From: Flammeovirga pectinis
GTDB taxonomy: Bacteria; Bacteroidota; Bacteroidia; Cytophagales; Flammeovirgaceae
Direction: 5' to 3'
Assembly (NCBI RefSeq): GCF_003970675.1
Contig: NZ_CP034562.1
Location: 4,473,501 to 4,537,500, forward strand
Length of the DNA: 64,000 bases
Under the pieces are notes generated by a model. It saw only the letters and a list, made by a program, of their open reading frames with translations, ran no database searches and was not told the origin of the DNA. The translations under genes and the position numbers were made by a program. Below, piece after piece: positions 1 to 64,000 of this stretch (positions are counted from its first letter, which is position 1; each line of letters opens with the position of its first letter).

Positions 1-3000
1 ACTTTGTCGGCTTCCTGCATTACTGCTAATTTAATTTCACCTTCGTGCGTAAATTTAAAAGCGTTGGATAATAAGTTGTAAACTATTTTTTCAAGCTTGT
101 CAGTATCCATATACCCTTCAATTGAAGTTGAAGAATGTTCGTAGGTAAATGAGATGTGCTCATATTCTGCAAATTCTTTAAAAGAGTGGTACACCTGATC
201 TAAGAAGTTAGACCAATTCCCTTTTGATAATTGCAATTTCATTTGTCCTTGTTCTACTTTTCTAAAGTCTAATAATTGATTTACTAAACGCATTAGATGT
301 TGAACATTCTTAAAAATCATTTGATAGCTTTTCTCTCTATCTGTTGTAGAAACCGTGTTCCCTTTCTTAATTAATTGCTCTATGGGTGTATTAATTAAAG
401 TCAGTGGCGTTCTTAACTCATGCGATATATTTGTAAAAAACTGAAGTTTTAATTGGCTCAAATCTTCCAATTTTTCTCTCTCAAATTTTTCCATTTCCAG
501 CTGACTTTTCTTTCTCGCGGTAATAATGGTAAATCTAGAGAAAAAGCCAATTAGAACAATAACAAGAATAACATAAAAGAGCTTTGCCCAAATACTCCAC
601 CACCAAGGCGGAAGTACAGTTATTTCCATAGAAATAGCCTTAGGATTCCATATACCATCACAGTTGGATGCTTTAACGTAGAGTATATAATTACCCGGAG
701 ATATATTGGTGTATTTTGCTTCTCTTTGCCCTGCATCTACAGTTACCCAATCTTTATCAAACCCGTCTAATTTATATCTATAGCTATTGTTTTCTGATGC
801 ACCATAATGCAATGAAGCAAACTTAAAAGAAAAACTATTTTGATTATGGGGTAACTCAATCGCTTTTGTTGATTGTAATGATGAGGTTAAAATCTGATTG
901 CCTAAGAAAGAATCATAAGGATTAATCTCATTATTTAGAATCTTTAAATCAGTAAAAATTACACTTGCCACAGTATGGTCATCTATAATTTCATGAGGTT
1001 TAAAGATGTTTATACCATTTACTCCGCCAAAGAGCAACTTCCCATTGTTTAACTTAACAGCAGCTAACTCACCAAATTCATCACCTTGTAGACCGTCTGT
1101 TAAATCAAAGTTTTTAATTCTTCTGTTTTCTAAATTTATTTTACTCAAACCCTTGTTACTAGCTACCCAGAGGTTACCATAATTGTCTTCTAAAATAGAT
1201 TTAATCACATTACTGGGTAATCCATTTTTAGTAGATAGGTGTTCAAAATTTATATCGGTAGTTGTACTTTTTTTAGGGTTGAAGATGTTTAAACCTCCGC
1301 CCATAGTACCTACCCAAATTTCGCCATTTGAGGCTTCGAATACAGGTAAAATATAATTATACGATAGCGATGAAGGCACTTCTTTAGTGTTGGTAAAGAT
1401 TTCGAAATAAGGATTTTTCTTAACTTTTTCTTCTTTTGATAGAAACACTAAACCCTTATTCGTACCAAACCAGATATTTCCTTTTTTATCAATAGTGATG
1501 CTTCTGATAATATCAATTTCATGGTCATTCTTATCAATAATTGTAGGAAAAGACCACTCAAATTTTTTATCCTTTTCAATGCCTTTGATGATACCACCAC
1601 CGTAAGTAGCTAACCATAAAATAGAATCGCCATCATTGGCAATATCAAAGGTTGCAAAAATATGATCGGTAGGATGGACCGTACTTTCAATAATCTTATT
1701 TTCTAGCGTTAACGCCTTATCAATAGGAATAATTAATGTTTTAGAAGGATAGCCTACACCAAATACAAGCTGATCTTTCCATTGTTCTATTGCATAAACA
1801 ATATTCTGTGCCTTTTTATTTTTAGCCACATTTAGAGAACGAACTTTCTTGTTATCAAAAACATTTAGACCTCCACCTTCTGTACCAATCCATATACGAC
1901 CTAAGTTATCTTGGAAGGTACTTCTAATTTTATTGTAGGTTAAATCTAGCGGGTTTTCACCTTGTTTAAAATGCGTGAATTTCTTTCTTCTAGGGTTGTA
2001 TTTATTGATGCCACTACCGTTTGTTCCAATCCATATCACACCTAAATTATCTTTATAAAGCGTATTGATAATATTAGAACCGATATAGTCATTATTATAA
2101 CTATTCTGATGCCCTATTTCATCTAGATCACCCGTTAAAGCATTTTTTTTAAGCTGATAAAGACCGTTTTCGTTTCCTGCCCAAATTGTATTTTTATCAT
2201 CCGAGAGGAGTGTACCAACTTTTAAATCACTCACTTTTTTAAATGTAGGATTTTCTTTAGTAATCTCACTTAATTGAATTTGATATATACCATCAAAAGA
2301 GGCAATTAATAGTTCTCCTTTATTTTCGGTGATCGCGTTAAGGCTAATTAATTTTTTGTTTTCAAAGTTCCGAAATACACAAAACTGATCTTCATTATTG
2401 GGAGGGATCATAAGTTGTAAACCTTTTTTTGAACCCACCCAAAGATGCCCTACTTTATCTATATAAAGGTTGGTAATGTTGTTAGAAGCAATACTTTCAT
2501 TATTATGAGGGTTGTGGTAATATTTATCTACTACAAGTGCCTCTGTTTGCAAACTAGCACTTCTAATTTTATTTAGTCCTTTACGATTACCAAACCAGAG
2601 GTTCCCTTTATTATCAATAATTAGATTCGTGATAGTATTGTTAGTAAATAATTTTGGTTTTCCTTCCTTATTGGAAAAGAAAGTAAATTGTTCTGTAGTA
2701 AGGTTAAGTCTATAAATACCAGCGTTAAGTGTGCCTATCCATAAATTACCTTTATTATCTTCTGTAATTGTTCGGATAAAATTTGAAGGTAAATTATGAG
2801 AATCGATACGGTAATTTTTAAATTCATAACCATCAAAGCGACTTAAACCATCGTTTGTACCTATCCAAATTAAACCTGTTTGGTCTTGGTAAATACAATT
2901 TACATCGTTTTGTGATAACCCTTGCTTGGTTGTATAATGTTTAAGGAACAGATCTTTATTATTAGCCGAACAATTATTAGATATAGTAAATAATACTATA

Positions 3001-3047
3001 ATAAGCCCAACTATAAAAGATGTCTTCCAATATGATTTTTTAGTCAT
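1..3047 (-). CDS. Hybrid two-component system sensor/regulator, 3' end beyond window
   Basis: Membrane sensor that would couple a glycan signal to transcription; only the N-terminal 1015 codons are here. Read from the minus strand, it starts MTKKSYWKTSFIVGLIIVLF (signal/TM segment). It then has many reg_prop propeller repeats of the W-x-G-x-N/G-x-GL type (roughly residues 40-720), a Y_Y_Y domain (about 740-810), a TM helix (about 815-835), and a histidine kinase with H-box FFTNISHELRTPL (His about 876) and ATPase N-box NLLSNAFKFT at the window edge. The order matches Bacteroidota HTCS proteins, which normally continue with a receiver and an AraC-type HTH; that part is off-window, so calling it a complete HTCS is inference. 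It is divergent from the GH29 fucosidase across a region with G-rich direct repeats, suggesting it controls that gene and perhaps the sulfatase operon ending at 8986. Confidence 0.93.
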   Translation of the reverse strand, partial: MTKKSYWKTSFIVGLIIVLFTISNNCSANNKDLFLKHYTTKQGLSQNDVNCIYQDQTGLIWIGTNDGLSRFDGYEFKNYRIDSHNLPSNFIRTITEDNKGNLWIGTLNAGIYRLNLTTEQFTFFSNKEGKPKLFTNNTITNLIIDNKGNLWFGNRKGLNKIRSASLQTEALVVDKYYHNPHNNESIASNNITNLYIDKVGHLWVGSKKGLQLMIPPNNEDQFCVFRNFENKKLISLNAITENKGELLIASFDGIYQIQLSEITKENPTFKKVSDLKVGTLLSDDKNTIWAGNENGLYQLKKNALTGDLDEIGHQNSYNNDYIGSNIINTLYKDNLGVIWIGTNGSGINKYNPRRKKFTHFKQGENPLDLTYNKIRSTFQDNLGRIWIGTEGGGLNVFDNKKVRSLNVAKNKKAQNIVYAIEQWKDQLVFGVGYPSKTLIIPIDKALTLENKIIESTVHPTDHIFATFDIANDGDSILWLATYGGGIIKGIEKDKKFEWSFPTIIDKNDHEIDIIRSITIDKKGNIWFGTNKGLVFLSKEEKVKKNPYFEIFTNTKEVPSSLSYNYILPVFEASNGEIWVGTMGGGLNIFNPKKSTTTDINFEHLSTKNGLPSNVIKSILEDNYGNLWVASNKGLSKINLENRRIKNFDLTDGLQGDEFGELAAVKLNNGKLLFGGVNGINIFKPHEIIDDHTVASVIFTDLKILNNEINPYDSFLGNQILTSSLQSTKAIELPHNQNSFSFKFASLHYGASENNSYRYKLDGFDKDWVTVDAGQREAKYTNISPGNYILYVKASNCDGIWNPKAISMEITVLPPWWWSIWAKLFYVILVIVLIGFFSRFTIITARKKSQLEMEKFEREKLEDLSQLKLQFFTNISHELRTPLTLINTPIEQLIKKGNTVSTTDREKSYQMIFKNVQHLMRLVNQLLDFRKVEQGQMKLQLSKGNWSNFLDQVYHSFKEFAEYEHISFTYEHSSTSIEGYMDTDKLEKIVYNLLSNAFKFTHEGEIKLAVMQEADK

Positions 3048-3577
3048 ACTGCTTTAAGTAAAATAAAAATCAAAAACTTGATTATTTGTGTAGTAATAAA
3101 AGGTAGTGAATGCTGCTTTCGTGTTAAAGGTACAGTTAAATAATAGATTTGCAACGGTCTTATTTACCATTAATAAATGAGGTGATGATACAGTAAGCTA
3201 TAATAACTTGTAACGTGCTGATATATAACTTTTTAAAGAATAAAATGTGTTTTGCGTAAATTTTGTTAATTATAGGGGGTAAATTTTATAGGGGGTAAAA
3301 ACACCTAATTATAGGGCGTGAAAAGTGTTAGGAGAAGTTTTTAAAGGGCTGAAATTCTGTTAATACCAATAAATATAATAACGTACCCTCTATCTGTATT
3401 CATAATTCCCTCGTCTAATTCTTATAATCCTATAAATTGTGAAAGCGTACAAAAGTAGACTGATAAACGTAAAATTGAAGTGAATCAAAAAAGCTTTTTG
3501 TACATCAAAATTTACTAACGAGCTGACTATAAATTATAAGATACATATAACAAGAACTCTTAGGAGTGATATATAAA
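3048..3577. other. Divergent intergenic region between sensor and fucosidase
   Basis: This 530-bp AT-rich region contains no convincing gene. Its notable content is the set of G-rich direct repeats at 3271-3323. I found no clear TAnnTTTG box next to either start. Confidence 0.6.
3271..3323 (+). promoter_or_regulatory. Three G-rich direct repeats, possible HTCS binding region
   Basis: TATAGGGGGTAAA occurs at 3271 and exactly again at 3287. A variant, TATAGGGCGTGAAA, lies at 3310. Runs of five G are rare in this AT-rich window. The repeats sit about 255 bp upstream of the fucosidase start and point toward it. Binding by the neighbouring hybrid sensor is inferred only from position. Confidence 0.5.
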
Positions 3578-5122
3578 ATGACTATGAATATGAGAAATTC
3601 TGTGACATTACTATTGTTTGTTCTTCTGGCTTCATGCACTGTCCAGAAAGACAAGAAGATGGTAAATAAGATATCTTTTGACGACAATTGGGAGTCTTTA
3701 CAACAATACCAAGAGCCTGAATGGTTTAAAGATGCTAAGTTTGGTATTTTTGTACATTGGGGTGTTTATGCTGTACCAGCAAATAGTTCTGAGTGGTACC
3801 CAAGGTTTATGTACATGGATAGTGTTGTTTGGAACCCCGATGGCGAAGTTTCTAAAATAGGGGCTACACAAGCCAACAAATACCATTTAAAAACATACGG
3901 TACTTTAGACAAGTTTGGTTACAAAGACTTTATACCAATGTTTAAGGGCGAAAACTTTAATGCAAAAGAATGGGTACAACTTTTTAAACAGTCTGGAGCA
4001 AAGTATATTATTCCTGTAGCAGACCATCATGACGGGTTTGCTATGTACAACTCTAAACATACAAGGTGGAACGCTGTAAATATGGGTCCTAAAAAGGATA
4101 TTTTAGGAGAATTGACAAAAGAAGCAAGAGCTAATAAAATGAAAATTGGTGCTTCTACTCACTTTGCTTTCAATTGGAATTACTATACTTATAAAGAAGG
4201 TTTTGACACTGTAGACCCAAATTTTAGTGATTTATACAGTAGACCTCATCCTCATTATGCACCTGCAGATCAAGAGTTTTTAGCACATTGGTGGGATAGA
4301 ACCAAAGATATTATTGACAATTATAAACCAGATCTTCTTTATTTTGATTTCTATTCTGATAAAGAAGAGTTTACTTCATATCATCCTAAAATTGCATCTT
4401 ACTTGTATAACAAAGGGATTGAGTGGAAAAGAGATGTTGTACTCCAAAGTAAAAATTACAAAAAAATCACCTTCCCAGAAGGAACGCATATATTGGATAT
4501 TGAGCGAGGAAAAATGGCTGATATAAGTCCAAGATCTTGGCAAACATGTACATCTATTGGTACCAACTCTTGGGGTTATGTAAAAAATTGGAAATCTAAA
4601 GATGCCAATACTTTAATAGATGACCTTGTGGATATAGTAAGTAAGAACGGGAATATGTTATTGAATGTAGGACCTAAAGCAGATGGAACAATTCCGGCAG
4701 ATCAGGTAGCCATTTTAAATGAAATAGGGGACTGGTTATCCATAAATGGTAAGGCTATTTATGGGTCTCGACCATGGAAGATTTTTGGAGATGGACCTAC
4801 AGAAGTAGCAACAGGACACCATTCAGAAGATAGTAATACTACGCTTACAGCAAATGATTTTCGCTTTACAACTAATAACGGTAGATTATATACTATAGCC
4901 ATGGATTGGCCAAGAAGTGGTGAGTTAAACATACAAGCTTTAAAGCTAGGTTCAGAATATACACTCGCAGAAATTAAAGAAGTGACATTATTAGGGCATG
5001 ACACTCCATTAACTTGGACTCAAGGGAAAGATGATCTTAATGTAGTTTTACCTAAAGAAAAACCATGTGATTATGCTTTTGTGTTAGAAGTGAAATTTAA
5101 AAATGAAAAGCATTTGATGTAG
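3578..5122 (+). CDS. GH29 alpha-L-fucosidase lipoprotein
   Basis: Hydrolyses alpha-L-fucosyl linkages by the retaining mechanism, probably at the cell surface or in the periplasm. The 514 residues begin with a lipoprotein signal (LLFVLLASC). GH29 signatures follow in order: FGIFVHWGVYAVP, ADHHDGFAMY (about residues 149-157), NMGPKKDILGEL, and DLLYFDF, whose Asp (about 257) sits where the GH29 nucleophile lies. GNMLLNVGPKADGTIP closes the barrel, and a C-terminal beta domain follows. The ATG at 3578 is preferred over the in-frame GTG at 3566 because AGGAG at 3562-3566 is spaced for it; ATGs at 3584 and 3590 are alternatives. The gene is monocistronic, divergent from the sensor, and ends at a strong terminator. 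The exact substrate (fucoidan, fucosylated galactan or host glycan) cannot be read from sequence. Confidence 0.93.
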   Translation: MTMNMRNSVTLLLFVLLASCTVQKDKKMVNKISFDDNWESLQQYQEPEWFKDAKFGIFVHWGVYAVPANSSEWYPRFMYMDSVVWNPDGEVSKIGATQANKYHLKTYGTLDKFGYKDFIPMFKGENFNAKEWVQLFKQSGAKYIIPVADHHDGFAMYNSKHTRWNAVNMGPKKDILGELTKEARANKMKIGASTHFAFNWNYYTYKEGFDTVDPNFSDLYSRPHPHYAPADQEFLAHWWDRTKDIIDNYKPDLLYFDFYSDKEEFTSYHPKIASYLYNKGIEWKRDVVLQSKNYKKITFPEGTHILDIERGKMADISPRSWQTCTSIGTNSWGYVKNWKSKDANTLIDDLVDIVSKNGNMLLNVGPKADGTIPADQVAILNEIGDWLSINGKAIYGSRPWKIFGDGPTEVATGHHSEDSNTTLTANDFRFTTNNGRLYTIAMDWPRSGELNIQALKLGSEYTLAEIKEVTLLGHDTPLTWTQGKDDLNVVLPKEKPCDYAFVLEVKFKNEKHLM

Positions 5123-5141
5123 GGATATATCATAATTTAAA

Positions 5142-5184
5142 AAAAACAGAGGCTATTTCACTCACCGAAATAGCCTCTGTTTTT
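5142..5184. terminator. Bidirectional intrinsic terminator
   Basis: Perfect 18-bp stem (5142-5159 with 5167-5184) and a 7-base loop. It has A-run and T-run flanks, so it can serve both the fucosidase and the convergent gene ending at 5214. Confidence 0.9.
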
Positions 5185-5213
5185 GTATAATACCAATTTA
5201 TTTAAATTGTAAT

Positions 5214-5927
5214 TTATTTCATTTCTTGATTACCACAATTAGCATTGTAATCCTCTATAATTTGCATTCTTACATCATGATTAGAAACAGTTGTATTTGC
5301 AAGTTTCTTTAAGAGGTTACTATCTTTCTTTTCGAATAATTTATACTGCCCTTTTTCATACTTATCAAGTACAAATTGACAGTCAGCTAATTCTTTTTTT
5401 ACATTCATATCATGAACAATTTTTAGCTTTCCTTCTTTTCCAATTCTGTATACAATATGCGGTTTCTGAGCATTTTGTATAGTACTAGCATCTATAAGTA
5501 CATCAGGCTCATCAAAATGTTGATAAATAGAAATTTGATCTACAGAAATTCTTTTCATAAACATTCTTTTTGCAATCATTCCAGCCCCTGCTGCAGACAT
5601 ATCTGCGTATTTTACAGCTTCATAAAATTGGCCTTCATAAGTATAACCATCGCAGTCTTTTGGACTTACTTTTGGAAAATATTTATACTTTACTTTTTTT
5701 ATTGATTTAAAATCTTCCTTAGAAATAAATCGAATAGTTTTTTGAAATTCCCATGGTGCACTTTCATTACTTAGATCGATGCCTGTGGTTGTTCCCATAC
5801 GCCAAATATAGCCTTCTATTTGTTGACCATCTTTGCTGATAGTTCCTTCAATATAACTTTTGCCATCTTGAGCAAAAGACAATAATGAGAACGTAAAAAT
5901 GAATGTAATTAGTCCAATAGTTTTCAT
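5214..5927 (-). CDS. Secreted protein of unknown function, 237 aa
   Basis: I do not recognise the family. The protein starts with a clean Sec signal peptide (MKTIGLITFIFTFSLLSFAQ) and is predicted periplasmic or secreted. The mature part is mixed alpha/beta. It begins DGKSYIEGTISKDGQQIEGY, like small Bacteroidota secreted proteins that carry a short strand-rich N-terminal domain. The C-terminal third (KKELADCQFVLDKYEKGQYK onward) is helical with two Cys, one near DCQF and one in NANCGNQ. It stands alone on the minus strand, convergent with the fucosidase and divergent from the AraC regulator at 6138. It need not belong to the glycan locus. Confidence 0.8.
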   Translation of the reverse strand: MKTIGLITFIFTFSLLSFAQDGKSYIEGTISKDGQQIEGYIWRMGTTTGIDLSNESAPWEFQKTIRFISKEDFKSIKKVKYKYFPKVSPKDCDGYTYEGQFYEAVKYADMSAAGAGMIAKRMFMKRISVDQISIYQHFDEPDVLIDASTIQNAQKPHIVYRIGKEGKLKIVHDMNVKKELADCQFVLDKYEKGQYKLFEKKDSNLLKKLANTTVSNHDVRMQIIEDYNANCGNQEMK

Positions 5928-6137
5928 AATAAGTAACAGTTAGCTTGCTTTTAAGTAATAGCATTATACGCTACAAGTATAACCAAAAAAAACTAAAAAA
6001 ATATTATGATATAAATGCCTCTTTTTGGGGGCATTCCATTGCAACTATAAAAAGCTTATTTTGAAACAAGTATCAATGTTTATAAATTAACTTATATGCA
6101 ATAAATTCATTAATGAATAAATAAGACGTGAAGTAAT

Positions 6138-7013
6138 ATGAATCAACTGCCAATTTTAAATATTAAAGAATTTGAAAACATTAATTCGGATGCAACATTC
6201 TATGCGAATAGTTTTATTCCGCATTTAAAACAACATCACCATTCAATAATGGCACCTCATAAACATGATTTTTATTTAATAGTATTATTTACCAAAGGAT
6301 CTGGAACACATGAAATTGATTTTAATTCTTACACGGTAAAACCTGGAAGTGTGTTTTTATTAAATCCTGGTCAAACTCATTATTGGACGCTATCGGATGA
6401 TATTGATGGCTTTGTTTTTTTTCATTCAAAGTCCTTTTACGATATGGGATTTAATGGTAGAACTGTTAATGATTTTCCTTTTTTCTTCTCAACTCAAAAT
6501 TCACCTTGTGTTTATTTAGATAAAATTGAGATTGATAAGTTTATAACCATTTTTAAAGAAGTTGTTGAAGAGTATGAACAAGATTTACCATTAAAAAGAC
6601 AAAAAATAGTAAGCTTAATTGATGTGTTTTATATTGAAATATCAAGATATTATGTAGACGAAGCCACATTAAAAAATAATAAATCTAATAGATACGCAAT
6701 CCTTTTTAGGGAATTTGAAGAATTAATTGAATCAACTTATAAAACTGAAAAATCTCCCCAATTCTATGCAAAAAAGCTAAATATTAGCCCTAAACACCTC
6801 AATAGAATTATAAAAGAATTGATAGGGAAAACATCATCAGAATTAATTACCGAAAGGGTTATACTCGAAGCAAAACGACTATTAATACATTCTAAGCAAA
6901 ATTTTAACGAAATAGCATATACGCTAGGTTATGAAGACTATTCCTATTTTTCTCGAATTTTCAAAAATAAATCGGGGGATAATCCGTCAGTATTTCAAGA
7001 AAAATATATCTAG
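6138..7013 (+). CDS. AraC-family transcriptional regulator (cupin + HTH)
   Basis: DNA-binding regulator of 291 residues. Residues about 20-120 form the AraC-type cupin ligand domain: HHHSIMAPHKHDFYLIVLF, then FNSYTVKPGSVFLLNPGQTHYW. Residues about 190-290 form the paired helix-turn-helix domain, seen as YAKKLNISPKHLNRIIKEL and the conserved IAYTLGYEDYSYFSRIFKN. Length and domain order are standard. The ATG at 6138 begins directly at the cupin domain. It converges with the hydrolase/AhpD pair at 7156-8464, for which it is a plausible regulator by proximity only. The ligand is unknown. Confidence 0.9.
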   Translation: MNQLPILNIKEFENINSDATFYANSFIPHLKQHHHSIMAPHKHDFYLIVLFTKGSGTHEIDFNSYTVKPGSVFLLNPGQTHYWTLSDDIDGFVFFHSKSFYDMGFNGRTVNDFPFFFSTQNSPCVYLDKIEIDKFITIFKEVVEEYEQDLPLKRQKIVSLIDVFYIEISRYYVDEATLKNNKSNRYAILFREFEELIESTYKTEKSPQFYAKKLNISPKHLNRIIKELIGKTSSELITERVILEAKRLLIHSKQNFNEIAYTLGYEDYSYFSRIFKNKSGDNPSVFQEKYI

Positions 7014-7016
7014 TAA

Positions 7017-7044
7017 AAAATGCCAACCTAATGGTTGACATTTT
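7017..7044 (+). terminator. Hairpin downstream of AraC gene
   Basis: A 12-bp stem with one G-T wobble (AAAATGCCAACC with GGTTGACATTTT) and loop TAAT lies just after the AraC stop. The T tract is short, so efficiency is uncertain. Confidence 0.55.
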
Positions 7045-7155
7045 CAAACTATCTGTATTTTATAATTTTACTTTCTTCTCTTTTACAAGAGAAACCCAAT
7101 CAATCACACTTAATTATAACACTACTAATGAACGACTAGTGATTTTTATATATGA

Positions 7156-7908
7156 CTACTTCTTATTTTTTAAATCATTTTTAAGCTCTTCAGTCGAATA
7201 TACATGACTAGAAATCATCTTGAAATTTGTCTGAGCAGCTGCATTACCATCTAAACCAGGTAGTATAGCAGAGGCTGTAGCGTCTCCAACTACGGCTACC
7301 TCAAATCCATCTTCAATTAATTCTCTCATGTGTGCTTCTACGCAAAGATTACCAGACATACCCGCTAAAATTACTTTATCAATCTTCTGTTTTCTTAGTT
7401 GAAGACTTAGATCATTTTGTTCTGGGCCGAATATTTTATGTGGTCCAACTAAGGTTACAAAATCTTTGTCAATGTACTTTTTGTATTGTTCTAACCAATC
7501 AGCACCAGATCCTTTAAACCCTTTTTTATTCAACTGGTCTCCTCTATCAAACATAGAAATATCATGCATTAATTTTTCTAGTGCACCCTCAAATTTCCAT
7601 TCATGATCATGGTCATAATAATAGTGTGGAGATACAAATACCTTAATGCCATTTGCTTCCGCTAATTTAAAAAGTTCCTCAATGTTCTCTACTGTATTGT
7701 TTTCTTCTACACTTTTTCCAACAACTCCCCATGTTACTCCTTCTGGACTTAAAAAATCGTTTTGAGGGTCAGTAATTACAATTGCTGTTACTTCATCTAT
7801 ATCAAATTTACGGTCAGGTAATTGTCCAAACACATTAAATATTGTTATTAATACTATTAGGATTGTTCCATTTAAATTCTTCATTCTCTTATTATTTATA
7901 CTTTTCAA
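7156..7908 (-). CDS. Isochorismatase-family cysteine hydrolase with signal peptide
   Basis: Cysteine hydrolase of the isochorismatase/nicotinamidase fold, which typically hydrolyses amides or vinyl ethers. It shows the N-terminal catalytic Asp in ITDPQNDFLSPEG (about residue 47) and the nucleophile Cys in LAGMSGNLCVEAHMREL. The catalytic Lys lies between them and I did not pin it down. Unusually for the family, the N-terminus carries a hydrophobic leader (GTILIVLITIFNVFGQ), so the enzyme is predicted to be exported. The second Met (MKNLNG, residue 9) may be the true start and gives a more normal signal peptide. It lies 19 bp downstream of the AhpD-like gene and is probably co-transcribed with it. 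Substrate unknown. Confidence 0.85.
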   Translation of the reverse strand: MKSINNKRMKNLNGTILIVLITIFNVFGQLPDRKFDIDEVTAIVITDPQNDFLSPEGVTWGVVGKSVEENNTVENIEELFKLAEANGIKVFVSPHYYYDHDHEWKFEGALEKLMHDISMFDRGDQLNKKGFKGSGADWLEQYKKYIDKDFVTLVGPHKIFGPEQNDLSLQLRKQKIDKVILAGMSGNLCVEAHMRELIEDGFEVAVVGDATASAILPGLDGNAAAQTNFKMISSHVYSTEELKNDLKNKK

Positions 7909-7927
7909 TTATTTAACTAGCCTGTTT

Positions 7928-8464
7928 TTACAAACTTTTGACTTGAGGGAAATCAATTTCAAAATCTCCATTACTAAAAATGTAATTGGTAAAACTTCTC
8001 AATACTACCATTCCAATCAACTCTGTCAATGCTTTATGAGAATAACCTTGAGCAAGGAAATTTTCTATAGATTCTTGACTAGCGTTACCTTTATTTGCAG
8101 TTAATTCACTTGCTAATTTTATTAAAGCTTTGAATTTACTATCAGTAATTTCACCTTTTCTAATTTCTATCAATTCTTCTTCAGAAAAACCAACCATTTT
8201 ACCTAAAGCACTATGTGCAGATAAACAATAGTTACAATTGTTTTCTTGAGAAACTGCGAGTGCTATTGCTTCATTCTCTTTAGGTGTAAATATGCCTGCC
8301 TCTAATGTTGAAGCAAAGCTCAAAAATCCTTTTAGAAGTTCTGATGAATTACCGATTGCCGCGTATAGGTTTGGTAACATTCCTACCTTTTGTTTTATCG
8401 CCACAAATACTTCTTGTGTTGATTCATCTACTTGATCTAACTTTAATGCTTTTAATACTTTCAT
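7928..8464 (-). CDS. Carboxymuconolactone decarboxylase/AhpD-like protein
   Basis: Small all-helical protein of 178 residues in the AhpD/CMD superfamily. Members include alkylhydroperoxidase partners and peroxidase-related enzymes. The redox motif CNYCLSAHS gives Cys77-x-x-Cys80-x-x-x-His84, the proton-relay arrangement of AhpD-type proteins. It has no signal peptide and should be cytoplasmic. It is the first gene of a probable two-gene minus-strand operon with the exported isochorismatase-like hydrolase. A TACCTTTG box on the minus strand at 8705-8712 could be its promoter, which would leave a long leader of about 235 nt. Substrate unknown. Confidence 0.88.
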   Translation of the reverse strand: MKVLKALKLDQVDESTQEVFVAIKQKVGMLPNLYAAIGNSSELLKGFLSFASTLEAGIFTPKENEAIALAVSQENNCNYCLSAHSALGKMVGFSEEELIEIRKGEITDSKFKALIKLASELTANKGNASQESIENFLAQGYSHKALTELIGMVVLRSFTNYIFSNGDFEIDFPQVKSL

Positions 8465-8985
8465 GATTTTTTAAATCTTCTAAAATTGGGTTTATAAAAA
8501 AATAATTTCTTATTAATCTAAGCTGAATCGTATGTGAATTATAGGCTTCTAGATAATCTATAACGTGTATTATATATTTTTCAAATCGTTAGCACACACT
8601 AAATATTTTTACGAATTCAAATGTTTTAAAAGTCTTTTATCTTAAGTTATTGACTTCCTTTATTCAATGTTATTTTTTCTACACTTGCTAGATTAATAAT
8701 AAGACAAAGGTAGATTTAGTGAGAATAAGATCTATTGAAGAAATTTCGTTTAAACTTGTACAATAAGGACATCCTTTTAGTAGAATGAAGGTTTAATGCC
8801 CATATTTATATACAATTGAGACATTTATGTAGCATTATTTCTTTTTTTAGAAAAGGGGGGTAGTTGTTTTCGGGTTTTGAATCGTTTGTCTTTGCCCAAG
8901 TTAGAGTATTCAAAACCAAAAAAGGGTGCAGATAAATATCTGACACCCTTAATCTTAAAGTTAATAATTGAATTGTAATGATTTA
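8465..8985. other. Intergenic region, AT-rich
   Basis: No gene seen in about 520 bp. It holds a possible minus-strand -7 box TACCTTTG (8705-8712) for the AhpD-like gene, a run of six G near 8855, and the sulfatase terminator at 8922-8950. Confidence 0.5.
8922..8950 (-). terminator. Terminator of the sulfatase operon
   Basis: Inverted repeat AAGGGTG-CAGATA / TATCTGACACCCTT with one bulged base. On the minus strand it is followed by a T-run, 35 bp beyond the sulfatase stop. Confidence 0.8.
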
Positions 8986-10587
8986 TTAGTCAATAATGCG
9001 TTGGCTACCCCACCAATCTTTATTTGGTTTATAGGTAGTAGATAACATTCTTTGTCGTCCTTTTTCAAGCTTCTTCATCTGTACATTTTGTACCCACATT
9101 AAATGTTTTTCCTCCGCTTCTTTTGTCCAAGTAGGATCTTTTTCTGGAAACTGAGCATTAGTTTCTTTTAAGTAATCAAAAAGCTCTTTACTTAATTTTT
9201 TCTGTAATGAGGTATTCAAACTGACAAGGTTTTCTTTTTCAGAAGGGTCTTTTTCTAAATTGAATAACTCCTCATTATCCTCTTCATAATAATGGATTAA
9301 TTTCCATTTTCCACGCCTAATAACAGAAGAGGGTTCTCCTCCTTGATTTCCATAATGAGGGTAATGCCAAACAATAGCACGCTCCTCCATTTTATCACCT
9401 TGTAACGCAGGTACTATACTTACACCGTCTTGATGTTGATCTGGATATTGTGGTAAACCGGCCAATTCCAATAGAGTAGGGTAGATGTCGGTACTTGTAA
9501 CAGGTGTATTACTATGTGTTCCTTTATTTTGCATTCCAGGAACTTTGATAATGTATGGAGTTCTTAAACCACCTTCAAATTGGTAGCCCTTACCACCTTT
9601 TAAAGGAGCATTTGATGTAGAGAAAGAGTCGCCAGCAGCAACGCCACCATTATCTCCTGTAAATACAATAATGGTATTTTCACTCAAACCTAGTTTATCT
9701 ATTGAATGTAATACCCTACCTACAGCGTCATCCATAGAAGCTACTAAGCCAGCATAAACAGGGTTATCTTGTTGTTGGCGAATAGGTGAAAATTTACCCA
9801 TCTTATACCCCTGTCCTACATTACCTAGACGCACTGCTTTGTCTCTATATTTTTGCCATTTCTGTTCGGTAGTTTCTATTGCTCCATGTACTGCGTAAAA
9901 GGATAAACACGCAAAGAAAGGTTTCTTTTTATCATGGTTTTCCATAAATTCCACCGTCTCATTAGCAAGGCGCATCGTTAAATTTTCACCTTCAGGTCCA
10001 TCTTTTAAAACAGGGTTATTATAGGGCGAAAAATAACCTCCTTTTGGTCCTCCTTTATGGTAACCACCTATATTAATATCAAAACCATGGTCTTCTGGCA
10101 GCGAACCTTGCCCTCCAATATGCCACTTGCCCGCAAAGAAAGTAGTATAACCATTTTCCTTAAATGCTTCTTGCATAGTAGTAAAAGCAGTATCAAGGGA
10201 GTGTTTATAAAAAGCAGGCATTAGCTTATTGTGCCTTTTTTGTTTTCGCCACGCTTCTCCTTCAGGAGATCCAATCCAATCTGTTATTCCATGTCTGGCA
10301 GGAGATTTACCTGTCATCATACTAGCTCTAGATGGACTACAAACTTGGCATGATGCATAACCTTGATCAAATTGCATTCCTTGTGCAGCTAACCCATCAA
10401 TATTAGGTGTTTCATAATAGTTAGAATTAGTAGTAGACAAATCATGTGCTCCAAGATCATCTACAATAATCATTACAATATTAGGTGCATTTTTATCCTG
10501 AGTTTGCTGTATATGTTCACGCACACAAGAGCTCAATAAAGTAGATGCAGATAATAATAAATGAGTATATATTTTGCTAAATCCCAT
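8986..10587 (-). CDS. S1 family sulfatase lipoprotein (last gene of operon)
   Basis: Formylglycine sulfatase that removes sulfate esters from a carbohydrate. The 533 residues begin with a lipoprotein signal (LLLSASTLLSSC, Cys21). The metal site follows in NIVMIIVDDLGAHDL, and the FGly motif C-S-P-S-R at Cys83 (VCSPSRASMMTGK). Further active-site elements are FFAGKWHIGGQG and VFTGDNGGVAAGD. The C-terminal subdomain carries WHYPHYGNQGG and the LFNLEKDPSEKENL element common in S1 sulfatases. It lies 20 bp after the upstream sulfatase in a three-gene operon. The anaerobic-type maturase needed for FGly formation is not in the window. The sulfated sugar cannot be assigned by eye. Confidence 0.93.
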   Translation of the reverse strand: MGFSKIYTHLLLSASTLLSSCVREHIQQTQDKNAPNIVMIIVDDLGAHDLSTTNSNYYETPNIDGLAAQGMQFDQGYASCQVCSPSRASMMTGKSPARHGITDWIGSPEGEAWRKQKRHNKLMPAFYKHSLDTAFTTMQEAFKENGYTTFFAGKWHIGGQGSLPEDHGFDINIGGYHKGGPKGGYFSPYNNPVLKDGPEGENLTMRLANETVEFMENHDKKKPFFACLSFYAVHGAIETTEQKWQKYRDKAVRLGNVGQGYKMGKFSPIRQQQDNPVYAGLVASMDDAVGRVLHSIDKLGLSENTIIVFTGDNGGVAAGDSFSTSNAPLKGGKGYQFEGGLRTPYIIKVPGMQNKGTHSNTPVTSTDIYPTLLELAGLPQYPDQHQDGVSIVPALQGDKMEERAIVWHYPHYGNQGGEPSSVIRRGKWKLIHYYEEDNEELFNLEKDPSEKENLVSLNTSLQKKLSKELFDYLKETNAQFPEKDPTWTKEAEEKHLMWVQNVQMKKLEKGRQRMLSTTYKPNKDWWGSQRIID

Positions 10588-10607
10588 AGATTTCTATTGA
10601 AATGATT

Positions 10608-12161
10608 TTACAATACACCAACTTCTATCGCTTGTATAGAATCTAAAATATGTTGCATACCTTTTACCAATTCTGGGTGCTGGTTAGCAACGTTCACCTC
10701 TTCTTTTATATCCGTTTTTAAATTGAATAATTGAGGAGCTCTAGACATACCGCCATCAATATTTTTAAACTTCTCCATAAAATCAGGAACTCTTCTTGTA
10801 CTAGCAATGGGCTGTATGTATTTCCAATCACCTTGACGTAAACTGATTGTATAAGATTCTTCTACCATATATGGTCTGCCTTCTTTAGATTCTCCAATTA
10901 AAGCAGGAAGAATATTTTTAGAATCAATTGCTTCATTTGCTGCAACTTCAATTGCAAACATCTTAGCAAAAGACGCATAAAAATCTAAATGTGAAAAAGT
11001 AGCATCACTTACTTTACCACCTTTAATTTTGTTTGGCCAATAAGCAATCATTGGTACTCTAGTTCCACCTTCTAATGCAGAATATTTACCTCCACTAAAA
11101 GGACCTGCTGGGCTATGATCTCCTAATAATTCTATGGCCTGATCGTCATAACCATCTGTAAGTACAGGGCCGTTGTCTGATGTGAAGATAACGAGCGTAT
11201 TGTCTTCGATACCAAGGTCTTTAAGTGTTTTCATCACTAAGCCAGTAGTATAATCCATTTGTAAGATTACATCTCCACGAACACCCATTTCTGATTTACC
11301 TTTAAATTGATCTGAAGGGAGACGGGGCACATGAATATCATGAAAAGCAAAGTAAAGAAAGAAGGGTTCATCTTTATGTTTTTTGATAAAATTTGATGCT
11401 TTTCCTGCTAACTTCTCCGGAAAATCTTCATCTGTCCAAAGTGCTTTTTCACCGCCTTTCATGTAACCAATTCTAGAAATACCATTAATAATAGTATTAC
11501 CATGTTGCTTGTCTGCCCCTTGTCTTAATAATTCTGGGTGAGCATTTCCTGTAGGTCTATCAGATATGTTTTTCTCATAGCTCACAGTAATCGGATCATT
11601 CGGATCTAGGTTAACAATATGGTGATTTTCCAAATAAACAGAAGGAACTCTATCACCTGTAGAGGGTAATAAGAAAGAATAATCAAAGCCTAACTCTAGA
11701 GGGCCGGGCTTTACTGCTTTATTCCAATCTACATTTCCATTTCCTAAGCCTAAATGCCATTTTCCCACAACACCCGTTGCGTATCCAGCTTGTTTAAATA
11801 AATCTGGTAAAGTCTTTTTGTCGGGGTCAATCAATAAAGGAGCATCACCTTTAAGCACTTTTGCATTTTTTCTAAAAGCATACTCGCCAGTTAGCATAGA
11901 ATACCGCGAAGGTGTACATGTGGCATGTGGAGAGTGGACATCTGTAAATAGAATACCACCATCAGCGAGTTTATCAATTTCTGGAGTGCTAGCACCTTTT
12001 AGTCCATTTTTTCCAATATCGCCATACCCTAAATCATCAACGTAAAAGAGAATAACATTAGGTTTTTTATTTTCTTGAGATAATTCAACTTTATTATTGT
12101 CTACTTTCTGACAAGATAATAGTGAACAACCAATGGCAAGCGTGGTGATTATTTTATTCAT
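10608..12161 (-). CDS. S1 family sulfatase lipoprotein (second gene of operon)
   Basis: Arylsulfatase-type enzyme of 517 residues with lipobox SLLSC (Cys17). It has the metal-binding N-terminus NVILFYVDDLGYGDIG, the FGly motif C-T-P-S-R at Cys82 (TCTPSRYSMLTGEYAFR), and GVVGKWHLGLG, FFLYFAFHDIHVPRLP and VIFTSDNGPV. It is clearly different in sequence from the next sulfatase, so the two probably remove sulfates at different positions rather than being a recent duplication. It lies 50 bp downstream of the GH43/GH117-like gene and 20 bp upstream of the other sulfatase. It is predicted to be lipid-anchored, like both neighbours. Confidence 0.93.
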   Translation of the reverse strand: MNKIITTLAIGCSLLSCQKVDNNKVELSQENKKPNVILFYVDDLGYGDIGKNGLKGASTPEIDKLADGGILFTDVHSPHATCTPSRYSMLTGEYAFRKNAKVLKGDAPLLIDPDKKTLPDLFKQAGYATGVVGKWHLGLGNGNVDWNKAVKPGPLELGFDYSFLLPSTGDRVPSVYLENHHIVNLDPNDPITVSYEKNISDRPTGNAHPELLRQGADKQHGNTIINGISRIGYMKGGEKALWTDEDFPEKLAGKASNFIKKHKDEPFFLYFAFHDIHVPRLPSDQFKGKSEMGVRGDVILQMDYTTGLVMKTLKDLGIEDNTLVIFTSDNGPVLTDGYDDQAIELLGDHSPAGPFSGGKYSALEGGTRVPMIAYWPNKIKGGKVSDATFSHLDFYASFAKMFAIEVAANEAIDSKNILPALIGESKEGRPYMVEESYTISLRQGDWKYIQPIASTRRVPDFMEKFKNIDGGMSRAPQLFNLKTDIKEEVNVANQHPELVKGMQHILDSIQAIEVGVL

Positions 12162-12211
12162 TTCTTGTAATTTTATTAGTTTGCTTATACTTTTAAATCA
12201 GGTTTTTTTGA

Positions 12212-13333
12212 TCAATTAAATTGAATAGGTAGTGCAATGTTTCCACTTATATTTTTATCTAAAACCGCCACATAAAGCATTGTAGGCTTTCCTGTTTTAT
12301 CTGTTAAAACAAACGGACGTTCCACTCTTTCGGGAGTCCAAACGGTACCATCTTTTAGGGTAAATTCTTTTTTCATGAAAATTGATCTTTCATGAGGCTG
12401 CCAATCTGTACCGTTGGCGGAATAAAATAAGGCAAGCTCATTTTCACCCAATACATGGCACACCATAAAATAACTTTTGATGTTTTGATCGTACCAAACA
12501 CAAGCATCTTCCGTTTGTGCTTTGTCATATACAGGTTTTGGCGTAAAAGTAAAAGGACCTGTAGGAGATTTTGATGTACCGACAAGTTGAATCCTAAACC
12601 ATTCTTTTTTAGAGATATCATCACTCTTCATTATCATTGTATAAATGCCATTATTGTAAACAATAGAGGGGTTTACAGCAATATTTTTAAAGTTGATGTT
12701 ATCGGGAATAACTACTGGTTTTTCTTGTCTTGTAAAAGGTCCATTTGGATGATTAGCCGTAGCTACACCAATTCTCTGACTATTACGGATTAACTTTCTG
12801 TTATCATCAAACCATTTTGAAGAAGGAGATAATATTGCCCCATTGTCAGCCGTTATTTGTTCTTTAATATCATTTGATATATAGTAAAGATTGATCTTTC
12901 CATCAGAAACAATAGCGTAAGGATTATGAGAATTATTGATATCCCATCCTCTAGTTTTATCACTTTCTAAAACAATATTTTGAAATTTAAATGGGCCTTC
13001 AGATGAATTCGAAACAGCATGAACAATTTCACATTCTGTTAGCCATCCTTTAAATTTATCTTTAGCTTTCCACCTCGAATAATAGGCATGAAATTTACCA
13101 TCAAATTCTACAACAGAATTTCCCCAAACAAAATAATCGTCTTGAACAAGAATGTTAGAATCTACATTTTGCATGAAGAAATTATCCACATTACTCTGCG
13201 CTAATTTATCGAAAGATAATGTGCTATAATTGTAGTTTTTTACTACACTTTTTGCGGTAGAATTGGTCTTCTGATTACAACTCCAAAAGCAGAATAATAC
13301 TATTGGAATGCACAACAAGTTATTTATTTTCAT
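12212..13333 (-). CDS. GH43/GH117-like five-bladed propeller glycosidase, lipoprotein
   Basis: Likely exo-acting glycoside hydrolase of the beta-propeller clans. After a lipoprotein signal (IVLFCFWSC, Cys19) comes the repeated propeller pattern: DDYFVWGNSVVEFDGKFHAY, YSRWKAKDKF, IVHAVSNSSEGPF, SHNPYAIVSDGKINLYYIS, GVATANHPNGPF, VNPSIVYNNGIYTMIMKS, and TEDACVWYDQ near the fifth blade. The phrase pattern (WG-x-S-V…YYSRW…HAVS…GPF…HNP) resembles GH117/GH43-type proteins from marine Bacteroidota. I cannot fix the family or catalytic acids without alignment. It is the first gene of the operon with two sulfatases, which points to a sulfated polysaccharide substrate. The fucosidase nearby suggests fucose, or a sulfated galactan, among the sugars. 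Confidence 0.78.
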   Translation of the reverse strand: MKINNLLCIPIVLFCFWSCNQKTNSTAKSVVKNYNYSTLSFDKLAQSNVDNFFMQNVDSNILVQDDYFVWGNSVVEFDGKFHAYYSRWKAKDKFKGWLTECEIVHAVSNSSEGPFKFQNIVLESDKTRGWDINNSHNPYAIVSDGKINLYYISNDIKEQITADNGAILSPSSKWFDDNRKLIRNSQRIGVATANHPNGPFTRQEKPVVIPDNINFKNIAVNPSIVYNNGIYTMIMKSDDISKKEWFRIQLVGTSKSPTGPFTFTPKPVYDKAQTEDACVWYDQNIKSYFMVCHVLGENELALFYSANGTDWQPHERSIFMKKEFTLKDGTVWTPERVERPFVLTDKTGKPTMLYVAVLDKNISGNIALPIQFN

Positions 13334-13410
13334 ATGTGTATTATCTAATACTTATGAAAGTACTTTAAAGCATATTGACTTGATGGAAATAAAATAGTAG
13401 TATTTTTTCA

Positions 13411-13430
13411 CTAAAAATATCCCCCCTACA
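13411..13430 (-). promoter_or_regulatory. G-rich element upstream of sulfatase operon
   Basis: On the minus strand this reads TGTAGGGGGGATATTTTTAG, about 80 bp before the operon's first start codon. It resembles the repeats at 3271-3299 (TATAGGGGGTAAATTTTATA) and has the same orientation relative to its gene. It is a candidate shared site for the hybrid regulator. Confidence 0.4.
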
Positions 13431-13582
13431 TTCTTATTGTTTTTTTTCTTTTTTGGGTGGGATTTTAGTTAGAACGGTTATTGGGGAAAATAATTTGAGA
13501 ACTTTTATGAAGCCTTTAATTAATTAAAATAGCCTTTACCTAAAGAGTTCTATAAATTATATGAGTTAGTACTGAAAAATAG

Positions 13583-13590
13583 TATTTTTG
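13583..13590 (+). promoter_or_regulatory. Candidate -7 box (TATTTTTG)
   Basis: Matches the Bacteroidota TAnnTTTG consensus, 42 bp upstream of the GTG start at 13632. No clear -33 TTG was found. Confidence 0.5.
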
Positions 13591-13631
13591 TAGTGACTTA
13601 AAACAGATTTCAACTTCTTCTAACTACTACT

Positions 13632-15923
13632 GTGAAACAAAATATAAGGTGCATTTTATTACTATGCTCTATGCTATTATTAGGCATAGATTTAACATCT
13701 ACAGCTCAAATTAATGAGGATTATAGATTAAGGTATTTGCCAAGGAATTTGATTAGTAAACAAAAACTTTTGACGTACCATGAAAACAAACAAATTGTTG
13801 CAATAGCCTATTCAAATAACACCATAAAATTATTTGATATTGGTCAGTCTAAACATATAGGAATTATTGATCATGGTACCTCTATAGATAATTTTGCGTT
13901 CGATCAGCAAGCAGAAAAACTGATTGTACTTAAAGGTAAGTCGATTTATATATATGATGTTTATTCAAAAAAATTAGACAAGGTTATAAAAACAAAGACT
14001 AATCTAGAAGTAATTAAGTCTAACCCTAATTTAGAGCATGTATATATAAATGGAAAACAAGGGAAAATAATTGTATTAAATGCTAAAAATGGAACAATTA
14101 AAATGATTACTCCTGTTGATTTACATTCCGTACAAGATTTTTGCATAAACAGTAAAGGAGATCAATTAGCTGTATTGTCTGTTTTTTCTAAAAATATTTT
14201 ATTGATTAACCCTTTATCTGGAAAAATAATTAAGAAAATTCCAAGAAGAAATGAGAAGGCCTTTCCTAATTCCATTACTTTTTCTAAAGACGATACGCAA
14301 TTAGTTTATGCAGATCAAAAGGCTCTTCATACTTTTCATCTCACAACAAAAAAAGCACAGACCATAACGTTTAATGATAACAATGCATTGTCGAATTTCC
14401 AATTGATAGATAACAAAGTTATTGGTGTTTCTTGGCTTGGAATAATAGAAGTTTTTGATCTTGCTACAAGAAAAAGAATCTATAAAGGAACAAATGGAGA
14501 AACGAAAAATTTTTCTTTTAAGAAAGAGCTCAGTCAATTGGATCAGGTTTTCTTATTAAGTGATCATGTTTTTTTAATAAATGATGCCAATAAAAATGTA
14601 AATTCTATATATGACACCCGAAAAAATAAGATTATTGGTTACTTATATTCCGATGCGAACGAAAACTTGTTAATAGCAACGACAGATGGACGTTTTAATT
14701 CGGATAAGGAATTTACAAGCAAATTATTTTGGGCAATAGATTATGATTTATCTTCTGAGAATATCACATTAGGCAGTACTATAGATCAAATGTATACCCC
14801 TGATTTATTGTATGATTTATCTGGTAAAGCTACGTTCTCATTAAGTGACATAGAAAAGTATAGTCCATCGATTACTATAAATTCTACTGATAGTGTTATC
14901 GTATCTACAGAAGATAAATACCGACTTAGCTATAGTTTATCACCTAGAAATAATGAGAAAATAGCATATATAGAGGTTTTTGTGAATGGGAAAATTATGA
15001 ATAACAATCAAAGAGGACTAACGTTAAAAACGACAAGCCATCAGCAAGATGTTCCATTAATTGTAGGTGAAAATAATATAGAAGCTATTGCTGTTTCGGA
15101 AAGAGGTTTTAAATCTAGGCCTGCAAATATTACAGTTGTCTATGAAGGAGCAACAAAAGAAACTAATTTATATTTGTTGGTAGTTGGCGTAAATACGTAC
15201 AAGAATGCCAATTATAATTTAAATTTTGCTGTGGCAGATGCTACATCTTTTTCACAAGCGATTGTTTCTTCTTCATCAAAAATATTTAAGAATACTTATC
15301 ATAAAACTATCTTAAATACAGAGGCAACAAGAAGTAATATTATAAATGCATTCGATGAAATTAAGAGTAAAGCAACACCCAACGATTTGTTTATTTTCTA
15401 TTTTGCGGGGCATGGTGCAATAATTAATTCTTCTGATTTTCATCTTATCCTTACTGATGTTACGCAAATTTACGGGAACGAAAACATTACTTCTAAAGCA
15501 CTCACTGCAAAAGAATTACAGAAAAAGTGTGCAGAAATACAAGCACAAAAGCAATTAGTAATTTTAGATGCATGTCATAGCGGAGAAGCCGTCAACTCTT
15601 TTAAATCCAGAGGTTTTGCAGAAGAAAAAGCCATTACTCAATTAGCAAGATCTACTGGAGCAACATTAATAGCTTCTACAACTTCTACACAATTTGCGTC
15701 CGAATTCTCTTCATTGGGGCATGGTATCTTTACTTATGCACTTTTAGAAGGATTGAATGGTAATGCCGATACGGTATCGAAAGATGGAAAGGTAACGGTA
15801 AAAGAATTAGAGAGTTATTTAAATGACATTCTTCCGTTGTTAACAGAGAAATATAGAGGGAAACACCAGTATCCTACCTCTTGGAGTTACGGGCAAGATT
15901 TCCCTATCAAAGTGATAAATTAG
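13632..15923 (+). CDS. Secreted WD40-like/caspase (peptidase C14) protein
   Basis: Probable cysteine protease of the caspase/metacaspase fold fused to a beta-propeller. The GTG start gives a full signal peptide (CILLLCSMLLLGIDLTSTAQ); the next Met (residue 14) would leave only half of it. Residues about 30-380 hold WD40-like repeats (KQIVAIAYSNNTIKLFDIG, KGDQLAVLSVF, SFSKDDTQLVYAD-like patterns). Residues about 390-505 are a strand-rich Ig-like linker. The caspase domain (about 515-755) begins LYLLVVGVNTYKN, with catalytic His594 in YFAGHG and Cys648 in LVILDACHSGE. Both catalytic residues are intact. It stands alone between the sulfatase operon and the S74 operon. Substrate and compartment (periplasm or outside) are inferred. 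Confidence 0.9.
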   Translation: MKQNIRCILLLCSMLLLGIDLTSTAQINEDYRLRYLPRNLISKQKLLTYHENKQIVAIAYSNNTIKLFDIGQSKHIGIIDHGTSIDNFAFDQQAEKLIVLKGKSIYIYDVYSKKLDKVIKTKTNLEVIKSNPNLEHVYINGKQGKIIVLNAKNGTIKMITPVDLHSVQDFCINSKGDQLAVLSVFSKNILLINPLSGKIIKKIPRRNEKAFPNSITFSKDDTQLVYADQKALHTFHLTTKKAQTITFNDNNALSNFQLIDNKVIGVSWLGIIEVFDLATRKRIYKGTNGETKNFSFKKELSQLDQVFLLSDHVFLINDANKNVNSIYDTRKNKIIGYLYSDANENLLIATTDGRFNSDKEFTSKLFWAIDYDLSSENITLGSTIDQMYTPDLLYDLSGKATFSLSDIEKYSPSITINSTDSVIVSTEDKYRLSYSLSPRNNEKIAYIEVFVNGKIMNNNQRGLTLKTTSHQQDVPLIVGENNIEAIAVSERGFKSRPANITVVYEGATKETNLYLLVVGVNTYKNANYNLNFAVADATSFSQAIVSSSSKIFKNTYHKTILNTEATRSNIINAFDEIKSKATPNDLFIFYFAGHGAIINSSDFHLILTDVTQIYGNENITSKALTAKELQKKCAEIQAQKQLVILDACHSGEAVNSFKSRGFAEEKAITQLARSTGATLIASTTSTQFASEFSSLGHGIFTYALLEGLNGNADTVSKDGKVTVKELESYLNDILPLLTEKYRGKHQYPTSWSYGQDFPIKVIN

Positions 15924-15952
15924 ATAGAAACTAATGTTATTAAAATAAAGAA

Positions 15953-15978
15953 GGGTTAAGGTTCTACAACCTTAACCC
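15953..15978. terminator. Bidirectional terminator between convergent genes
   Basis: Perfect 11-bp stem (GGGTTAAGGTT / AACCTTAACCC) with a CTAC loop. The minus-strand side is followed by a T-rich tract. Confidence 0.85.
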
Positions 15979-16012
15979 AATCTTCATTTCCAATTCAAAA
16001 TAGTGTCGTTCC

Positions 16013-19000
16013 TTATTTCTTCACAATCTTTTTCTCTATAGATAAATTTTGTGTATTGATTTTAAGGATATATAAACCAGAAGTAAGGTTTGGAAGAAGA
16101 ATATTTTGCTCTCCTTCTAACTCTTTTTCTAGTACTTTTTTGCCTGTAGAAGTGTAGATGCTCAGTACATATTTTTCTGATGTTGGAGGAACAATTAATG
16201 TTCTATCCTCTACCAAAGTAGGGTAGACGTTCCAAAGTGCAGCAAGTTCATCTTCTAAACCATTTACATCTTCATCATCTTCTTCTTCTTGTGCATCTGC
16301 AATAATTTCTTCTGTAGGGAGCGTAACTTCAACCGCTACAGATTTACCAGTTTCATCATTAGCTAGAATAATAATATCCAAATCGCTAATAAGGTCTTCC
16401 ACTCTTGCTCCAGAAGGAATTTTAGAGAGATCAACAGTAAAGGTCATTGTTTCAGGATCGAAAATAATCCAATCTGGTAGAGGATCACCATTGGCGAGCA
16501 TCACTTGGTAGGTAACTGCTCCTTCAAGCTCTTCAAATACAGTAATCGCAATTTCAACAATTACAGTTCCGTCATCACCTTCGGTAGTTTGTACTTCATC
16601 TTCGGTAATTTTTTCTACCTCTTCAAAGTTATAAACTACGTTAATTACAGTGTTGTTTTCTGCAAGATGATGCGAACGATTATTACTTTCATCCTGAGCA
16701 ACAAAAGCTTCTGCAACGCCATTTACAAATAACTGATAGTAGATAATACTTTCAGGTAATGATACAGACGCAGTATAGATGTTTGAAGAATCGCTTTTTG
16801 TAAGTTCAACTTCATCGGCCCAATTATCAAAAGAACCTTTGATAGATACTACATCATTAGCAACATCAAAATCAGAGAAGTTGATTGCAGATTGCATGTT
16901 TACTTGCCATACTGCTGTAAATCTTTCTTCTGGTATTTCATCATTAAACCAAAAAGAAATGGTTTGCTGACTACTTGCTTTTACGTATGCTCTTGTTTCA
17001 TTTTCTTCTGTGATATCCCATATAGTTGAATCATTTGGATATTGGTACATCACTTTAAAAGAGAATGTAGAATCTGCTTCAAATTTCTGAGTTGTAAAGC
17101 TGTACAAGCCATCTTCATCTTGTAATAAAGGGTAACTAGAAAACTGCTCTCCATCAAATAATTTGATGCGTAATTCGGCTCCTTCAATGGTTGGATCAAA
17201 TTTTTCTAAAGTGATTTGATGTGCCATATTTACTTTAAAAATAACGGCAGTATTATCTACATTTTCATCATCAAAATCAAAAACTATACTTTGTGTTTCT
17301 CCTTTTTCTGGCACTACAGACCTTACTTGTCCACCACCAGGATATTCATGCATTAGATCATTCCAAGAACCATTTATTCTTGTTTTAAAAGTAATGGTGT
17401 CTTCTGTGTGATTATTTATTTCAAAACTTCCTTGGTAAATATTATCGTTATTATCGTCTGATAAAGTGATTGGATTTGTATTCCATCCAGTCATTGAACC
17501 AACAACATCTAACGTATCATTGGCAGGGTTGAAACGACCATTTTCAATCATTCCGTTCATATCTACCGTAAAGGTTAACCCTGTGTAATATTCCTCATTA
17601 TTGAAATGGTGGAATAGAGTAGTGGTAGATAAAACAGAATGTGTTCTGAAATTGTCTTCAAAAGTTTCTGGTTCTGTACTTAATTTATACGCTAATTTAT
17701 AGACATAAGAAGCATTTACTTCTTTTATCTGCGATGAAGTTCCATATACATAATCGTATTTGTTCGTTAACGCATATCCTTTAATAGGTTCTTCAGCTTG
17801 TTCATTTTCATAAACATATAGAAGCACTGCACCTTGATTTGTTAACTCATTTTCAAGTACAATTTTAGACATGTCTACCTCAAAAGATGTGATAGGGTTG
17901 TCTCTATTTTCTCTATCATAAAAGATAGCTAAAGTATTTTCACCTCTTTCTAGATTTAGAAGTCTATTGTTTGTAAAACCTAATTCACTTTCTTTCCAAC
18001 TATCATTTAATCTAATTTTAAATTCAGATGATAAAGTAGGAATAGAATCTATAAATGCAGAATAAATAAGGTCTTGATTATCATCTGTCAAAACAATATC
18101 ATTTTGCCAATTCGACAGACTACCAATAAAGTTTACAGCATGGCTATCTGGATTAAAACGGTTGTTTTCTGCTGCCCAACGCATATCAACAGTTAGTTGA
18201 AGCGAATTCACTAGTGTTTCGTTATTAAAATCAAAAGCTATTAGATTTCCAGAATCTGGAAGCACCGAATAATTTCTTACGGCATACTCTTCTACTTTTG
18301 TAGGTGCACTACCTTGTACTTCAGTTTCGATAACCACTTTAAACGTATAGGCCTCGCTTACATTTTTAAGCTGAGAGGTTGCCGTATAAATTCTATTTTC
18401 TTTTAACTCTAACAGGTAGCGATGTTTCACAATAGTACTGTCTTCTCCCATTACCTTTAAGTGTAAAGATTGGTTCTCATTGGTAGGGTTGTACAATGCG
18501 GTATAGATTGCTTTTTCCATGTTTACCTCAAAAGTTGTAATAGGGTTAGAAAGCAATTCATCGTTATAAGAAAAACTGATTATTTTTTCTTGATTAGGAG
18601 TGATGTATTCCATTCGAGTAGCATCTGTACCTCCATACTCGTGAGCGCCAAGCTCCCAAGAACCATTTTTTCTAGCTTTAAAGTTGATGGTGTTTAATAT
18701 ACCATTTTCTAACTTGATCGTATAAATGCCATCATTATTATCATCACTTAGTAGAAGTTGTTCTCCATTGCCCCACTCATTAAAATCGCCAGCTATATCA
18801 ACATAATCTTCTGATGGATTAAACCTATTTTGATAAATCTCAGCGTTCATATCCACTAAAAATTCAACGCTAGTAGGGAAGGTGTAATCATCAAAAGTAT
18901 CTGTGATGGTATTTGTACCAGTGGCATCTACAGTATAGTTTCTGAAATCATTTTCTTTGTAGACTATTCTTCCTGTATCTAAATATTCAACGATACGATA

Positions 19001-21022
19001 TTTATAAATATATTCTTCCGCATTGTCTAAAAGTTGGATACTTGTTGTGTATACATTTCCAGTATCAGGTTTTAGTATGTAATGATAATCTTGAAAATCA
19101 CCTTCTTCTTTAAAGACAATGAGATCAATTAATCTAGGAGCATCAAAATTACCATCAGAAATTTGCTTCGATAGATCGACGTTAAAAGTAGTGATAGGAT
19201 AAGCAGAATTTTCGTCTCCATAAAAGATGTCAATTACATTTTGTCCTGTAGTTAGCTGATGTTTTCTATCTGTGGCTTCACCAATTTCGTGCATTTCATG
19301 TTCCCAAGAATTATTGATTTTACATTTAAACTCAAGGTCTAATTGCACAAACTCTTGTAAATAAAGTGTATAAATTCCATCTTGATCAAGGTCTTGGAAA
19401 GAGATTCTATTCTCTCCATTTCCGTAAGAGTTCAAGTTCGATGCAAAATCTAACGTATCTACAGCAGGATCAAAAACTCCTCTAGCTATAGGTAAAGTCA
19501 TGTCTACATTTATTTCAAGACTATTGAAATCGTTATTAAACCATTTCTCTACATATTGCCCTTCAGCAGGTACTAAAAATGTATTCGATTCATCTTCGTA
19601 AACAACCTCTTCACTTTCATCATTTTTCTTATACAAGAATGAATAATTATAGACCTCCTCTGTATCCTTAGCACGTAAATGAATACCATATGTATTGCCA
19701 TCTAGTTGTTGTAATAAATAATAATTTTTGACACTTCCAGGTGCAAAATATGTTGCTAATTCTACATGATCTATCGCTGGATCAAAATTACCATCAGCAA
19801 TTTGTTTATCCATATTGACTGCAAAAACTACTTCAGGGTTGTTGATATACTCATCGTTATAAGCAAAATCAAAGCTATAGTGAATGCTGTCATCTACATA
19901 ATACGTTCTAGCAGTGTCTCCTCTAAACTCATGCTGTCCCCAATCCCAAGAGCGGTTTAATCTTGTCTTGAATTGTATATTACCGATTTCATTTGTAGAG
20001 AAATCCGCAGAATAAATTCCGTCTTGATCAGCATCTAGTAATAGATTAGAACCACTCCAACTGTTAAAGCTACCTGCAGCATCTAAAGAATCTGTAGCAG
20101 GGTTAAAAGCGCCTTTGTCAATTTGGTAATTCATATCTACATTCAATGTAAATGTACACTGAATAAGACCATCTGTAACTAAAGTATCTGTTATCGTATT
20201 ATCGTTTTCAGTAACAATATATTCTCTAGCGTTTGGCTCATAATAATCTACTAAACTATAGGCATAATCAATAGTGTCTTCTGCAATAAAAAGATAAGAT
20301 GTAATAGTATAAGTAGTATCATTAATATACTTTAAATCATAGTTAGTGGCTACCTGAGTTGCCCTATTTGTAAGAGATATTTTTGGGGCTGTACCCACAG
20401 GGAAATCACCAATAGATAAAGCATCTGTTATATCTAATTGGAACGTAACCATAGGGTTATCGAGATTCTCATTATTGTACCAAATATTTATGGTATTTTC
20501 ACCTGCTTCTAAATCAACAATTCTATTGCTTCCTCCTGGAAATTCTGCGGTATTCCAAGAGGCATTAATACGTACTTTATACTCGTACTGAAACTCCGAA
20601 AATTCTGGTACATGTGCATAGTAGATACCGTCAGAATCGGGGTCAGTTAAAAACAAGCCACCTTGCCACTCGTTCATGCTACCTGCAATATCTAGACTAT
20701 CTGTAGCAGGGTAAAAATATCCTTCGTTAATGGCCCAGTTCATGTTTACGTAAATATCTATAGTGTTACTTTGTGTAGTATCTACTGCTGCAGAAGTACT
20801 CATAAAGGCACTAGAATTTACATAATTACCACCTTGGGTAGCTAAGTTTAAGTTACCAACACTTGCAAAATGTTGGTAATTACCAGCTTCCGAAAGTGTA
20901 CCCCCAATAGCTTGTACACTATGTGTTTCTTGAATAATTTGGGCGTTTGTATTGGGTAGAATACAAACTGTAAAAGTAAGTAAGAAAATTACTTTTAAGG
21001 CCCTTAAAACTTTATGTATCAT
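16013..21022 (-). CDS. Giant type IX-secreted protein with 13 alternating beta modules
   Basis: Surface or secreted protein of 1669 residues. A signal peptide (VIFLLTFTVCILPNTNAQ) is followed by a short region, then thirteen modules of about 100 residues from about 88 to 1440, each opening with a phrase like F-x-V-(D/N)-M. Odd modules carry LDxAGSxNxW and an acidic DxDxDGIY motif (LTDPDSDGIY, LLDADQDGIY, LSDDNNDGIY). Even modules lack these and carry a Y-x-L…Y-T-x-S-x-Q pattern. The odd modules look like carbohydrate-binding CBM48/starch-binding-type sandwiches, which is an inference. A cadherin/putative-Ig-like domain (about 1460-1570), an acidic linker and a type A sorting domain (about 1588-1669, ending LYILKINTQNLSIEKKIVKK) follow. 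It is the second gene after the S74 protein, only 8 bp apart. Confidence 0.88.
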   Translation of the reverse strand: MIHKVLRALKVIFLLTFTVCILPNTNAQIIQETHSVQAIGGTLSEAGNYQHFASVGNLNLATQGGNYVNSSAFMSTSAAVDTTQSNTIDIYVNMNWAINEGYFYPATDSLDIAGSMNEWQGGLFLTDPDSDGIYYAHVPEFSEFQYEYKVRINASWNTAEFPGGSNRIVDLEAGENTINIWYNNENLDNPMVTFQLDITDALSIGDFPVGTAPKISLTNRATQVATNYDLKYINDTTYTITSYLFIAEDTIDYAYSLVDYYEPNAREYIVTENDNTITDTLVTDGLIQCTFTLNVDMNYQIDKGAFNPATDSLDAAGSFNSWSGSNLLLDADQDGIYSADFSTNEIGNIQFKTRLNRSWDWGQHEFRGDTARTYYVDDSIHYSFDFAYNDEYINNPEVVFAVNMDKQIADGNFDPAIDHVELATYFAPGSVKNYYLLQQLDGNTYGIHLRAKDTEEVYNYSFLYKKNDESEEVVYEDESNTFLVPAEGQYVEKWFNNDFNSLEINVDMTLPIARGVFDPAVDTLDFASNLNSYGNGENRISFQDLDQDGIYTLYLQEFVQLDLEFKCKINNSWEHEMHEIGEATDRKHQLTTGQNVIDIFYGDENSAYPITTFNVDLSKQISDGNFDAPRLIDLIVFKEEGDFQDYHYILKPDTGNVYTTSIQLLDNAEEYIYKYRIVEYLDTGRIVYKENDFRNYTVDATGTNTITDTFDDYTFPTSVEFLVDMNAEIYQNRFNPSEDYVDIAGDFNEWGNGEQLLLSDDNNDGIYTIKLENGILNTINFKARKNGSWELGAHEYGGTDATRMEYITPNQEKIISFSYNDELLSNPITTFEVNMEKAIYTALYNPTNENQSLHLKVMGEDSTIVKHRYLLELKENRIYTATSQLKNVSEAYTFKVVIETEVQGSAPTKVEEYAVRNYSVLPDSGNLIAFDFNNETLVNSLQLTVDMRWAAENNRFNPDSHAVNFIGSLSNWQNDIVLTDDNQDLIYSAFIDSIPTLSSEFKIRLNDSWKESELGFTNNRLLNLERGENTLAIFYDRENRDNPITSFEVDMSKIVLENELTNQGAVLLYVYENEQAEEPIKGYALTNKYDYVYGTSSQIKEVNASYVYKLAYKLSTEPETFEDNFRTHSVLSTTTLFHHFNNEEYYTGLTFTVDMNGMIENGRFNPANDTLDVVGSMTGWNTNPITLSDDNNDNIYQGSFEINNHTEDTITFKTRINGSWNDLMHEYPGGGQVRSVVPEKGETQSIVFDFDDENVDNTAVIFKVNMAHQITLEKFDPTIEGAELRIKLFDGEQFSSYPLLQDEDGLYSFTTQKFEADSTFSFKVMYQYPNDSTIWDITEENETRAYVKASSQQTISFWFNDEIPEERFTAVWQVNMQSAINFSDFDVANDVVSIKGSFDNWADEVELTKSDSSNIYTASVSLPESIIYYQLFVNGVAEAFVAQDESNNRSHHLAENNTVINVVYNFEEVEKITEDEVQTTEGDDGTVIVEIAITVFEELEGAVTYQVMLANGDPLPDWIIFDPETMTFTVDLSKIPSGARVEDLISDLDIIILANDETGKSVAVEVTLPTEEIIADAQEEEDDEDVNGLEDELAALWNVYPTLVEDRTLIVPPTSEKYVLSIYTSTGKKVLEKELEGEQNILLPNLTSGLYILKINTQNLSIEKKIVKK

Positions 21023-21030
21023 AAGGGTAA

Positions 21031-22917
21031 TTATTTTGATTGAACTTCTGAAAGTAATTGAAGCATTTGTGTTTGAAGTACCTTAATTTGAGCAGCGTTG
21101 GCTTGTGCTGTTTCTAGGTTTGCTTTTAGAGAAGTATTTTCTACTGTTAAAGCATCAACTTTCTGATTTAATTCCTTGATTGCTTCAATAAGAACAGCAA
21201 CGGTTTGTGCATAATGCACGGCTTTATAACCGTCTTTGTCTGTTTTAACTAATTCTGGTAAAACCTCTTCAACTTCTTGAGCAATAAGCCCAATTTGAAG
21301 GTCTGTATCAAATGATTTTTTAGGGAACTTATCTGCTCTGTAGAAATAAGAAACACCTTTTAATAGCATCACTTTTTCTAAGCTATTTTGCAAAGGAGTA
21401 ATGCTTGATTTATAACGACGGTCTGAAGAAATTGCAGAGAAATCTGTAGAAGTATTTAAGATTAATTCTCCCCCATTTTGATCCCATAAAATTACTTCAC
21501 CTCTGTCTGTTCCATTCTCATTTACAGTAGACATTTTAGCCATTTCTCCATTAGGAGTATTAAAAATAATATGTTCTTTAGAGAAAGTAGCACTACCGTT
21601 TGAGCTGTTGAAATCTATAACATCTTTATTAATATTGATTTTTGTATTTAGTGTATCTCTAAATTCTAAATGATCGTGAGTAAACTGTGTAAATAAGTCA
21701 GCATTAATGTTATGGAGATCAATACTTGGGTATTCAGTACCTTCCCAATCTTTATTAATTTGTACTTGAAGTATTGGCCAAGTAGCAGTTGAAGTTTGTG
21801 ATAATTCAAAAATAGGCAAGTCATTGTCCCAATTTTTTTCATATAAATTTATGCCGCTTCCATTTGCACCACTATGCCATAAACCAAAAGCTGTAACTTG
21901 AGTTTTTTGGTTATCATCGTTTCCTGCAGAAAGTAATAAGTCACCATATTCAGCAGTTTTACCATATTCATAACTTACAGAAAGGTTAGCCATTGTTTTG
22001 TACCATCCACCACCATCAGATGTTTCTCCGAAAAGTTGTAGCATAGGACGGTTGATATTGTCCCAAGATTGACCAGCAAATTGGAAATTTGGAGTATTGT
22101 GTCCCCATAAAAACATTTCAGCAGCAAATTGATCACCATTATTATTTGGTTTAACACCTAAATCAAAACCTGCTTGAGAATCTGCAGAAGACTGTAGTTT
22201 TAGAGAACCACTTTCCGATATTTTTGAACCTGTATTATCATGCACTTCATTAACTTGTAATTCAACAAGAGGTTTATGTTCCACGTCATATCCTTCTAAA
22301 TGAAAGAAAGGTAAACCATTCGCTTCCCAAGTTCTAAAACCTGTGCCAACCCAAGCACCATTATCACCATACAGAGATAACATACCTCCTGTATGCTCTC
22401 CATTTCCATAAGGAAATAGCCATGCTTTATTAGCTCCAGCACTGTCATAAACAGAGAGGCCACCACCACCATATTGATTAATATCTAGCGCTACTTTTTT
22501 GCGCCCATCTTCACTGTAAAGGTTTACATTATTAGCATTTACTAAAGCACCTAAACTATCATTTGGGTGGTTTAATTTTATTTCTGAAGACATCATCTGT
22601 GGTTTTACAATTGGTGCATACAATGTTATATCGTCTAATTGTACACCCTCAATTTCTACAGATAAAATAGCTTCACCAGCTTCATTGTAGATATTGCCTT
22701 CAATAGGCGTGATAGAGCCTAAAACAACAGCATAAAAGCCATCTGTAATTTGTACATTTTCATGTGTTTCAGTCCAATTAGACATAGAAAATGTAATATT
22801 CTTAGTTGTAGTTAATGCAGTTCCATTTTCAGTCAATTTGCCTTGGAACGGTATTTTTTGGGCATGAAGAGAAAGGGCAAAAAATGCCAGTATTAGCACA
22901 GAGTAAATTAGTTTCAT
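21031..22917 (-). CDS. Secreted protein with C-terminal Peptidase_S74 chaperone domain
   Basis: A 628-residue exported protein (signal peptide LILAFFALSLHAQ). The N-terminal region PFQGKLTENGTALTTTKNIT resembles Bacteroidota tail-fibre-like surface proteins. A long Gly/Asn/Trp-rich beta region (about 110-490) follows. The C-terminus is the intramolecular chaperone/autoprotease of phage tailspikes (Peptidase_S74): SSDRRYK at 497-503 keeps the Ser-Asp…Lys spacing of the known self-cleavage site, then IGLIAQEVEEVLPELV and a coiled coil (about 580-628). In known members this domain trimerises and releases the fibre; here that is inference. It is the first gene of the operon with the 1669-aa protein, so the two may form one surface structure. 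Confidence 0.87.
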   Translation of the reverse strand: MKLIYSVLILAFFALSLHAQKIPFQGKLTENGTALTTTKNITFSMSNWTETHENVQITDGFYAVVLGSITPIEGNIYNEAGEAILSVEIEGVQLDDITLYAPIVKPQMMSSEIKLNHPNDSLGALVNANNVNLYSEDGRKKVALDINQYGGGGLSVYDSAGANKAWLFPYGNGEHTGGMLSLYGDNGAWVGTGFRTWEANGLPFFHLEGYDVEHKPLVELQVNEVHDNTGSKISESGSLKLQSSADSQAGFDLGVKPNNNGDQFAAEMFLWGHNTPNFQFAGQSWDNINRPMLQLFGETSDGGGWYKTMANLSVSYEYGKTAEYGDLLLSAGNDDNQKTQVTAFGLWHSGANGSGINLYEKNWDNDLPIFELSQTSTATWPILQVQINKDWEGTEYPSIDLHNINADLFTQFTHDHLEFRDTLNTKININKDVIDFNSSNGSATFSKEHIIFNTPNGEMAKMSTVNENGTDRGEVILWDQNGGELILNTSTDFSAISSDRRYKSSITPLQNSLEKVMLLKGVSYFYRADKFPKKSFDTDLQIGLIAQEVEEVLPELVKTDKDGYKAVHYAQTVAVLIEAIKELNQKVDALTVENTSLKANLETAQANAAQIKVLQTQMLQLLSEVQSK

Positions 22918-23004
22918 CGTAGTATTAGATATTCATTAAAAGGTAATTTATTGCAATGATAATAAAATAGAGAAACAGCGCTGATTAACTTTTATTAACC
23001 ATAA

Positions 23005-23012
23005 CAAATGTA
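23005..23012 (-). promoter_or_regulatory. Candidate -7 box of the S74 operon
   Basis: The minus strand reads TACATTTG, matching TAnnTTTG, about 88 bp before the S74 gene start. Confidence 0.5.
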
Positions 23013-23034
23013 GTCAGATGTCAATTAAATTCTG

Positions 23035-23050
23035 CTACCCTTTGGGGTAG
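23035..23050. promoter_or_regulatory. Palindrome CTACCC-TTTG-GGGTAG, possible operator
   Basis: A perfect 6-bp inverted repeat with a 4-bp spacer, centred about 30 bp upstream of the -7 box of the S74 operon. It therefore covers the -33 region, a usual place for regulator binding. The regulator is unknown. Confidence 0.4.
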
Positions 23051-23450
23051 TTTACCATTACTTGTATGTATTTTGCCATTTTTTAATGAGCTATTGTTTT
23101 CTTTATGTCTTGATGATGCTGTTGTTTTTACTATAAATAGCTAGTGCTTTAGATTATTATCACAAATGGCTGAAGTATTTTAGTAAATTTTATTTTAAGA
23201 GCTTCATAAGATGTTAACAAATGGTAATTATTATTTTAAGTAGCACAAAGTTCATCTATATATCACGTTGTAAATAAGCGTTAATTACTAAAGTAATTTT
23301 TGTTAATTATGTGATAAAGCAATACGAATGATTTTAATTTAACACGAACGCCTAATTTTATATTTAAGCTGTTTTTGGAGTGTAATAAACCTAGTATTAA
23401 CAGTAGATGAATTTTAATTCACATTTATTAAAAAGACGAATTTATTGAGA

Positions 23451-23458
23451 TATATTTG
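23451..23458 (+). promoter_or_regulatory. Candidate -7 box TATATTTG
   Basis: Matches TAnnTTTG, 47 bp before the ATG at 23505. It lies immediately before the alternative TTG at 23463, which argues against that upstream start. Confidence 0.55.
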
Positions 23459-23504
23459 AGCCTTGTTAAAGAAAGATTTATTATCTGACAGTATAAATTT
23501 TCAA

Positions 23505-24422
23505 ATGAGTAACAAACAACTCTATATAGTAGTTCTCTTAATTTTCAGCTTCTTAATTAATGCTTGTAACACTTCAGTAGAGTTACCTGGATTAACAGAG
23601 GATCTTGTAATAGATGATACTTTTACTGCTTGCTTACTTGGCGACGAATCCCAAGATTTTTTAGAAGTAGTAACTTGGAATGTTGAGCATTTTCCAAAAC
23701 ATGCCGAAACACTTTCTTTTGTGGCAGGAACCATCATAAATAGTTCTTATGATCTATGGGGTGTACAAGAAGTAGAAGAGGTGAATGACCTTAAAAAAAT
23801 TACTAAAATAGATCCTCGTTATTCTGTTATAGTTGATAGTGATGTTGCAAAAGGTATAAATGAAGATTATCATTTAGCTTATGTATACAGAAATGATCAT
23901 CTAGAAATTATTGATCAAAAAATACTTTCTTCTGGAGAATTTGATGGATATTACTTTCCTAGAAGACCTTTATGGGTAAAGTTTAAGAACAAAATTAATA
24001 ATGAAGAGTTTGTAGTAATCAACCTTCATTTAAAATGCTGCGGAGGCTCTCAAAATAACATGAGAAGAACAGAGGCAGGATTAATACTAAAGCGTTTTCT
24101 TGATAAAGAACACAGTCTTGATAAAGTGATTGTTTTAGGTGATTACAACACTGTAATTGCTCCCTATACAGACTCGGATATGCAACACTTCTTAATAGAT
24201 AATCAAAATTATAAATTTTCAGATCAATTATTAGCAGACTCCAATGAGCCCCACCAGTGGTCTTATCCAAATTGGCCAAGCCATATTGATCATATCTTAA
24301 TGACAAACGAATTGTTTTCTCAATTTAAAGAAGCAATTACATTACCACTAGATAATTGTTCGGGGTACTATGACGCTAAGGTTAGTGATCATCGGCCGGT
24401 GTTGAGCATTTTTCGGAATTAA
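23505..24422 (+). CDS. Endonuclease/exonuclease/phosphatase (EEP) family lipoprotein
   Basis: Metal-dependent phosphodiesterase of the DNase I/EEP fold, 305 residues, lipid-anchored (LLIFSFLINAC, Cys21). EEP motifs appear in order: VVTWNVEHFPKH (metal/Asn), GVQEVEEVN (catalytic Glu), NLHLKCCGG (His), IVLGDYNT (Asp-x-Asn), PSHIDHILMTN, and KVSDHRPVLSIF (C-terminal Asp-His). All main catalytic residues are visible. The ATG at 23505 is chosen over the in-frame TTG at 23463 because it gives a proper lipoprotein signal and because the -7 box ends at 23458. The substrate may be extracellular nucleic acid or a phosphoester; the family does not decide this. A strong hairpin follows. Confidence 0.9.
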   Translation: MSNKQLYIVVLLIFSFLINACNTSVELPGLTEDLVIDDTFTACLLGDESQDFLEVVTWNVEHFPKHAETLSFVAGTIINSSYDLWGVQEVEEVNDLKKITKIDPRYSVIVDSDVAKGINEDYHLAYVYRNDHLEIIDQKILSSGEFDGYYFPRRPLWVKFKNKINNEEFVVINLHLKCCGGSQNNMRRTEAGLILKRFLDKEHSLDKVIVLGDYNTVIAPYTDSDMQHFLIDNQNYKFSDQLLADSNEPHQWSYPNWPSHIDHILMTNELFSQFKEAITLPLDNCSGYYDAKVSDHRPVLSIFRN

Positions 24423-24442
24423 GATCATTCACTCAACAACAC

Positions 24443-24479
24443 AAAAAGAGCCATTTCTGCATTAGAAATGGCTCTTTTT
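24443..24479. terminator. Strong intrinsic terminator
   Basis: Perfect 16-bp stem (24443-24458 with 24464-24479), 5-base loop, T-run at the end. Confidence 0.92.
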
Positions 24480-24541
24480 GTATTTAATTGCTTAAAACTT
24501 CTTTGATATTTGGATTTAAAAATAATTAACACCACATTTAC

Positions 24542-24565
24542 AGTGCACTATATAGGTAGTGCACT
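24542..24565. promoter_or_regulatory. Palindromic operator of the GntR/ABC operon
   Basis: Perfect inverted repeat AGTGCACTA - 6 bp - TAGTGCACT, 20 bp before the ABC ATPase start at 24586. Size and symmetry fit a dimeric GntR-family site. The YtrA-type regulator encoded by the third gene of the operon is the obvious candidate for autoregulation. Confidence 0.75.
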
Positions 24566-24585
24566 TGAAAAAACTATTAAATATT

Positions 24586-25404
24586 ATGGTGTCAATTAAT
24601 AATCTTCAATTTAGTTACTCTAAGAAAACAACTATTCTCAACCAACTTCATCTAGAGCTTGATGCTGGGAAAATTGTTGGGGTATTAGGTAAAAATGGGG
24701 CAGGTAAAAGTACTTTTTTTAAGCTAATGAGTGGTTTGTTACAGCCCAATACAGGTACAATTGATATTCTTGGAGAAAAGCCTTTTTCAAGGTATCCTTC
24801 TTTTCTATCGAAACTCTTTTTTGTTCCTGAAGAATTCGAATTACCCTCTATTCCTATCAGAACTTTTATAACAAGTACATCTAAATTCTATCCTCGTTTT
24901 GATCACCGTTTAGTCTATGAACTTCTTGATAAATTTGATTTAGATGAGAATGTTAATCTCAAAGGACTTTCATACGGTCAGAAGAAAAAAGTAATTATTG
25001 CTTTTGCTTTAGCTACAAAGGCTGAACTTATTCTGATGGATGAGCCTACAAATGGACTAGATATTCCATCAAAAGATATCTTTAGAAAAATCATGGCAGG
25101 TCATTTTGAAGAAGATCAGTTGATCATGATTTCTACACATCAGGTAAAAGATATCGATACAATAATAGACCATTTGATTGTTATTGATAATGGTGGCGTG
25201 ATTTACAATGAATCTATTTTTGATCTCACACAGAAGTACGATTTCTTGAAAGTACAGCAATTAAAAGTGTCAGAAACGTTATATGCTGAACAAATTCTTG
25301 GAGGTTATAAAACAATTGCACCTAAACAAGAAGAGGAAGATACTCAAGTTGATCTTGAACTATTTTTCAATGCCTTAATCAACGACTACAAAAAATTTAT
25401 ATAA
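24586..25404 (+). CDS. ABC transporter ATP-binding protein
   Basis: Cytoplasmic ATPase of an ABC exporter. Walker A is GKNGAGKST (about residues 35-43), the signature LSYGQKKK, Walker B LILMDEPTNGLD, and the H-loop STHQ. The family is the CcmA/YtrB type commonly paired with a GntR repressor. The ATG at 24586 is preferred to the in-frame GTG at 24559, because that GTG lies inside the right arm of the operator and the fold begins directly at MVSINNLQFSYSKK. It is the first gene of a four-gene operon with the permease (2 bp gap), the GntR regulator and a membrane-anchored protein. Substrate unknown. Confidence 0.92.
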   Translation: MVSINNLQFSYSKKTTILNQLHLELDAGKIVGVLGKNGAGKSTFFKLMSGLLQPNTGTIDILGEKPFSRYPSFLSKLFFVPEEFELPSIPIRTFITSTSKFYPRFDHRLVYELLDKFDLDENVNLKGLSYGQKKKVIIAFALATKAELILMDEPTNGLDIPSKDIFRKIMAGHFEEDQLIMISTHQVKDIDTIIDHLIVIDNGGVIYNESIFDLTQKYDFLKVQQLKVSETLYAEQILGGYKTIAPKQEEEDTQVDLELFFNALINDYKKFI

Positions 25405-25406
25405 TT

Positions 25407-26210
25407 ATGAATAACTTATTCGACCTCAAGAGGTTTAAAGCGTATGCTTCTTTAGAAATTACTTATCAAAAGCAATTGGTGTATTATGGAGTTGCAGCTA
25501 TTGTTTCATTTATAATTGTAAGTTTATTTTTCATTAGAACTGTTAATGAAAATTCTATCTCAGAGGATGATTTATATGGACTTTTTTTTGTTACCTATAT
25601 TTGCATAGCAGCAGTGGTTATTAACAGGTCATTTTTATCATTTAGATCATCTAAAAAACTAATTAGTTTCCTTACTTTTCCAGTTTCTCAATTTGAAAAA
25701 TTCTTATTTGAGTATTTATCTACTGTAGTAGTTGGTGTTTTTGTGGTTCCTTTTCTTATTCTTTTTGCCTATATGGTAGAAGGTGAACTTCATCAAATTA
25801 TCAACCCAAATATTGGTTATACAGGGTTAGATTTTATTACAGATGTAATTGGTCAATCGATGATAGCTACAACAGAAAAAGAAATACTTGCAAAACAATT
25901 AATAGCTGTCATGATTGTTTTAATACCGTGGAGTATTGCCAATGTGATTTTTACAGGGAACTCATTTTTTAAGAAACTCCCATTAATGAAGTCGGTTTTG
26001 TTTTCAGGACTTTATATAGCATTTCATGTATTCTTAGCCTTCTTGATATTCTCAAAAATGGGTGCTCAAGAATATATTACTAGTGATTATCCTCTCTTCT
26101 TTTTCTCTTCTCAATCTGCTGCAATAGTATTTATAATAGGGTACATTCTATTGGCTAATGCAGTATTTGTTTACAGTAGTTATTTGAAGTTGAAAGAAAA
26201 AGAAATATAA
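25407..26210 (+). CDS. ABC transporter permease-like membrane protein
   Basis: Polytopic membrane protein of 267 residues with about six hydrophobic segments: YYGVAAIVSFIIVSLFFI, FFVTYICIAAVVINRS, VVGVFVVPFLILFAYMV, LIAVMIVLIPWSIANVIF, VLFSGLYIAFHVFLAFLIF and AAIVFIIGYILLANAVFVYS. It has no obvious family motif, as is typical for ABC-2-type permeases beside YtrB-like ATPases. It starts 2 bp after the ATPase stop and ends 1 bp before the GntR start, so the three are translated as one unit. The permease role is inferred from topology and context. Confidence 0.85.
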   Translation: MNNLFDLKRFKAYASLEITYQKQLVYYGVAAIVSFIIVSLFFIRTVNENSISEDDLYGLFFVTYICIAAVVINRSFLSFRSSKKLISFLTFPVSQFEKFLFEYLSTVVVGVFVVPFLILFAYMVEGELHQIINPNIGYTGLDFITDVIGQSMIATTEKEILAKQLIAVMIVLIPWSIANVIFTGNSFFKKLPLMKSVLFSGLYIAFHVFLAFLIFSKMGAQEYITSDYPLFFFSSQSAAIVFIIGYILLANAVFVYSSYLKLKEKEI

Positions 26211-26211
26211 G

Positions 26212-26580
26212 ATGGAGTTTAAAAACACAAAAAGCATTTTCACCCAAATAGGTGATGATGTAAAAGATAAAATTATGGACGGTGAATATAAAGAATCGGG
26301 TAAAATACCTTCAACAAGAGAATTGGCAGGGATAGTGGGCGTAAACCCCAATACCACAATAAAAGCCTATTCAGTATTACAACAAGAAGGTATTATTTAT
26401 ACCCAAAGAGGAAAAGGATACTTTGTATGTGAAGGAGCCAAAAACATAATTTTAAAAACAAAGCAAGAAGAATTTTTCACTGATACGCTACCTGAAACCG
26501 TTGAAACGGCAAATAAACTAGGAATATCATTTGAAGAACTTCAAAACTATCTAAAAGAATTATACCATGAAGAAAAGTAA
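26212..26580 (+). CDS. GntR-family regulator, YtrA subfamily
   Basis: Small repressor of 122 residues. The winged helix is seen as GEYKESGKIPSTRELAGIVG and NPNTTIKAYSVLQQEGIIY-TQRGKGYFV. A short two-helix dimerisation tail, not a FadR/UTRA ligand domain, marks the YtrA subfamily. Such regulators typically repress their own ABC exporter operon and respond to cell-envelope stress or a transported compound. The palindrome at 24542-24565 is a fitting site. It overlaps the next gene by 14 bp, indicating translational coupling. Confidence 0.92.
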   Translation: MEFKNTKSIFTQIGDDVKDKIMDGEYKESGKIPSTRELAGIVGVNPNTTIKAYSVLQQEGIIYTQRGKGYFVCEGAKNIILKTKQEEFFTDTLPETVETANKLGISFEELQNYLKELYHEEK

Positions 26581-27247
26581 TATATACCTGCTCTCAATAT
26601 TATGTAGCGTTACTTTATTTATAATATTAGGTGCATTAGTTTCTGTTGCAAGAGGAAAGAAAAGTTCTTACGACAACTCTTCTAACTCCTCGGTTCCTGC
26701 TTACTCACATATAGTTCTTAAAAATACAAACTATGATGTTGAAGTGAAGACAGGTGATAAATATGAAATGAAAATTCGTTTTAATCGAGAGGAAGAGAAG
26801 TTTGAGATTCCTTTTAATGTAAGGCAGGATACGCTGTTTTTGTCTAAATTACCTTCTGATTTAGTAGATAAAATTAAAGCAATAGAATTAAATATTCCAA
26901 TTGATAACTTAGATATTAAGGCACAAAAATCAAGAATAGATTTAAATAGCTATTTAGGAAAATCATTAAAAATAGAATTGGATCAAGCGGAATCAAATAT
27001 TTATAAATCAAGTGAAAATGGCTTTTCTTTTATAAATATTCAATGTATCAATAAGTCAAAATTTTATTCTCGTTCAAAATGTGATCGTCTTCAATTAGAT
27101 GTTAGAGATTCAGATTTTGAGAATTGGGGAGCTGTTGGAAATATAACAGGTTCAGTAAAAGATAAATCTTCAGTAATGATTAATGAACCGGGAGAAACAA
27201 AATTAGAAAAAGATAAAGAATCAAAAGTTCAATATTTTTATAATTAG
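26567..27247 (+). CDS. Membrane-anchored protein, GIN/DUF2807-like, unknown function
   Basis: A 226-residue protein with one N-terminal membrane anchor (IYLLSILCSVTLFIILGALV) and a mature beta-rich region. The pattern YSHIVLKNTNYDVEVKTGDK with later repeated short strands (LDLNS…LKIELDQAESN…FINIQCINKSKFYS) resembles the head-GIN/DUF2807 parallel-beta proteins often found next to YtrA-type operons in Bacteroidota; I cannot confirm this by eye. Its start overlaps the GntR gene, so it is the last gene of the ABC operon and probably an accessory periplasmic factor of the exporter or stress response. Confidence 0.8.
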   Translation: MKKSNIYLLSILCSVTLFIILGALVSVARGKKSSYDNSSNSSVPAYSHIVLKNTNYDVEVKTGDKYEMKIRFNREEEKFEIPFNVRQDTLFLSKLPSDLVDKIKAIELNIPIDNLDIKAQKSRIDLNSYLGKSLKIELDQAESNIYKSSENGFSFINIQCINKSKFYSRSKCDRLQLDVRDSDFENWGAVGNITGSVKDKSSVMINEPGETKLEKDKESKVQYFYN

Positions 27248-27272
27248 AAAATAGAATTATTACTTTATGTAT

Positions 27273-27308
27273 AAGTGGAACTTCAGAGTGATGAGGTTTC
27301 ACTTTTTT
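27273..27308 (+). terminator. Terminator of the ABC operon
   Basis: AAGTGGAAC / GTTTCACTT stem with one G-T wobble, followed by ACTTTTTTAC. Confidence 0.7.
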
Positions 27309-27514
27309 ACTTAAATGAGACACCACATTTCAAGAGGAATTATCAGATAGGTTTTTTCTTTTAAACTAAATATTTGCTCAGAACAAATTCGATGGTTGAA
27401 GTAAAACTCCTCCTAAAAACCAATTTCATTCATAAATAGTCTATATGTTAAGACATCTTTGCTAATTGAAGTCAGAAAAAAGAGCCCAAAATTTATAATC
27501 ATGGTTTTCTTTAC

Positions 27515-27522
27515 TAATTTTG
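27515..27522 (+). promoter_or_regulatory. Candidate -7 box TAATTTTG
   Basis: Matches TAnnTTTG, 31 bp before the ATG at 27554. The rest of the 27248-27553 gap contains only the terminator of the preceding operon. Confidence 0.5.
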
Positions 27523-27553
27523 CTTTCTTGAATGTATAGCTAAAGTGAATTTA

Positions 27554-28621
27554 ATGGGAAAGATTAATCATTTGTCAAAATATTTAACTGCAGAATCTGA
27601 ATCTAAAGAAGGTGTAGATAAACTATTGGAATATGTAGTATCTAATTGGACTAGTTTTCAGGATCAAGAAGTTGCACCTAATCAGGAAACATCTAATGAT
27701 TTAGTTTTAGATTTTCTACAAAAAGTAGAGGCTAAAGTTGATAAAGAGACTCCAAAAGAAGATTTAGGTGGAGAAGGAAATCAAGAAAGTTTGATTTTTA
27801 CATCTTTACAAAAACTTACAGATCGAGTTAATAAAAAATATGATATTGTCTTAAATCCATATTTTAAAAAGAAATCAATTACTAGTGATCAAGATAGAAA
27901 GGTTGAAATTCAAGATGTAACAAATCTATTAATTTTGACAGAAGTATTATTGATGCATTATGATTTAGAAGAGGTTGATGAGGATAGCAAAATAGCTATT
28001 AAAGTTTTCTTAGACGGAAAGATAAATCAGAAACCTTTTGGTATTAAAAATTTCCTAGTTAAAACTGTCGGTAAATTTTTAGTACTAGCAAACAATAATT
28101 TTATTGTTTACGGTGATAAAGAATTGGACGAAAAGTTCGATAAATATAAAAAGCAATTACTTTGTGAAGTTCTATTCTTAATATTCAATGTAAGTTGGTT
28201 ACCAAAAGAAAGAACTTATAAAAATACTTTAATTCTTAATTTTCTTCAATGCATGAACTTAGGCGACGAGATTGACGCCTATGGTGATGTGATGTCTAAA
28301 GTACTATCATATACACAGAAAATTAAAAACCTTAATCCTAGTATTGTAAAAGAGTGCACTACTTTTCATGAGCGTACTTTACCACAATACCTAGAGTGGA
28401 AACAATTAGAAATAAAGGATAGAACCTTTAAGCAATTGGGGTATGTAGAAGATTACAATATCTTATTTGCCAAAAAACTGGGTTTCTTTACAGTAGATAC
28501 TATCCAGAGTAATGGAAATAGTGATATTGTAAGAGCAGGATATCCGCTTGTGGAAGAACATTTTGTTTGGGAAAATGTACCTATGGGCGATAAGACAAAA
28601 AAGAAAGTTATCTACCAATAA
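27554..28621 (+). CDS. Cytoplasmic protein of unknown function, 355 aa
   Basis: No family recognised. It has no signal peptide or membrane segment. The N-terminal part is acidic and flexible (ESESKEGVDK, TPKEDLGGEGNQESL). It is followed by a mostly helical region with Leu-rich helices (LLILTEVLLMHYDLEEVDED, KFLVLANNNFIVYGDKELDE, LLCEVLFLIFNVSWLPKERT) and a short strand-rich C-terminus ending VPMGDKTKKKVIYQ. The ATG at 27554 is preferred to the GTG at 27545 because of spacing from the -7 box. It is monocistronic between two terminators, and its neighbours give no functional hint. Confidence 0.75.
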   Translation: MGKINHLSKYLTAESESKEGVDKLLEYVVSNWTSFQDQEVAPNQETSNDLVLDFLQKVEAKVDKETPKEDLGGEGNQESLIFTSLQKLTDRVNKKYDIVLNPYFKKKSITSDQDRKVEIQDVTNLLILTEVLLMHYDLEEVDEDSKIAIKVFLDGKINQKPFGIKNFLVKTVGKFLVLANNNFIVYGDKELDEKFDKYKKQLLCEVLFLIFNVSWLPKERTYKNTLILNFLQCMNLGDEIDAYGDVMSKVLSYTQKIKNLNPSIVKECTTFHERTLPQYLEWKQLEIKDRTFKQLGYVEDYNILFAKKLGFFTVDTIQSNGNSDIVRAGYPLVEEHFVWENVPMGDKTKKKVIYQ

Positions 28622-28640
28622 GAGATGCTTTATTCGGAAA

Positions 28641-28679
28641 ATCCCACCTTCATTTTTTTAATGGAAGTGGGATTTTTTT
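28641..28679 (+). terminator. Intrinsic terminator
   Basis: Imperfect stem ATCCCAC…ATT / AATGG…GTGGGAT followed by seven T, 20 bp after the preceding stop. Confidence 0.8.
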
Positions 28680-28824
28680 ATACCCAAATTATTTTTAAAA
28701 AGGAAGGCTAAATAGTATTCTAAAAAGTTTTAAGTGTATTCAATAGATAATCTTTCAGATTGAATAAATTAATTAACACTCATTTTTGTAATAAAACTAG
28801 ACCTTAAATTTTATTACTTTATTT

Positions 28825-29661
28825 ATGGATATATTAAATTTAACCCCCTTAAAAAAACTACCGTTTTTACTTCTTCTCATTACTACTATTTCTTGTAGTG
28901 ATGATACAGAAAGCTCATTCTTTGGACCAACGGTTAACGTTTCTGGAGCAAAAGAATACTCGGTTCAGCCCTTAGAAAAAATACAATTTACAGTAGAGGC
29001 CACGCCAAATACTGAATTTGCTTCTATCTCTACGGTGTATTTAGAACAAAGTGATGGTATTCCTGATGCTCAAATAAATAAAAGCAATGTGAACTTCTTT
29101 ACCAATGGAGTTACTTACTCATTTGTGTGTTATGCACCTTTAGAAAAAGGAGATTACGAATATAAAATCGTTGTAAAAACATCTGATAACCAGAAAACAA
29201 CCGTAACAAGGAAAGTAAAAGTAACTGACGATCCTTTTGTTGTAACCATAGAAAATGAAGATAATTTGCCTACAACTTTTATAGCTGGAGATGCTCCTTT
29301 TACCTTTAAAGGAAATGTGAAATCTATAAGAGGGTTTCAGGTAGCAAAGTTCTTTACATCTATCAATTTAGGTCAGGAACAAGCATTATTATTAAGGCTG
29401 AGTAATCAATCTACAGAAAAAGTAGACATATCAACTTATAATTATCCTTCTTACAGAGTGGTAAGTAGTACATTAAAAACAGAAGACAATTTTGAAATTT
29501 ATGAGTTTGAGATAGAGGTAACTCCTGCGTTAAATGGAACGTCGAGTGATGCATCAAATTTTACTATGAATTTTGAAATTGAAGACAATGCTAATAATGA
29601 TGATCGATATAGAGAAGATCAAAAAGTTGAAAATTGGAGTCATTCAATAACAGTACAATAA
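28825..29661 (+). CDS. Lipoprotein of unknown function, 278 aa
   Basis: Exported lipoprotein (LPFLLLLITTISC, Cys about 24, followed by SDDTESS, a Bacteroidota surface-export-like acidic stretch). The mature chain is strand-rich with two apparent Ig-like domains. The first (about 35-130) has VQPLEKIQFTVEATPNTEF and GDYEYKIVVKTSDNQKTTVT; the second (about 135-278) has TFIAGDAPFTFKGNVKSIRG and FEIYEFEIEVTPALNG. These resemble PKD/Ig-like modules of Bacteroidota surface lipoproteins. No catalytic motif is visible. It stands alone and converges on the astacin gene, sharing its terminator. Confidence 0.78.
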   Translation: MDILNLTPLKKLPFLLLLITTISCSDDTESSFFGPTVNVSGAKEYSVQPLEKIQFTVEATPNTEFASISTVYLEQSDGIPDAQINKSNVNFFTNGVTYSFVCYAPLEKGDYEYKIVVKTSDNQKTTVTRKVKVTDDPFVVTIENEDNLPTTFIAGDAPFTFKGNVKSIRGFQVAKFFTSINLGQEQALLLRLSNQSTEKVDISTYNYPSYRVVSSTLKTEDNFEIYEFEIEVTPALNGTSSDASNFTMNFEIEDNANNDDRYREDQKVENWSHSITVQ

Positions 29662-29665
29662 ATTA

Positions 29666-29700
29666 TACCCCCAAATTAGTTACATGCTATTTTGGGGGTA
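29666..29700. terminator. Bidirectional terminator
   Basis: TACCCCCAAA / TTTGGGGGTA stem between convergent genes, T-rich on the plus side. Confidence 0.85.
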
Positions 29701-29707
29701 TTTCATT

Positions 29708-30760
29708 TTAGGGTTTATAAATATATTCTACATCGCGGTGGTTATAGCTAATTAGTTTTCCGTTCAAATAAACTTCAAATCTAATAGTATAAATCCCAAA
29801 GTCAGGAGGACTGAAAGAGAAATTGGTAATGTTATTATAAACGGCATCATTAATAATCACCTTAGAAGAATACCCTTTTGTACCGATTGCATCCCAAGTA
29901 AAATTAACAATAAAAGGAGCTAATTTTGTAAATACAAATTGTGTAGGAGAAGCAACATCTATGATAACAGTAGATCGGTTTTTAACTTCATCTCTGTACA
30001 AATAATTAACTCCATTAATATCAGACTTAGTAAGTTGTGTATTTGTTGCAATAAGTTCTCCGTTTAATTTTTTAAAAACTGGATTACCTGATTTTGTAAA
30101 TGCAAGACTATTATAATGCATAATAGATTTATAATCATAGCTACCATAGGCAGGGGCAACCATTTCATTCTGTTTAGTGAAAGCAAAGAAATAATCAGTT
30201 TTGATATTGTCCCAAAACATTTCAATATAATTGTCTCTATCCTTTCTATTGTGTTCGTGGTGCACACCCAGCGCATGGAAAACCTCATGTAAAACTTTAT
30301 CTTCTCCAAAGCAGCCAATAGTAAGGTTAATATTCTGATGAACGGGATGCATACCTAAATGTGAATTACAATCTCCATTTTCAATAAAATTAAAAGTAAT
30401 TAGAGGTCCGCTTACCATTTCAACCTCTTCAACAAACTTAATAGTGGTGGCAGCCATCAGTATATTTAATGCATGTCTAATATTCTCTTTATGAGATACA
30501 GAGCAATTGTTAAAATTGTAATACACAATTCCCTCTGGCCAGAGCGTTGGGTTACTTAGAATATTGGAATAAGTTCTACTTCCATCTTTTTGGAGTAAAA
30601 TATCGCCATCATAAATACAATAGCCATCTTTAGAATAGGAGGAGTTACTAGATTCTTGATCTAAATTAAATCCTAGCATATCAGTTCTAGAATTATCAGA
30701 AAAGTTGCAAGAAGAGAGGAAGAATAAAAATGATAAAAGGAAAAGTTTTAGCGTTTTCAT
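29708..30760 (-). CDS. Astacin-like (M12A) zinc metalloprotease lipoprotein
   Basis: Zinc endopeptidase anchored by a lipoprotein signal (LLSFLFFLSSC, Cys18). The zinc site is HEVFHALGVHH (His158, Glu159, His162, Gly165, His168), the full HExxHxxGxxH of metzincins. The Met-turn is SIMHYNS (Met214), with the Tyr seen in astacins. The N-terminal region has WPEGIVYYNF, like the start of astacin catalytic domains. Residues about 255-350 form an additional Ig-like domain (SPTQFVFTKLAPFIVNFTWD). All catalytic residues are present. It is divergent from the PAS gene and about 1.1 kb from the small exported-peptide gene, but nothing shows that they work together. Confidence 0.92.
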   Translation of the reverse strand: MKTLKLFLLSFLFFLSSCNFSDNSRTDMLGFNLDQESSNSSYSKDGYCIYDGDILLQKDGSRTYSNILSNPTLWPEGIVYYNFNNCSVSHKENIRHALNILMAATTIKFVEEVEMVSGPLITFNFIENGDCNSHLGMHPVHQNINLTIGCFGEDKVLHEVFHALGVHHEHNRKDRDNYIEMFWDNIKTDYFFAFTKQNEMVAPAYGSYDYKSIMHYNSLAFTKSGNPVFKKLNGELIATNTQLTKSDINGVNYLYRDEVKNRSTVIIDVASPTQFVFTKLAPFIVNFTWDAIGTKGYSSKVIINDAVYNNITNFSFSPPDFGIYTIRFEVYLNGKLISYNHRDVEYIYKP

Positions 30761-31133
30761 AGGGTTGAGGTTATTAGGTAGTTAAGATTTCTTTTGTTGA
30801 TGTTCTATAATTAGGAGGACTATTAGAAAGCTTGAAAAAAAGAATTTTTAAAAGTTTGATAGTAGATTTCATGATTATAGTTTTTAGTTGATAGTATTTA
30901 GAAGCTTATGATTTACAATATCAAGAAAATCAATGTGTTATAGTAGCTTTTTTGAATTTGAAATTGTTAATATTGCTCAATTCGAAGAAATGCAACCTAT
31001 TCGTTAGTAGGTGATTATACTATTTAATATGTACGTTTATCAAATTATTTTCTTGTTCATTTTATAGGTGAAATTAAATTTTAGTTGTTATTTTGTATCA
31101 ACAGTTTTTTTATGCTACTACTATTATTTAAGA
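30761..31133. other. Divergent intergenic region
   Basis: About 370 bp of AT-rich sequence between the protease and PAS genes. I see no gene, hairpin or clear TAnnTTTG box in it. Confidence 0.5.
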
Positions 31134-31718
31134 ATGACAGAAGATTTATTAGCTTATTATAAGCAAACCACATTAGGTGTTGCGGTTTATAAAAGAATCT
31201 CAGAAAATATTTTTGAATTTATATTTTACAATACAGCAGGCCAACAAATGGATGGTGTTGTTGGAATAGATTACCTTGGTAAAAATGTGCATGAGGTATT
31301 TCCTAACGTCGATGAGTTTGGGTTGATTGCAGTACTTGAAACTGTTTTTGCTACAGGTGTTCCTCAAGAACTAACCTTAAAAGGGTACAAAGTAAATGAT
31401 GAAATAACATTATATAGAACAAACAGAATTCAAAAATTAAGTAACGATTACCTTGTCTGTACGTACACAGATGAGTCGGAAAGTTACGCCCAATTAGCAC
31501 TTATAGAAAAAGAAACGGAGGTTTTAAAAAAGGCATTTAATTACGCTGCTTTTAAAATAGAAGGAGATCTACTTTTAGCGAATACCACAATTGATAAAAT
31601 AATTAAGACAGAAGATAACACTTTACAAATAAAAGAGATCAAAAAATACCTTAGTAATATAAGTGATAAGACCAATCGTTTAATTTCAATTTTAGAGAAA
31701 GGGATTCAAAGTAATTAA
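31134..31718 (+). CDS. Small PAS-domain protein
   Basis: Soluble 194-residue protein with one PAS domain (about 5-110). It shows YYKQTTLGVAVYKRISENIF, FYNTAGQQMDGVVGIDYLG, KNVHEVFPN and GYKVNDEITLYRTNRIQK-x-LVCTYTDES, followed by a helical tail (about 115-194) with LLANTTIDKIIKTED and ISDKTNRLISILEKG. It has no output domain (kinase, GGDEF or HTH), so it could be a stand-alone sensor or partner. The ATG at 31134 is preferred to the GTG at 31068, whose 22 extra residues form an unrelated hydrophobic stretch. It is monocistronic as far as visible. Confidence 0.75.
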   Translation: MTEDLLAYYKQTTLGVAVYKRISENIFEFIFYNTAGQQMDGVVGIDYLGKNVHEVFPNVDEFGLIAVLETVFATGVPQELTLKGYKVNDEITLYRTNRIQKLSNDYLVCTYTDESESYAQLALIEKETEVLKKAFNYAAFKIEGDLLLANTTIDKIIKTEDNTLQIKEIKKYLSNISDKTNRLISILEKGIQSN

Positions 31719-31884
31719 TTTGAATTGCAAATTACATAGTTGACTAATTTTAAACATTTTGCTAAAAGTGTATTTAAGGTTATTAACTGATTAAATTTAC
31801 AATTTCATTCGTTTTATTGTAACTAGTTAAAAACCAATGTACTAACAACTTAATGGACCTAATCTATTATAAAATCAACTAATT

Positions 31885-32061
31885 ATGAAAAAGCTAATTA
31901 TCCTAACTCTAATCATGTTTGTTATTTCAGTAACTGTATCAATTGCAGGTTGTAGTGGAGTAGAACTATGTGGGCATAGTTTTACATATTGTTCAGGTGC
32001 TGTAGATGGTAGTAACCAAATGATGCAAGAAATGAACGATTTAATTGATATTTATTGCTAA
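31885..32061 (+). CDS. Small exported cysteine-containing peptide, 58 aa
   Basis: A short ORF with a strong Sec leader (MKKLIILTLIMFVISVTVSI) then AGCSGVELCGHSFTYCSGAV and an acidic helical tail ending IDIYC. The mature part has four Cys, at about 23, 29, 36 and 58, the last being the C-terminal residue. Cys23 could alternatively be a lipobox Cys (SIAGC). It is followed by a hairpin (32078-32109) and then the GLPGLI/barrel genes on the same strand. By analogy to small exported Cys peptides of Bacteroidota (NVEALA-type), it may be the product that the downstream genes handle; that is inference. It has a normal start, stop and leader, but no homologue I can name. Confidence 0.72.
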   Translation: MKKLIILTLIMFVISVTVSIAGCSGVELCGHSFTYCSGAVDGSNQMMQEMNDLIDIYC

Positions 32062-32077
32062 TTAAACCTTGTTTCAA

Positions 32078-32109
32078 AGGGAGGTACGTAATAAAAAAAC
32101 TACCTCTCT
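32078..32109 (+). terminator. Hairpin between peptide gene and GLPGLI gene (possible attenuator)
   Basis: AGGGAGGTA / TACCTCTCT stem with one wobble pair, 16 bp after the peptide stop and about 60 bp before the GLPGLI start. Partial termination here would give more peptide mRNA than downstream mRNA. Confidence 0.55.
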
Positions 32110-32171
32110 AAATTTCATTGTAATATAATTATTGAATTACAAAAATAATTTCACGTTTAATTTTTTTAATC

Positions 32172-33014
32172 ATGAAAGTATTTATAATAGTCAATTTGTT
32201 TTTCTTTCAATATCAATTTCTATTTGGTCAACAAAGAAATAATGTCTTAGATAGTGTAGAAATAGAGTGTTATTATGATCTGAATTTTAAAGAAAGTACG
32301 TTAGATTCTAACTATAATTCTGCAGTATTTATATTATTAATAGGTAAAAATCATGTATCTAAATTTACTGAACATTCTAAAGAGATAAGAGATGCAGCAT
32401 TAGATACTTTCGGGATAATAACTAAAGAACAAGGTATGCAAGGAGGTTTAAATTTTCTTGCATCATTACCAAAATCAAAGTTTAATTATTCAATATTTAA
32501 AAGTAATGGTATACTGGAGTTTAACGACCGCCTTTTTGGTGTAAACTACACTTACCAAGAGAAAATAGAGGATGTAATGAAATGGAAATTACATTCAGAT
32601 AAAAAAATAATAGCTAATTATAGGTGTCAAAAAGCAACGGTAGGTTATGCGGGTAGGGAGTATGAAGCATGGTTTACAATGGATATCCCTATTTCAGAAG
32701 GTCCTTATAAATTCACGGGGTTACCTGGTTTAATTGTAGAGCTTTATGATCTTAAAAAGGATTATCACTTTAAGCTTACGTATTTTAAAAAAAGTACTCT
32801 ACAGAAACCCATTACAAAGCCTATTCTTTCAGAAGCTCAAGTAACGCATCAGAAGTATTTAAAAATTAGAGACAAAGCGTTTAAAAATATACGAATTAGT
32901 ATTCAAAATTCATCTGTGGGAGCTTCTGTTACTGAAGATGTGCTAATGCGCTATGAAAAGAAAATGGCAAGAAAGGATAATCCAATGGAAATCTATAATG
33001 AGAAAGCAAATTAA
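32172..33014 (+). CDS. GLPGLI family protein
   Basis: Exported 280-residue protein of the Bacteroidota GLPGLI family (TIGR01200), function unknown. It has a signal peptide (IIVNLFFFQYQFLFGQ). The family core is complete: YRCQKATVGYAGREYEAWFT, DIPISEGPYKFTGLPGLIVE (GLPGLI at 183-188), then ELYDLKKDYHFKLTYFKK. Members commonly sit beside TonB-plug/CarboxypepD_reg barrels, as here: its last 17 bp overlap the start of the barrel gene, indicating translational coupling. The upstream small Cys peptide and the hairpin between them suggest one operon. Confidence 0.92.
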   Translation: MKVFIIVNLFFFQYQFLFGQQRNNVLDSVEIECYYDLNFKESTLDSNYNSAVFILLIGKNHVSKFTEHSKEIRDAALDTFGIITKEQGMQGGLNFLASLPKSKFNYSIFKSNGILEFNDRLFGVNYTYQEKIEDVMKWKLHSDKKIIANYRCQKATVGYAGREYEAWFTMDIPISEGPYKFTGLPGLIVELYDLKKDYHFKLTYFKKSTLQKPITKPILSEAQVTHQKYLKIRDKAFKNIRISIQNSSVGASVTEDVLMRYEKKMARKDNPMEIYNEKAN

Positions 33015-35571
33015 TAGGGTTGCTATTACTTTTGGTTTAGCAATTTTACCAATGCTAAGTAATGGTCAGTCTCTTATTAGTGGGTATTTGGAAGATGAAA
33101 ATCAATTACCAATTATAGGTGGAAGTATAGTTCTTTTAAGCAAACAAGATTCTAGTATTTTAGATTATGCAATTTCTGATGTGGATGGGTATTTTGAAAT
33201 AAATTCGAGAAGAATAGAAGAGAAGATGTTGTGTATTCGTTTTTTAGGGTTTGAAACTAAATTTATACACCTTCAAAGCACAATGTATTTAGGCAGAATC
33301 ACCTTAGCAACAAAAACCGAGGTTTTACAGGAAGTACTTATCAAAAACCCACCAATTGATGTTTTAAATGACACTATAGAATATTCAATTCAATCTTTTG
33401 CTAAACAAAGTGATTATTCATTAGAAGATGTACTGAAGAACATGCCCGGTATAGAAGTTTCTGAAACTGGTACTATTAAGTATCAGGGAGAGTTGTTGAA
33501 TAAATTTTATATTGAAGGTGTTGATGTTTTAGAGGGAAAATATGCCTTGGCAACAAAAAACCTTTCACATGAAAAAATTGCTTCTGTTCAAATCTTAGAG
33601 CATCATCAACCAATTGCTATGCTTAGAGGTAAACAAATAAATTATAAACCATCTATGAATATCGTATTAAAAGGTGCTTCTGTTTTTAATGGTAAAGTGG
33701 GTATTTATGGAGGGATAGATGTACATAAAAAAGGCCTTCTACAATTGAACGTGACACCAATGTTTTTTTCTAAATCTCATCAATTTATTGGGTCTTTTCA
33801 GTTTGATAATACAGGGAAAGAGATTTTAAATCAATTGGAAATACATACATTTATTAAAAGTCCATTTAATAAGGATAATTTTCATTTATATGTTACAGAT
33901 TACGCTATTCCTTTTCTTACCAAAGAACGAGGTTTATTGAATCAAACTTCTTTAAGTACAATTAATGCAAGTGCTAAAACAAAGAAGGGGACTATGAAAA
34001 TTAATGTTGATTATCTCAATGATGAACAACGGCAAAATGTAGAAAATCAGCGTGTTTATTTTACTACCAATGTAGATACTATTTTAAGGAGTCAGCACAG
34101 TGTAACAGTAATTGATGACCTTTCTGTAAAAGTGATTTATGAGATAAATACAGAAGAGAAGTATCTCAAAAATACAACCCAATTACAGTACAAAAAAAAC
34201 AATGAATTTACCCAGGTACTACAATTTTCTGATACTATAAATCAGCCTATTTTACAGGAAACAATAAAGGTGGGAAATGTCTTAAACGGCAAAGTAAAAG
34301 TAAATGAAACAATCTTTTCTGTAAATAGTGAATTGTATAGTAGCACTTCTAATGAGACTATTCATTTTATTGATACATTAGAGAATTTACATAAGCAATT
34401 GATAACAACTAATTACTTAGAAACGAAACAAGAAATTGCCAATAGTTGGTTTATTGGGCCAATAATGATTGAAAATAAGTTGGGTTTTCAGTATAATCAT
34501 ACACAGTTATTATCCAATATTAATGGAGAGAATAATGCGTATTCATCTACATTATTTACTAACAATCAGAATACAGATTTTTTAGAGGGGTATGTTCAAG
34601 AACAGTTTACGTACAGTTTTTCAAGAGGACAGATTGATTTAAAATTTCCCATTGCCTATCAATTTATTAATTTAGAAAATACGCCTCATAACGTTGATCA
34701 ATCAAAACAGGTTTTATTTATTGCACCTAAGCTATTTGTATCATGGGATATTAGTAATAATTTAACGGTAAAACTAAATAGTAACTTCTCGACTGACCCT
34801 CAGTATTCATCAATTTATTACGGGATAATTGTAGAAAATTATACAAGACTAAGTAAAAATGCTTCGCCTATTTATTGGAATAAGATGCTCTTGAATTCGG
34901 GTAATTTGCAATATAAAAATCCATCTTTATTACTTTTTGGTTACATTACTTATACCCATAAAATTATATTTAGTGATTATTTAAATGAAGTGCAAATAGG
35001 TACTCAAGGAGAGATAATCACTACTTTGATAGATGAGACGAATGAAAAAAAATACCAGATATTTAGCATTAATGGGAGTAAGGTAGTGGTTAATAAAGTG
35101 TTGTCTGCCTCTTTAAAAATTGATTTTAGCGATACGAAACAAGAACAAATAGTAAATAATGAGATTATTGATTTTAAGTTACAGCAGGTCAAATACACCG
35201 GGAAATTAGATCTTTATCCACTTACTTGGTTAAATGTAAATATCTCAGCAAGTAGAATGATAAACCAGAATGTTACGTATTCTTCCTTATCAACTTTAGA
35301 TAATTTGAGTTGTGAATTGAATTTAAATTTGGCTGAAAATTTCTTTTCATTTAATGTGCACTATATTTTACCGTCAAACTATTCATCAGTTACTTTTTGT
35401 GATTTTAAGTATCAGTTTAAACAAAGAAAATATTCGTTTTCTATTGCAGTAAATAATGTTTTTAATCAAGAAACATGGGCAATGAAAAACGTCAACTCAT
35501 TGTATCAAGAAGATATTACTTACAAAATTCGTCCTCTTCAAGTAGTAGGAGGTATAACCTATAAATTTTGA
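32998..35571 (+). CDS. CarboxypepD_reg/TonB-plug outer-membrane beta-barrel protein
   Basis: Outer-membrane protein of 857 residues. The ATG at 32998 gives a proper signal peptide (MRKQINRVAITFGLAILPML…SNGQ); the upstream in-frame Met at 32953 would place 15 charged residues before it. The chain has a CarboxypepD_reg domain (LISGYLEDENQLPIIGGSIV…VDGYFEI, about 25-105). A plug-like domain follows (SLEDVLKNMPGIEVSETGTI, KFYIEGVDVLEGKYALATKN, VQILEHHQPIA; about 120-220), then a long amphipathic barrel ending in YKF, an aromatic outer-membrane terminus. It lacks the length and SusD partner of SusC proteins. It overlaps the GLPGLI gene and is 4 bp from the 102-aa gene. Confidence 0.9.
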   Translation: MRKQINRVAITFGLAILPMLSNGQSLISGYLEDENQLPIIGGSIVLLSKQDSSILDYAISDVDGYFEINSRRIEEKMLCIRFLGFETKFIHLQSTMYLGRITLATKTEVLQEVLIKNPPIDVLNDTIEYSIQSFAKQSDYSLEDVLKNMPGIEVSETGTIKYQGELLNKFYIEGVDVLEGKYALATKNLSHEKIASVQILEHHQPIAMLRGKQINYKPSMNIVLKGASVFNGKVGIYGGIDVHKKGLLQLNVTPMFFSKSHQFIGSFQFDNTGKEILNQLEIHTFIKSPFNKDNFHLYVTDYAIPFLTKERGLLNQTSLSTINASAKTKKGTMKINVDYLNDEQRQNVENQRVYFTTNVDTILRSQHSVTVIDDLSVKVIYEINTEEKYLKNTTQLQYKKNNEFTQVLQFSDTINQPILQETIKVGNVLNGKVKVNETIFSVNSELYSSTSNETIHFIDTLENLHKQLITTNYLETKQEIANSWFIGPIMIENKLGFQYNHTQLLSNINGENNAYSSTLFTNNQNTDFLEGYVQEQFTYSFSRGQIDLKFPIAYQFINLENTPHNVDQSKQVLFIAPKLFVSWDISNNLTVKLNSNFSTDPQYSSIYYGIIVENYTRLSKNASPIYWNKMLLNSGNLQYKNPSLLLFGYITYTHKIIFSDYLNEVQIGTQGEIITTLIDETNEKKYQIFSINGSKVVVNKVLSASLKIDFSDTKQEQIVNNEIIDFKLQQVKYTGKLDLYPLTWLNVNISASRMINQNVTYSSLSTLDNLSCELNLNLAENFFSFNVHYILPSNYSSVTFCDFKYQFKQRKYSFSIAVNNVFNQETWAMKNVNSLYQEDITYKIRPLQVVGGITYKF

Positions 35572-35575
35572 TTTT

Positions 35576-35884
35576 ATGCTTAAAACAATGATGATATCTA
35601 TCTTGCTTGTACTACTTTCAGTATCAATTTATGCACAAGAAAAATTAGTAGTAATTAAAGAACCTTTTACTATGGGTTTCACGCCCTCAAAAGATGTAGC
35701 ATTCCGACTTGAAACAGGTACAATTTTAGAACTCGTCGCCAACGATAATGAAGCTTATTTTTTAGTAAAACAGTTTACTTATGAAGAGTTTAAAGAACGT
35801 ATACTGAAAGTTAAAAAAGCAGATGTTGAATTTTATACTACGGTTAGTCAAGATTCTGTAAGTCAGGTAGAAGGAGGAGAATAG
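35576..35884 (+). CDS. Small secreted protein of unknown function, 102 aa
   Basis: Signal peptide MLKTMMISILLVLLSVSIYA-Q, then a compact beta-rich chain (KLVVIKEPFTMGFTPSKDVA, FRLETGTILELVANDNEAYF, LVKQFTYEEFKERI) with an acidic C-terminus. It resembles small SH3-like or barrel proteins, but I do not recognise a family. It starts 4 bp after the barrel gene stop and ends just before a strong bidirectional terminator. It is therefore the last gene of the peptide/GLPGLI/barrel operon and plausibly a periplasmic accessory of it. Confidence 0.78.
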   Translation: MLKTMMISILLVLLSVSIYAQEKLVVIKEPFTMGFTPSKDVAFRLETGTILELVANDNEAYFLVKQFTYEEFKERILKVKKADVEFYTTVSQDSVSQVEGGE

Positions 35885-35906
35885 TTGATTTAAATTATAG
35901 AGACAA

Positions 35907-35942
35907 CCCCTTTCTATTCCATTATTTTAGAATAGAAAGGGG
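35907..35942. terminator. Bidirectional terminator
   Basis: Perfect 12-bp stem CCCCTTTCTATT / AATAGAAAGGGG between convergent genes. Confidence 0.85.
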
Positions 35943-35958
35943 CTTGTTATCTTAATTA

Positions 35959-36711
35959 TTAATCTTCCTCTTCATAATCTGCAAATTCCCAAGGAGAATC
36001 TATGTCTTTTCTGACAGCACTTTGGCCATAGCTTAAAATATGTACATCATTTAAGCTTTTATCTTTTTGTACTAAATCTCCTAAAGTGATTGTTTGTACA
36101 TTATCAATATCAGGGTGTTCTTCACTATGGAATTCCCAATCACCATCATGCGTATGGTAAACCCATAAGATTGGGTTGCCTTGTAAAGTGTATTTTGTTG
36201 TATAGACTTCTAATTCTTTCTCTTCGTAGAATTTAAAATCAGTATTTCTATCTAATAAGGGTTGATTAAATTTCCATTCTTCATCAAATTGCTTGTCCCA
36301 AGGGAAATGTCCCTGCTTATCTGTCCATACTAATTGAAGGGCAGGGAAATTAGGCGTATTATCATAGAAATAGCTGCAATAATCGAGGTAATTGAAGTAA
36401 TTGTCTTTTGCAACTTCCACAAATTGTACAGGGTATTTATTAAGAATATCACTGTAATCTGTAGCAGTAGTATACGTTGTCTTCTTTTGGATATTCTGAC
36501 AAATAGTATTTAAAGCTACTTGCATTACTTCTTTTGATAACCCGAAAATGATTATTTCTGGGTGGTTGTAAGTTTTATATAATCCAATAGTAAAAGCAAA
36601 CGAAGGTAGGTACTCATCTCCATCAATTACACCAAGATGATACCCATGCTCCTTTATATTTTTAGTAATTAATTGCTCTGTTTCTATATCAATAAAATTG
36701 TCGATTTCCAT
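35959..36711 (-). CDS. DUF4262-domain protein, 250 aa
   Basis: Cytoplasmic protein with an N-terminal DUF4262-type domain (about 10-165). Its marks are IKEHGYHLGVIDGDEYLPSF, AFTIGLYKTYNHPEIIIFGL and FPALQLVWTDKQGHFPWD. A second, smaller C-terminal domain follows (about 185-250) with ILWVYHTHDGDWEFHSEEHP and VQTITLGDLVQKDKSLNDVH, similar to short domains found in immunity-like or stand-alone bacterial proteins. The biochemical function is unknown for both parts. It has no operon partner. Confidence 0.8.
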   Translation of the reverse strand: MEIDNFIDIETEQLITKNIKEHGYHLGVIDGDEYLPSFAFTIGLYKTYNHPEIIIFGLSKEVMQVALNTICQNIQKKTTYTTATDYSDILNKYPVQFVEVAKDNYFNYLDYCSYFYDNTPNFPALQLVWTDKQGHFPWDKQFDEEWKFNQPLLDRNTDFKFYEEKELEVYTTKYTLQGNPILWVYHTHDGDWEFHSEEHPDIDNVQTITLGDLVQKDKSLNDVHILSYGQSAVRKDIDSPWEFADYEEED

Positions 36712-36890
36712 TGCGCTATTTTTAGAATGAAATCAAATTTAATAGACTAAACTTATAACATCACCTTATTCCAAATAAAGTTCAGAAGTATTAGCTTATT
36801 GGCTATAAATATAATGATAGCTAAAACCTTTCTATCCAATTAATTAGAAAAGTTTTAGCTATTAGTTTTATTAGCTACACTATTCAATTG

Positions 36891-36926
36891 TGTCAAAATG
36901 ACAAATAAAGTATGCAATTTTGTCAT
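36891..36926. promoter_or_regulatory. Inverted TGTCA/TGACA half-sites, possible operator
   Basis: TGTCAAAATGACA (36891-36903) is a palindrome. A further inverted pair, ATGACAAA (36898-36905) and TTTGTCAT (36919-36926), overlaps it. The right half lies at the -33 position of the promoter at 36944. Confidence 0.45.
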
Positions 36927-36943
36927 AAAAATCTATTTGGATA

Positions 36944-36951
36944 TATTTTTG
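36944..36951 (+). promoter_or_regulatory. Candidate promoter: TTTG and TATTTTTG
   Basis: -7 box TATTTTTG with TTTG at 36919-36922, 21 bp upstream. It lies 46 bp before the ATG at 36998. Confidence 0.55.
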
Positions 36952-36997
36952 TTTAAAAAATAATCATATAGTATTTAAAAATTAAACAAAAAGTAAG

Positions 36998-37264
36998 ATG
37001 AAAATTTATGTCTTTAAGAAAGTAAAAGCAATTATCAAAAGAAACTTAGCTCTAGATGGAGAGTTAAACGGATCTAACTTTACCGAATATGCCCAAATGA
37101 AATATGGGATACGTTCTGGTAGTAATTGTATTTTAGATAACAACAATAACGAAGTTATTGTAGAAGCTACTAAAATCAGCTTTAATGAGTTTTATCTTTA
37201 TTATAAAAGAGCAGATGAATTAACTCAAAATGAGTCAATGGTTATTGAACGTTCATTAAAATAA
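36998..37264 (+). CDS. Small cytoplasmic protein, 88 aa, unknown
   Basis: I recognise no family. It is basic at the N-terminus (MKIYVFKKVKAIIKRN) and has a compact alpha/beta composition, with GSNFTEYAQMKYGIRSGSNC, a single Cys (44), and NNNNEVIVEATKISFNEFYL-YYKRADEL. It has a good promoter, an operator-like set of inverted half-sites, and its own terminator (37283-37318), so it is probably a real and regulated gene. Confidence 0.72.
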   Translation: MKIYVFKKVKAIIKRNLALDGELNGSNFTEYAQMKYGIRSGSNCILDNNNNEVIVEATKISFNEFYLYYKRADELTQNESMVIERSLK

Positions 37265-37282
37265 GAAGTTTATATTTTAATT

Positions 37283-37318
37283 GGGATTTGAACATGAATT
37301 TTTCAAATCCCTTTTTTT
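37283..37318 (+). terminator. Intrinsic terminator
   Basis: GGGATTTGA / TCAAATCCC perfect 9-bp stem followed by TTTTTTT. Confidence 0.88.
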
Positions 37319-37390
37319 ATAGTACGACATTTGAATATTACCTACAAGAAATTTCTTTTTAGAGAAAGTATGTTCAGAAGTATTACCGTA

Positions 37391-38077
37391 TCAACCTTCT
37401 ATTTCTAGTTTAAAATCCATTTCAATTATTGCTTCACTTTCAGATGCAGTACGTATGTGTGCTGCTCTTTTGCACATACTTTTAGAAAGACTTTCGTTTA
37501 TTATATGAACGCCATCACTGTCAGATGTAAAACTATGTGCCATTTCTTTACTGACACCTAATTTTTTGGCTGTTTCTAGTACATCTTGATTTGCACCTAT
37601 AAAAGTAATACTCCATTTTTTCTCTTTAAGTGCATTTATTTTTTTATTAATCTGAGTGATGGTATACTCTTTAGATGCATTTTCTCCACCATCTGTCATG
37701 ATTACTACAACCGGAAATTGAAGAGAATTAGTTGTAGTAGTTTTTAGACTTTTATTCAACTTTTTAATGCCAAAACCAATAGCATCGTGTAGAGCAGTTA
37801 ATCCTCTTGGAGGAAACTCATTGCCTGTAAACTTTTGAACTTTACTTGGTTTCTTCCTAAAAACTACCCATTCAATTTCGTCGTCAAATACCAATAGAGA
37901 AATTGTATATTGTTGTTCTTTATTGTCTTGGTTCAATCTTTTAATGGTAGAAATCTGTTCATTTAAACCATCGATGGTTGCTTTCCAACAACTATCCATA
38001 GAGCCAGACCTGTCAAGGATTAAAAGGTAGTCTGTTGAAATACATGTTTTTGTGATTGTTTCTTTTACTTTTTGCAT
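37391..38077 (-). CDS. Stand-alone VWA-domain protein
   Basis: A single von Willebrand A domain, 228 residues, cytoplasmic (no leader). It has the complete MIDAS: DRSGSM (Asp22, Ser24, Ser26), the Thr region near GLTALHDAIGFGIKKLN, and VVIMTDGGENASKEYT. The closing strand ITFIGANQDVLETAKKLGVS follows. Such VWA proteins usually act as metal-dependent scaffolds with an AAA+ or other partner; none is adjacent. It shares an 84-bp divergent promoter region with the HTH gene at 38162, suggesting common regulation. Confidence 0.88.
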   Translation of the reverse strand: MQKVKETITKTCISTDYLLILDRSGSMDSCWKATIDGLNEQISTIKRLNQDNKEQQYTISLLVFDDEIEWVVFRKKPSKVQKFTGNEFPPRGLTALHDAIGFGIKKLNKSLKTTTTNSLQFPVVVIMTDGGENASKEYTITQINKKINALKEKKWSITFIGANQDVLETAKKLGVSKEMAHSFTSDSDGVHIINESLSKSMCKRAAHIRTASESEAIIEMDFKLEIEG

Positions 38078-38161
38078 CTTACTATCTTTAGTGATAAATT
38101 AATAATTACAATTTTAAACTAGCTTAATGCATTCTATCTGCATTGAGAAAAATAATCTGAT

Positions 38162-38764
38162 ATGCCTGCTAATCTTAATGCATTAATTCGTTATCGAACA
38201 ATAAATAACTGTCTACATTCCAATAATTTAGGGTGCAGTTTAGGACTGTTAATTGAACGTTGTTCTGATGCTTTATCAGATGCAAAAGGGAAAATTACAA
38301 GTATTTCTAAAAGAAGTATTCAAGAAGATATTAGAATTCTTAGAAGTGATATTCTAGGTTTTAACGCACCTATAATTTTTGAGGAAGGGAAATATTTTTA
38401 CGATCCTAGTTCATATAGCATTTATGAATTACCCATTAGTCATAAAAATACTATTATTGGGTTGATCAACCTTTTGATAGAAGAAAAAGAGAATATAAAG
38501 AGCCAACGAGTTGATGTTCTATTAAAGCAACTTAAGGAGATGGTGCAGTTTGAAAAGGAAGAAGAAATGCAGGTGCAAATAAACAGTTCTCAATCCATAC
38601 AAATGCCTCTAGAAAATGAAATTGATATGTTAGAGGAAATTGAAGAGAGACCAATTGAAGTGAATAGAAAACTTAGAAAAAGTAAGAAAGTTCGTGCTAT
38701 GAGCTTCCAATCAATTACAGAGGAGAGTAGTATCTCTTGGGGTGACTTCTTATCAGAATTATAA
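38162..38764 (+). CDS. HTH protein resembling a WYL-regulator N-terminus, without WYL domain
   Basis: A 200-residue protein. The first about 85 residues resemble the DNA-binding N-terminus of Bacteroidota WYL-type regulators: ALIRYRTINNCLHS, LGLLIERCSDALSDAKGKIT, ISKRSIQEDIRILRSDILGF, NAPIIFEEGKYFYDPSSYSI. The usual WYL ligand domain of about 200 residues is absent. Instead the chain continues with a helical region (HKNTIIGLINLLIEEKENIK, LLKQLKEMVQFEKEEEMQVQ) and a charged, apparently disordered tail ending in SISWGDFLSEL. It is not a frameshifted remnant: the reading frame is intact to a normal stop. It is divergent from the VWA gene. Confidence 0.8.
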   Translation: MPANLNALIRYRTINNCLHSNNLGCSLGLLIERCSDALSDAKGKITSISKRSIQEDIRILRSDILGFNAPIIFEEGKYFYDPSSYSIYELPISHKNTIIGLINLLIEEKENIKSQRVDVLLKQLKEMVQFEKEEEMQVQINSSQSIQMPLENEIDMLEEIEERPIEVNRKLRKSKKVRAMSFQSITEESSISWGDFLSEL

Positions 38765-38791
38765 AAAAAGAACATTTCTGTATATATATAA

Positions 38792-38831
38792 AAATCCTGT
38801 CAATAAGCTTTGTGGCTTACTGACAGGATTT
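38792..38831. terminator. Terminator of HdeD copy 1
   Basis: AAATCCTGTCA / TGACAGGATTT stem with an inner TAAGC/GCTTA pairing. It also faces the convergent gene ending at 38764. Confidence 0.88.
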
Positions 38832-38854
38832 AGGAGTTTAATCTTCTTAAAAAC

Positions 38855-39427
38855 TTAGTTTTTTGAAGCTGACTCTTTTTTTAATTTTTTCAATTTTACT
38901 GACACAATAATCTCAGAAACACCTGTGTTGATTAATGCGAAACTTGCAATAAATGCAGTAGTCATACCTGCTAGAGCAATATTAGAAAGCAAAGAGAATC
39001 CTAAAAGAACACCAACAATGCCAGAGAATAATATCCAACCCCAGTTGCTAGAGTGGTCTTTGTATTCAATTGCTTTACCAATTGAGTTAAAACCTTGTAG
39101 CATTACATAGAAACCTAAATAAAGAGGTAAAGTTGTTATAGAAAGTGCTGGATTAGCAATTAAAATTGCACCTAAAACTGCAGTAAAAATACCACCAACT
39201 AAAGACCAACCCCAACCAATCATATTTTTTCTATTAACAATGGCCATAATAACTTGAAGTGTACCGACCATTAAAAATGTAATACTAAATATATACGATA
39301 ATGATACTAATGTAACCAATGGGTGCATTGCTGACCAAATGCCTAAACCAACAAATAATAAACCAGAGATTAAAGGAAGGTACCAATGCTTAATATCAAA
39401 TTTGATTTCGCCGAATAAATTGTTCAT
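38855..39427 (-). CDS. HdeD-family membrane protein (DUF308), copy 1
   Basis: Integral membrane protein of 190 residues with about six TM helices: YLPLISGLLFVGLGIWSAMH, TLVSLSYIFSITFLMVGTLQ, WGWSLVGGIFTAVLGAILIA, SITTLPLYLGFYVMLQGFNS, WGWILFSGIVGVLLGFSLLS and GMTTAFIASFALINTGVSEI. The paired repeats match HdeD/DUF308 proteins, named for acid resistance in enterobacteria; the role here is unknown. This is the most diverged of the three tandem copies (ISITFLM, ending KKESASKN). It has its own terminator and shared upstream DNA. Confidence 0.88.
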   Translation of the reverse strand: MNNLFGEIKFDIKHWYLPLISGLLFVGLGIWSAMHPLVTLVSLSYIFSITFLMVGTLQVIMAIVNRKNMIGWGWSLVGGIFTAVLGAILIANPALSITTLPLYLGFYVMLQGFNSIGKAIEYKDHSSNWGWILFSGIVGVLLGFSLLSNIALAGMTTAFIASFALINTGVSEIIVSVKLKKLKKESASKN

Positions 39428-39763
39428 GATGATGATTTTTTAAAATGTTAAAGTGTAAGTTCTCATTACTTGAGAGACATCTATATTAACGGAAGTTTTA
39501 GGGGGTAGTATTTGTAGATTATGATTAATATATAGCAGATATTAATTTCTTTCTAAAGTCTACTAAAAATTGTTACTGATGGAATAACATGTTTACTATT
39601 AGTTAATTGCAATCTGTAATTGTGCGTTTTATAGACCAAAGGAGAGCATTCTATAAAGCATCTATTTTGTGGTGAATTGATTTAGTGGGTAGAAGAGAAC
39701 TTTAGGTATATACACTATATATTACTCATCTAGCATATGAGCATTAAAAATTGTATAACAAAA

Positions 39764-39803
39764 AAATCCTGTCAATAAGCTTATTAGCCTACTGACAGGA
39801 TTT
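39764..39803 (-). terminator. Terminator of HdeD copy 2
   Basis: Same AAATCCTGTCA / TGACAGGATTT stem as in copy 1, followed by a T-run on the minus strand. Confidence 0.88.
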
Positions 39804-39826
39804 AGGAGTTTAATCTTCTTAAAAAC

Positions 39827-40399
39827 TTAGTTTTTTAAATCAAACTCGTTTTTTAATTTTTTTAATTTTGCAGACACAAAGAATTCAGAGATACCTGTGT
39901 TGATTAATGCGAAACTTGCAATGAATGCAGCAGTCATACCTGCTAAAGCAACATTAGAAAGTAAACAGAAACCTAATAAAATACCTACAATACCAGAGAA
40001 TAAAATCCAACCCCAATTGCTAGAGTGGTCTTTGTAATCAATTGCTTTACCAACAGAGCTAAACCCTTGGAACATTACATAGAAACCTAAGTAAAGTGGT
40101 AAAGTTGTAACAGAAAGTACAGGGTTTGCAACTAAAATTGCACCTAAAGCAGCAGTAAAAATACCACCAACTAATGCCCAACCCCAACCGATAGTTGTTT
40201 TTCTATTTACGATAGCCATAATAACTTGAAGTGTTCCGACTATTAGAAAAGTAAAACTAAATATATATGATAACGATACTAGTGTAACCAATGGATGCAT
40301 TGCCGACCAAATGCCTAAACCAACAAATAATAAACCAGAGATTAAAGGAAGGTACCAATGCTTAATATCAAATTTGATTTCGCCGAATAAATTGTTCAT
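39827..40399 (-). CDS. HdeD-family membrane protein (DUF308), copy 2
   Basis: Second tandem paralogue, also 190 residues with the same six-helix layout. The first about 48 residues are identical in all three copies (MNNLFGEIKFDIKHWYLPLI onward). Copies 2 and 3 share the C-terminus (AKLKKLKNEFDLKN) and the Cys in LLGFCLLSN that copy 1 lacks, so they are the most recent duplicates. Differences from copy 3 are few (for example KTTIGWGWALV against KNMIGWGWSLA). Preserved reading frame, promoter region and terminator indicate an active gene. Confidence 0.88.
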   Translation of the reverse strand: MNNLFGEIKFDIKHWYLPLISGLLFVGLGIWSAMHPLVTLVSLSYIFSFTFLIVGTLQVIMAIVNRKTTIGWGWALVGGIFTAALGAILVANPVLSVTTLPLYLGFYVMFQGFSSVGKAIDYKDHSSNWGWILFSGIVGILLGFCLLSNVALAGMTAAFIASFALINTGISEFFVSAKLKKLKNEFDLKN

Positions 40400-40736
40400 G
40401 ATGATGATTTTTTAAAAGTGTTAAAGTGTAAGTTCTCATTACTTGAGAGACATCTATATTAACGGAAGTTTTAGGGGGTAGTATTTGTAGATTATGATTA
40501 ATATATAGCAGATATTAATTTCTTTCTAAATTCTACAGAAAACAGTTGCTGATAGAATAAAATATTTACTATTAATTATTTGCTACCTCTAATTGTGCGT
40601 TTGATAGACCAAAGGAGACAATTATTTAAAGCATCTATTTTGAGAGGTAATCATAAAGAGCTAGAAGAAATTTTTAGGTATATACACTATATATTACTCA
40701 TCATAACATATGAGCATTAAAAATTGTATAACAAAA

Positions 40737-40776
40737 AAATCCTGTCAATAAGCTTATTAGCCTACTGACAGGATTT
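40737..40776 (-). terminator. Terminator of HdeD copy 3
   Basis: Third copy of the AAATCCTGTCA / TGACAGGATTT hairpin, T-run on the minus strand. Confidence 0.88.
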
Positions 40777-40799
40777 AGGAGTTTAATCTTCTTAAAAAC

Positions 40800-41372
40800 T
40801 TAGTTTTTTAAATCAAACTCGTTTTTTAATTTTTTCAATTTTGCAGACACAAAGAATTCAGAGATACCTGTGTTGATTAATGCGAAACTTGCAATGAATG
40901 CAGCAGTCAAACCTGCTAAAGCAATATTAGAAAGTAAACAGAAACCTAATAAAATACCTACAATACCAGAGAATAAAATCCAACCCCAATTGCTAGAATG
41001 GTCTTTGTATTCAATTGCTTTACCAACAGAATTAAATCCTTGGAACATTACATAGAAACCTAAGTAAAGTGGTAAAGTTGTAACAGAAAGTGCAGGGTTT
41101 GCAACTAAAATAGCACCTAAAGCAGCAGTAAAAATACCACCAGCTAATGACCAACCCCAACCAATCATATTTTTTCTATTTACGATAGCCATAATAACTT
41201 GAAGTGTTCCGACTATTAGAAAAGTAAAGCTAAATATATACGATAATGATACTAATGTAACCAATGGATGCATTGCCGACCAAATGCCTAAACCAACAAA
41301 TAATAAACCAGAGATTAAAGGAAGGTACCAATGCTTAATATCAAATTTGATTTCGCCGAATAAATTGTTCAT
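40800..41372 (-). CDS. HdeD-family membrane protein (DUF308), copy 3
   Basis: Third tandem copy, 190 residues. It combines the copy-1-like segment KNMIGWGWSL with the copy-2-like C-terminus NEFDLKN. This mosaic pattern fits unequal crossing-over or gene conversion among the copies. It has the same six TM helices and the same 5' flank; homology upstream extends to about 41486. It is the farthest upstream copy on the minus strand and is divergent from the efflux operon. Confidence 0.88.
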   Translation of the reverse strand: MNNLFGEIKFDIKHWYLPLISGLLFVGLGIWSAMHPLVTLVSLSYIFSFTFLIVGTLQVIMAIVNRKNMIGWGWSLAGGIFTAALGAILVANPALSVTTLPLYLGFYVMFQGFNSVGKAIEYKDHSSNWGWILFSGIVGILLGFCLLSNIALAGLTAAFIASFALINTGISEFFVSAKLKKLKNEFDLKN

Positions 41373-41768
41373 AATGATGATTTTTTAAAAGTGTTAAAAG
41401 TGTAAGTTCTCATTACTTGAGAGACATCTATATTAACGCCATCTTTAAGATTAGTATTTGTAGATTATGATTAATATATATCAGATTATTATAAATAATG
41501 ATTTTGTGAGAAAATCGTAGAATATCTTTAGCTTTGTGCTTTTAAACTAGACTCAAGTTACTTTTAGTGGTTCTGTAACTATTATCACATAGGCTCTCAA
41601 TTAAGAAATATACATTTGTACTATCATCAAACTTTAAATTAAATATAATTACATAATACTATGCTCTGCATCAACTCGATGACCAAACTCGATTGCCCTT
41701 ATTTCTGAGGTATCACATCTATTACATATTAAAAGTATAATTACATTCATTCGCTTATCATATTCTAA
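41373..41768. other. Divergent intergenic region before efflux operon
   Basis: The left 115 bp is repeat flank of HdeD copy 3. The right part holds a TACATTTG box at 41611 and a leader of about 150 nt before the TolC gene. No gene seen. Confidence 0.5.
41611..41618 (+). promoter_or_regulatory. Candidate -7 box TACATTTG of efflux operon
   Basis: Matches TAnnTTTG, about 150 bp upstream of the TolC-family start, leaving a long leader. Confidence 0.5.
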
Positions 41769-43082
41769 ATGAAAAAGAATAGTATTCTAACAGTACTTTT
41801 TGTAGTGTTAGCCTTACATAGTTTTGCCCAAGAGAAACTGCTCTCTATGGACGAAGCGTTACAATTAGCTGTATCTCAGAATAGAGATATAGAACTTAAA
41901 GAAGTAGAAGTTAAATCTGCTTTGATGGATTATAAAAAGACAAACAAAGTCTTTTTACCTAAAATAACTCTTTCAGAAACGGGAGTAAGTACAAATAACC
42001 CACTGAATAGTTTTGGTATTTTATTACAACAAGAAAGAGTTACTGCTGCAGATTTTAATCCAGATAGATTAAATAATCCAGACGATATCTCTAATTGGAA
42101 TACTAGAGGAGCTATAGAAATGCCTTTATTCAATTTAGATGGTATTTATGGCAGAAAGGCTTCTAAAGAGGTGTATAATGCCAAAATTCAAGAGGCAAAA
42201 AGATTGCAAGAGTTTATTCTTTTCGAGGTAAAGCAACATTATTATATGTTGTCGCTAGCAAAAGACCAACAAATTGTTTTAGAGGAAGCTATTGCTACGG
42301 TAGAAGAGGCTATGAAGGTGGTGGAGAATAACAAAGCAAATGGCTATGCAAAACAGTCTGATGTATTACAAGTGAAAGTGAGAAAGTTAGATCTTCAGTC
42401 TAAGTTAGAAGAAGCCAAAGATGGTGTAGCTACTGTGAATGATTATCTAGTTTTTTTACTTCGTTTACCTGAAAATACAACCATAGAAATTGAAGATAAA
42501 TTAACGACAATAACTACAGATGTTGCTAAAATAGAACAAGAACATGTATCTCTAGTACGCGCTGATTTAATGGCAATGAATTTTGCTGTAGAAGCACAGA
42601 AAAATATGTGGAAAATGAATAAATCAAAATTTGCACCACGTATAAATGCTTTTGGTCAGTACGATTTTAACGATCAACACATTTTTGGTACAACGGCACA
42701 AAGTTACCTTGTTGGGGTTTCTTTAAGTTGGACAATCTATGATGGCGGTAACCAGATAGCCACATCTCAACAAGCAAAATTAAATTGGGAGAAGGCGACG
42801 TTAAATTTAGAAAAGGAAAAATCTAAAGCAGACATTGAACTGAGAAAATCGCAACGTAAAGTTGTTACTGCCAAAACAAGAATAGAGATGGCAGAAATGG
42901 CGAAAGAAGAAGCACAAGAAAGCTACAGAATACTGTCGGATCGTTACAGTGTAGGTTTAGAAAAAACACTTGATCTATTAGCTGCCGAGACAGTAAAATC
43001 AGAAAAGGAATTGGCTTATTTAAATGCTGTATTTACTTACAACATGGCTATTTTCCACTTAGACTTACTTGTACAAGAATAA
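41769..43082 (+). CDS. TolC-family outer-membrane efflux protein
   Basis: Outer-membrane channel of a tripartite pump, 437 residues. After the signal peptide (LTVLFVVLALHSFAQ) come two repeats of the TolC helical hairpin: LLSMDEALQLAVSQNRDIEL, the paired long helices with YHARLQE-like heptads, and the second-half LNLEKEKSKADIELRKSQRK-type helix. GVSLSWTIYDGG (about 319-330) is the typical second-strand motif. It is the first gene of an operon with MFP (14 bp) and RND (6 bp) partners. Confidence 0.92.
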   Translation: MKKNSILTVLFVVLALHSFAQEKLLSMDEALQLAVSQNRDIELKEVEVKSALMDYKKTNKVFLPKITLSETGVSTNNPLNSFGILLQQERVTAADFNPDRLNNPDDISNWNTRGAIEMPLFNLDGIYGRKASKEVYNAKIQEAKRLQEFILFEVKQHYYMLSLAKDQQIVLEEAIATVEEAMKVVENNKANGYAKQSDVLQVKVRKLDLQSKLEEAKDGVATVNDYLVFLLRLPENTTIEIEDKLTTITTDVAKIEQEHVSLVRADLMAMNFAVEAQKNMWKMNKSKFAPRINAFGQYDFNDQHIFGTTAQSYLVGVSLSWTIYDGGNQIATSQQAKLNWEKATLNLEKEKSKADIELRKSQRKVVTAKTRIEMAEMAKEEAQESYRILSDRYSVGLEKTLDLLAAETVKSEKELAYLNAVFTYNMAIFHLDLLVQE

Positions 43083-43096
43083 ACAACACGCAAACA

Positions 43097-44182
43097 ATGA
43101 AAAATCAAAGATATACTATAGCCGCATTTGTTTTCCTTTTATCCTTAGGGGTATTTACTTCATGTGGGAATTCTAATGAGCAAAAAGTGACTACAGTAGT
43201 TACTCCAATAGTAGTAACTACTTACACCGTAACAAACAAGGCAATTGCTACAGAAAACTCTTATGCAGCCGAAATTAAAAGCGAAAAAATTACCCAGTTA
43301 AGTACAAAATTGATGGGTAGAATTTACAACTTCAATTTTGAAGCAGGAGATCTAGTACCTAAGGGCAAGGTGATTGCAAGAATAGAAAGTGCAGGTATTC
43401 AATCCTCAAAAGCAAGAATACATGCACAAGTAGAAATGGCAGAAATTGGCCTTAAGAATGCTGAGAAAGATTTTGATAGAATTACCAAGTTACATCAATT
43501 AGAAAGTGCTACAGATAAAGAATTAGATGATATTACCACTCATTTTTTATCTGCAAAAGCACAATTAATCTCGGCAAAAAAAGCAGAAGATGAGGTAAAC
43601 GCCAACTTATCATATACTTTAATAAAAGCACCATACAATGGGGTTATTACTAAAAAGTACATGACGGGTGGCGATATGGCAACACCAGGAATGCCTATTG
43701 TTGAGTTTGCATCTAGTGCATCGTTTAAAGCAATAGCTACTATTCCATCAGCCAAAATAAATCAATTTAAAAAAGGAGAAACAGCACACTTTATTGTAGA
43801 TGCAAATGGTAAAACATATACAGGGAAGGTAAAAAGAATTGTGCCGTCTGGAAGTTTTAATGGCGGACAGTTTAAGGTGGAATTTACTTTAGACTCTCAG
43901 AAAGGACTAAATAATGGGTTATATGCTAAGGTAACTACTGCCCAAGAAGTGACAGAAAAAATAGTAGTACCAGCAGAAAGTATCTATGTAAAAGGACAAC
44001 TTACAGGAGTGTTTTTAGTAAACATGCAAAAAGAAGCATCTTTAACTTGGGTAAGAGTAGGAAAAAAATACGATGATAAAATAGAAGTTTTATCAGGAAT
44101 TCAGTCAGATGATATTGTAATTACGCCTTTGCCTGTATCTCTTTATGACGGCCAACCAGTAAAGTATTCATCTCAAAAATAA
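43097..44182 (+). CDS. RND efflux periplasmic adaptor (MFP), lipoprotein
   Basis: Membrane-fusion protein, 361 residues, anchored by a lipobox (LLSLGVFTSC, Cys23). It shows the split lipoyl domain (GRIYNFNFEAGDLVPKGKVI, then LIKAPYNGVITKKYMTGGDM) with a helical hairpin between (about 105-165). The beta-barrel (FKAIATIPSAKINQFKKGET) and membrane-proximal domain (VPAESIYVKGQLTGVFLV) follow. It links the TolC channel and the RND pump encoded on either side. Substrate cannot be read from the adaptor. Confidence 0.92.
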   Translation: MKNQRYTIAAFVFLLSLGVFTSCGNSNEQKVTTVVTPIVVTTYTVTNKAIATENSYAAEIKSEKITQLSTKLMGRIYNFNFEAGDLVPKGKVIARIESAGIQSSKARIHAQVEMAEIGLKNAEKDFDRITKLHQLESATDKELDDITTHFLSAKAQLISAKKAEDEVNANLSYTLIKAPYNGVITKKYMTGGDMATPGMPIVEFASSASFKAIATIPSAKINQFKKGETAHFIVDANGKTYTGKVKRIVPSGSFNGGQFKVEFTLDSQKGLNNGLYAKVTTAQEVTEKIVVPAESIYVKGQLTGVFLVNMQKEASLTWVRVGKKYDDKIEVLSGIQSDDIVITPLPVSLYDGQPVKYSSQK

Positions 44183-44188
44183 TTTGTC

Positions 44189-47100
44189 ATGCAAAAAGGA
44201 ATAGCAGGTAAAATTGCAGAGGTCTTTATCAACTCTAAGTTGACGCCTCTTTTGATGTTCGTTTTTATTGGGTTGGGTATTTACGGAAGTGCTTTAACAC
44301 CAAGAGAAGAAGAACCACAAATTGATGTGCCGATTGCCGATTTATTTATTGGTTACCCTGGGGCAACGCCAGAAGAAGTAGAGGCAAGAATAGCCAAGCC
44401 AATAGAAAAAATGGCGGCAAATATTAAAGGGGTGGAATATGTTTACTCTACTTCTATGAATGAACAGGCAATGGTAATTGTTCAGTTTTTAGTAGGAGAG
44501 GATATTGAAAGAAGTATAGTGAAACTCTATGCAGAACTTGATAAACATAAAGCACAAATGCCCAAAGGGGTAATGCAACCTATTATTAAGGTAAGAGCAA
44601 TTGATGACGTTCCTGCATTGTCTTTAACATTCCATAGCGATAAATACGATGATTTTATGCTTAGACGTATCGGGGAAGAAGTGGGTACTGAAATAGCAAA
44701 AATTAATGATATAGCACAGGTAAAGGTGATTGGTGGGAGAAGCAGAGAAATGCGTGTGGAATTGGACAGAGATAAAATGAAATCTTTTAAGGTAGATCCA
44801 TTACTAATCGCTCAGCAAATTCAGGCAGCAAACCAACAAATGTCTTCTGGGACTTTTAATCTAGGAAACACCAACTTCTCGGTTAAATCAGGTGCTTTTT
44901 TTAAAAATATTGATGAGCTGAAACATCTAGTTATTGGTGCAAATAATGGTAATCTTATTTATCTAGATCAAGTAGCCAATATAATTGACGGGCCTGCTGA
45001 ACCTATTCAGTATGTACGTTATGGCAATGGGATTTCTAGTAATAAAAAACACAAAGGTGATGTGTCCGCAATCACATTATCAATTGCAAAAAGAAAGGGA
45101 GCCGATGCAATGAAATTAGCAGATTTGGTCCTTTCTAAGACAGAACATTTAAAAGAAACTCTAATTCCGAAAGAGGTAGAAGTTACAGTAACAAGAAATT
45201 ACGGAGAAAGTGCATCGCATAAAGTAAACGAACTTTTGATGCACCTAATTGGGTCTATAATAGCAGTAACAATTGTTGTAGCGCTCTCTATGGGTTGGAG
45301 AGGTGGCTTGGTTGTGTTTTTATCTGTGCCTGTAACATTTGCGCTTACGCTTTTCTCTTATTATTTATTAGGTTATACGTTAAATAGGATCACACTTTTT
45401 GCCCTTGTTTTTGTAACAGGTATAGTGGTAGATGACAGTATAATTATTGCAGAAAATATGCATCGTCATTTTAAAATGAGGAAACTCCCCTTTATGCAAG
45501 CAGCATTAGCTTCTATAAATGAAGTCGGAAACCCAACAATATTGGCAACATTTACGGTGATAGCATCAGTATTACCAATGATTGCCGTATCTGGAATGAT
45601 GGGTCCTTATATGAGTCCAATGCCTATTGGAGCTGCATTTGCCATGTTTTTCTCTTTAATTGTAGCATTGGTAATTACTCCATTTATAGCTTACAGATTA
45701 TTAAAAGGAGACAAGCATAACGAAGATGAAGTATTTAAGGTAGAAAATACCGCGATATATAAAGCATATAATAAAATGATGCGCCCACTTATTGAACGTC
45801 CTGTTTTAAGATGGACTTTTATTGTGAGCATCACAACTATGTTACTAGGTTCACTTTCTATGTTTTATTTTGATATGGTAGTAGTAAAAATGCTACCATT
45901 TGATAATAAAAATGAGTTTCAAGTGGTAGTAGATATGCCCGAAGGAACACCATTAGAAGAGACCTATCAGGTAACCAAAGAATTGGCAGCCTATATAAGA
46001 AAACAGCCAGAAGTAGTGGCGTATCAAATGTATGTAGGTACATCGTCGCCAAATACATTTAATGGTTTAGTAAGGCATTACGATTTAAGAAGAGGGCCAA
46101 ACGTTGCAGATATTCAGGTTAACCTTACAGATAAAGGAACACGTAGTTTGCAAAGTCATGATTTGGCCAAAGCAATGCGACCTGGTATTCAAAAATTGGC
46201 AACACAATTAGGAGCAAACATCAAAATTGTTGAAGTCCCTCCTGGACCTCCAGTACTGTCTACTTTAGTGGCAGAAATTTACGGACCAAATTTAAAAGGA
46301 CAGGAAAAAGTGGCAGAACATGTGTACAATGTCTTTGAAAACTCAAAAGATATTGTAGATGTAGATGCCTACACAGAAGCAGATCAGATTGAATATACTT
46401 TTGATGTAGACAAAGAAAAAGCAGCCTTGGCAGGTATATCTACTCAACAGATAGTACATAGTATGAATGTTGCTTTACGTGGGTACAACGTTAGTAAAAT
46501 AGAAGCTCCTCTTGATTATGGTGAAGTGCCTATAAAATTAGTTCTTAAAGAAACGAATAGAACATCGATAGAAGACCTTAAAAGTATCTCTTTAAAATCT
46601 ATGCAAGGGCACATGGTTGCTGTAGGAGATCTTGTAAAAGTACATCAATCAATTCGTCCTAAGAGTATTTATAGAAAGAACCAAAAAAGAGTAACGTATG
46701 TAGTAGCAGACGTTGCGGGTAAAATGGAATCGCCTATTTATGCCATGTTGGGTATAGATGGTGAGCTATCTTCTATCATTACACCAAATGGAAAAGCATT
46801 AACGCAAAATTTTACATCAGTACCTTTTCTAGAAGACGATTATGTATTGAAATGGGATGGTGAATGGCAAATTACATTCGAAGTCTTTAGAGATTTAGGA
46901 GCTGCATTTGCGGTAGTTTTAGTCATCATTTACATGCTAATTGTTGGGTGGTTTCAAGATTTTAAAACACCTATTGTAATGATGGTAGCTATACCACTTG
47001 CTATGGTGGGTATCTTAGTAGGCCACTGGATGTTAGGAGCTTTCTTTACGGCCACATCTATGATAGGTGCAATTGCATTGGCAGGAATTATGGTTAGAAA

Positions 47101-47371
47101 CTCGGTGTTACTGATTGATTTTATCAATATAAAATTAGAAGAAGGAGCACCCTTAAAAGAAGCTGTTATAGAAGCAGGAGCAGTAAGAACAATGCCTATT
47201 TTATTAACGGCAGGTACAGTGGTAATTGGTGCATTTGTTATCTTATTCGATCCAATTTTCCAGGGTTTGGCCATTTCATTAATGGGAGGTACAATAGCCT
47301 CTACAGGCTTAACTTTATTGATAGTTCCATTAGTCTTTTATATGACTGAAAAGAAGAAATATCAAAAGTAA
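44189..47371 (+). CDS. RND efflux transporter permease (AcrB-type)
   Basis: Inner-membrane proton-driven pump of 1060 residues with the two-fold 12-TM layout. The N-terminus has LTPREEEPQIDVPIADLF and YPGATPEEVEARIAKPIEKM. TM4 holds the proton-relay pair in VTGIVVDDSIIIAENMHRH. The second half has IYMLIVGWFQDFKTPIVMM, MVGILVGHWMLGAFFTATSM and LAGIMVRNSVLLIDFI. Large periplasmic loops match the porter domains. I see no heavy-metal-specific signature that decides between drug (HAE) and metal (HME) export. The gene starts 6 bp after the adaptor. Confidence 0.93.
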   Translation: MQKGIAGKIAEVFINSKLTPLLMFVFIGLGIYGSALTPREEEPQIDVPIADLFIGYPGATPEEVEARIAKPIEKMAANIKGVEYVYSTSMNEQAMVIVQFLVGEDIERSIVKLYAELDKHKAQMPKGVMQPIIKVRAIDDVPALSLTFHSDKYDDFMLRRIGEEVGTEIAKINDIAQVKVIGGRSREMRVELDRDKMKSFKVDPLLIAQQIQAANQQMSSGTFNLGNTNFSVKSGAFFKNIDELKHLVIGANNGNLIYLDQVANIIDGPAEPIQYVRYGNGISSNKKHKGDVSAITLSIAKRKGADAMKLADLVLSKTEHLKETLIPKEVEVTVTRNYGESASHKVNELLMHLIGSIIAVTIVVALSMGWRGGLVVFLSVPVTFALTLFSYYLLGYTLNRITLFALVFVTGIVVDDSIIIAENMHRHFKMRKLPFMQAALASINEVGNPTILATFTVIASVLPMIAVSGMMGPYMSPMPIGAAFAMFFSLIVALVITPFIAYRLLKGDKHNEDEVFKVENTAIYKAYNKMMRPLIERPVLRWTFIVSITTMLLGSLSMFYFDMVVVKMLPFDNKNEFQVVVDMPEGTPLEETYQVTKELAAYIRKQPEVVAYQMYVGTSSPNTFNGLVRHYDLRRGPNVADIQVNLTDKGTRSLQSHDLAKAMRPGIQKLATQLGANIKIVEVPPGPPVLSTLVAEIYGPNLKGQEKVAEHVYNVFENSKDIVDVDAYTEADQIEYTFDVDKEKAALAGISTQQIVHSMNVALRGYNVSKIEAPLDYGEVPIKLVLKETNRTSIEDLKSISLKSMQGHMVAVGDLVKVHQSIRPKSIYRKNQKRVTYVVADVAGKMESPIYAMLGIDGELSSIITPNGKALTQNFTSVPFLEDDYVLKWDGEWQITFEVFRDLGAAFAVVLVIIYMLIVGWFQDFKTPIVMMVAIPLAMVGILVGHWMLGAFFTATSMIGAIALAGIMVRNSVLLIDFINIKLEEGAPLKEAVIEAGAVRTMPILLTAGTVVIGAFVILFDPIFQGLAISLMGGTIASTGLTLLIVPLVFYMTEKKKYQK

Positions 47372-47469
47372 TTGATGCTATATTAATTTATAAACTAAGG
47401 TTGAAGAACGGAATTTCCTCTCTTCAATCTTAGTACATTTAAATCCTTATTCACTTAAAAATATTTGAT

Positions 47470-47775
47470 ATGAAACTGGTATTTATCTTCTCTATTGATG
47501 AGGGAAAGCAAACAGAATTATATGCCTTATTAAGTAAGGTAGGTGTATCTACCTTTAGTGAATCTAGCGTAAAAGGAATTTATACAGATGTAAATCCTGC
47601 AAGTTTATTCTTTAGTAATAAAAGCATTACTGCAACATCTAAGATGGATATTGTCGCTGCTTCAGACGAACAAGCAACAGAAATAATTTTAGCAATAAAC
47701 ACTTTGAATACAACTAAAGGTAAATTTCCTATTCATGCTTATACAGTAGATATAGAAAATATGACAAAGGCTTAG
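47470..47775 (+). CDS. Small protein co-encoded with RND pump, possible PII/DUF3240-like
   Basis: A 101-residue cytoplasmic protein: MKLVFIFSIDEGKQTELYAL, LSKVGVSTFSESSVKGIYTD, then ITATSKMDIVAASDEQATEI-ILAINTLNTTK and PIHAYTVDIENM. The beta-alpha-beta…beta-alpha-beta pattern with a hydrophobic first strand fits a ferredoxin-like/PII-like fold. DUF3240-type proteins of that shape are found beside RND pumps in other bacteria. The assignment is by pattern only. It lies 98 bp after the pump gene, on the same strand, before the operon's terminator. Confidence 0.7.
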   Translation: MKLVFIFSIDEGKQTELYALLSKVGVSTFSESSVKGIYTDVNPASLFFSNKSITATSKMDIVAASDEQATEIILAINTLNTTKGKFPIHAYTVDIENMTKA

Positions 47776-47793
47776 GAACAGTGGTATTTGAAT

Positions 47794-47836
47794 AAAGAAA
47801 GAGGGTGTTTCATATACTGCAACACCCTCTTTCTTT
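47794..47836. terminator. Strong bidirectional terminator
   Basis: Perfect 16-bp stem (47794-47809 with 47821-47836) between convergent genes, T-rich both ways. Confidence 0.92.
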
Positions 47837-47840
47837 AGCT

Positions 47841-49454
47841 TTATGGATTAACAAGTTTCATTACATTAGTGCCAAAAATAGCTTCACCATTTTTAGTTAT
47901 TAATAGAAATTCATGATCAGATATTGCTCTAATTTCAGGTCTAATATCACGAAGATAAATTGGGTTTTTGACTCCTGGTTGGGGTGTGTCGTAACCAATA
48001 ATGTCATCTTCATTAGGGTAATTAGCTGGCTTTGTTTTGGCAACTTTTCCATTACCAGTTCCAGTGATATAATCGTTTACATCTAGAACAAAGTCATATA
48101 CTACTCCGGTAAGCTCTATCGCATTATAAGTTCTACCATTAATGGTTGCAGGTGTTTTTCCTGATTCCCATTTATCGGTTAATTTATTGTATACTTTACC
48201 ATTACCATCAATAAGAATTGTTTTCTCTAATCCAACAATTTCAAATGGGGCAGGTTTATCAAATTTTGTTCTTTTAGCAAAATCATTACGTTCAACAACT
48301 ATACCACTACTATTTAATTTATTGAATGGTTTATGTTGATCTTTAATCATTCGAACTCCATTTACTATATGAGAATATTGATCTCGTCTCAGTGAATTAA
48401 AACTAACTATTTTATCTTCTTTACCTGTGTGTAAATTGACTTGATAACGAGTATTACCTTTTATAAGTAAAAGAACAATACCCAAATCATCTCTTTTTAA
48501 AGTTTTACTTTGTATTATGTTAACATAATCATAAAATTCCCAATCATCATAACCAACTATTTTATGATTAAGTGGTAACTCTTTTAATTTTTTTCCTATG
48601 TATAAAGGAAGTATCTTCTTAGCTAATTTGATTTCTTCCAATCTATCTTGCTCTTCTTTTAACTTTTTTTCGTCCTCAAGCTGCTTAATTTTATCTTCAA
48701 GTAATTTAACTTGATTAGTTAAGACGTCATATTTTTTCTTTTGTTCTGCAATCGCCTTTTTTAATGTTACAATTTCTTTTGAGAGAAGGGTATTATTGGA
48801 ATTTGATGAACTAAGTTTTGTGTCGGAATCAGTTAATTTACTTTCGGTTGCTTTTAATTTATTGATATTTGCTTCAACATCATCCGTTAATTTTTTTGTT
48901 TTACTTTGAAGTGCAGTAATAATATCATTAAGACCTTTTTCATCTAATTTTAATTGGCTATTATCTAACTGTAATTGTTTCAATAAATCTTCAACAGTTT
49001 TGACTTTACCATTTAGTGTAATGATTGTTTTATCATCAACTGTTTGTTGGTTTTTTAATTGTTGATTTTCAGCTTCAAGCTGTTTAATTTTATTATTTTG
49101 ATTACTTGAATTTTTTTGATTGTTTACCTGATCTGTTAACTTCTGATTGTCATTTTCAAGTTGTTTGATCTTATTATTCAAATCCTGAGTAACTTTTCCG
49201 GAAGGTTTTTGATGTTCCTTATTATCATTCTCAAGTTGTGAAGATTGATCAGATAATAATTCAACTCTTTTTTTAAGTTCAGCTTCTTTTTTTGATATAG
49301 CGTCTAGCTTCGCTTTTAAGTCTTTATTTTCTGCTAAAGCAGTTTTATCTTTAACTACAACTTCTTGAACTTCTGTTACAATCTCTTTATCTTTTTTACA
49401 GCTAACAAATACTGTAGAAAGACATATACCAATAAGAATAATTTTATTTTTCAT
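47841..49454 (-). CDS. Coiled-coil lipoprotein of unknown function, 537 aa
   Basis: Lipoprotein (LIGICLSTVFVSC, Cys19) with a very long coiled coil (about 35-285). Heptad-rich runs are KKEAELKKRVELLSDQSSQL, NNKIKQLEAENQQLKNQQ and VKLLEDKIKQLEDEKKLKEE. The C-terminal globular part (about 290-537) is beta-rich: KILPLYIGKKLKELPLNHKI, VGYDDWEFYDYVNIIQSK, GIVLLLIKGNTRYQVNLHTG, ELTGVVYDFVLDVNDY. It ends EAIFGTNVMKLVNP. No enzyme motif is seen. The design suggests a periplasm-spanning or surface spacer holding a terminal domain. It is monocistronic. Confidence 0.78.
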   Translation of the reverse strand: MKNKIILIGICLSTVFVSCKKDKEIVTEVQEVVVKDKTALAENKDLKAKLDAISKKEAELKKRVELLSDQSSQLENDNKEHQKPSGKVTQDLNNKIKQLENDNQKLTDQVNNQKNSSNQNNKIKQLEAENQQLKNQQTVDDKTIITLNGKVKTVEDLLKQLQLDNSQLKLDEKGLNDIITALQSKTKKLTDDVEANINKLKATESKLTDSDTKLSSSNSNNTLLSKEIVTLKKAIAEQKKKYDVLTNQVKLLEDKIKQLEDEKKLKEEQDRLEEIKLAKKILPLYIGKKLKELPLNHKIVGYDDWEFYDYVNIIQSKTLKRDDLGIVLLLIKGNTRYQVNLHTGKEDKIVSFNSLRRDQYSHIVNGVRMIKDQHKPFNKLNSSGIVVERNDFAKRTKFDKPAPFEIVGLEKTILIDGNGKVYNKLTDKWESGKTPATINGRTYNAIELTGVVYDFVLDVNDYITGTGNGKVAKTKPANYPNEDDIIGYDTPQPGVKNPIYLRDIRPEIRAISDHEFLLITKNGEAIFGTNVMKLVNP

Positions 49455-49608
49455 ACTTTTTTTAGTTTAATGAGTCATATTAGAGACATCTTTAGATCAC
49501 TAGTGAACAAAAAGATTGAGGTTTGTTTACAATAAGAAAAGGAAACGGTAGTAATTGATTTGTAGTAACATACCTTTTATCTCCCTCAAAGATTAATTAT
49601 ATTGATCT

Positions 49609-51129
49609 ATGAGTTCCTCAAAAAATAACTATTCTTCTACCCAAAAATGGACATTGTTAGCAACCATTTTAGCATCGTCTTTGGTGTTTATAGATGGCAC
49701 AGCTTTAAATGTTGCATTACCTGCATTGCAACGTGATTTAAATCTATCTGGAGCACAATTATTATGGGTAATAAATGGGTATGCTTTATTTCTTTCAGCA
49801 CTTTTACTTTTAGGGGGTTCTTTAGGAGATTTATACGGTAGAAATAAGATTTTCCTTATAGGGTTAATACTGTTTTCAGTATCTTCTTTCTTTTGTGGAA
49901 TAGCCCAATCATCGTATCATTTATTGATTGCAAGGTCGTTTCAAGGGGTTGGAGGAGCTTTACTTACACCGGGTAGTTTGTCAATTTTAAGTGCACATTT
50001 TGATAATTCTAATCGAGGGCAAGCCATTGGTTTATGGTCTACATTTAGTGCCTTAACTGGTGTATTAGGACCTATACTTGGTGGTTGGTTAGCAGGAATG
50101 GGGCTATGGAGAATAATTTTCTTTCTCAATATTCCACTTTCAATAATGGTTTTAATCATTATGCTAACAAAAGTACCAGAAACTAGCAATAAGAATGCAC
50201 AAAAGTTAGATGTTTGGGGTGCGTTATTTGTTGTATTAGGACTAACTGGATTAACATATGGTTTTATAGAATCAGCTAGTTTAGGTTTCTTTCATCCCAT
50301 TATAATAAGTTCAGTTTTTATTGGGTGTGCATCTTTGGTACTATTTATACTCGTTCAGAAAAGGAGCAGACACCCCATGATGCCACTAAGCCTATTTAAA
50401 TCATCTACATTTAGTGGTGGAAATTTACTGACGTTATTTGTTTACGCAGCTATGGGAGGCGTACTTTTCTTTGTGCCCTTAAACCTTATTGATATTCAAG
50501 GTTATAGCGAAGTAAATACGGGTCTTGCTATGTTACCTATTATTATTTGTATCGCATCAATTTCACCTTTAATGGGTAAATATGTAGATAAAAATGGATA
50601 CAGAAAACCGTTAATTGTAGGACCTATTATTATAAGTATCGGTTATTATTTATTTTCATTGTGTGGAATAACAAACGGAGCGGAGGAGTATTGGACTACT
50701 TTTTTTCTCCCTTTTTTAATACTAGGAATAGGTATGGGAATTACGGTTGCTCCGTTAACAACATCTGTAATGGGTTCTGTTTCGGAAGAAAATATTGGCG
50801 TAGGTTCTGGCGTAAATAATGTAATTGCAAGAGCAGCAAATGTTTTGGCTGTAGCACTTATGGGAGCATTAGCATTGTATCTTTTTACCGCTTATGTTAC
50901 AGATGGAATTAATGCATTAGAATTAGGACAGCATATAAAGCAAGAAGTGATTGTTGAGGCAGTAAATTTTACAGGAGCTAAAGTACCATCGGATGTAATT
51001 ATAGATCAAAAAGAGACGATAGCAATTTTGTATAAAAATGCATTTGTCGAGGCTTTTAATCAGATAGTATATATAGCAGTTGGACTTACTTTATTGTCTA
51101 GTGTTGTGAGTTATAGAATGATTAAATAG
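49609..51129 (+). CDS. MFS exporter, DHA2 (EmrB/QacA) family
   Basis: Fourteen-TM drug/proton antiporter-like protein, 506 residues. TM1 (LATILASSLVFIDGTALNVA) has the DHA2 motif D1 (residues LVFIDGTALNVALPALQRDL). Motif A-like LGGSLGDLYGRNKIFLIG and motif C-like FSALTGVLGPILGGWLAGMG follow. The C-terminal half has MGITVAPLTTSVMGSV and ends in a hydrophobic helix. It is alone on the plus strand and has no adaptor or regulator beside it. Substrate unknown. Confidence 0.92.
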   Translation: MSSSKNNYSSTQKWTLLATILASSLVFIDGTALNVALPALQRDLNLSGAQLLWVINGYALFLSALLLLGGSLGDLYGRNKIFLIGLILFSVSSFFCGIAQSSYHLLIARSFQGVGGALLTPGSLSILSAHFDNSNRGQAIGLWSTFSALTGVLGPILGGWLAGMGLWRIIFFLNIPLSIMVLIIMLTKVPETSNKNAQKLDVWGALFVVLGLTGLTYGFIESASLGFFHPIIISSVFIGCASLVLFILVQKRSRHPMMPLSLFKSSTFSGGNLLTLFVYAAMGGVLFFVPLNLIDIQGYSEVNTGLAMLPIIICIASISPLMGKYVDKNGYRKPLIVGPIIISIGYYLFSLCGITNGAEEYWTTFFLPFLILGIGMGITVAPLTTSVMGSVSEENIGVGSGVNNVIARAANVLAVALMGALALYLFTAYVTDGINALELGQHIKQEVIVEAVNFTGAKVPSDVIIDQKETIAILYKNAFVEAFNQIVYIAVGLTLLSSVVSYRMIK

Positions 51130-51176
51130 TCAGGCTGTTTGCTATATTTCTATCTTTTCAGTAACAATATACATAT

Positions 51177-52031
51177 TTAACTTTCCATTAAAAGACTCCC
51201 AATTTTATTTCTGTAAAAGTGATTTTTAACACTGGATAATGCTGCGGAGATTGAAAACCATTTGCTATCATCTTCCAATTTTTCACTATCAATCCATTGT
51301 AAACTTACAAATGCTTTTTCTAGATTCTTTTTCAAAACAATAGAATACTGAGATAAGTCTACGGTATACCACCCTTTAAATCCATCTTTTACTTCGAATA
51401 AAATATCTTGTTGGTTAATTAAATCAGATGGTTTGCCTTTTGCAGTGGCATAGAGGTTGAGGCGAAAACGAATGGTCTTAAATTCATTTCCAGAAATGTG
51501 GAAACTGAATGCTTTTACATTACAATCCTCCTTAATTGTAATAATTGTTCCTCTTTCTCTTCCTAGTCTATCTTCTATAACCGAATCACTAGCAGTATAA
51601 AACATACTATGCATTATAGGCAAAAATGTATGTATTTTACCAAGTTTTTTTAATCGAGGATTGTCATCTTTTTTACCCTTCTTCTGACGAGAATTGATAA
51701 CAACATCATTAAGTACTCTTGTGCTTGGAACTAATTTTAGAGTTATGTTTTCCTCTCGAAGTGTATCGATTAGTATGGACTGTTCTGTATACCCAATGCA
51801 AGAAATTATGCAAGTTGTATTATCTATTTGATATGATTTTGGAATTGCTATCAAAAACGAACCATCCAAATTAGAAACAGTACCAATACTAGATCCTTTA
51901 ATTCCAATATTCACATAAGAGACTGCTTTGCCATTTTCAGTATTAATTATTTTTCCTTTAATTATTTGTTGCGAGAATGATAAGAAAGAAAGACTTATAA
52001 GGAGAGAAAGTACGATTAATTTCTTGTTCAT
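51177..52031 (-). CDS. CarboxypepD_reg-like domain exported protein, 284 aa
   Basis: Exported protein (signal LSLLISLSFLSFSQ). It has an N-terminal CarboxypepD_reg-like beta-sandwich (about 21-105): QIIKGKIINTENGKAVSYVN, GIKGSSIGTVSNLDGSFLI. The C-terminal domain (about 140-284) is of unknown type, with CNVKAFSFHISGNEFKTIRF, RLNLYATAKGKPSDLINQQD and GWYTVDLSQYSIVLKKNLEK, like a jelly-roll. The barrel that usually follows in TonB-plug proteins is absent, and the frame is intact. It converges closely (47 bp) on the MFS gene with no clear hairpin between them. Confidence 0.8.
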   Translation of the reverse strand: MNKKLIVLSLLISLSFLSFSQQIIKGKIINTENGKAVSYVNIGIKGSSIGTVSNLDGSFLIAIPKSYQIDNTTCIISCIGYTEQSILIDTLREENITLKLVPSTRVLNDVVINSRQKKGKKDDNPRLKKLGKIHTFLPIMHSMFYTASDSVIEDRLGRERGTIITIKEDCNVKAFSFHISGNEFKTIRFRLNLYATAKGKPSDLINQQDILFEVKDGFKGWYTVDLSQYSIVLKKNLEKAFVSLQWIDSEKLEDDSKWFSISAALSSVKNHFYRNKIGSLLMES

Positions 52032-52226
52032 GCGGATGTATTATTCTGAATAGATAGATATGAAGAGTATTACACCTTAGACCTTACAAAAAGAAATTTG
52101 GTTGTAAATAGCTTCTTGAAAAAATTTAATGAATTGGGTGTAGATAAGTTAATAGATATAAATGTCTTTGGCTGCTCGTTAATGTAAGCTGTCTTTAGAG
52201 CATACAAAAACAAAAATATTCAAACT

Positions 52227-53240
52227 ATGAAAAAGATTATATTACTCTCAGTATTAGCATTTAATGTTTTCTCTTGTAAAGATAAAGAAGAGCCAAAACC
52301 TGCAGTTGAAGAAATAATTAAAAAAGAATTAGTTCAAACAAAAGTAGCTGATGATAAACTTCTTAAAGAAGACGCAGAAGTTAAAGCAGATAAAAATACG
52401 GTTGATGTAACATCTCCTGTTACACCAAAAAAACCTGGAAATACGGTTGTTAAAAACTCACCAGTAGTAACAACACAAAAAGGAAATGGAGTTAGTAATA
52501 CGGGGTCAACTAAAAGTGGTTCAACTACAATAGTTAAGGTTAATCCGACTAAACCTACACCTTCAACTACTAATACAAATGGTGCTGTTAGTTCAACAGG
52601 AATTTCAAATTTCACAAATACATCGAATTCAAGTAATTCGTCTTCAACTCCAAATCAGCCTAAAGTTGAAACAAAAATAATTAAGAGTTCTTCTAATAAA
52701 GAACTTACTGTAATTACTGATAAACATTTAGGTTCAGGTATTGCAGATATGTATTTTAATCTTGATACTAAAGTAAAAGCAGATCAAGTAAAAATGGATG
52801 CTAAGAATCAACAATATGCAGCTTTATCAGCTGAAAAATTAAAATATAACAAATTAGCTTCAGATTTTTTAAGTAAGAGTGAAGCGGCTGATAAAAAAGT
52901 AACCGAACTTTATAATCAAAGTAAAGCAAAATATAATGAGATTAATTCTTTAACGTGGGATGCAAGTAAGAATGCACCTGGTTTTGATTGGACTAATTTC
53001 CATCCCACTAAAACTCGTTTAGAAAAAGAAAAAGAAGATTTGGATAACCAAAGAATGCCATTTTTAGCACAAGCTAGAGAATTTGATAAAAAATATAGAC
53101 ACAATGAGTCTCTTGCAACTGACGCAAGTATAAAAATGTCAACACTTGGTATTGAACTTAACAACGAAGGTTTAAATCATCAAGCTGATATAGATAGATT
53201 AAATAAGATGATTAAAGCTTACGGAATTGTAGTGAAGTAA
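52227..53240 (+). CDS. Lipoprotein with Ser/Thr/Asn/Pro-rich linker and helical domain
   Basis: No family recognised. A lipobox (LLSVLAFNVFSC, Cys17) is followed by an acidic stretch and a long low-complexity linker (about 55-150). Examples are TSPVTPKKPGNTVVKN, STKSGSTTIVKVNPTKPTPS and NFTNTSNSSNSSSTPNQP. The C-terminal half (about 160-337) is strongly helical: KVKADQVKMDAKNQQYAALS, AEKLKYNKLASDFLSKSEAA, LEKEKEDLDNQRMPFLAQAR. It looks like a surface-tethered helical bundle on a flexible stalk. No partner genes. Confidence 0.72.
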   Translation: MKKIILLSVLAFNVFSCKDKEEPKPAVEEIIKKELVQTKVADDKLLKEDAEVKADKNTVDVTSPVTPKKPGNTVVKNSPVVTTQKGNGVSNTGSTKSGSTTIVKVNPTKPTPSTTNTNGAVSSTGISNFTNTSNSSNSSSTPNQPKVETKIIKSSSNKELTVITDKHLGSGIADMYFNLDTKVKADQVKMDAKNQQYAALSAEKLKYNKLASDFLSKSEAADKKVTELYNQSKAKYNEINSLTWDASKNAPGFDWTNFHPTKTRLEKEKEDLDNQRMPFLAQAREFDKKYRHNESLATDASIKMSTLGIELNNEGLNHQADIDRLNKMIKAYGIVVK

Positions 53241-53260
53241 TTCTTTATTCTATAAATATA

Positions 53261-53320
53261 AACGCCAAAACAGTTACGTTTTAAAGATTATTTATCTTTT
53301 TACGTAACTGTTTTGGCGTT
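53261..53320. terminator. 19-bp inverted repeat overlapping the AraC 3' end
   Basis: Perfect stem AACGCCAAAACAGTTACGT (53261-53279) with ACGTAACTGTTTTGGCGTT (53302-53320) and a 22-base T-rich loop. The right arm lies inside the last codons of the AraC gene; the left arm lies outside it. Confidence 0.75.
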
Positions 53321-54267
53321 ATAGCAAACTCTTCTTTAAATGTATTAGTAAGGTGACTGGCATGTGTAAAGCCTAACTGATCTGCAATTTCTACAATTGG
53401 TAAATCGGTGCTTTTTAGCATATTGAAGGCATTGTCTAATCTAGATTTTTTAATAAACTTGTGCGGACTTGTTCCAAAAACCTTTTTAAAATTACGATGA
53501 AAGTTGGCAGTACTTACACCAAATTTTTTAGTGATATCATGTATTTCTATATTGAGAGAGAGGTCTTCTAATAGAAAATCTCTAATAGCAATCATCTGAT
53601 TATAGTTGTAATCTGATATTCCATAGTTTTCTGGCGTAGTAAATCTATTTTTTATCTGGATTAAGAAATGTGTTGCCATTTCTAACGACTTTGAAATACT
53701 ATAACCAATAACTCCTTCATCAATTTCTTGACATTTGAAAAGCTCGTCTATACCTGCTTTTATTTTTGGAACCATGCGTTCATGTAAAATGATTTTTTTA
53801 TTGGAGTTGCTTATTTCATCTAACTGTTCTTTTGTTAGTGTAGTATAATCATATAACACGTTAAAATTTATTCTAATGGATACCATTTCAACATACTGAT
53901 TGGCAGACATAATGGTATCTAAAGGTAAACCAGTGTTGTAAAGTATAACTTCGTCTGATCCAAATTCATTAAGAGTAAGTGTTTTTTTAATTGGATCTAT
54001 TACCGTCTTATTTCTTATAAATTTTAAAATAATCCAATTTTCATCCTTTTTTATTTCTTCGTAGTAAACTTGCTTAACGTTTGTGGTTTTAATTATAGAG
54101 ATCTCAAAGCCAGGAAGAAGGTCATAATACCCAAGATAAATAGAGTTTCCACCGTTTTTACCTCTAAATCTAAACCGGTTATGTTCTGCATTAGGGAAAG
54201 CCTCTTTTAAATTTTCGAAGGTTTTGCTAATCCCCATACTTCTTGTAGGTATATAAATTTGATCCAT
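53281..54267 (-). CDS. AraC-family regulator, likely activator of the adjacent sulfatase regulon
   Basis: A 328-residue regulator. The N-terminal about 210 residues are a long sensor region with no recognised domain (YDLLPGFEISIIKTTNVKQV and onward). The C-terminal HTH pair is typical: HDITKKFGVSTANFHRNFKK, VFGTSPHKFIKKSRLDNAF and VEIADQLGFTHASHLTNTFK, ending FAITPKQLRKKINNL. It is divergent from the arylsulfatase. Two direct 12-bp boxes 21 bp apart lie in front of that gene and two more targets, as expected for an AraC-type activator. The ligand is unknown. Confidence 0.9.
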   Translation of the reverse strand: MDQIYIPTRSMGISKTFENLKEAFPNAEHNRFRFRGKNGGNSIYLGYYDLLPGFEISIIKTTNVKQVYYEEIKKDENWIILKFIRNKTVIDPIKKTLTLNEFGSDEVILYNTGLPLDTIMSANQYVEMVSIRINFNVLYDYTTLTKEQLDEISNSNKKIILHERMVPKIKAGIDELFKCQEIDEGVIGYSISKSLEMATHFLIQIKNRFTTPENYGISDYNYNQMIAIRDFLLEDLSLNIEIHDITKKFGVSTANFHRNFKKVFGTSPHKFIKKSRLDNAFNMLKSTDLPIVEIADQLGFTHASHLTNTFKEEFAITPKQLRKKINNL

Positions 54268-54366
54268 TTTTTAGTAGTACTTGAAAAGATTCTAGTGAAA
54301 ACCAATGTTTTTTGTAAGAAATAGAGTGTTTTTTTACTCTTATTGGTCAAGGTATTCATTTTGATA

Positions 54367-54427
54367 CTTTTATGCAACTTATCTATATTTTTATGTAATT
54401 AATATCATTATTGATCCCCTACATTTG
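54367..54427 (+). promoter_or_regulatory. AraC-type two-box promoter of arylsulfatase
   Basis: Box 1 CTTTTATGCAAC (54367-54378) and box 2 TTTTTATGTAAT (54388-54399) are 21 bp apart. A 20-bp gap follows, then TACATTTG at 54420-54427. The same geometry is found at the next two promoters. Confidence 0.8.
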
Positions 54428-54487
54428 TTCTATCGAAAATAAGAGATGTCAAAAATCTCATGATCTTTAATAAAATAATTATCACTT

Positions 54488-56860
54488 ATGAAAACAATTT
54501 TTACAACGATTAAAGTCGTCTTATTATTTATTTTTGGAAGTAACATTAATTCGTTTGCTCAAGAAATATTACCTTTTCCAGAGAAAAAATCGAAGAGTAA
54601 AGCGGGGGTAAGTATGCAAAATTCTACATACATTAAGTCTACTCCAGAAAAGCATTTAAAAAAGGATGCTCCAAATATTTTAATTATATTAATTGATGAC
54701 ATAGGTGGTGGTACAACTACAACTTTTGGAGGAGAGATAAATACTCCAAACCTAACAAGAGTAGCAGATATGGGAGTTTCTTATAATAGGTTCCATACCA
54801 CTGCAATGTGTTCTCCAACAAGAGCTTCGATATTAACGGGTAGAAACCATACTAAAGTTGGTAGCGGACAAGTGGCAGAATTTGCTAATAATTGGGATGG
54901 TTATTCTAGTATTATCCCTAAAGAATCTGCAGCAATGGCAGAAGTGCTAAAAGATTATGGCTATAATACAAGTGCTTTTGGTAAGTGGCATAACACTCCA
55001 GTAGATGAAACATCAAGTGTTGGCCCTTTTAACCACTGGCCAAACGCATATGGATTTGACTATTTTTACGGATTCTTAGGAGGAGAAGCAAACCAATACG
55101 AACCTCATTTAGTAAGAAATAACACTTATGTAGAACATCCTAAAACTTCTAGTGGACATGATTATTACCACTTAACAGAAGATTTAACAGATGATGCAAT
55201 CAAGTGGTTAAGAGATCAACAATCTTTTGCACCAGATAAACCTTTCTTTATGTATTGGAGTCCAGGTGCTGTACATGGTCCTCATCATGTAACAAGAGAG
55301 TGGAGTAAAAAGTATGAAGGTAAATTTGATGACGGTTGGGATAATTACCGTAAAAGAGTTTTCAAAAGACAAAAAGAGATGGGTTGGATTCCTGGCAACT
55401 CAGTGTTAACAGAAAGAGATTCTACAATGCAGGGTTGGGACGATATTCCTGATGATCAAAGAGAATTCCAATCTCAATTAATGGAAGTTTTTGCAGGTTT
55501 TACAGAACATACAGATTACAATGTTGGTAGAATTATTGACGAACTAGAAGCTCAAGGTGAATTAGACAATACATTAATTTTCTATATCTGGGGCGATAAC
55601 GGTTCTTCATCAGAAGGTCAGAAAGGAACAATTAGTGAGTTATTATCTTTAAACGGTATCAAGAGTAATGTCGAAGACCATATTAAAGCTTTAGATGAGC
55701 TAGGTGGTTTAGAAGTTTTAGGTACAGATAAAGTCCATAATATGTATCATGCAGGTTGGGCATGGGCAGGAAGTACACCCTATAAAGGTACAAAGTTAAC
55801 AGCTTCTTACTTAGGTGGAACTCGTAATCCAATGGTTGTCGCTTGGCCTAAAGCAATTAAACACGATAGTATTCCTCACGCTCAATTCCATCATGTAAAT
55901 GATATTGTCCCTACAGTTTATGATGTAGTGGGTATTGAAGCTCCTCAAGTAGTTAATGGTGTTACGCAAACAGAAATTGATGGAGTTAGTATGGCTTATT
56001 CATTTAATGATGCAAAAGCAGAAGGGACTTTAAAAACACAATTTTTCGATATTATGGGTAGTAGAAGTATTTACTCAGACGGGTGGATTGCGTGTACTTT
56101 TGGACCAAGAATCCCTTGGGTACAGGGTTTTCCAGCGGGTATTGAAAATTGGAGACCAGAAAATGATAAATGGGAACTTTACAACATTAACGAAGATTGG
56201 ACAGAGTCTAATGATTTGGCTGCAGAATATCCTGAAAAGTTAGAAGAATTGAAAGAGTTATTTCTTGTAGAAGCAACAAAATATGATGATCTACCTATTG
56301 GTGGTGGTTTATGGTCAGTTATTTATCATCCAGAAGATTTACCAAGAACACCTTATAATGAGTGGCATTTTACAGGAAGAATGGAACGTATGCCAGAAGG
56401 TATTGCACCTAAATTAGGAAGAGCATCTAATACAGTAGAAATGGAGGTTGAAATGCCAAAAAATGCAAATGGTGTTTTATATGCACTAGGCGATTTTTCT
56501 GGAGGGTTAACTTGTTTTATGAAGAATGGCTATTTGTATTATGAGTATAATTTATTTGAGATCAAGAGATTTAGATTTAAATCTGCTCAGAAAATTAAAC
56601 CTGGTAAAGTGAAATTAGAAGTTATATCAACAATGACTGCTAGAAAGGGAAATGCTCCATTAGATGTAGTAATCAAAATTAATGGTGAAGTAGTGACTAA
56701 AGGTCAAGTACCAACCACTGCTCCAGTAGGGTTTACAGGAAATGACTGTTTGGATTTAGGTACAGATTTAGGCAGCCCAGTATCAACAATGTATTATGAT
56801 AAAGCTCCTTACAAATTTAATGGTGAAATAATCAAAACAAAGATATTTTACACTAAATAA
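54488..56860 (+). CDS. Arylsulfatase, S1_4-type (large), exported
   Basis: Formylglycine sulfatase of 790 residues with a Sec signal (VVLLFIFGSNINSFAQ). The metal/active-site series is complete: NILIILIDDIGGG, the FGly motif C-S-P-T-R at Cys108 (AMCSPTRASILTGR), TSAFGKWHNTP, PFFMYWSPGAVHGPHH, and FYIWGDNGSSSEGQKG. The large insertions and long C-terminal beta domain fit the S1_4 arylsulfatase group. That C-terminal part includes EWHFTGRMERMPEGIAPKLG and GVLYALGDFSGGLTCFMKN. It is not a lipoprotein, unlike the sulfatases at 8986-12161. It belongs to the AraC regulon with the 259-aa pair downstream. Confidence 0.93.
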   Translation: MKTIFTTIKVVLLFIFGSNINSFAQEILPFPEKKSKSKAGVSMQNSTYIKSTPEKHLKKDAPNILIILIDDIGGGTTTTFGGEINTPNLTRVADMGVSYNRFHTTAMCSPTRASILTGRNHTKVGSGQVAEFANNWDGYSSIIPKESAAMAEVLKDYGYNTSAFGKWHNTPVDETSSVGPFNHWPNAYGFDYFYGFLGGEANQYEPHLVRNNTYVEHPKTSSGHDYYHLTEDLTDDAIKWLRDQQSFAPDKPFFMYWSPGAVHGPHHVTREWSKKYEGKFDDGWDNYRKRVFKRQKEMGWIPGNSVLTERDSTMQGWDDIPDDQREFQSQLMEVFAGFTEHTDYNVGRIIDELEAQGELDNTLIFYIWGDNGSSSEGQKGTISELLSLNGIKSNVEDHIKALDELGGLEVLGTDKVHNMYHAGWAWAGSTPYKGTKLTASYLGGTRNPMVVAWPKAIKHDSIPHAQFHHVNDIVPTVYDVVGIEAPQVVNGVTQTEIDGVSMAYSFNDAKAEGTLKTQFFDIMGSRSIYSDGWIACTFGPRIPWVQGFPAGIENWRPENDKWELYNINEDWTESNDLAAEYPEKLEELKELFLVEATKYDDLPIGGGLWSVIYHPEDLPRTPYNEWHFTGRMERMPEGIAPKLGRASNTVEMEVEMPKNANGVLYALGDFSGGLTCFMKNGYLYYEYNLFEIKRFRFKSAQKIKPGKVKLEVISTMTARKGNAPLDVVIKINGEVVTKGQVPTTAPVGFTGNDCLDLGTDLGSPVSTMYYDKAPYKFNGEIIKTKIFYTK

Positions 56861-56881
56861 GGAGAGTTTATACCCCGACTT

Positions 56882-56922
56882 AAAGACTACTTATTGGAGA
56901 TCAATAAGTAGTCTTTTTTTTA
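56882..56922 (+). terminator. Intrinsic terminator after arylsulfatase
   Basis: 15-bp stem AAAGACTACTTATTG / CAATAAGTAGTCTTT, loop GAGAT, followed by a T-run. Confidence 0.9.
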
Positions 56923-56959
56923 TTAAAACGTCTTTATTAAAAAAGATTCTAATTTGATA

Positions 56960-57020
56960 TTTTTATGCAATAAATGAATAATTATATGCAATAAATATCA
57001 ATTAAACTCTACTACCTTTG
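56960..57020 (+). promoter_or_regulatory. AraC-type two-box promoter, first 259-aa gene
   Basis: Box 1 TTTTTATGCAAT (56960-56971), box 2 ATTATATGCAAT (56981-56992), 20-bp gap, TACCTTTG (57013-57020). Box spacing is 21 bp. Confidence 0.8.
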
Positions 57021-57072
57021 TATTGTTGGGTTAGTAAATAGCCTCTCTCACACAATTATAAATTACATTATT

Positions 57073-57852
57073 ATGAAAAAGACAATTACATTAATTATCA
57101 CATTAGTTATTTTAGTAGGAGGATATTTTGGTTACCATAAGTTTGTAAAACATATACCAAATGATGGAGAACATACAAAGCTTACAAGAGCAAATAATGT
57201 TTTAGACTCAAGATATTTAGAGGTATTAGTAGTTGGAGGAGATGCAATTACCAAAAAATTAACAGCCAATTGTTACAACACAACTTTATTAAATGGAGAG
57301 ACAAAAGAAAATAGAGATTCTGCTCCTCAAAATTTAGTAGATCAATTAAATACAGACGACATTACTACACAATTTGATGCATTTTCTTCTTTTATCAACG
57401 GACCTAGAGTTTGGTGTTTAGATTGGATAGAAGTTCAGGCAGGGAAAGTGAGAGACTTTAATGGTTTACAAGCAAAATGGGTAGCAGCTTTAGAGTTGGA
57501 TAACCCTACTAAATTTGCAAAAAGTAAGCCTCCTTATCAAGTATCGTCTATAGAAAGAAATACATCTTTTGGTATTAATAAAGGGACTGATATTTTTCTT
57601 TTAGTGGATCCAAAAGGAACAATCTGGCTAATGAAATCATATAGTTTAAAACTAGATTCAACAATGTCTAGAAGTAAATTACCAACGTTAATGGCCGAAT
57701 TAAATTTACCAGAAGGATGGAAGTATAAAGTTGTTACCCTTCAAAAGGATATAGTATTAAAGCCACTTTCAGGAGTAGCTCAAATTATTGCTGATGATAA
57801 AGATAATGTTTATGATAGAACAGGTTTAGGTTATAGTAATTATAGCTTGTAA
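57073..57852 (+). CDS. Membrane-anchored protein of unknown function, sulfatase-associated, copy 1
   Basis: A 259-residue protein with one N-terminal membrane anchor (ITLIITLVILVGGYFGYH) and a periplasmic domain. I recognise no family. The domain is alpha/beta with two conserved Cys (TANCYNTTLL and VWCLDW). Notable segments are LEVLVVGGDAITKKL, WVAALELDNPTKFAKSKPPY, GTDIFLLVDPKGTIWLMKSY and a Gly/Asp-rich end (DKDNVYDRTGLGYSNYSL). Its promoter shares the two-box geometry with the arylsulfatase, so it is probably expressed with it and acts in the same periplasmic process. Confidence 0.82.
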   Translation: MKKTITLIITLVILVGGYFGYHKFVKHIPNDGEHTKLTRANNVLDSRYLEVLVVGGDAITKKLTANCYNTTLLNGETKENRDSAPQNLVDQLNTDDITTQFDAFSSFINGPRVWCLDWIEVQAGKVRDFNGLQAKWVAALELDNPTKFAKSKPPYQVSSIERNTSFGINKGTDIFLLVDPKGTIWLMKSYSLKLDSTMSRSKLPTLMAELNLPEGWKYKVVTLQKDIVLKPLSGVAQIIADDKDNVYDRTGLGYSNYSL

Positions 57853-57964
57853 GTTTTTGTAAAATAAAAAGGAAGTAGTTGTTCTGCCGAATAACACTAC
57901 TACTTTTAATTATTACAGAGAGACAAAATGGTTTTTTAGTAAAGTGTAAAAACCATTACATAGT

Positions 57965-58013
57965 GTAGACTAGGCATTATTAATATCTTTAATTTTGCTT
58001 AGTCTACTTTTTT
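57965..58013 (+). terminator. Terminator of 259-aa gene copy 1
   Basis: GTAGACTAG / TTAGTCTAC with one wobble, followed by TTTTTTATG. Copy 2 has the related hairpin. Confidence 0.75.
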
Positions 58014-58088
58014 ATGATTAAGGCTTTCAAACTCTCTATTTTCTTTTTATTAAATCTATTCTAACTTTTAAAAGTAGATAATTTGATA

Positions 58089-58149
58089 TTTTTATGCAAT
58101 TTTAAGATAATTTCATACAATTAATACTAAAGAAACGTAGTTACCTTTG
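58089..58149 (+). promoter_or_regulatory. AraC-type two-box promoter, second 259-aa gene
   Basis: Box 1 TTTTTATGCAAT (58089-58100), box 2 ATTTCATACAAT (58110-58121), 20-bp gap, TACCTTTG (58142-58149). The geometry is identical to the other two. Confidence 0.8.
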
Positions 58150-58203
58150 TATTGTTAGGTTAATAAATAGCCTCTCTCAAACACAATTATAAATTACATT
58201 ACT

Positions 58204-58983
58204 ATGAAAAAGACAATTACTTTAGTTATCACATTAGTTATTTTAGTAGGAGGATATTTTGGGTACCATAAGTTTGTAAAGCATATACCAAATGATGGTG
58301 AACACACAAAATTCGGTAGAGCAAATAATGTTTTAGATTCAAGATATTTAGAGGTATTAGTAGTTGGAGGAGATGCAATTACCAAAAAATTAATAGCCAA
58401 TTGCTACAATACAACTTTATTAAATGGAGAGACAAAAGAAAATAGAGATTCTGCTCCTCAAAATTTAGTAGATCAATTAAATACAGACGACATTACTGCA
58501 CTATTTGGTGCATTCTCTTCTTTTATCAATGGCCCTAGAGTTTGGTGTTTAGATTGGACAGAAGTTCAGGCAGGGAAGGTAAGAGACTTTAATGGTTTAA
58601 AAGCAAAATGGGTTGCAGCATTAGAATTAGATAACCCTACTAAATTTGCAAAAAGCAAGCCTCCTTATCAAGTATCATCTATAGAAAGAAATACATCTTT
58701 TGGTATTAATAAAGGGACAGATGTTTTTCTTTTAGTGGATCCAGAAGGTACAACTTGGTTAATGAAATCGTATAGCTTAAAATTAGATCCAACAATGTCT
58801 AGAAGTAAATTACCAGCATTAATGGCTGAATTAAATTTACCAGAAGGATGGAAATATAGAATTGTTACTCTTAAAAAAGATATCGTTTTAAAGCCTAAAT
58901 CTGGAGTTGCACAAATTATTGCTGATGATAAAGATAATGTTTACGATAGAACAGGTGTAGATTATAGTAGTTACAACTTATAA
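58204..58983 (+). CDS. Membrane-anchored protein of unknown function, copy 2
   Basis: Paralogue of the preceding gene with the same length and anchor, and about 91% identical by eye. Substitutions are concentrated in short patches (for example DITALFGAF against DITTQFDAF) and at the C-terminal end; both Cys and the core motifs are kept. The conserved frame, independent promoter and terminator suggest both copies are used. It may have diverged slightly in specificity or give a dosage effect. Confidence 0.82.
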   Translation: MKKTITLVITLVILVGGYFGYHKFVKHIPNDGEHTKFGRANNVLDSRYLEVLVVGGDAITKKLIANCYNTTLLNGETKENRDSAPQNLVDQLNTDDITALFGAFSSFINGPRVWCLDWTEVQAGKVRDFNGLKAKWVAALELDNPTKFAKSKPPYQVSSIERNTSFGINKGTDVFLLVDPEGTTWLMKSYSLKLDPTMSRSKLPALMAELNLPEGWKYRIVTLKKDIVLKPKSGVAQIIADDKDNVYDRTGVDYSSYNL

Positions 58984-59025
58984 CGTTCTTGCTTTTAAAA
59001 CAAGGCGTTTGAAAATAGTAATAAA

Positions 59026-59073
59026 AAGTAGATTAGGGTTATACTGCAAATATTACCTAGTCTACTTTTTTTT
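59026..59073 (+). terminator. Terminator of 259-aa gene copy 2
   Basis: AAGTAGATTAGG / CCTAGTCTACTT stem with one wobble, followed by a run of eight T. Confidence 0.82.
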
Positions 59074-59091
59074 AATAATTACGAAAAGATG

Positions 59092-59099
59092 TAGCTTTG
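59092..59099 (+). promoter_or_regulatory. Candidate -7 box TAGCTTTG
   Basis: Matches TAnnTTTG, 27 bp before the ATG at 59127. Confidence 0.5.
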
Positions 59100-59126
59100 T
59101 ATTAATATGATTACAATAGAAAACGA

Positions 59127-59708
59127 ATGAGTATTCTATATCAATACAATGTCAATAACATTATGCAATTATTAGAAATCAAAAACCTTAACTCAACCCT
59201 ACAAAATTCAATTATTGCTGTTTTTCGTTTGTCATTTTCTGATGCAGAAGGAAGTAAAGAAGGCGATACAATTGCAACATTTGTAGAAGATTTGTTATCT
59301 ACTACAAAGCAAGATGAATCGCATGTTTTTATAGCTCAGAACGATAAAGAGATTACAGGAGCAATAGTATTTTCAAAATTTAAAACAGAAAATAATACTA
59401 ATGCATTTATACTTTCGCCAGTTGCGGTAGTAACTAAATTTCAGGGGCAAAAAATTGGACAAAATTTAATTAATTTTGCTTTAGAAGTTTTAAAAAATAA
59501 TGGGGTCGAAGTTGCTATAACGTATGGAGACCCAAATTTTTATTCTAAAGTAGGTTTTAAACAAATTACTGAAGATATTATTCAAGCACCACTCAAATTA
59601 AGTTTTCCTATTGGATGGTTAGCACAGTCGCTTACAAGTAATACTTTAGATGTAATTCCTGGAAAAACAGCCTGTGTACCTGCCTTAAACAAGCAAGAGC
59701 TTTGGTAG
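59127..59708 (+). CDS. GNAT-family N-acetyltransferase
   Basis: Acetyl-CoA-dependent acyltransferase, 193 residues. The GNAT core is visible: ITGAIVFSKF, then LSPVAVVTKFQGQKIGQNLI (beta-4 and the acetyl-CoA pyrophosphate loop Q-G-Q-K-I-G), and VAITYGDPNFYSKVGFKQIT (C-terminal conserved strand). The sequence resembles the YhbS-like group, whose acceptors are mostly unknown. The ATG at 59127 fits the promoter; the Met at 59163 (MQLLEIK) is a possible alternative start. It is monocistronic. Confidence 0.9.
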   Translation: MSILYQYNVNNIMQLLEIKNLNSTLQNSIIAVFRLSFSDAEGSKEGDTIATFVEDLLSTTKQDESHVFIAQNDKEITGAIVFSKFKTENNTNAFILSPVAVVTKFQGQKIGQNLINFALEVLKNNGVEVAITYGDPNFYSKVGFKQITEDIIQAPLKLSFPIGWLAQSLTSNTLDVIPGKTACVPALNKQELW

Positions 59709-59739
59709 TTTTTTACTTCTAACATTTATATAAAATCAA

Positions 59740-59780
59740 AAAATCCGTTAGGATGATTATATTTCATCATAACAGATTTT
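59740..59780. terminator. Bidirectional hairpin terminator
   Basis: AAAATCCGTTA / TAACAGATTTT stem with one wobble between convergent genes. Confidence 0.75.
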
Positions 59781-59801
59781 ATGCCGTTTTGCAGGTTAAA
59801 A

Positions 59802-60506
59802 CTAAAGATTACTTTTTAAGAGATCATCTTTTAATGTCTGGTTAAAAGCATGGTTTCCAATAAATGTATTGAGCACTATTTTTTGAAATTCTTTTCCTTC
59901 TATTTCACTTTGATGCTCACCATTTCTAGAAATTAATATTTTGTTCTCTAAAAAAGTAATACGAATATGATCACCTATCTTAATCACCTCGTTAAAAGTG
60001 GCTAAGAATAGTTTTATTTGTACTTCATTTTCTTGTACTTTTCCTTTATTGGCTTCTTTAAAATAGCTCCTAAAGCGTTTATCAATAGAAATCAGATTTT
60101 GAGGAATTATACCTTCATATTTCTTGATATTATCAACCATATCATCAAGTTGTCCAGATTTAATATGATCCATATTTTTGTCGTGAACCTCCTTAATTTC
60201 TTTAATAGATTTATCCGATTGAAATTGATTCGAGGTAATAATTAACTCAATCATTTTCATATGATCATCGTAGATAATTTTGATAGGGTCGTCTGAGCGT
60301 TCGTAGAGATAAAGCCCGCAAACAAATAGTTTAGAAATACCTTCTGTATGCATTCCATGACCATTCAATTTAAGGTTTTCATATTCTATCGTAATAACGT
60401 TTGGAAATTCTACATTTTTAAAAAAGTTGACGTTATAGGTTTGTTCTTGAGAGTATACTGCTAGTGTATTTAATAGTATAACAATAGTGGTAATTAAATT
60501 TTTCAT
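59802..60506 (-). CDS. Exported chalcone isomerase-like domain protein
   Basis: Exported protein of 234 residues (signal ITTIVILLNTLAVYSQ) with a chalcone-isomerase-like fold, a family of mostly non-enzymatic fatty-acid-binding-type proteins in bacteria. Recognisable pattern: LNGHGMHTEGISKLFVCGLY-LYERSDDP at the start of the fold, FLATFNEVIKIGDHIRITF in the centre, and EFQKIVLNTFIGNHAFNQTL-KDDLL near the end. There is no evidence for flavonoid chemistry. It stands alone; its neighbours give no clear functional link. Confidence 0.8.
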   Translation of the reverse strand: MKNLITTIVILLNTLAVYSQEQTYNVNFFKNVEFPNVITIEYENLKLNGHGMHTEGISKLFVCGLYLYERSDDPIKIIYDDHMKMIELIITSNQFQSDKSIKEIKEVHDKNMDHIKSGQLDDMVDNIKKYEGIIPQNLISIDKRFRSYFKEANKGKVQENEVQIKLFLATFNEVIKIGDHIRITFLENKILISRNGEHQSEIEGKEFQKIVLNTFIGNHAFNQTLKDDLLKSNL

Positions 60507-60810
60507 TACGAAAATTATGATAGTGTATAGATGTATATGTTTACTTTCTGAATACAGACCAATAAGATGATTTTAGCTTATTAATAATATTAATCATGTA
60601 TTCGGTGCAATTATATGGGGTTTGCTCTCTATTTTTTGATGATGGTTATCACTAAAATGATTATTCAGTCAATTTTTGTGTCTCATTTGAAATTGTTATA
60701 CAACAATTGAATGAATTTTAAAGGGGGAGGGAAGTGGACCATAATGATACAAAAAAGAGTGTACCCATTTGCTGGATACACTCTTAAATATAATAATGTG
60801 ATTTAGAGAA
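60507..60810. other. Intergenic region
   Basis: About 300 bp AT-rich, containing the terminator at 60755-60785 for the gene ending at 60811. No gene or clear promoter box seen. Confidence 0.5.
60755..60785 (-). terminator. Intrinsic terminator (minus strand)
   Basis: AAGAGTGTA / TACACTCTT 9-bp stem followed by a T-run on the minus strand, 25 bp beyond the stop. Confidence 0.85.
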
Positions 60811-62022
60811 TTACTTTACCTCTAAAATATATCTTTCGTTTCTAGTTCCGCCAGTAAGCTTTTTAGCCACAGATCTAGATTTTTTAGTAAAAGGATTGTA
60901 TTCTATTGTCTTACTAGCATCAGATGGGTCTTCTTCAGAAGTTGCATAGAATTGATCTTTTAATTTCTCAGAAAAGACCGTAGTAGAAAGACCTAACCAA
61001 TAAGCAGAATTATTGTCTTCAACATTTTTTAATTCTTCTAAATCTTGTACGGTAGGTCTAGATAAAGAATATGTCTTTCCTTTAATATCTACATCTACAT
61101 TCCCTTTTTTCCAATCTATTGTTGAGGTAGCATTTGTTATCTGAACAACCTTTCCTGTCTGATTAGCAGTATTTGAACTGAATACTAAAAATTGAGCATA
61201 GGTATTTCCATCTATTCCATAAGTTTTACCAATTGTATACTTATCAATAGTTTCAAAAGTAGATACCTCAGAAGTATATGTTTTACCATCTGCAAATGTG
61301 GCAACGTATCTTAAGTAATATTTTGATGCAGGATCTAATTTGTCAATTTGAAGTAGTAATCCAGACTTACCATCTTTAATTTCGCTATTAAGATCCTTGT
61401 TTACCGATACAGAAAAGTCAGATTTTTTAGAATATTCTACAATGAATTTAGAAGGCTTTTCTCCAATAAAAATTGACTCCGCGATGAGTACTAAAGAAGT
61501 ATTATTCGCTACTAATGAAGTATTCTCTACTTTTACTTTTCTCTGCTCTTTATTAATTGTTGGAGAAACAGTATATGCTACTTCTTTACCATAATGTTGT
61601 TTACCATTAATATCTGTAATAACCGCACTAACATAATACTTTGTTTCTTTTCCTAATGGAATAGAATAATCATGCTTTCTAGTCGCAGCTAAAGAAATTA
61701 GTTCATTATAATGTTTAGTTCCTTCTTCTCTTAATTTTTGATTAATAGAAACATAAAATTCAGCTTTTTTCACACCCTTTGTTAATGGCTTAATTACTTC
61801 TGTAGCAAGCTCAATAGATATACCTGTCAGCTTTAATTTAAATTCTACAGCATTAACTGCCATATATTCATCAACGTTAATTGTAATGTCTGATTTGTTA
61901 TCAGCAGTACTTTTATCATCAGCTATTGTAATAATGTTATCTGGTTTTGGCTCATTATCTTTGTTACAAGACAAAAGTGCTAAAAGAAGACCGAATGATG
62001 TGATGTATTTGTTTATTTTCAT
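60811..62022 (-). CDS. Lipoprotein with fibronectin-III-like repeats, unknown function
   Basis: Surface lipoprotein (LLLALLSC, Cys19, then NKDNEPKPDN). The mature chain has two or three beta-sandwich repeats of FN3/Ig type: VDEYMAVNAVEFKLKLTGIS, STKYYVSAV-like strands (KETKYYVSAVITDINGKQHY), LDPASKYYLRYVATFADGKT and YTSEVSTFETI. A C-terminal domain (about 265-403) follows with TYAQFLVFSSNTANQ, YSLSRPTVQDLEELKNVEDN, SAYWLGLSTTVFSEKL and YNPFTKKSRSVAKKL. No catalytic motif is seen. It is divergent from the GH53 gene and might assist glycan binding, by position only. Confidence 0.78.
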   Translation of the reverse strand: MKINKYITSFGLLLALLSCNKDNEPKPDNIITIADDKSTADNKSDITINVDEYMAVNAVEFKLKLTGISIELATEVIKPLTKGVKKAEFYVSINQKLREEGTKHYNELISLAATRKHDYSIPLGKETKYYVSAVITDINGKQHYGKEVAYTVSPTINKEQRKVKVENTSLVANNTSLVLIAESIFIGEKPSKFIVEYSKKSDFSVSVNKDLNSEIKDGKSGLLLQIDKLDPASKYYLRYVATFADGKTYTSEVSTFETIDKYTIGKTYGIDGNTYAQFLVFSSNTANQTGKVVQITNATSTIDWKKGNVDVDIKGKTYSLSRPTVQDLEELKNVEDNNSAYWLGLSTTVFSEKLKDQFYATSEEDPSDASKTIEYNPFTKKSRSVAKKLTGGTRNERYILEVK

Positions 62023-62251
62023 GGTGAGAGAATTTTATGATAAGTTATAATCAGGTTGTTCTAAATTATGTTTCAAAATAAAGACAACTAGATAGTTAGC
62101 GAGGACATGTATTATTTTAATATTTACTTAGAATGATAGTTTGTTAAGTTTTGTTGTCAAATGAGGTGTGAAATGTAGTTTTAGAAGCAATTAGAAAATA
62201 CTATGCATTATCTTGGGTAGATTATAAATTGATTGACAAACGGAAGAAAGA

Positions 62252-63427
62252 ATGAAGAAGGAATTCCTATTTTACCTATTGATTACGTTATATATACTGA
62301 GTGGGTGTTCTAAAGATAAATCACCTACAGAGGAAAAAGAGCCACAGAATTTCTACTTTGGGGCAGATCTTTCTTATGTAAATCAATTACTTGATAAAGG
62401 GGCTACCTACAAATTGAACGGAGCGGTAACAGATCCATATTCAATTTTCGCAAATAAAGGTACAAACCTAGTAAGGTTTCGTATGTGGAATAATCCTTTA
62501 TGGACAAAAGAATTGTACGGAGCGGATGGAACACAGATGTATAATGATTTATACGATGTTACTACTGGTATGCAGAAAGCAAAAGAGAACGGTATGGAGG
62601 TATTGTTAGATTTGCACTATTCTGATACGTGGGCAGACCCTGGAAAACAACATGTTCCAAAGGCTTGGGAAAACATCACTACTTTAGCAGTTTTAAAAGA
62701 CTCTGTATTTAACTACACATTAGCGACACTTAACTACCTGAAATCTCAGGAATTGACCCCAGAAATGATTCAAATTGGTAACGAAACTAATTGTGGAATG
62801 ATGTATACAGATGCTCTTCCCTCTTTTCCGAAATGTAACGTATGCGATGAGAATTGGTCAAATTATAAATCTGTTGTAAACAGTGCTATTTCTGCAGTAA
62901 AACAATTTAATACAGCAAATGGGGTAACAATAAAAACGATGCTTCATGTAGCAGATATTAAAAATGTAGATTGGTGGTACGAGAACGTAACGACTGGAGC
63001 AGATGCTGTAAATTTTGATATTATTGGTATTTCTTATTACCCTTTATGGCACAAGACAATCCCTTTTGCAGACGTGGGGAAAAGTGTTGGAAATTTTAAG
63101 ACAAAGTTTAATAAAGAGGTAATAATTGTAGAAGTTGCTTACCCATGGACATCCGAAGGTAATGATACTATGCCGAATCTTTTTGGAACAGAAGCACCTC
63201 TCAGTGGCTATCCTTTTACAGTAGAAGGTCATTTAAAATTGATGACGGATTTAACAAGCGATTTACAAAATGCAGGTGCATTGGGTGTAGTCTATTGGGA
63301 ACCAGCTTGGATTGCATATCCGATAAAAACATTGTGGGGTACGGGCTCATCTTGGGAGAACTGTACTTTCTTTGATTACAACAACAATGCTTCTTCTAGT
63401 TTTGATTATATGAAAGTGGAATATTGA
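62252..63427 (+). CDS. GH53 endo-beta-1,4-galactanase lipoprotein
   Basis: Cleaves beta-1,4-galactan chains (type I arabinogalactan) by retaining hydrolysis; clan GH-A fold. The 391 residues begin with a lipobox (ITLYILSGC, Cys19). Family signatures: YFGADLSYVNQLLDKGATY, GTNLVRFRMWNNP, VLLDLHYSDTWADPGKQHVP. The acid/base Glu178 lies in MIQIGNETNCGMM, and the nucleophile Glu294 in VIIVEVAYPWTSE. GALGVVYWEPAWI is near the end. All catalytic residues are present. It is single on the plus strand, divergent from a surface lipoprotein, and ends at a terminator. Confidence 0.95.
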   Translation: MKKEFLFYLLITLYILSGCSKDKSPTEEKEPQNFYFGADLSYVNQLLDKGATYKLNGAVTDPYSIFANKGTNLVRFRMWNNPLWTKELYGADGTQMYNDLYDVTTGMQKAKENGMEVLLDLHYSDTWADPGKQHVPKAWENITTLAVLKDSVFNYTLATLNYLKSQELTPEMIQIGNETNCGMMYTDALPSFPKCNVCDENWSNYKSVVNSAISAVKQFNTANGVTIKTMLHVADIKNVDWWYENVTTGADAVNFDIIGISYYPLWHKTIPFADVGKSVGNFKTKFNKEVIIVEVAYPWTSEGNDTMPNLFGTEAPLSGYPFTVEGHLKLMTDLTSDLQNAGALGVVYWEPAWIAYPIKTLWGTGSSWENCTFFDYNNNASSSFDYMKVEY

Positions 63428-63479
63428 AGACTTTGATATATAATCTAGTTTAACCAGTAGGATTATTTGGTTTTAAAAA

Positions 63480-63522
63480 AGCTCGCATTTATACATAACG
63501 TTGTTAAATGTGAGCTTTTTTA
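63480..63522 (+). terminator. Terminator after GH53 gene
   Basis: AGCTCGCATTTA / TAAATGTGAGCT stem with one wobble, then TTTTTATA. Confidence 0.82.
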
Positions 63523-63538
63523 TATTATTAGATATCAA

Positions 63539-64000
63539 TTATTTTGATATGGCTACGGAGTCTTTTCCTAAAGCAGTAACAGTTCCGTCATTGGTAAAAG
63601 AATCTATTACTCCTTGAATATCTAAAGAGGTTACATTATCTCCAAGCGTCTCAATTCCATTCTGAAGAATTAGCTCTTTTAAATGACCACCTTTTACAAT
63701 ACTAACACCATCGGCAGGAATATGAACAATTTTCCCTAACACCAAAGAATCTCCAGCATTACCTTTAGTCACTATTTTATTTTTAACTTCAATTTTACCT
63801 ACAGGTTTTGAAATTTGAATACCGACAGACCCGTCACCATTTGTAATGATTTCATTAAAAAAGGCATCATCAATAGTACCATCATATTGATTAAACCCTC
63901 TAGCCCCAAGTCCAAAAGTTTCTATACTTTCTAAAGAGCTAAATTTCTTGACATAGCCAAAGTTTACAAACCCAATGCCACTAGGACCGTAAGAAGTAAG
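63539..64000 (-). CDS. Unidentified protein, 5' end beyond window
   Basis: The minus-strand frame is open from the right edge to the TAA at 63539 with no stop, so this is the C-terminal part (at least 153 residues) of a gene that begins outside the window. The apparent GTG start at 63772 is not needed. The visible chain has many short strands with Gly and Asn turns: SGDGNTIIENFFADDI, FGRAGLGF, GNAGDSLVLGKIVHIPADGV, SIVKGGHLKELILQNGIETL, GDNVTSLDIQG and VIDSFTNDGTVTALGKD. A solenoid or Ig-like surface protein is plausible; I do not recognise the family. Confidence 0.75.
   Translation of the reverse strand, partial: LTSYGPSGIGFVNFGYVKKFSSLESIETFGLGARGFNQYDGTIDDAFFNEIITNGDGSVGIQISKPVGKIEVKNKIVTKGNAGDSLVLGKIVHIPADGVSIVKGGHLKELILQNGIETLGDNVTSLDIQGVIDSFTNDGTVTALGKDSVAISK

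Follow-up and report, generated by a model that had tools for sequence, protein, structure and literature searches.

A predicted AraC-type activator site of two direct half-sites 21 bp apart at a sulfatase locus of Flammeovirga pectinis

In the 64,000-nucleotide stretch of the Flammeovirga pectinis genome analysed here (the window), three promoters share one layout: two direct half-sites of ~17 bp, 21 bp apart, followed at a fixed distance by the -7 box TAnnTTTG. The layout is conserved between species, specific within the genome, and linked to a divergently oriented AraC-family gene. We conclude that the product of this gene very probably binds the direct repeats and activates the adjoining sulfatase gene and two 259-aa genes, a prediction drawn from sequence comparison. 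An earlier, sequence-only reading had already proposed that an AraC-type activator uses two direct repeats, and the proposal now gains support from i) the full AraC-type domain of the candidate regulator, ii) co-occurrence of gene and sites within the genus, iii) conservation of both half-sites and the -7 box, and iv) AraC paralogues whose neighboring boxes also have 21-bp spacing.

Three promoters with one layout

At each of the three promoters the two boxes start 21 bp apart and are followed after exactly 20 bp by TAnnTTTG, just as first described. In the letters of the window, the sulfatase boxes are CTTTTATGCAAC at 54367 and TTTTTATGTAAT at 54388; those of the first 259-aa gene are TTTTTATGCAAT at 56960 and ATTATATGCAAT at 56981; and those of the second are TTTTTATGCAAT at 58089 and ATTTCATACAAT at 58110 (Table 1 gives the -7 boxes). 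The box positions hold, but the repeat unit is longer than the 12 bp originally assigned to it: we place the half-site at ~17 bp, beginning near 54361 (TTGATAnTTTTATGCAA) at the sulfatase promoter and with a consensus near TTGATAnTTTTATGCAAT, because identity between the window genome (G000) and another genome of the genus (G003) is concentrated there. The TTGA part of this unit is not conserved in a third genome of the genus, G007.

Table 1. Promoter elements and genes of the sulfatase locus, in window coordinates
Feature	Position	Strand	Remarks
AraC-family regulator, 328 aa	53281..54267	-	PF12833 HTH_18 at residues 246-323, E 1.5e-21
Sulfatase promoter, distal half-site	54361..54377	+	earlier box 54367-54378; 16/17 identical in G003, framed 1 bp later there
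Sulfatase promoter, proximal half-site	54382..54398	+	earlier box 54388-54399; 15/17 identical in G003, framed 1 bp later there
Sulfatase promoter, -7 box TACATTTG	54420..54427	+	predicted transcription start ~54432, by analogy with F. psychrophilum
Type I sulfatase, 790 aa	54488..56860	+	PF00884, E 1e-63; C-S-P-T-R motif in translation
259-aa gene 1, distal half-site	56954..56970	+	14/17 identical in G003
259-aa gene 1, proximal half-site	56975..56991	+	12/17 identical in G003
259-aa gene 1, -7 box TACCTTTG	57013..57020	+	letters read
259-aa protein 1, N-terminal hydrophobic stretch	57073..57852	+	no known family
259-aa gene 2, distal half-site	58083..58099	+	letters read
259-aa gene 2, proximal half-site	58104..58120	+	letters read
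259-aa gene 2, -7 box TACCTTTG	58142..58149	+	letters read
259-aa protein 2	58204..58983	+	92% identical to first; tandem duplicate

In F. psychrophilum the -7 box lies at -12 to -5. If the same numbering applies here, the proximal half-site, whose end is 20-21 bp upstream of the -7 box, would extend from about -49 to -33 and overlap the -33/-35 region. No TTG is found 17-23 bp before the -7 box in any of six promoters from G000, G003, and G007 (one has TTG at 24), and the absence of a -33 element is weak evidence, because in F. johnsoniae a -33 motif could not be identified (PMC7366714).

A scan blind to the box letters, which required a direct repeat 17 bp long at period 21 (score threshold 12) and, 18-22 bp on, a strict TAnnTTTG on either strand of the 64 kb, returned exactly the three promoters and no other place in the window. 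The remaining periods between 9 and 60 gave 0 or 1 match each, and 100 dinucleotide shuffles of this A+T-rich sequence gave a mean of 0.13 and a maximum of 1, against 3 observed. The promoters at 56960 and 58089 are largely one promoter, because the 259-aa genes are near-identical tandem copies and G003 has only one. The genome-wide scan that the sequence-only reading had called for was run on G000 with the box pair, leaving out the -7 box: it found only the three promoters at up to 2 mismatches, and at 3 mismatches it added 3 matches versus 6 for a reversed control. Since no further box pair appears at up to 2 mismatches, the small regulon first envisaged seems to be a single locus of 3.9 kb; its three promoters do carry the same site, but a single candidate target is a sulfatase and the other two are duplicate genes.

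The divergent regulator, its candidate targets, and their company in the genus

The gene divergent from the sulfatase does lie on the minus strand and encodes a full AraC-type DNA-binding domain: the HTH_18 match covers profile positions 2-79 of 80 and HTH_AraC matches at E 3.7e-16, as befits the two-helix-turn-helix C-terminal domain of the family. Pfam profiles matched the AraC-type domain alone, with no propeller sensor, histidine kinase, or receiver; the N-terminal part falls in no Pfam family, and model confidence is below 50 over most of residues 1-220. Relatives within the genus are 81% identical in G003 and 40% in G007, and a contig search returned one clear relative, in Flammeovirga sp. 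EKP202 (40%), alongside three weak matches that fall in the DNA-binding domain. Among 395 genomes of the class, the regulator's own genome alone gave a match at E 1e-40 or better (5 candidates scored per genome, in a sample evidently without G003 and G007). The AraC subfamily numbers 13 in the window genome, the regulator included, and 12-27 per genome across the genus at E 1e-35. Among the matches listed in the open-licence PubMed Central literature, none concerned this regulator or AraC control of a Flammeovirga sulfatase.

Type I (S1) sulfatases have the active-site motif C/S-x-P-x-R, and the product encoded downstream of the first promoter belongs to this class by its PF00884 domain and CSPTR; the closest solved structures are arylsulfatases (e.g. 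4cxk, 1hdh). The 259-aa protein matches neither Pfam nor NCBIfam at E 0.001 and has no solved relative (best E 0.14), its structure model is unusable (mean pLDDT 33), and relatives occur in 3 of 291 genomes across its order, the window genome among them; one remote relative was seen in G181, where an alpha/beta-hydrolase protein matches in its C-terminal part.

The comparison set behind the exact sites consists of three genomes of one genus. At the homologous locus the layout recurs at two promoters in G003 and one in G007, and a search of nine genus genomes with a pattern written from these six sites, both gaps being free over 27 values each, recovered the six sites only, all with identical spacing (reversed-pattern control, 0). 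Between G000 and G003 identity is 16/17 and 15/17 in the half-sites and 8/8 in the -7 box, as opposed to 30/85 and 10/20 in the surroundings. The exact site is present in 3/3 genomes with a relative of the AraC protein (at least 40% identity) and in 0/6 without (Fisher p 0.012); G000, G003, and G007 each have one between the AraC gene and the sulfatase, and in G007 ~10 bp separate the start codon of the AraC gene from the beginning of the site. Sites at 2 mismatches occur in 5 of the 6 genomes without the relative. Because sites, AraC gene, and sulfatase gene travel together, finding them in one genome does not point to the AraC protein in particular. In G173, which belongs to another genus of the same family and has a sulfatase relative of 64% identity, no ORF in an 18-kb stretch matched the window AraC and no box pair was seen upstream of the sulfatase.

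The 21-bp period elsewhere in Flammeovirga

The 21-bp spacing holds as a rule beyond this locus in the genus, and it is already known for AraC-type hybrid systems (PMC3878776). Other AraC paralogues adjoin boxes with different letters and the same spacing. With the discovery loci left out, 21 is the best period in 12 of the 55 regions near AraC paralogues that have a repeat (120 regions in total), the next best period reaching 3 and ~1.5 being expected if 37 periods were equal; with a -7-like box required, period 21 is found in 14/120 AraC-adjacent regions versus 0-6 for other periods. Regions of the same stretches not adjoining AraC genes also show it (7/85, or 13/174 with a -7-like box), so that either other regulators use the period or AraC targets lie further off. 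In a first spectrum using strict -7 boxes, period 20 ranked first near AraC genes (24 boxes), dominated by a single region (L134), and period 21 did so in the regions away from them (60 boxes). At other loci the gap before the -7 box varies more: 19-21 bp in 8 of the 14 AraC-adjacent matches and 16-25 bp in the others.

AraC-subfamily genes adjoin 26 of the 36 related sulfatases of the genus. Period 21 with a -7-like box accompanies 12/26 AraC-paired and 2/10 unpaired sulfatases (Fisher p 0.25, not significant; the window sulfatase is counted through a different, higher-scoring repeat at 54297-54334, and the G007 site falls below threshold), other periods reaching at most 3/26; without the three discovery loci, it accompanies 10/23 paired sulfatases. 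A hybrid system of the window genome, with propeller sensor, histidine kinase, receiver, and AraC domain all present, lies opposite a SusC/SusD pair, and the site between them has this geometry at 2 mismatches.

Proposed activation, its rivals, and known systems

We propose that the AraC-family product is a one-component activator which, when its signal is present, would set two DNA-binding domains in tandem on the two direct half-sites; at 21 bp apart, or two helical turns, these would lie on the same face of the DNA. The two half-sites, at about -62 and -41, would serve activation as araI1-I2 do, with the proximal one replacing a -33 element and helping to hold RNA polymerase on TAnnTTTG 20 bp further on, and the sulfatase and both 259-aa genes would be switched on together.

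The alternative that survives best, although we consider it unlikely, is that another regulator (an AraC-domain hybrid system, a LytTR response regulator, or an AraC paralogue) occupies the two-box site and the divergent AraC protein acts elsewhere. LytTR regulators bind direct repeats of ~21-bp period, and the divergent gene is one of the 13 subfamily members in its genome. The same geometry is used by the hybrid system of the window genome and, judging by their predicted sites, by Bacteroides hybrid systems (PMC3878776). Against this, among the nine genus genomes exact sites are restricted to the three with the divergent AraC gene, all of which have one between that gene and the sulfatase, and no hybrid system was seen among the classified ORFs near the loci, a subset of the ORFs there. 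Less probable still is that the AraC protein binds but mainly represses, by masking both the -33 region and the divergent promoter of its own gene: the G007 site is so close to the AraC start that its occupancy probably blocks the AraC gene too, but activators of the classical araBAD kind have just this arrangement, in which the proximal half-site is centred near -41 and TTG is missing at the -33 distance. It is scarcely credible that the likeness reflects an inherited promoter duplication and A+T-rich coincidence with no regulator at all since, even if the two 259-aa promoters are duplicates in A+T-rich sequence, the sulfatase promoter has the same layout though different elsewhere, what is conserved between species lies chiefly in the boxes, and the shuffles yield far fewer matches than the three observed.

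Activation by the divergent AraC protein, if true, would provide a site model for a stand-alone Bacteroidota AraC regulator, that is, a half-site and spacing rule tied to a -7 box that is unusual and characteristic of the phylum, and with it a pattern that can be searched for against almost no background. F. pectinis is a marine bacterium. The recurrence of the AraC-sulfatase neighborhood across its genus hints that desulfation steps have switches of their own, perhaps for the use of algal glycans. We see about an even chance that stand-alone AraC activators form a large group in Flammeovirga, many of them dedicated to an adjoining sulfatase, and that they share one promoter grammar (half-site of ~17 bp, 21-bp period, ~20 bp to TAnnTTTG) and differ in half-site letters, a natural series for reading the Bacteroidota AraC recognition code.

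At E. coli araBAD, I1-I2 consists of two direct ~17-bp half-sites 21 bp apart, the distal stronger and the proximal over the -33/-35 region. The Flammeovirga sites are araI1-I2-like in half-site length, direct orientation, 21-bp spacing, and stronger distal copy, and probably also in the placement of the proximal copy; they differ from araBAD in having the Bacteroidota -7 box rather than -35/-10, and in serving a sulfatase rather than sugar genes. Vibrio XylRA and E. coli XylR likewise recognize A+T-rich direct repeats through an AraC-type domain, binding by XylRA having been demonstrated by mobility shift where the Flammeovirga sites are predicted, but these proteins have a LacI-type sensor domain, respond to xylose, and occur mainly in Gammaproteobacteria (PMC12125979). 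The AraC-type hybrid two-component systems of Bacteroides thetaiotaomicron have predicted sites that are direct repeats averaging 21 bp, and the part of the source seen states no fixed distance to a -7 box such as that present in Flammeovirga (PMC3878776). Unlike those hybrids, the Flammeovirga regulator combines its AraC-type domain with an unclassified N-terminus, without propeller, kinase, or receiver. In HTCS_Rgu-1, predicted 12-bp sites are separated by a 9-bp spacer (PMC3878776), the same arithmetic, 12 + 9, as in the Flammeovirga boxes.

Promoter geometry at the sulfatase locus

The sequence-only reading had placed two 12-bp boxes 21 bp apart, followed after 20 bp by a TAnnTTTG -7 box, upstream of the sulfatase and of both 259-aa genes, and the box positions, spacings, and -7 boxes in all three promoters were reproduced exactly. 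Both strands of the 64-kb window were scanned without use of the box letters, for a 17-bp direct repeat with period 21 over a score threshold and then a strict TAnnTTTG 18-22 bp downstream, and these three -7 boxes alone came back; each remaining period from 9 to 60 gave 0 or 1 match, and 100 dinucleotide shuffles of the window gave a mean of 0.13 matches and a maximum of 1. The three-promoter layout is not a chance arrangement, and because the 259-aa genes are tandem copies (92% identical), the three promoters provide roughly two independent observations for this genome. A second repeat of period 21 lies on the AraC-gene side of the sulfatase site; no counterpart is evident by eye in the related Flammeovirga genome G003, and this repeat may be either chance or an upstream operator.

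Features of the sulfatase locus and of one other tandem array in the window
Feature	Position	Strand	Remark
DUF308 membrane-protein gene, 190 aa	38855-39427	minus	tandem
DUF308 membrane-protein gene, 190 aa	39827-40399	minus	tandem
DUF308 membrane-protein gene, 190 aa	40800-41372	minus	tandem
AraC-family regulator	53281-54267	minus	C-terminal domain
Second period-21 repeat	54297-54334		5-of-6 -7-like box
Sulfatase site	boxes 54367/54388		-7 box 54420
Type I sulfatase	54488-56860		CSPTR motif
First 259-aa site	boxes 56960/56981		-7 box 57013
First 259-aa gene	57073-57852		N-terminal hydrophobic stretch
Second 259-aa site	boxes 58089/58110		-7 box 58142
Second 259-aa gene	58204-58983		N-terminal hydrophobic stretch

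Comparison with solved structures places the sulfatase nearest to arylsulfatases of the 4cxk/1hdh group, which we take to be Pseudomonas aeruginosa AtsA. Searched at E 0.001, the 259-aa proteins matched neither a Pfam nor an NCBIfam family, and they had no relative among solved structures; few genomes of the order encode them (3 of 291, their own counted), and in a different family of the order a remote relative is joined to an alpha/beta hydrolase (G181 L051:6080-7897). Elsewhere in the window, the DUF308 genes are identical pairwise at 507-552 of 573 bases, and the 399-400 bp gaps between them show little mutual similarity in an ungapped comparison.

Conservation in the genus and size of the probable regulon

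Among nine Flammeovirga genomes the site is present at three loci: i) the window; ii) G003, at two promoters, with the same gene order and with AraC 81%, sulfatase 91%, and a single 259-aa gene 83-86% identical; and iii) G007, at one promoter that is missing the TTGA part of the distal half-site, where AraC (40%) and sulfatase (68-69%) are divergently arranged and no 259-aa gene was found. When both gaps were left free (27 values each), a search of the nine genomes returned these six sites with both gaps identical in all, and the reversed-pattern control gave 0 matches; since the pattern was derived from the six sites, this search tests spacing and specificity, not discovery. In ungapped comparison of F. 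pectinis with G003, identity at the sulfatase promoter is 30/85 upstream, 16/17 in the distal and 15/17 in the proximal half-site, 10/20 in the spacer, and 8/8 in the -7 box; at the first 259-aa promoter the corresponding values are 15/55, 14/17, 12/17, 10/20, and 7/8. This profile indicates two half-sites of about 17 bp rather than the 12 bp first proposed.

Within F. pectinis, the box pair at up to 2 mismatches matches the three window promoters only, and 3 mismatches add 3 matches versus 6 for the reversed control. A looser pattern including the -7 box, at 2 mismatches, adds one site with the same 21/20 geometry and 2 mismatches (C2:207395-207453; L165 about 6396), with a SusC/SusD pair on one side and, on the other, an AraC-domain hybrid two-component system of 1354 aa. 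Its counterpart in another Flammeovirga genome (G004:C12:1407331-1407389) likewise has an AraC-type hybrid two-component system and a SusC-like gene as its neighbours, and the site more probably belongs to the hybrid system itself.

Period 21 beyond the locus

The looser pattern at 2 mismatches gave 26 matches in 8 of the 9 genus genomes (control 0). Besides the six sites there are 20, many of them mutual orthologues: 14 are followed at 89-577 bp by a co-directional ORF of at least 80 aa, 3 have a divergent AraC paralogue starting 56-117 bp away, 2 lie within opposite-strand ORFs, and 1 is intergenic with no co-directional ORF after it. In six other genomes of the genus (G002, G004-G008; L059, L062, L065, L066, L067, L069), 2-mismatch sites are followed after 125-577 bp by members of one protein family of ~405 aa with signal-like N-termini (MKTIQLFILAF...).

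By eye, 21-bp repeats also occur in the divergent regions of four further AraC paralogues (L010, L011, L013, L015). The AraC-subfamily stretches sampled were 8 besides the window's own, of 13 in all, in F. pectinis, 11 of 17 in G003, 20 of 20 in G008, and 5 of 12 in G004. Of 120 AraC-adjacent regions (discovery loci left out), 55 have a repeat over threshold, with 21 the best period in 12 and every other period best in at most 3; among 174 non-adjacent regions (window genes included), 85 have such a repeat and 21 is the best period in 7 of them, a count that period 10 also reaches. When a -7-like box was demanded as well (5 of 6 letters, at 16-25 bp downstream), period 21 appeared in 14/120 adjacent regions, where no other period between 17 and 45 exceeded 6, and in 13/174 non-adjacent ones, where period 42 came next with 9 and period 20 had 6; with strict -7 boxes only, the peak near AraC genes is at period 20. 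Among the period-21 regions with a -7-like box, 8 of the 14 adjacent and 9 of the 13 non-adjacent ones keep 19-21 bp between repeat and box, and the rest 16-25 bp. Period 21 is therefore a broader promoter rule in these genomes, with a looser distance to the -7 box than at the sulfatase locus; the half-site letters differ between AraC genes.

The genus contains 36 sulfatases related to that of the window at E 1e-100 or better, and, with the AraC-subfamily list reaching down to about E 1e-44, at least 26 have one of its genes within 700 bp (for example at L113, L122, L139, and L141), against a generous chance expectation of 0.7 of 36. The listed pairs comprise 9 divergent and 17 convergent arrangements and 23 distinct AraC neighbours, three of them common to two sulfatases each. 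Paired sulfatase promoters carry a period-21 repeat plus -7-like box in 12/26 cases and unpaired ones in 2/10 (p 0.25), a count in which the window sulfatase enters through its second repeat and the G007 site falls under threshold; minus the three discovery loci, the paired figure is 10/23.

Proposed promoter mechanism and known systems

PMC9723704 places the TAnnTTTG box of Flavobacterium psychrophilum at -12 to -5. With the -7 box so placed, the half-sites would extend from about -70 to -54 and from about -49 to -33, centred at -62 and -41. These centres match the classical positions of a tandem AraC activator, as at araBAD. We favour activation by the AraC protein at this site, in which the proximal subunit would stand in for the -33 contact. 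For B. fragilis, PMC7366714 describes TTTG at -33. None of the six promoters has a TTG 17-23 bp before the -7 box, and one has it at 24; because that paper also describes the -33 motif as not identified in F. johnsoniae, the absent TTG is weak support. From the sulfatase one might guess at sulfated algal glycans or sulfate limitation as the signal.

For AraC-type hybrid systems of Bacteroides thetaiotaomicron, PMC3878776 describes predicted sites as direct repeats averaging 21 bp, one of them made up of 12-bp sites separated by a 9-bp spacer. The Flammeovirga case would carry this arrangement over to a stand-alone AraC protein, and it adds a constant distance to the predicted -7 box at six promoters; comparison between genomes supports this reading well.
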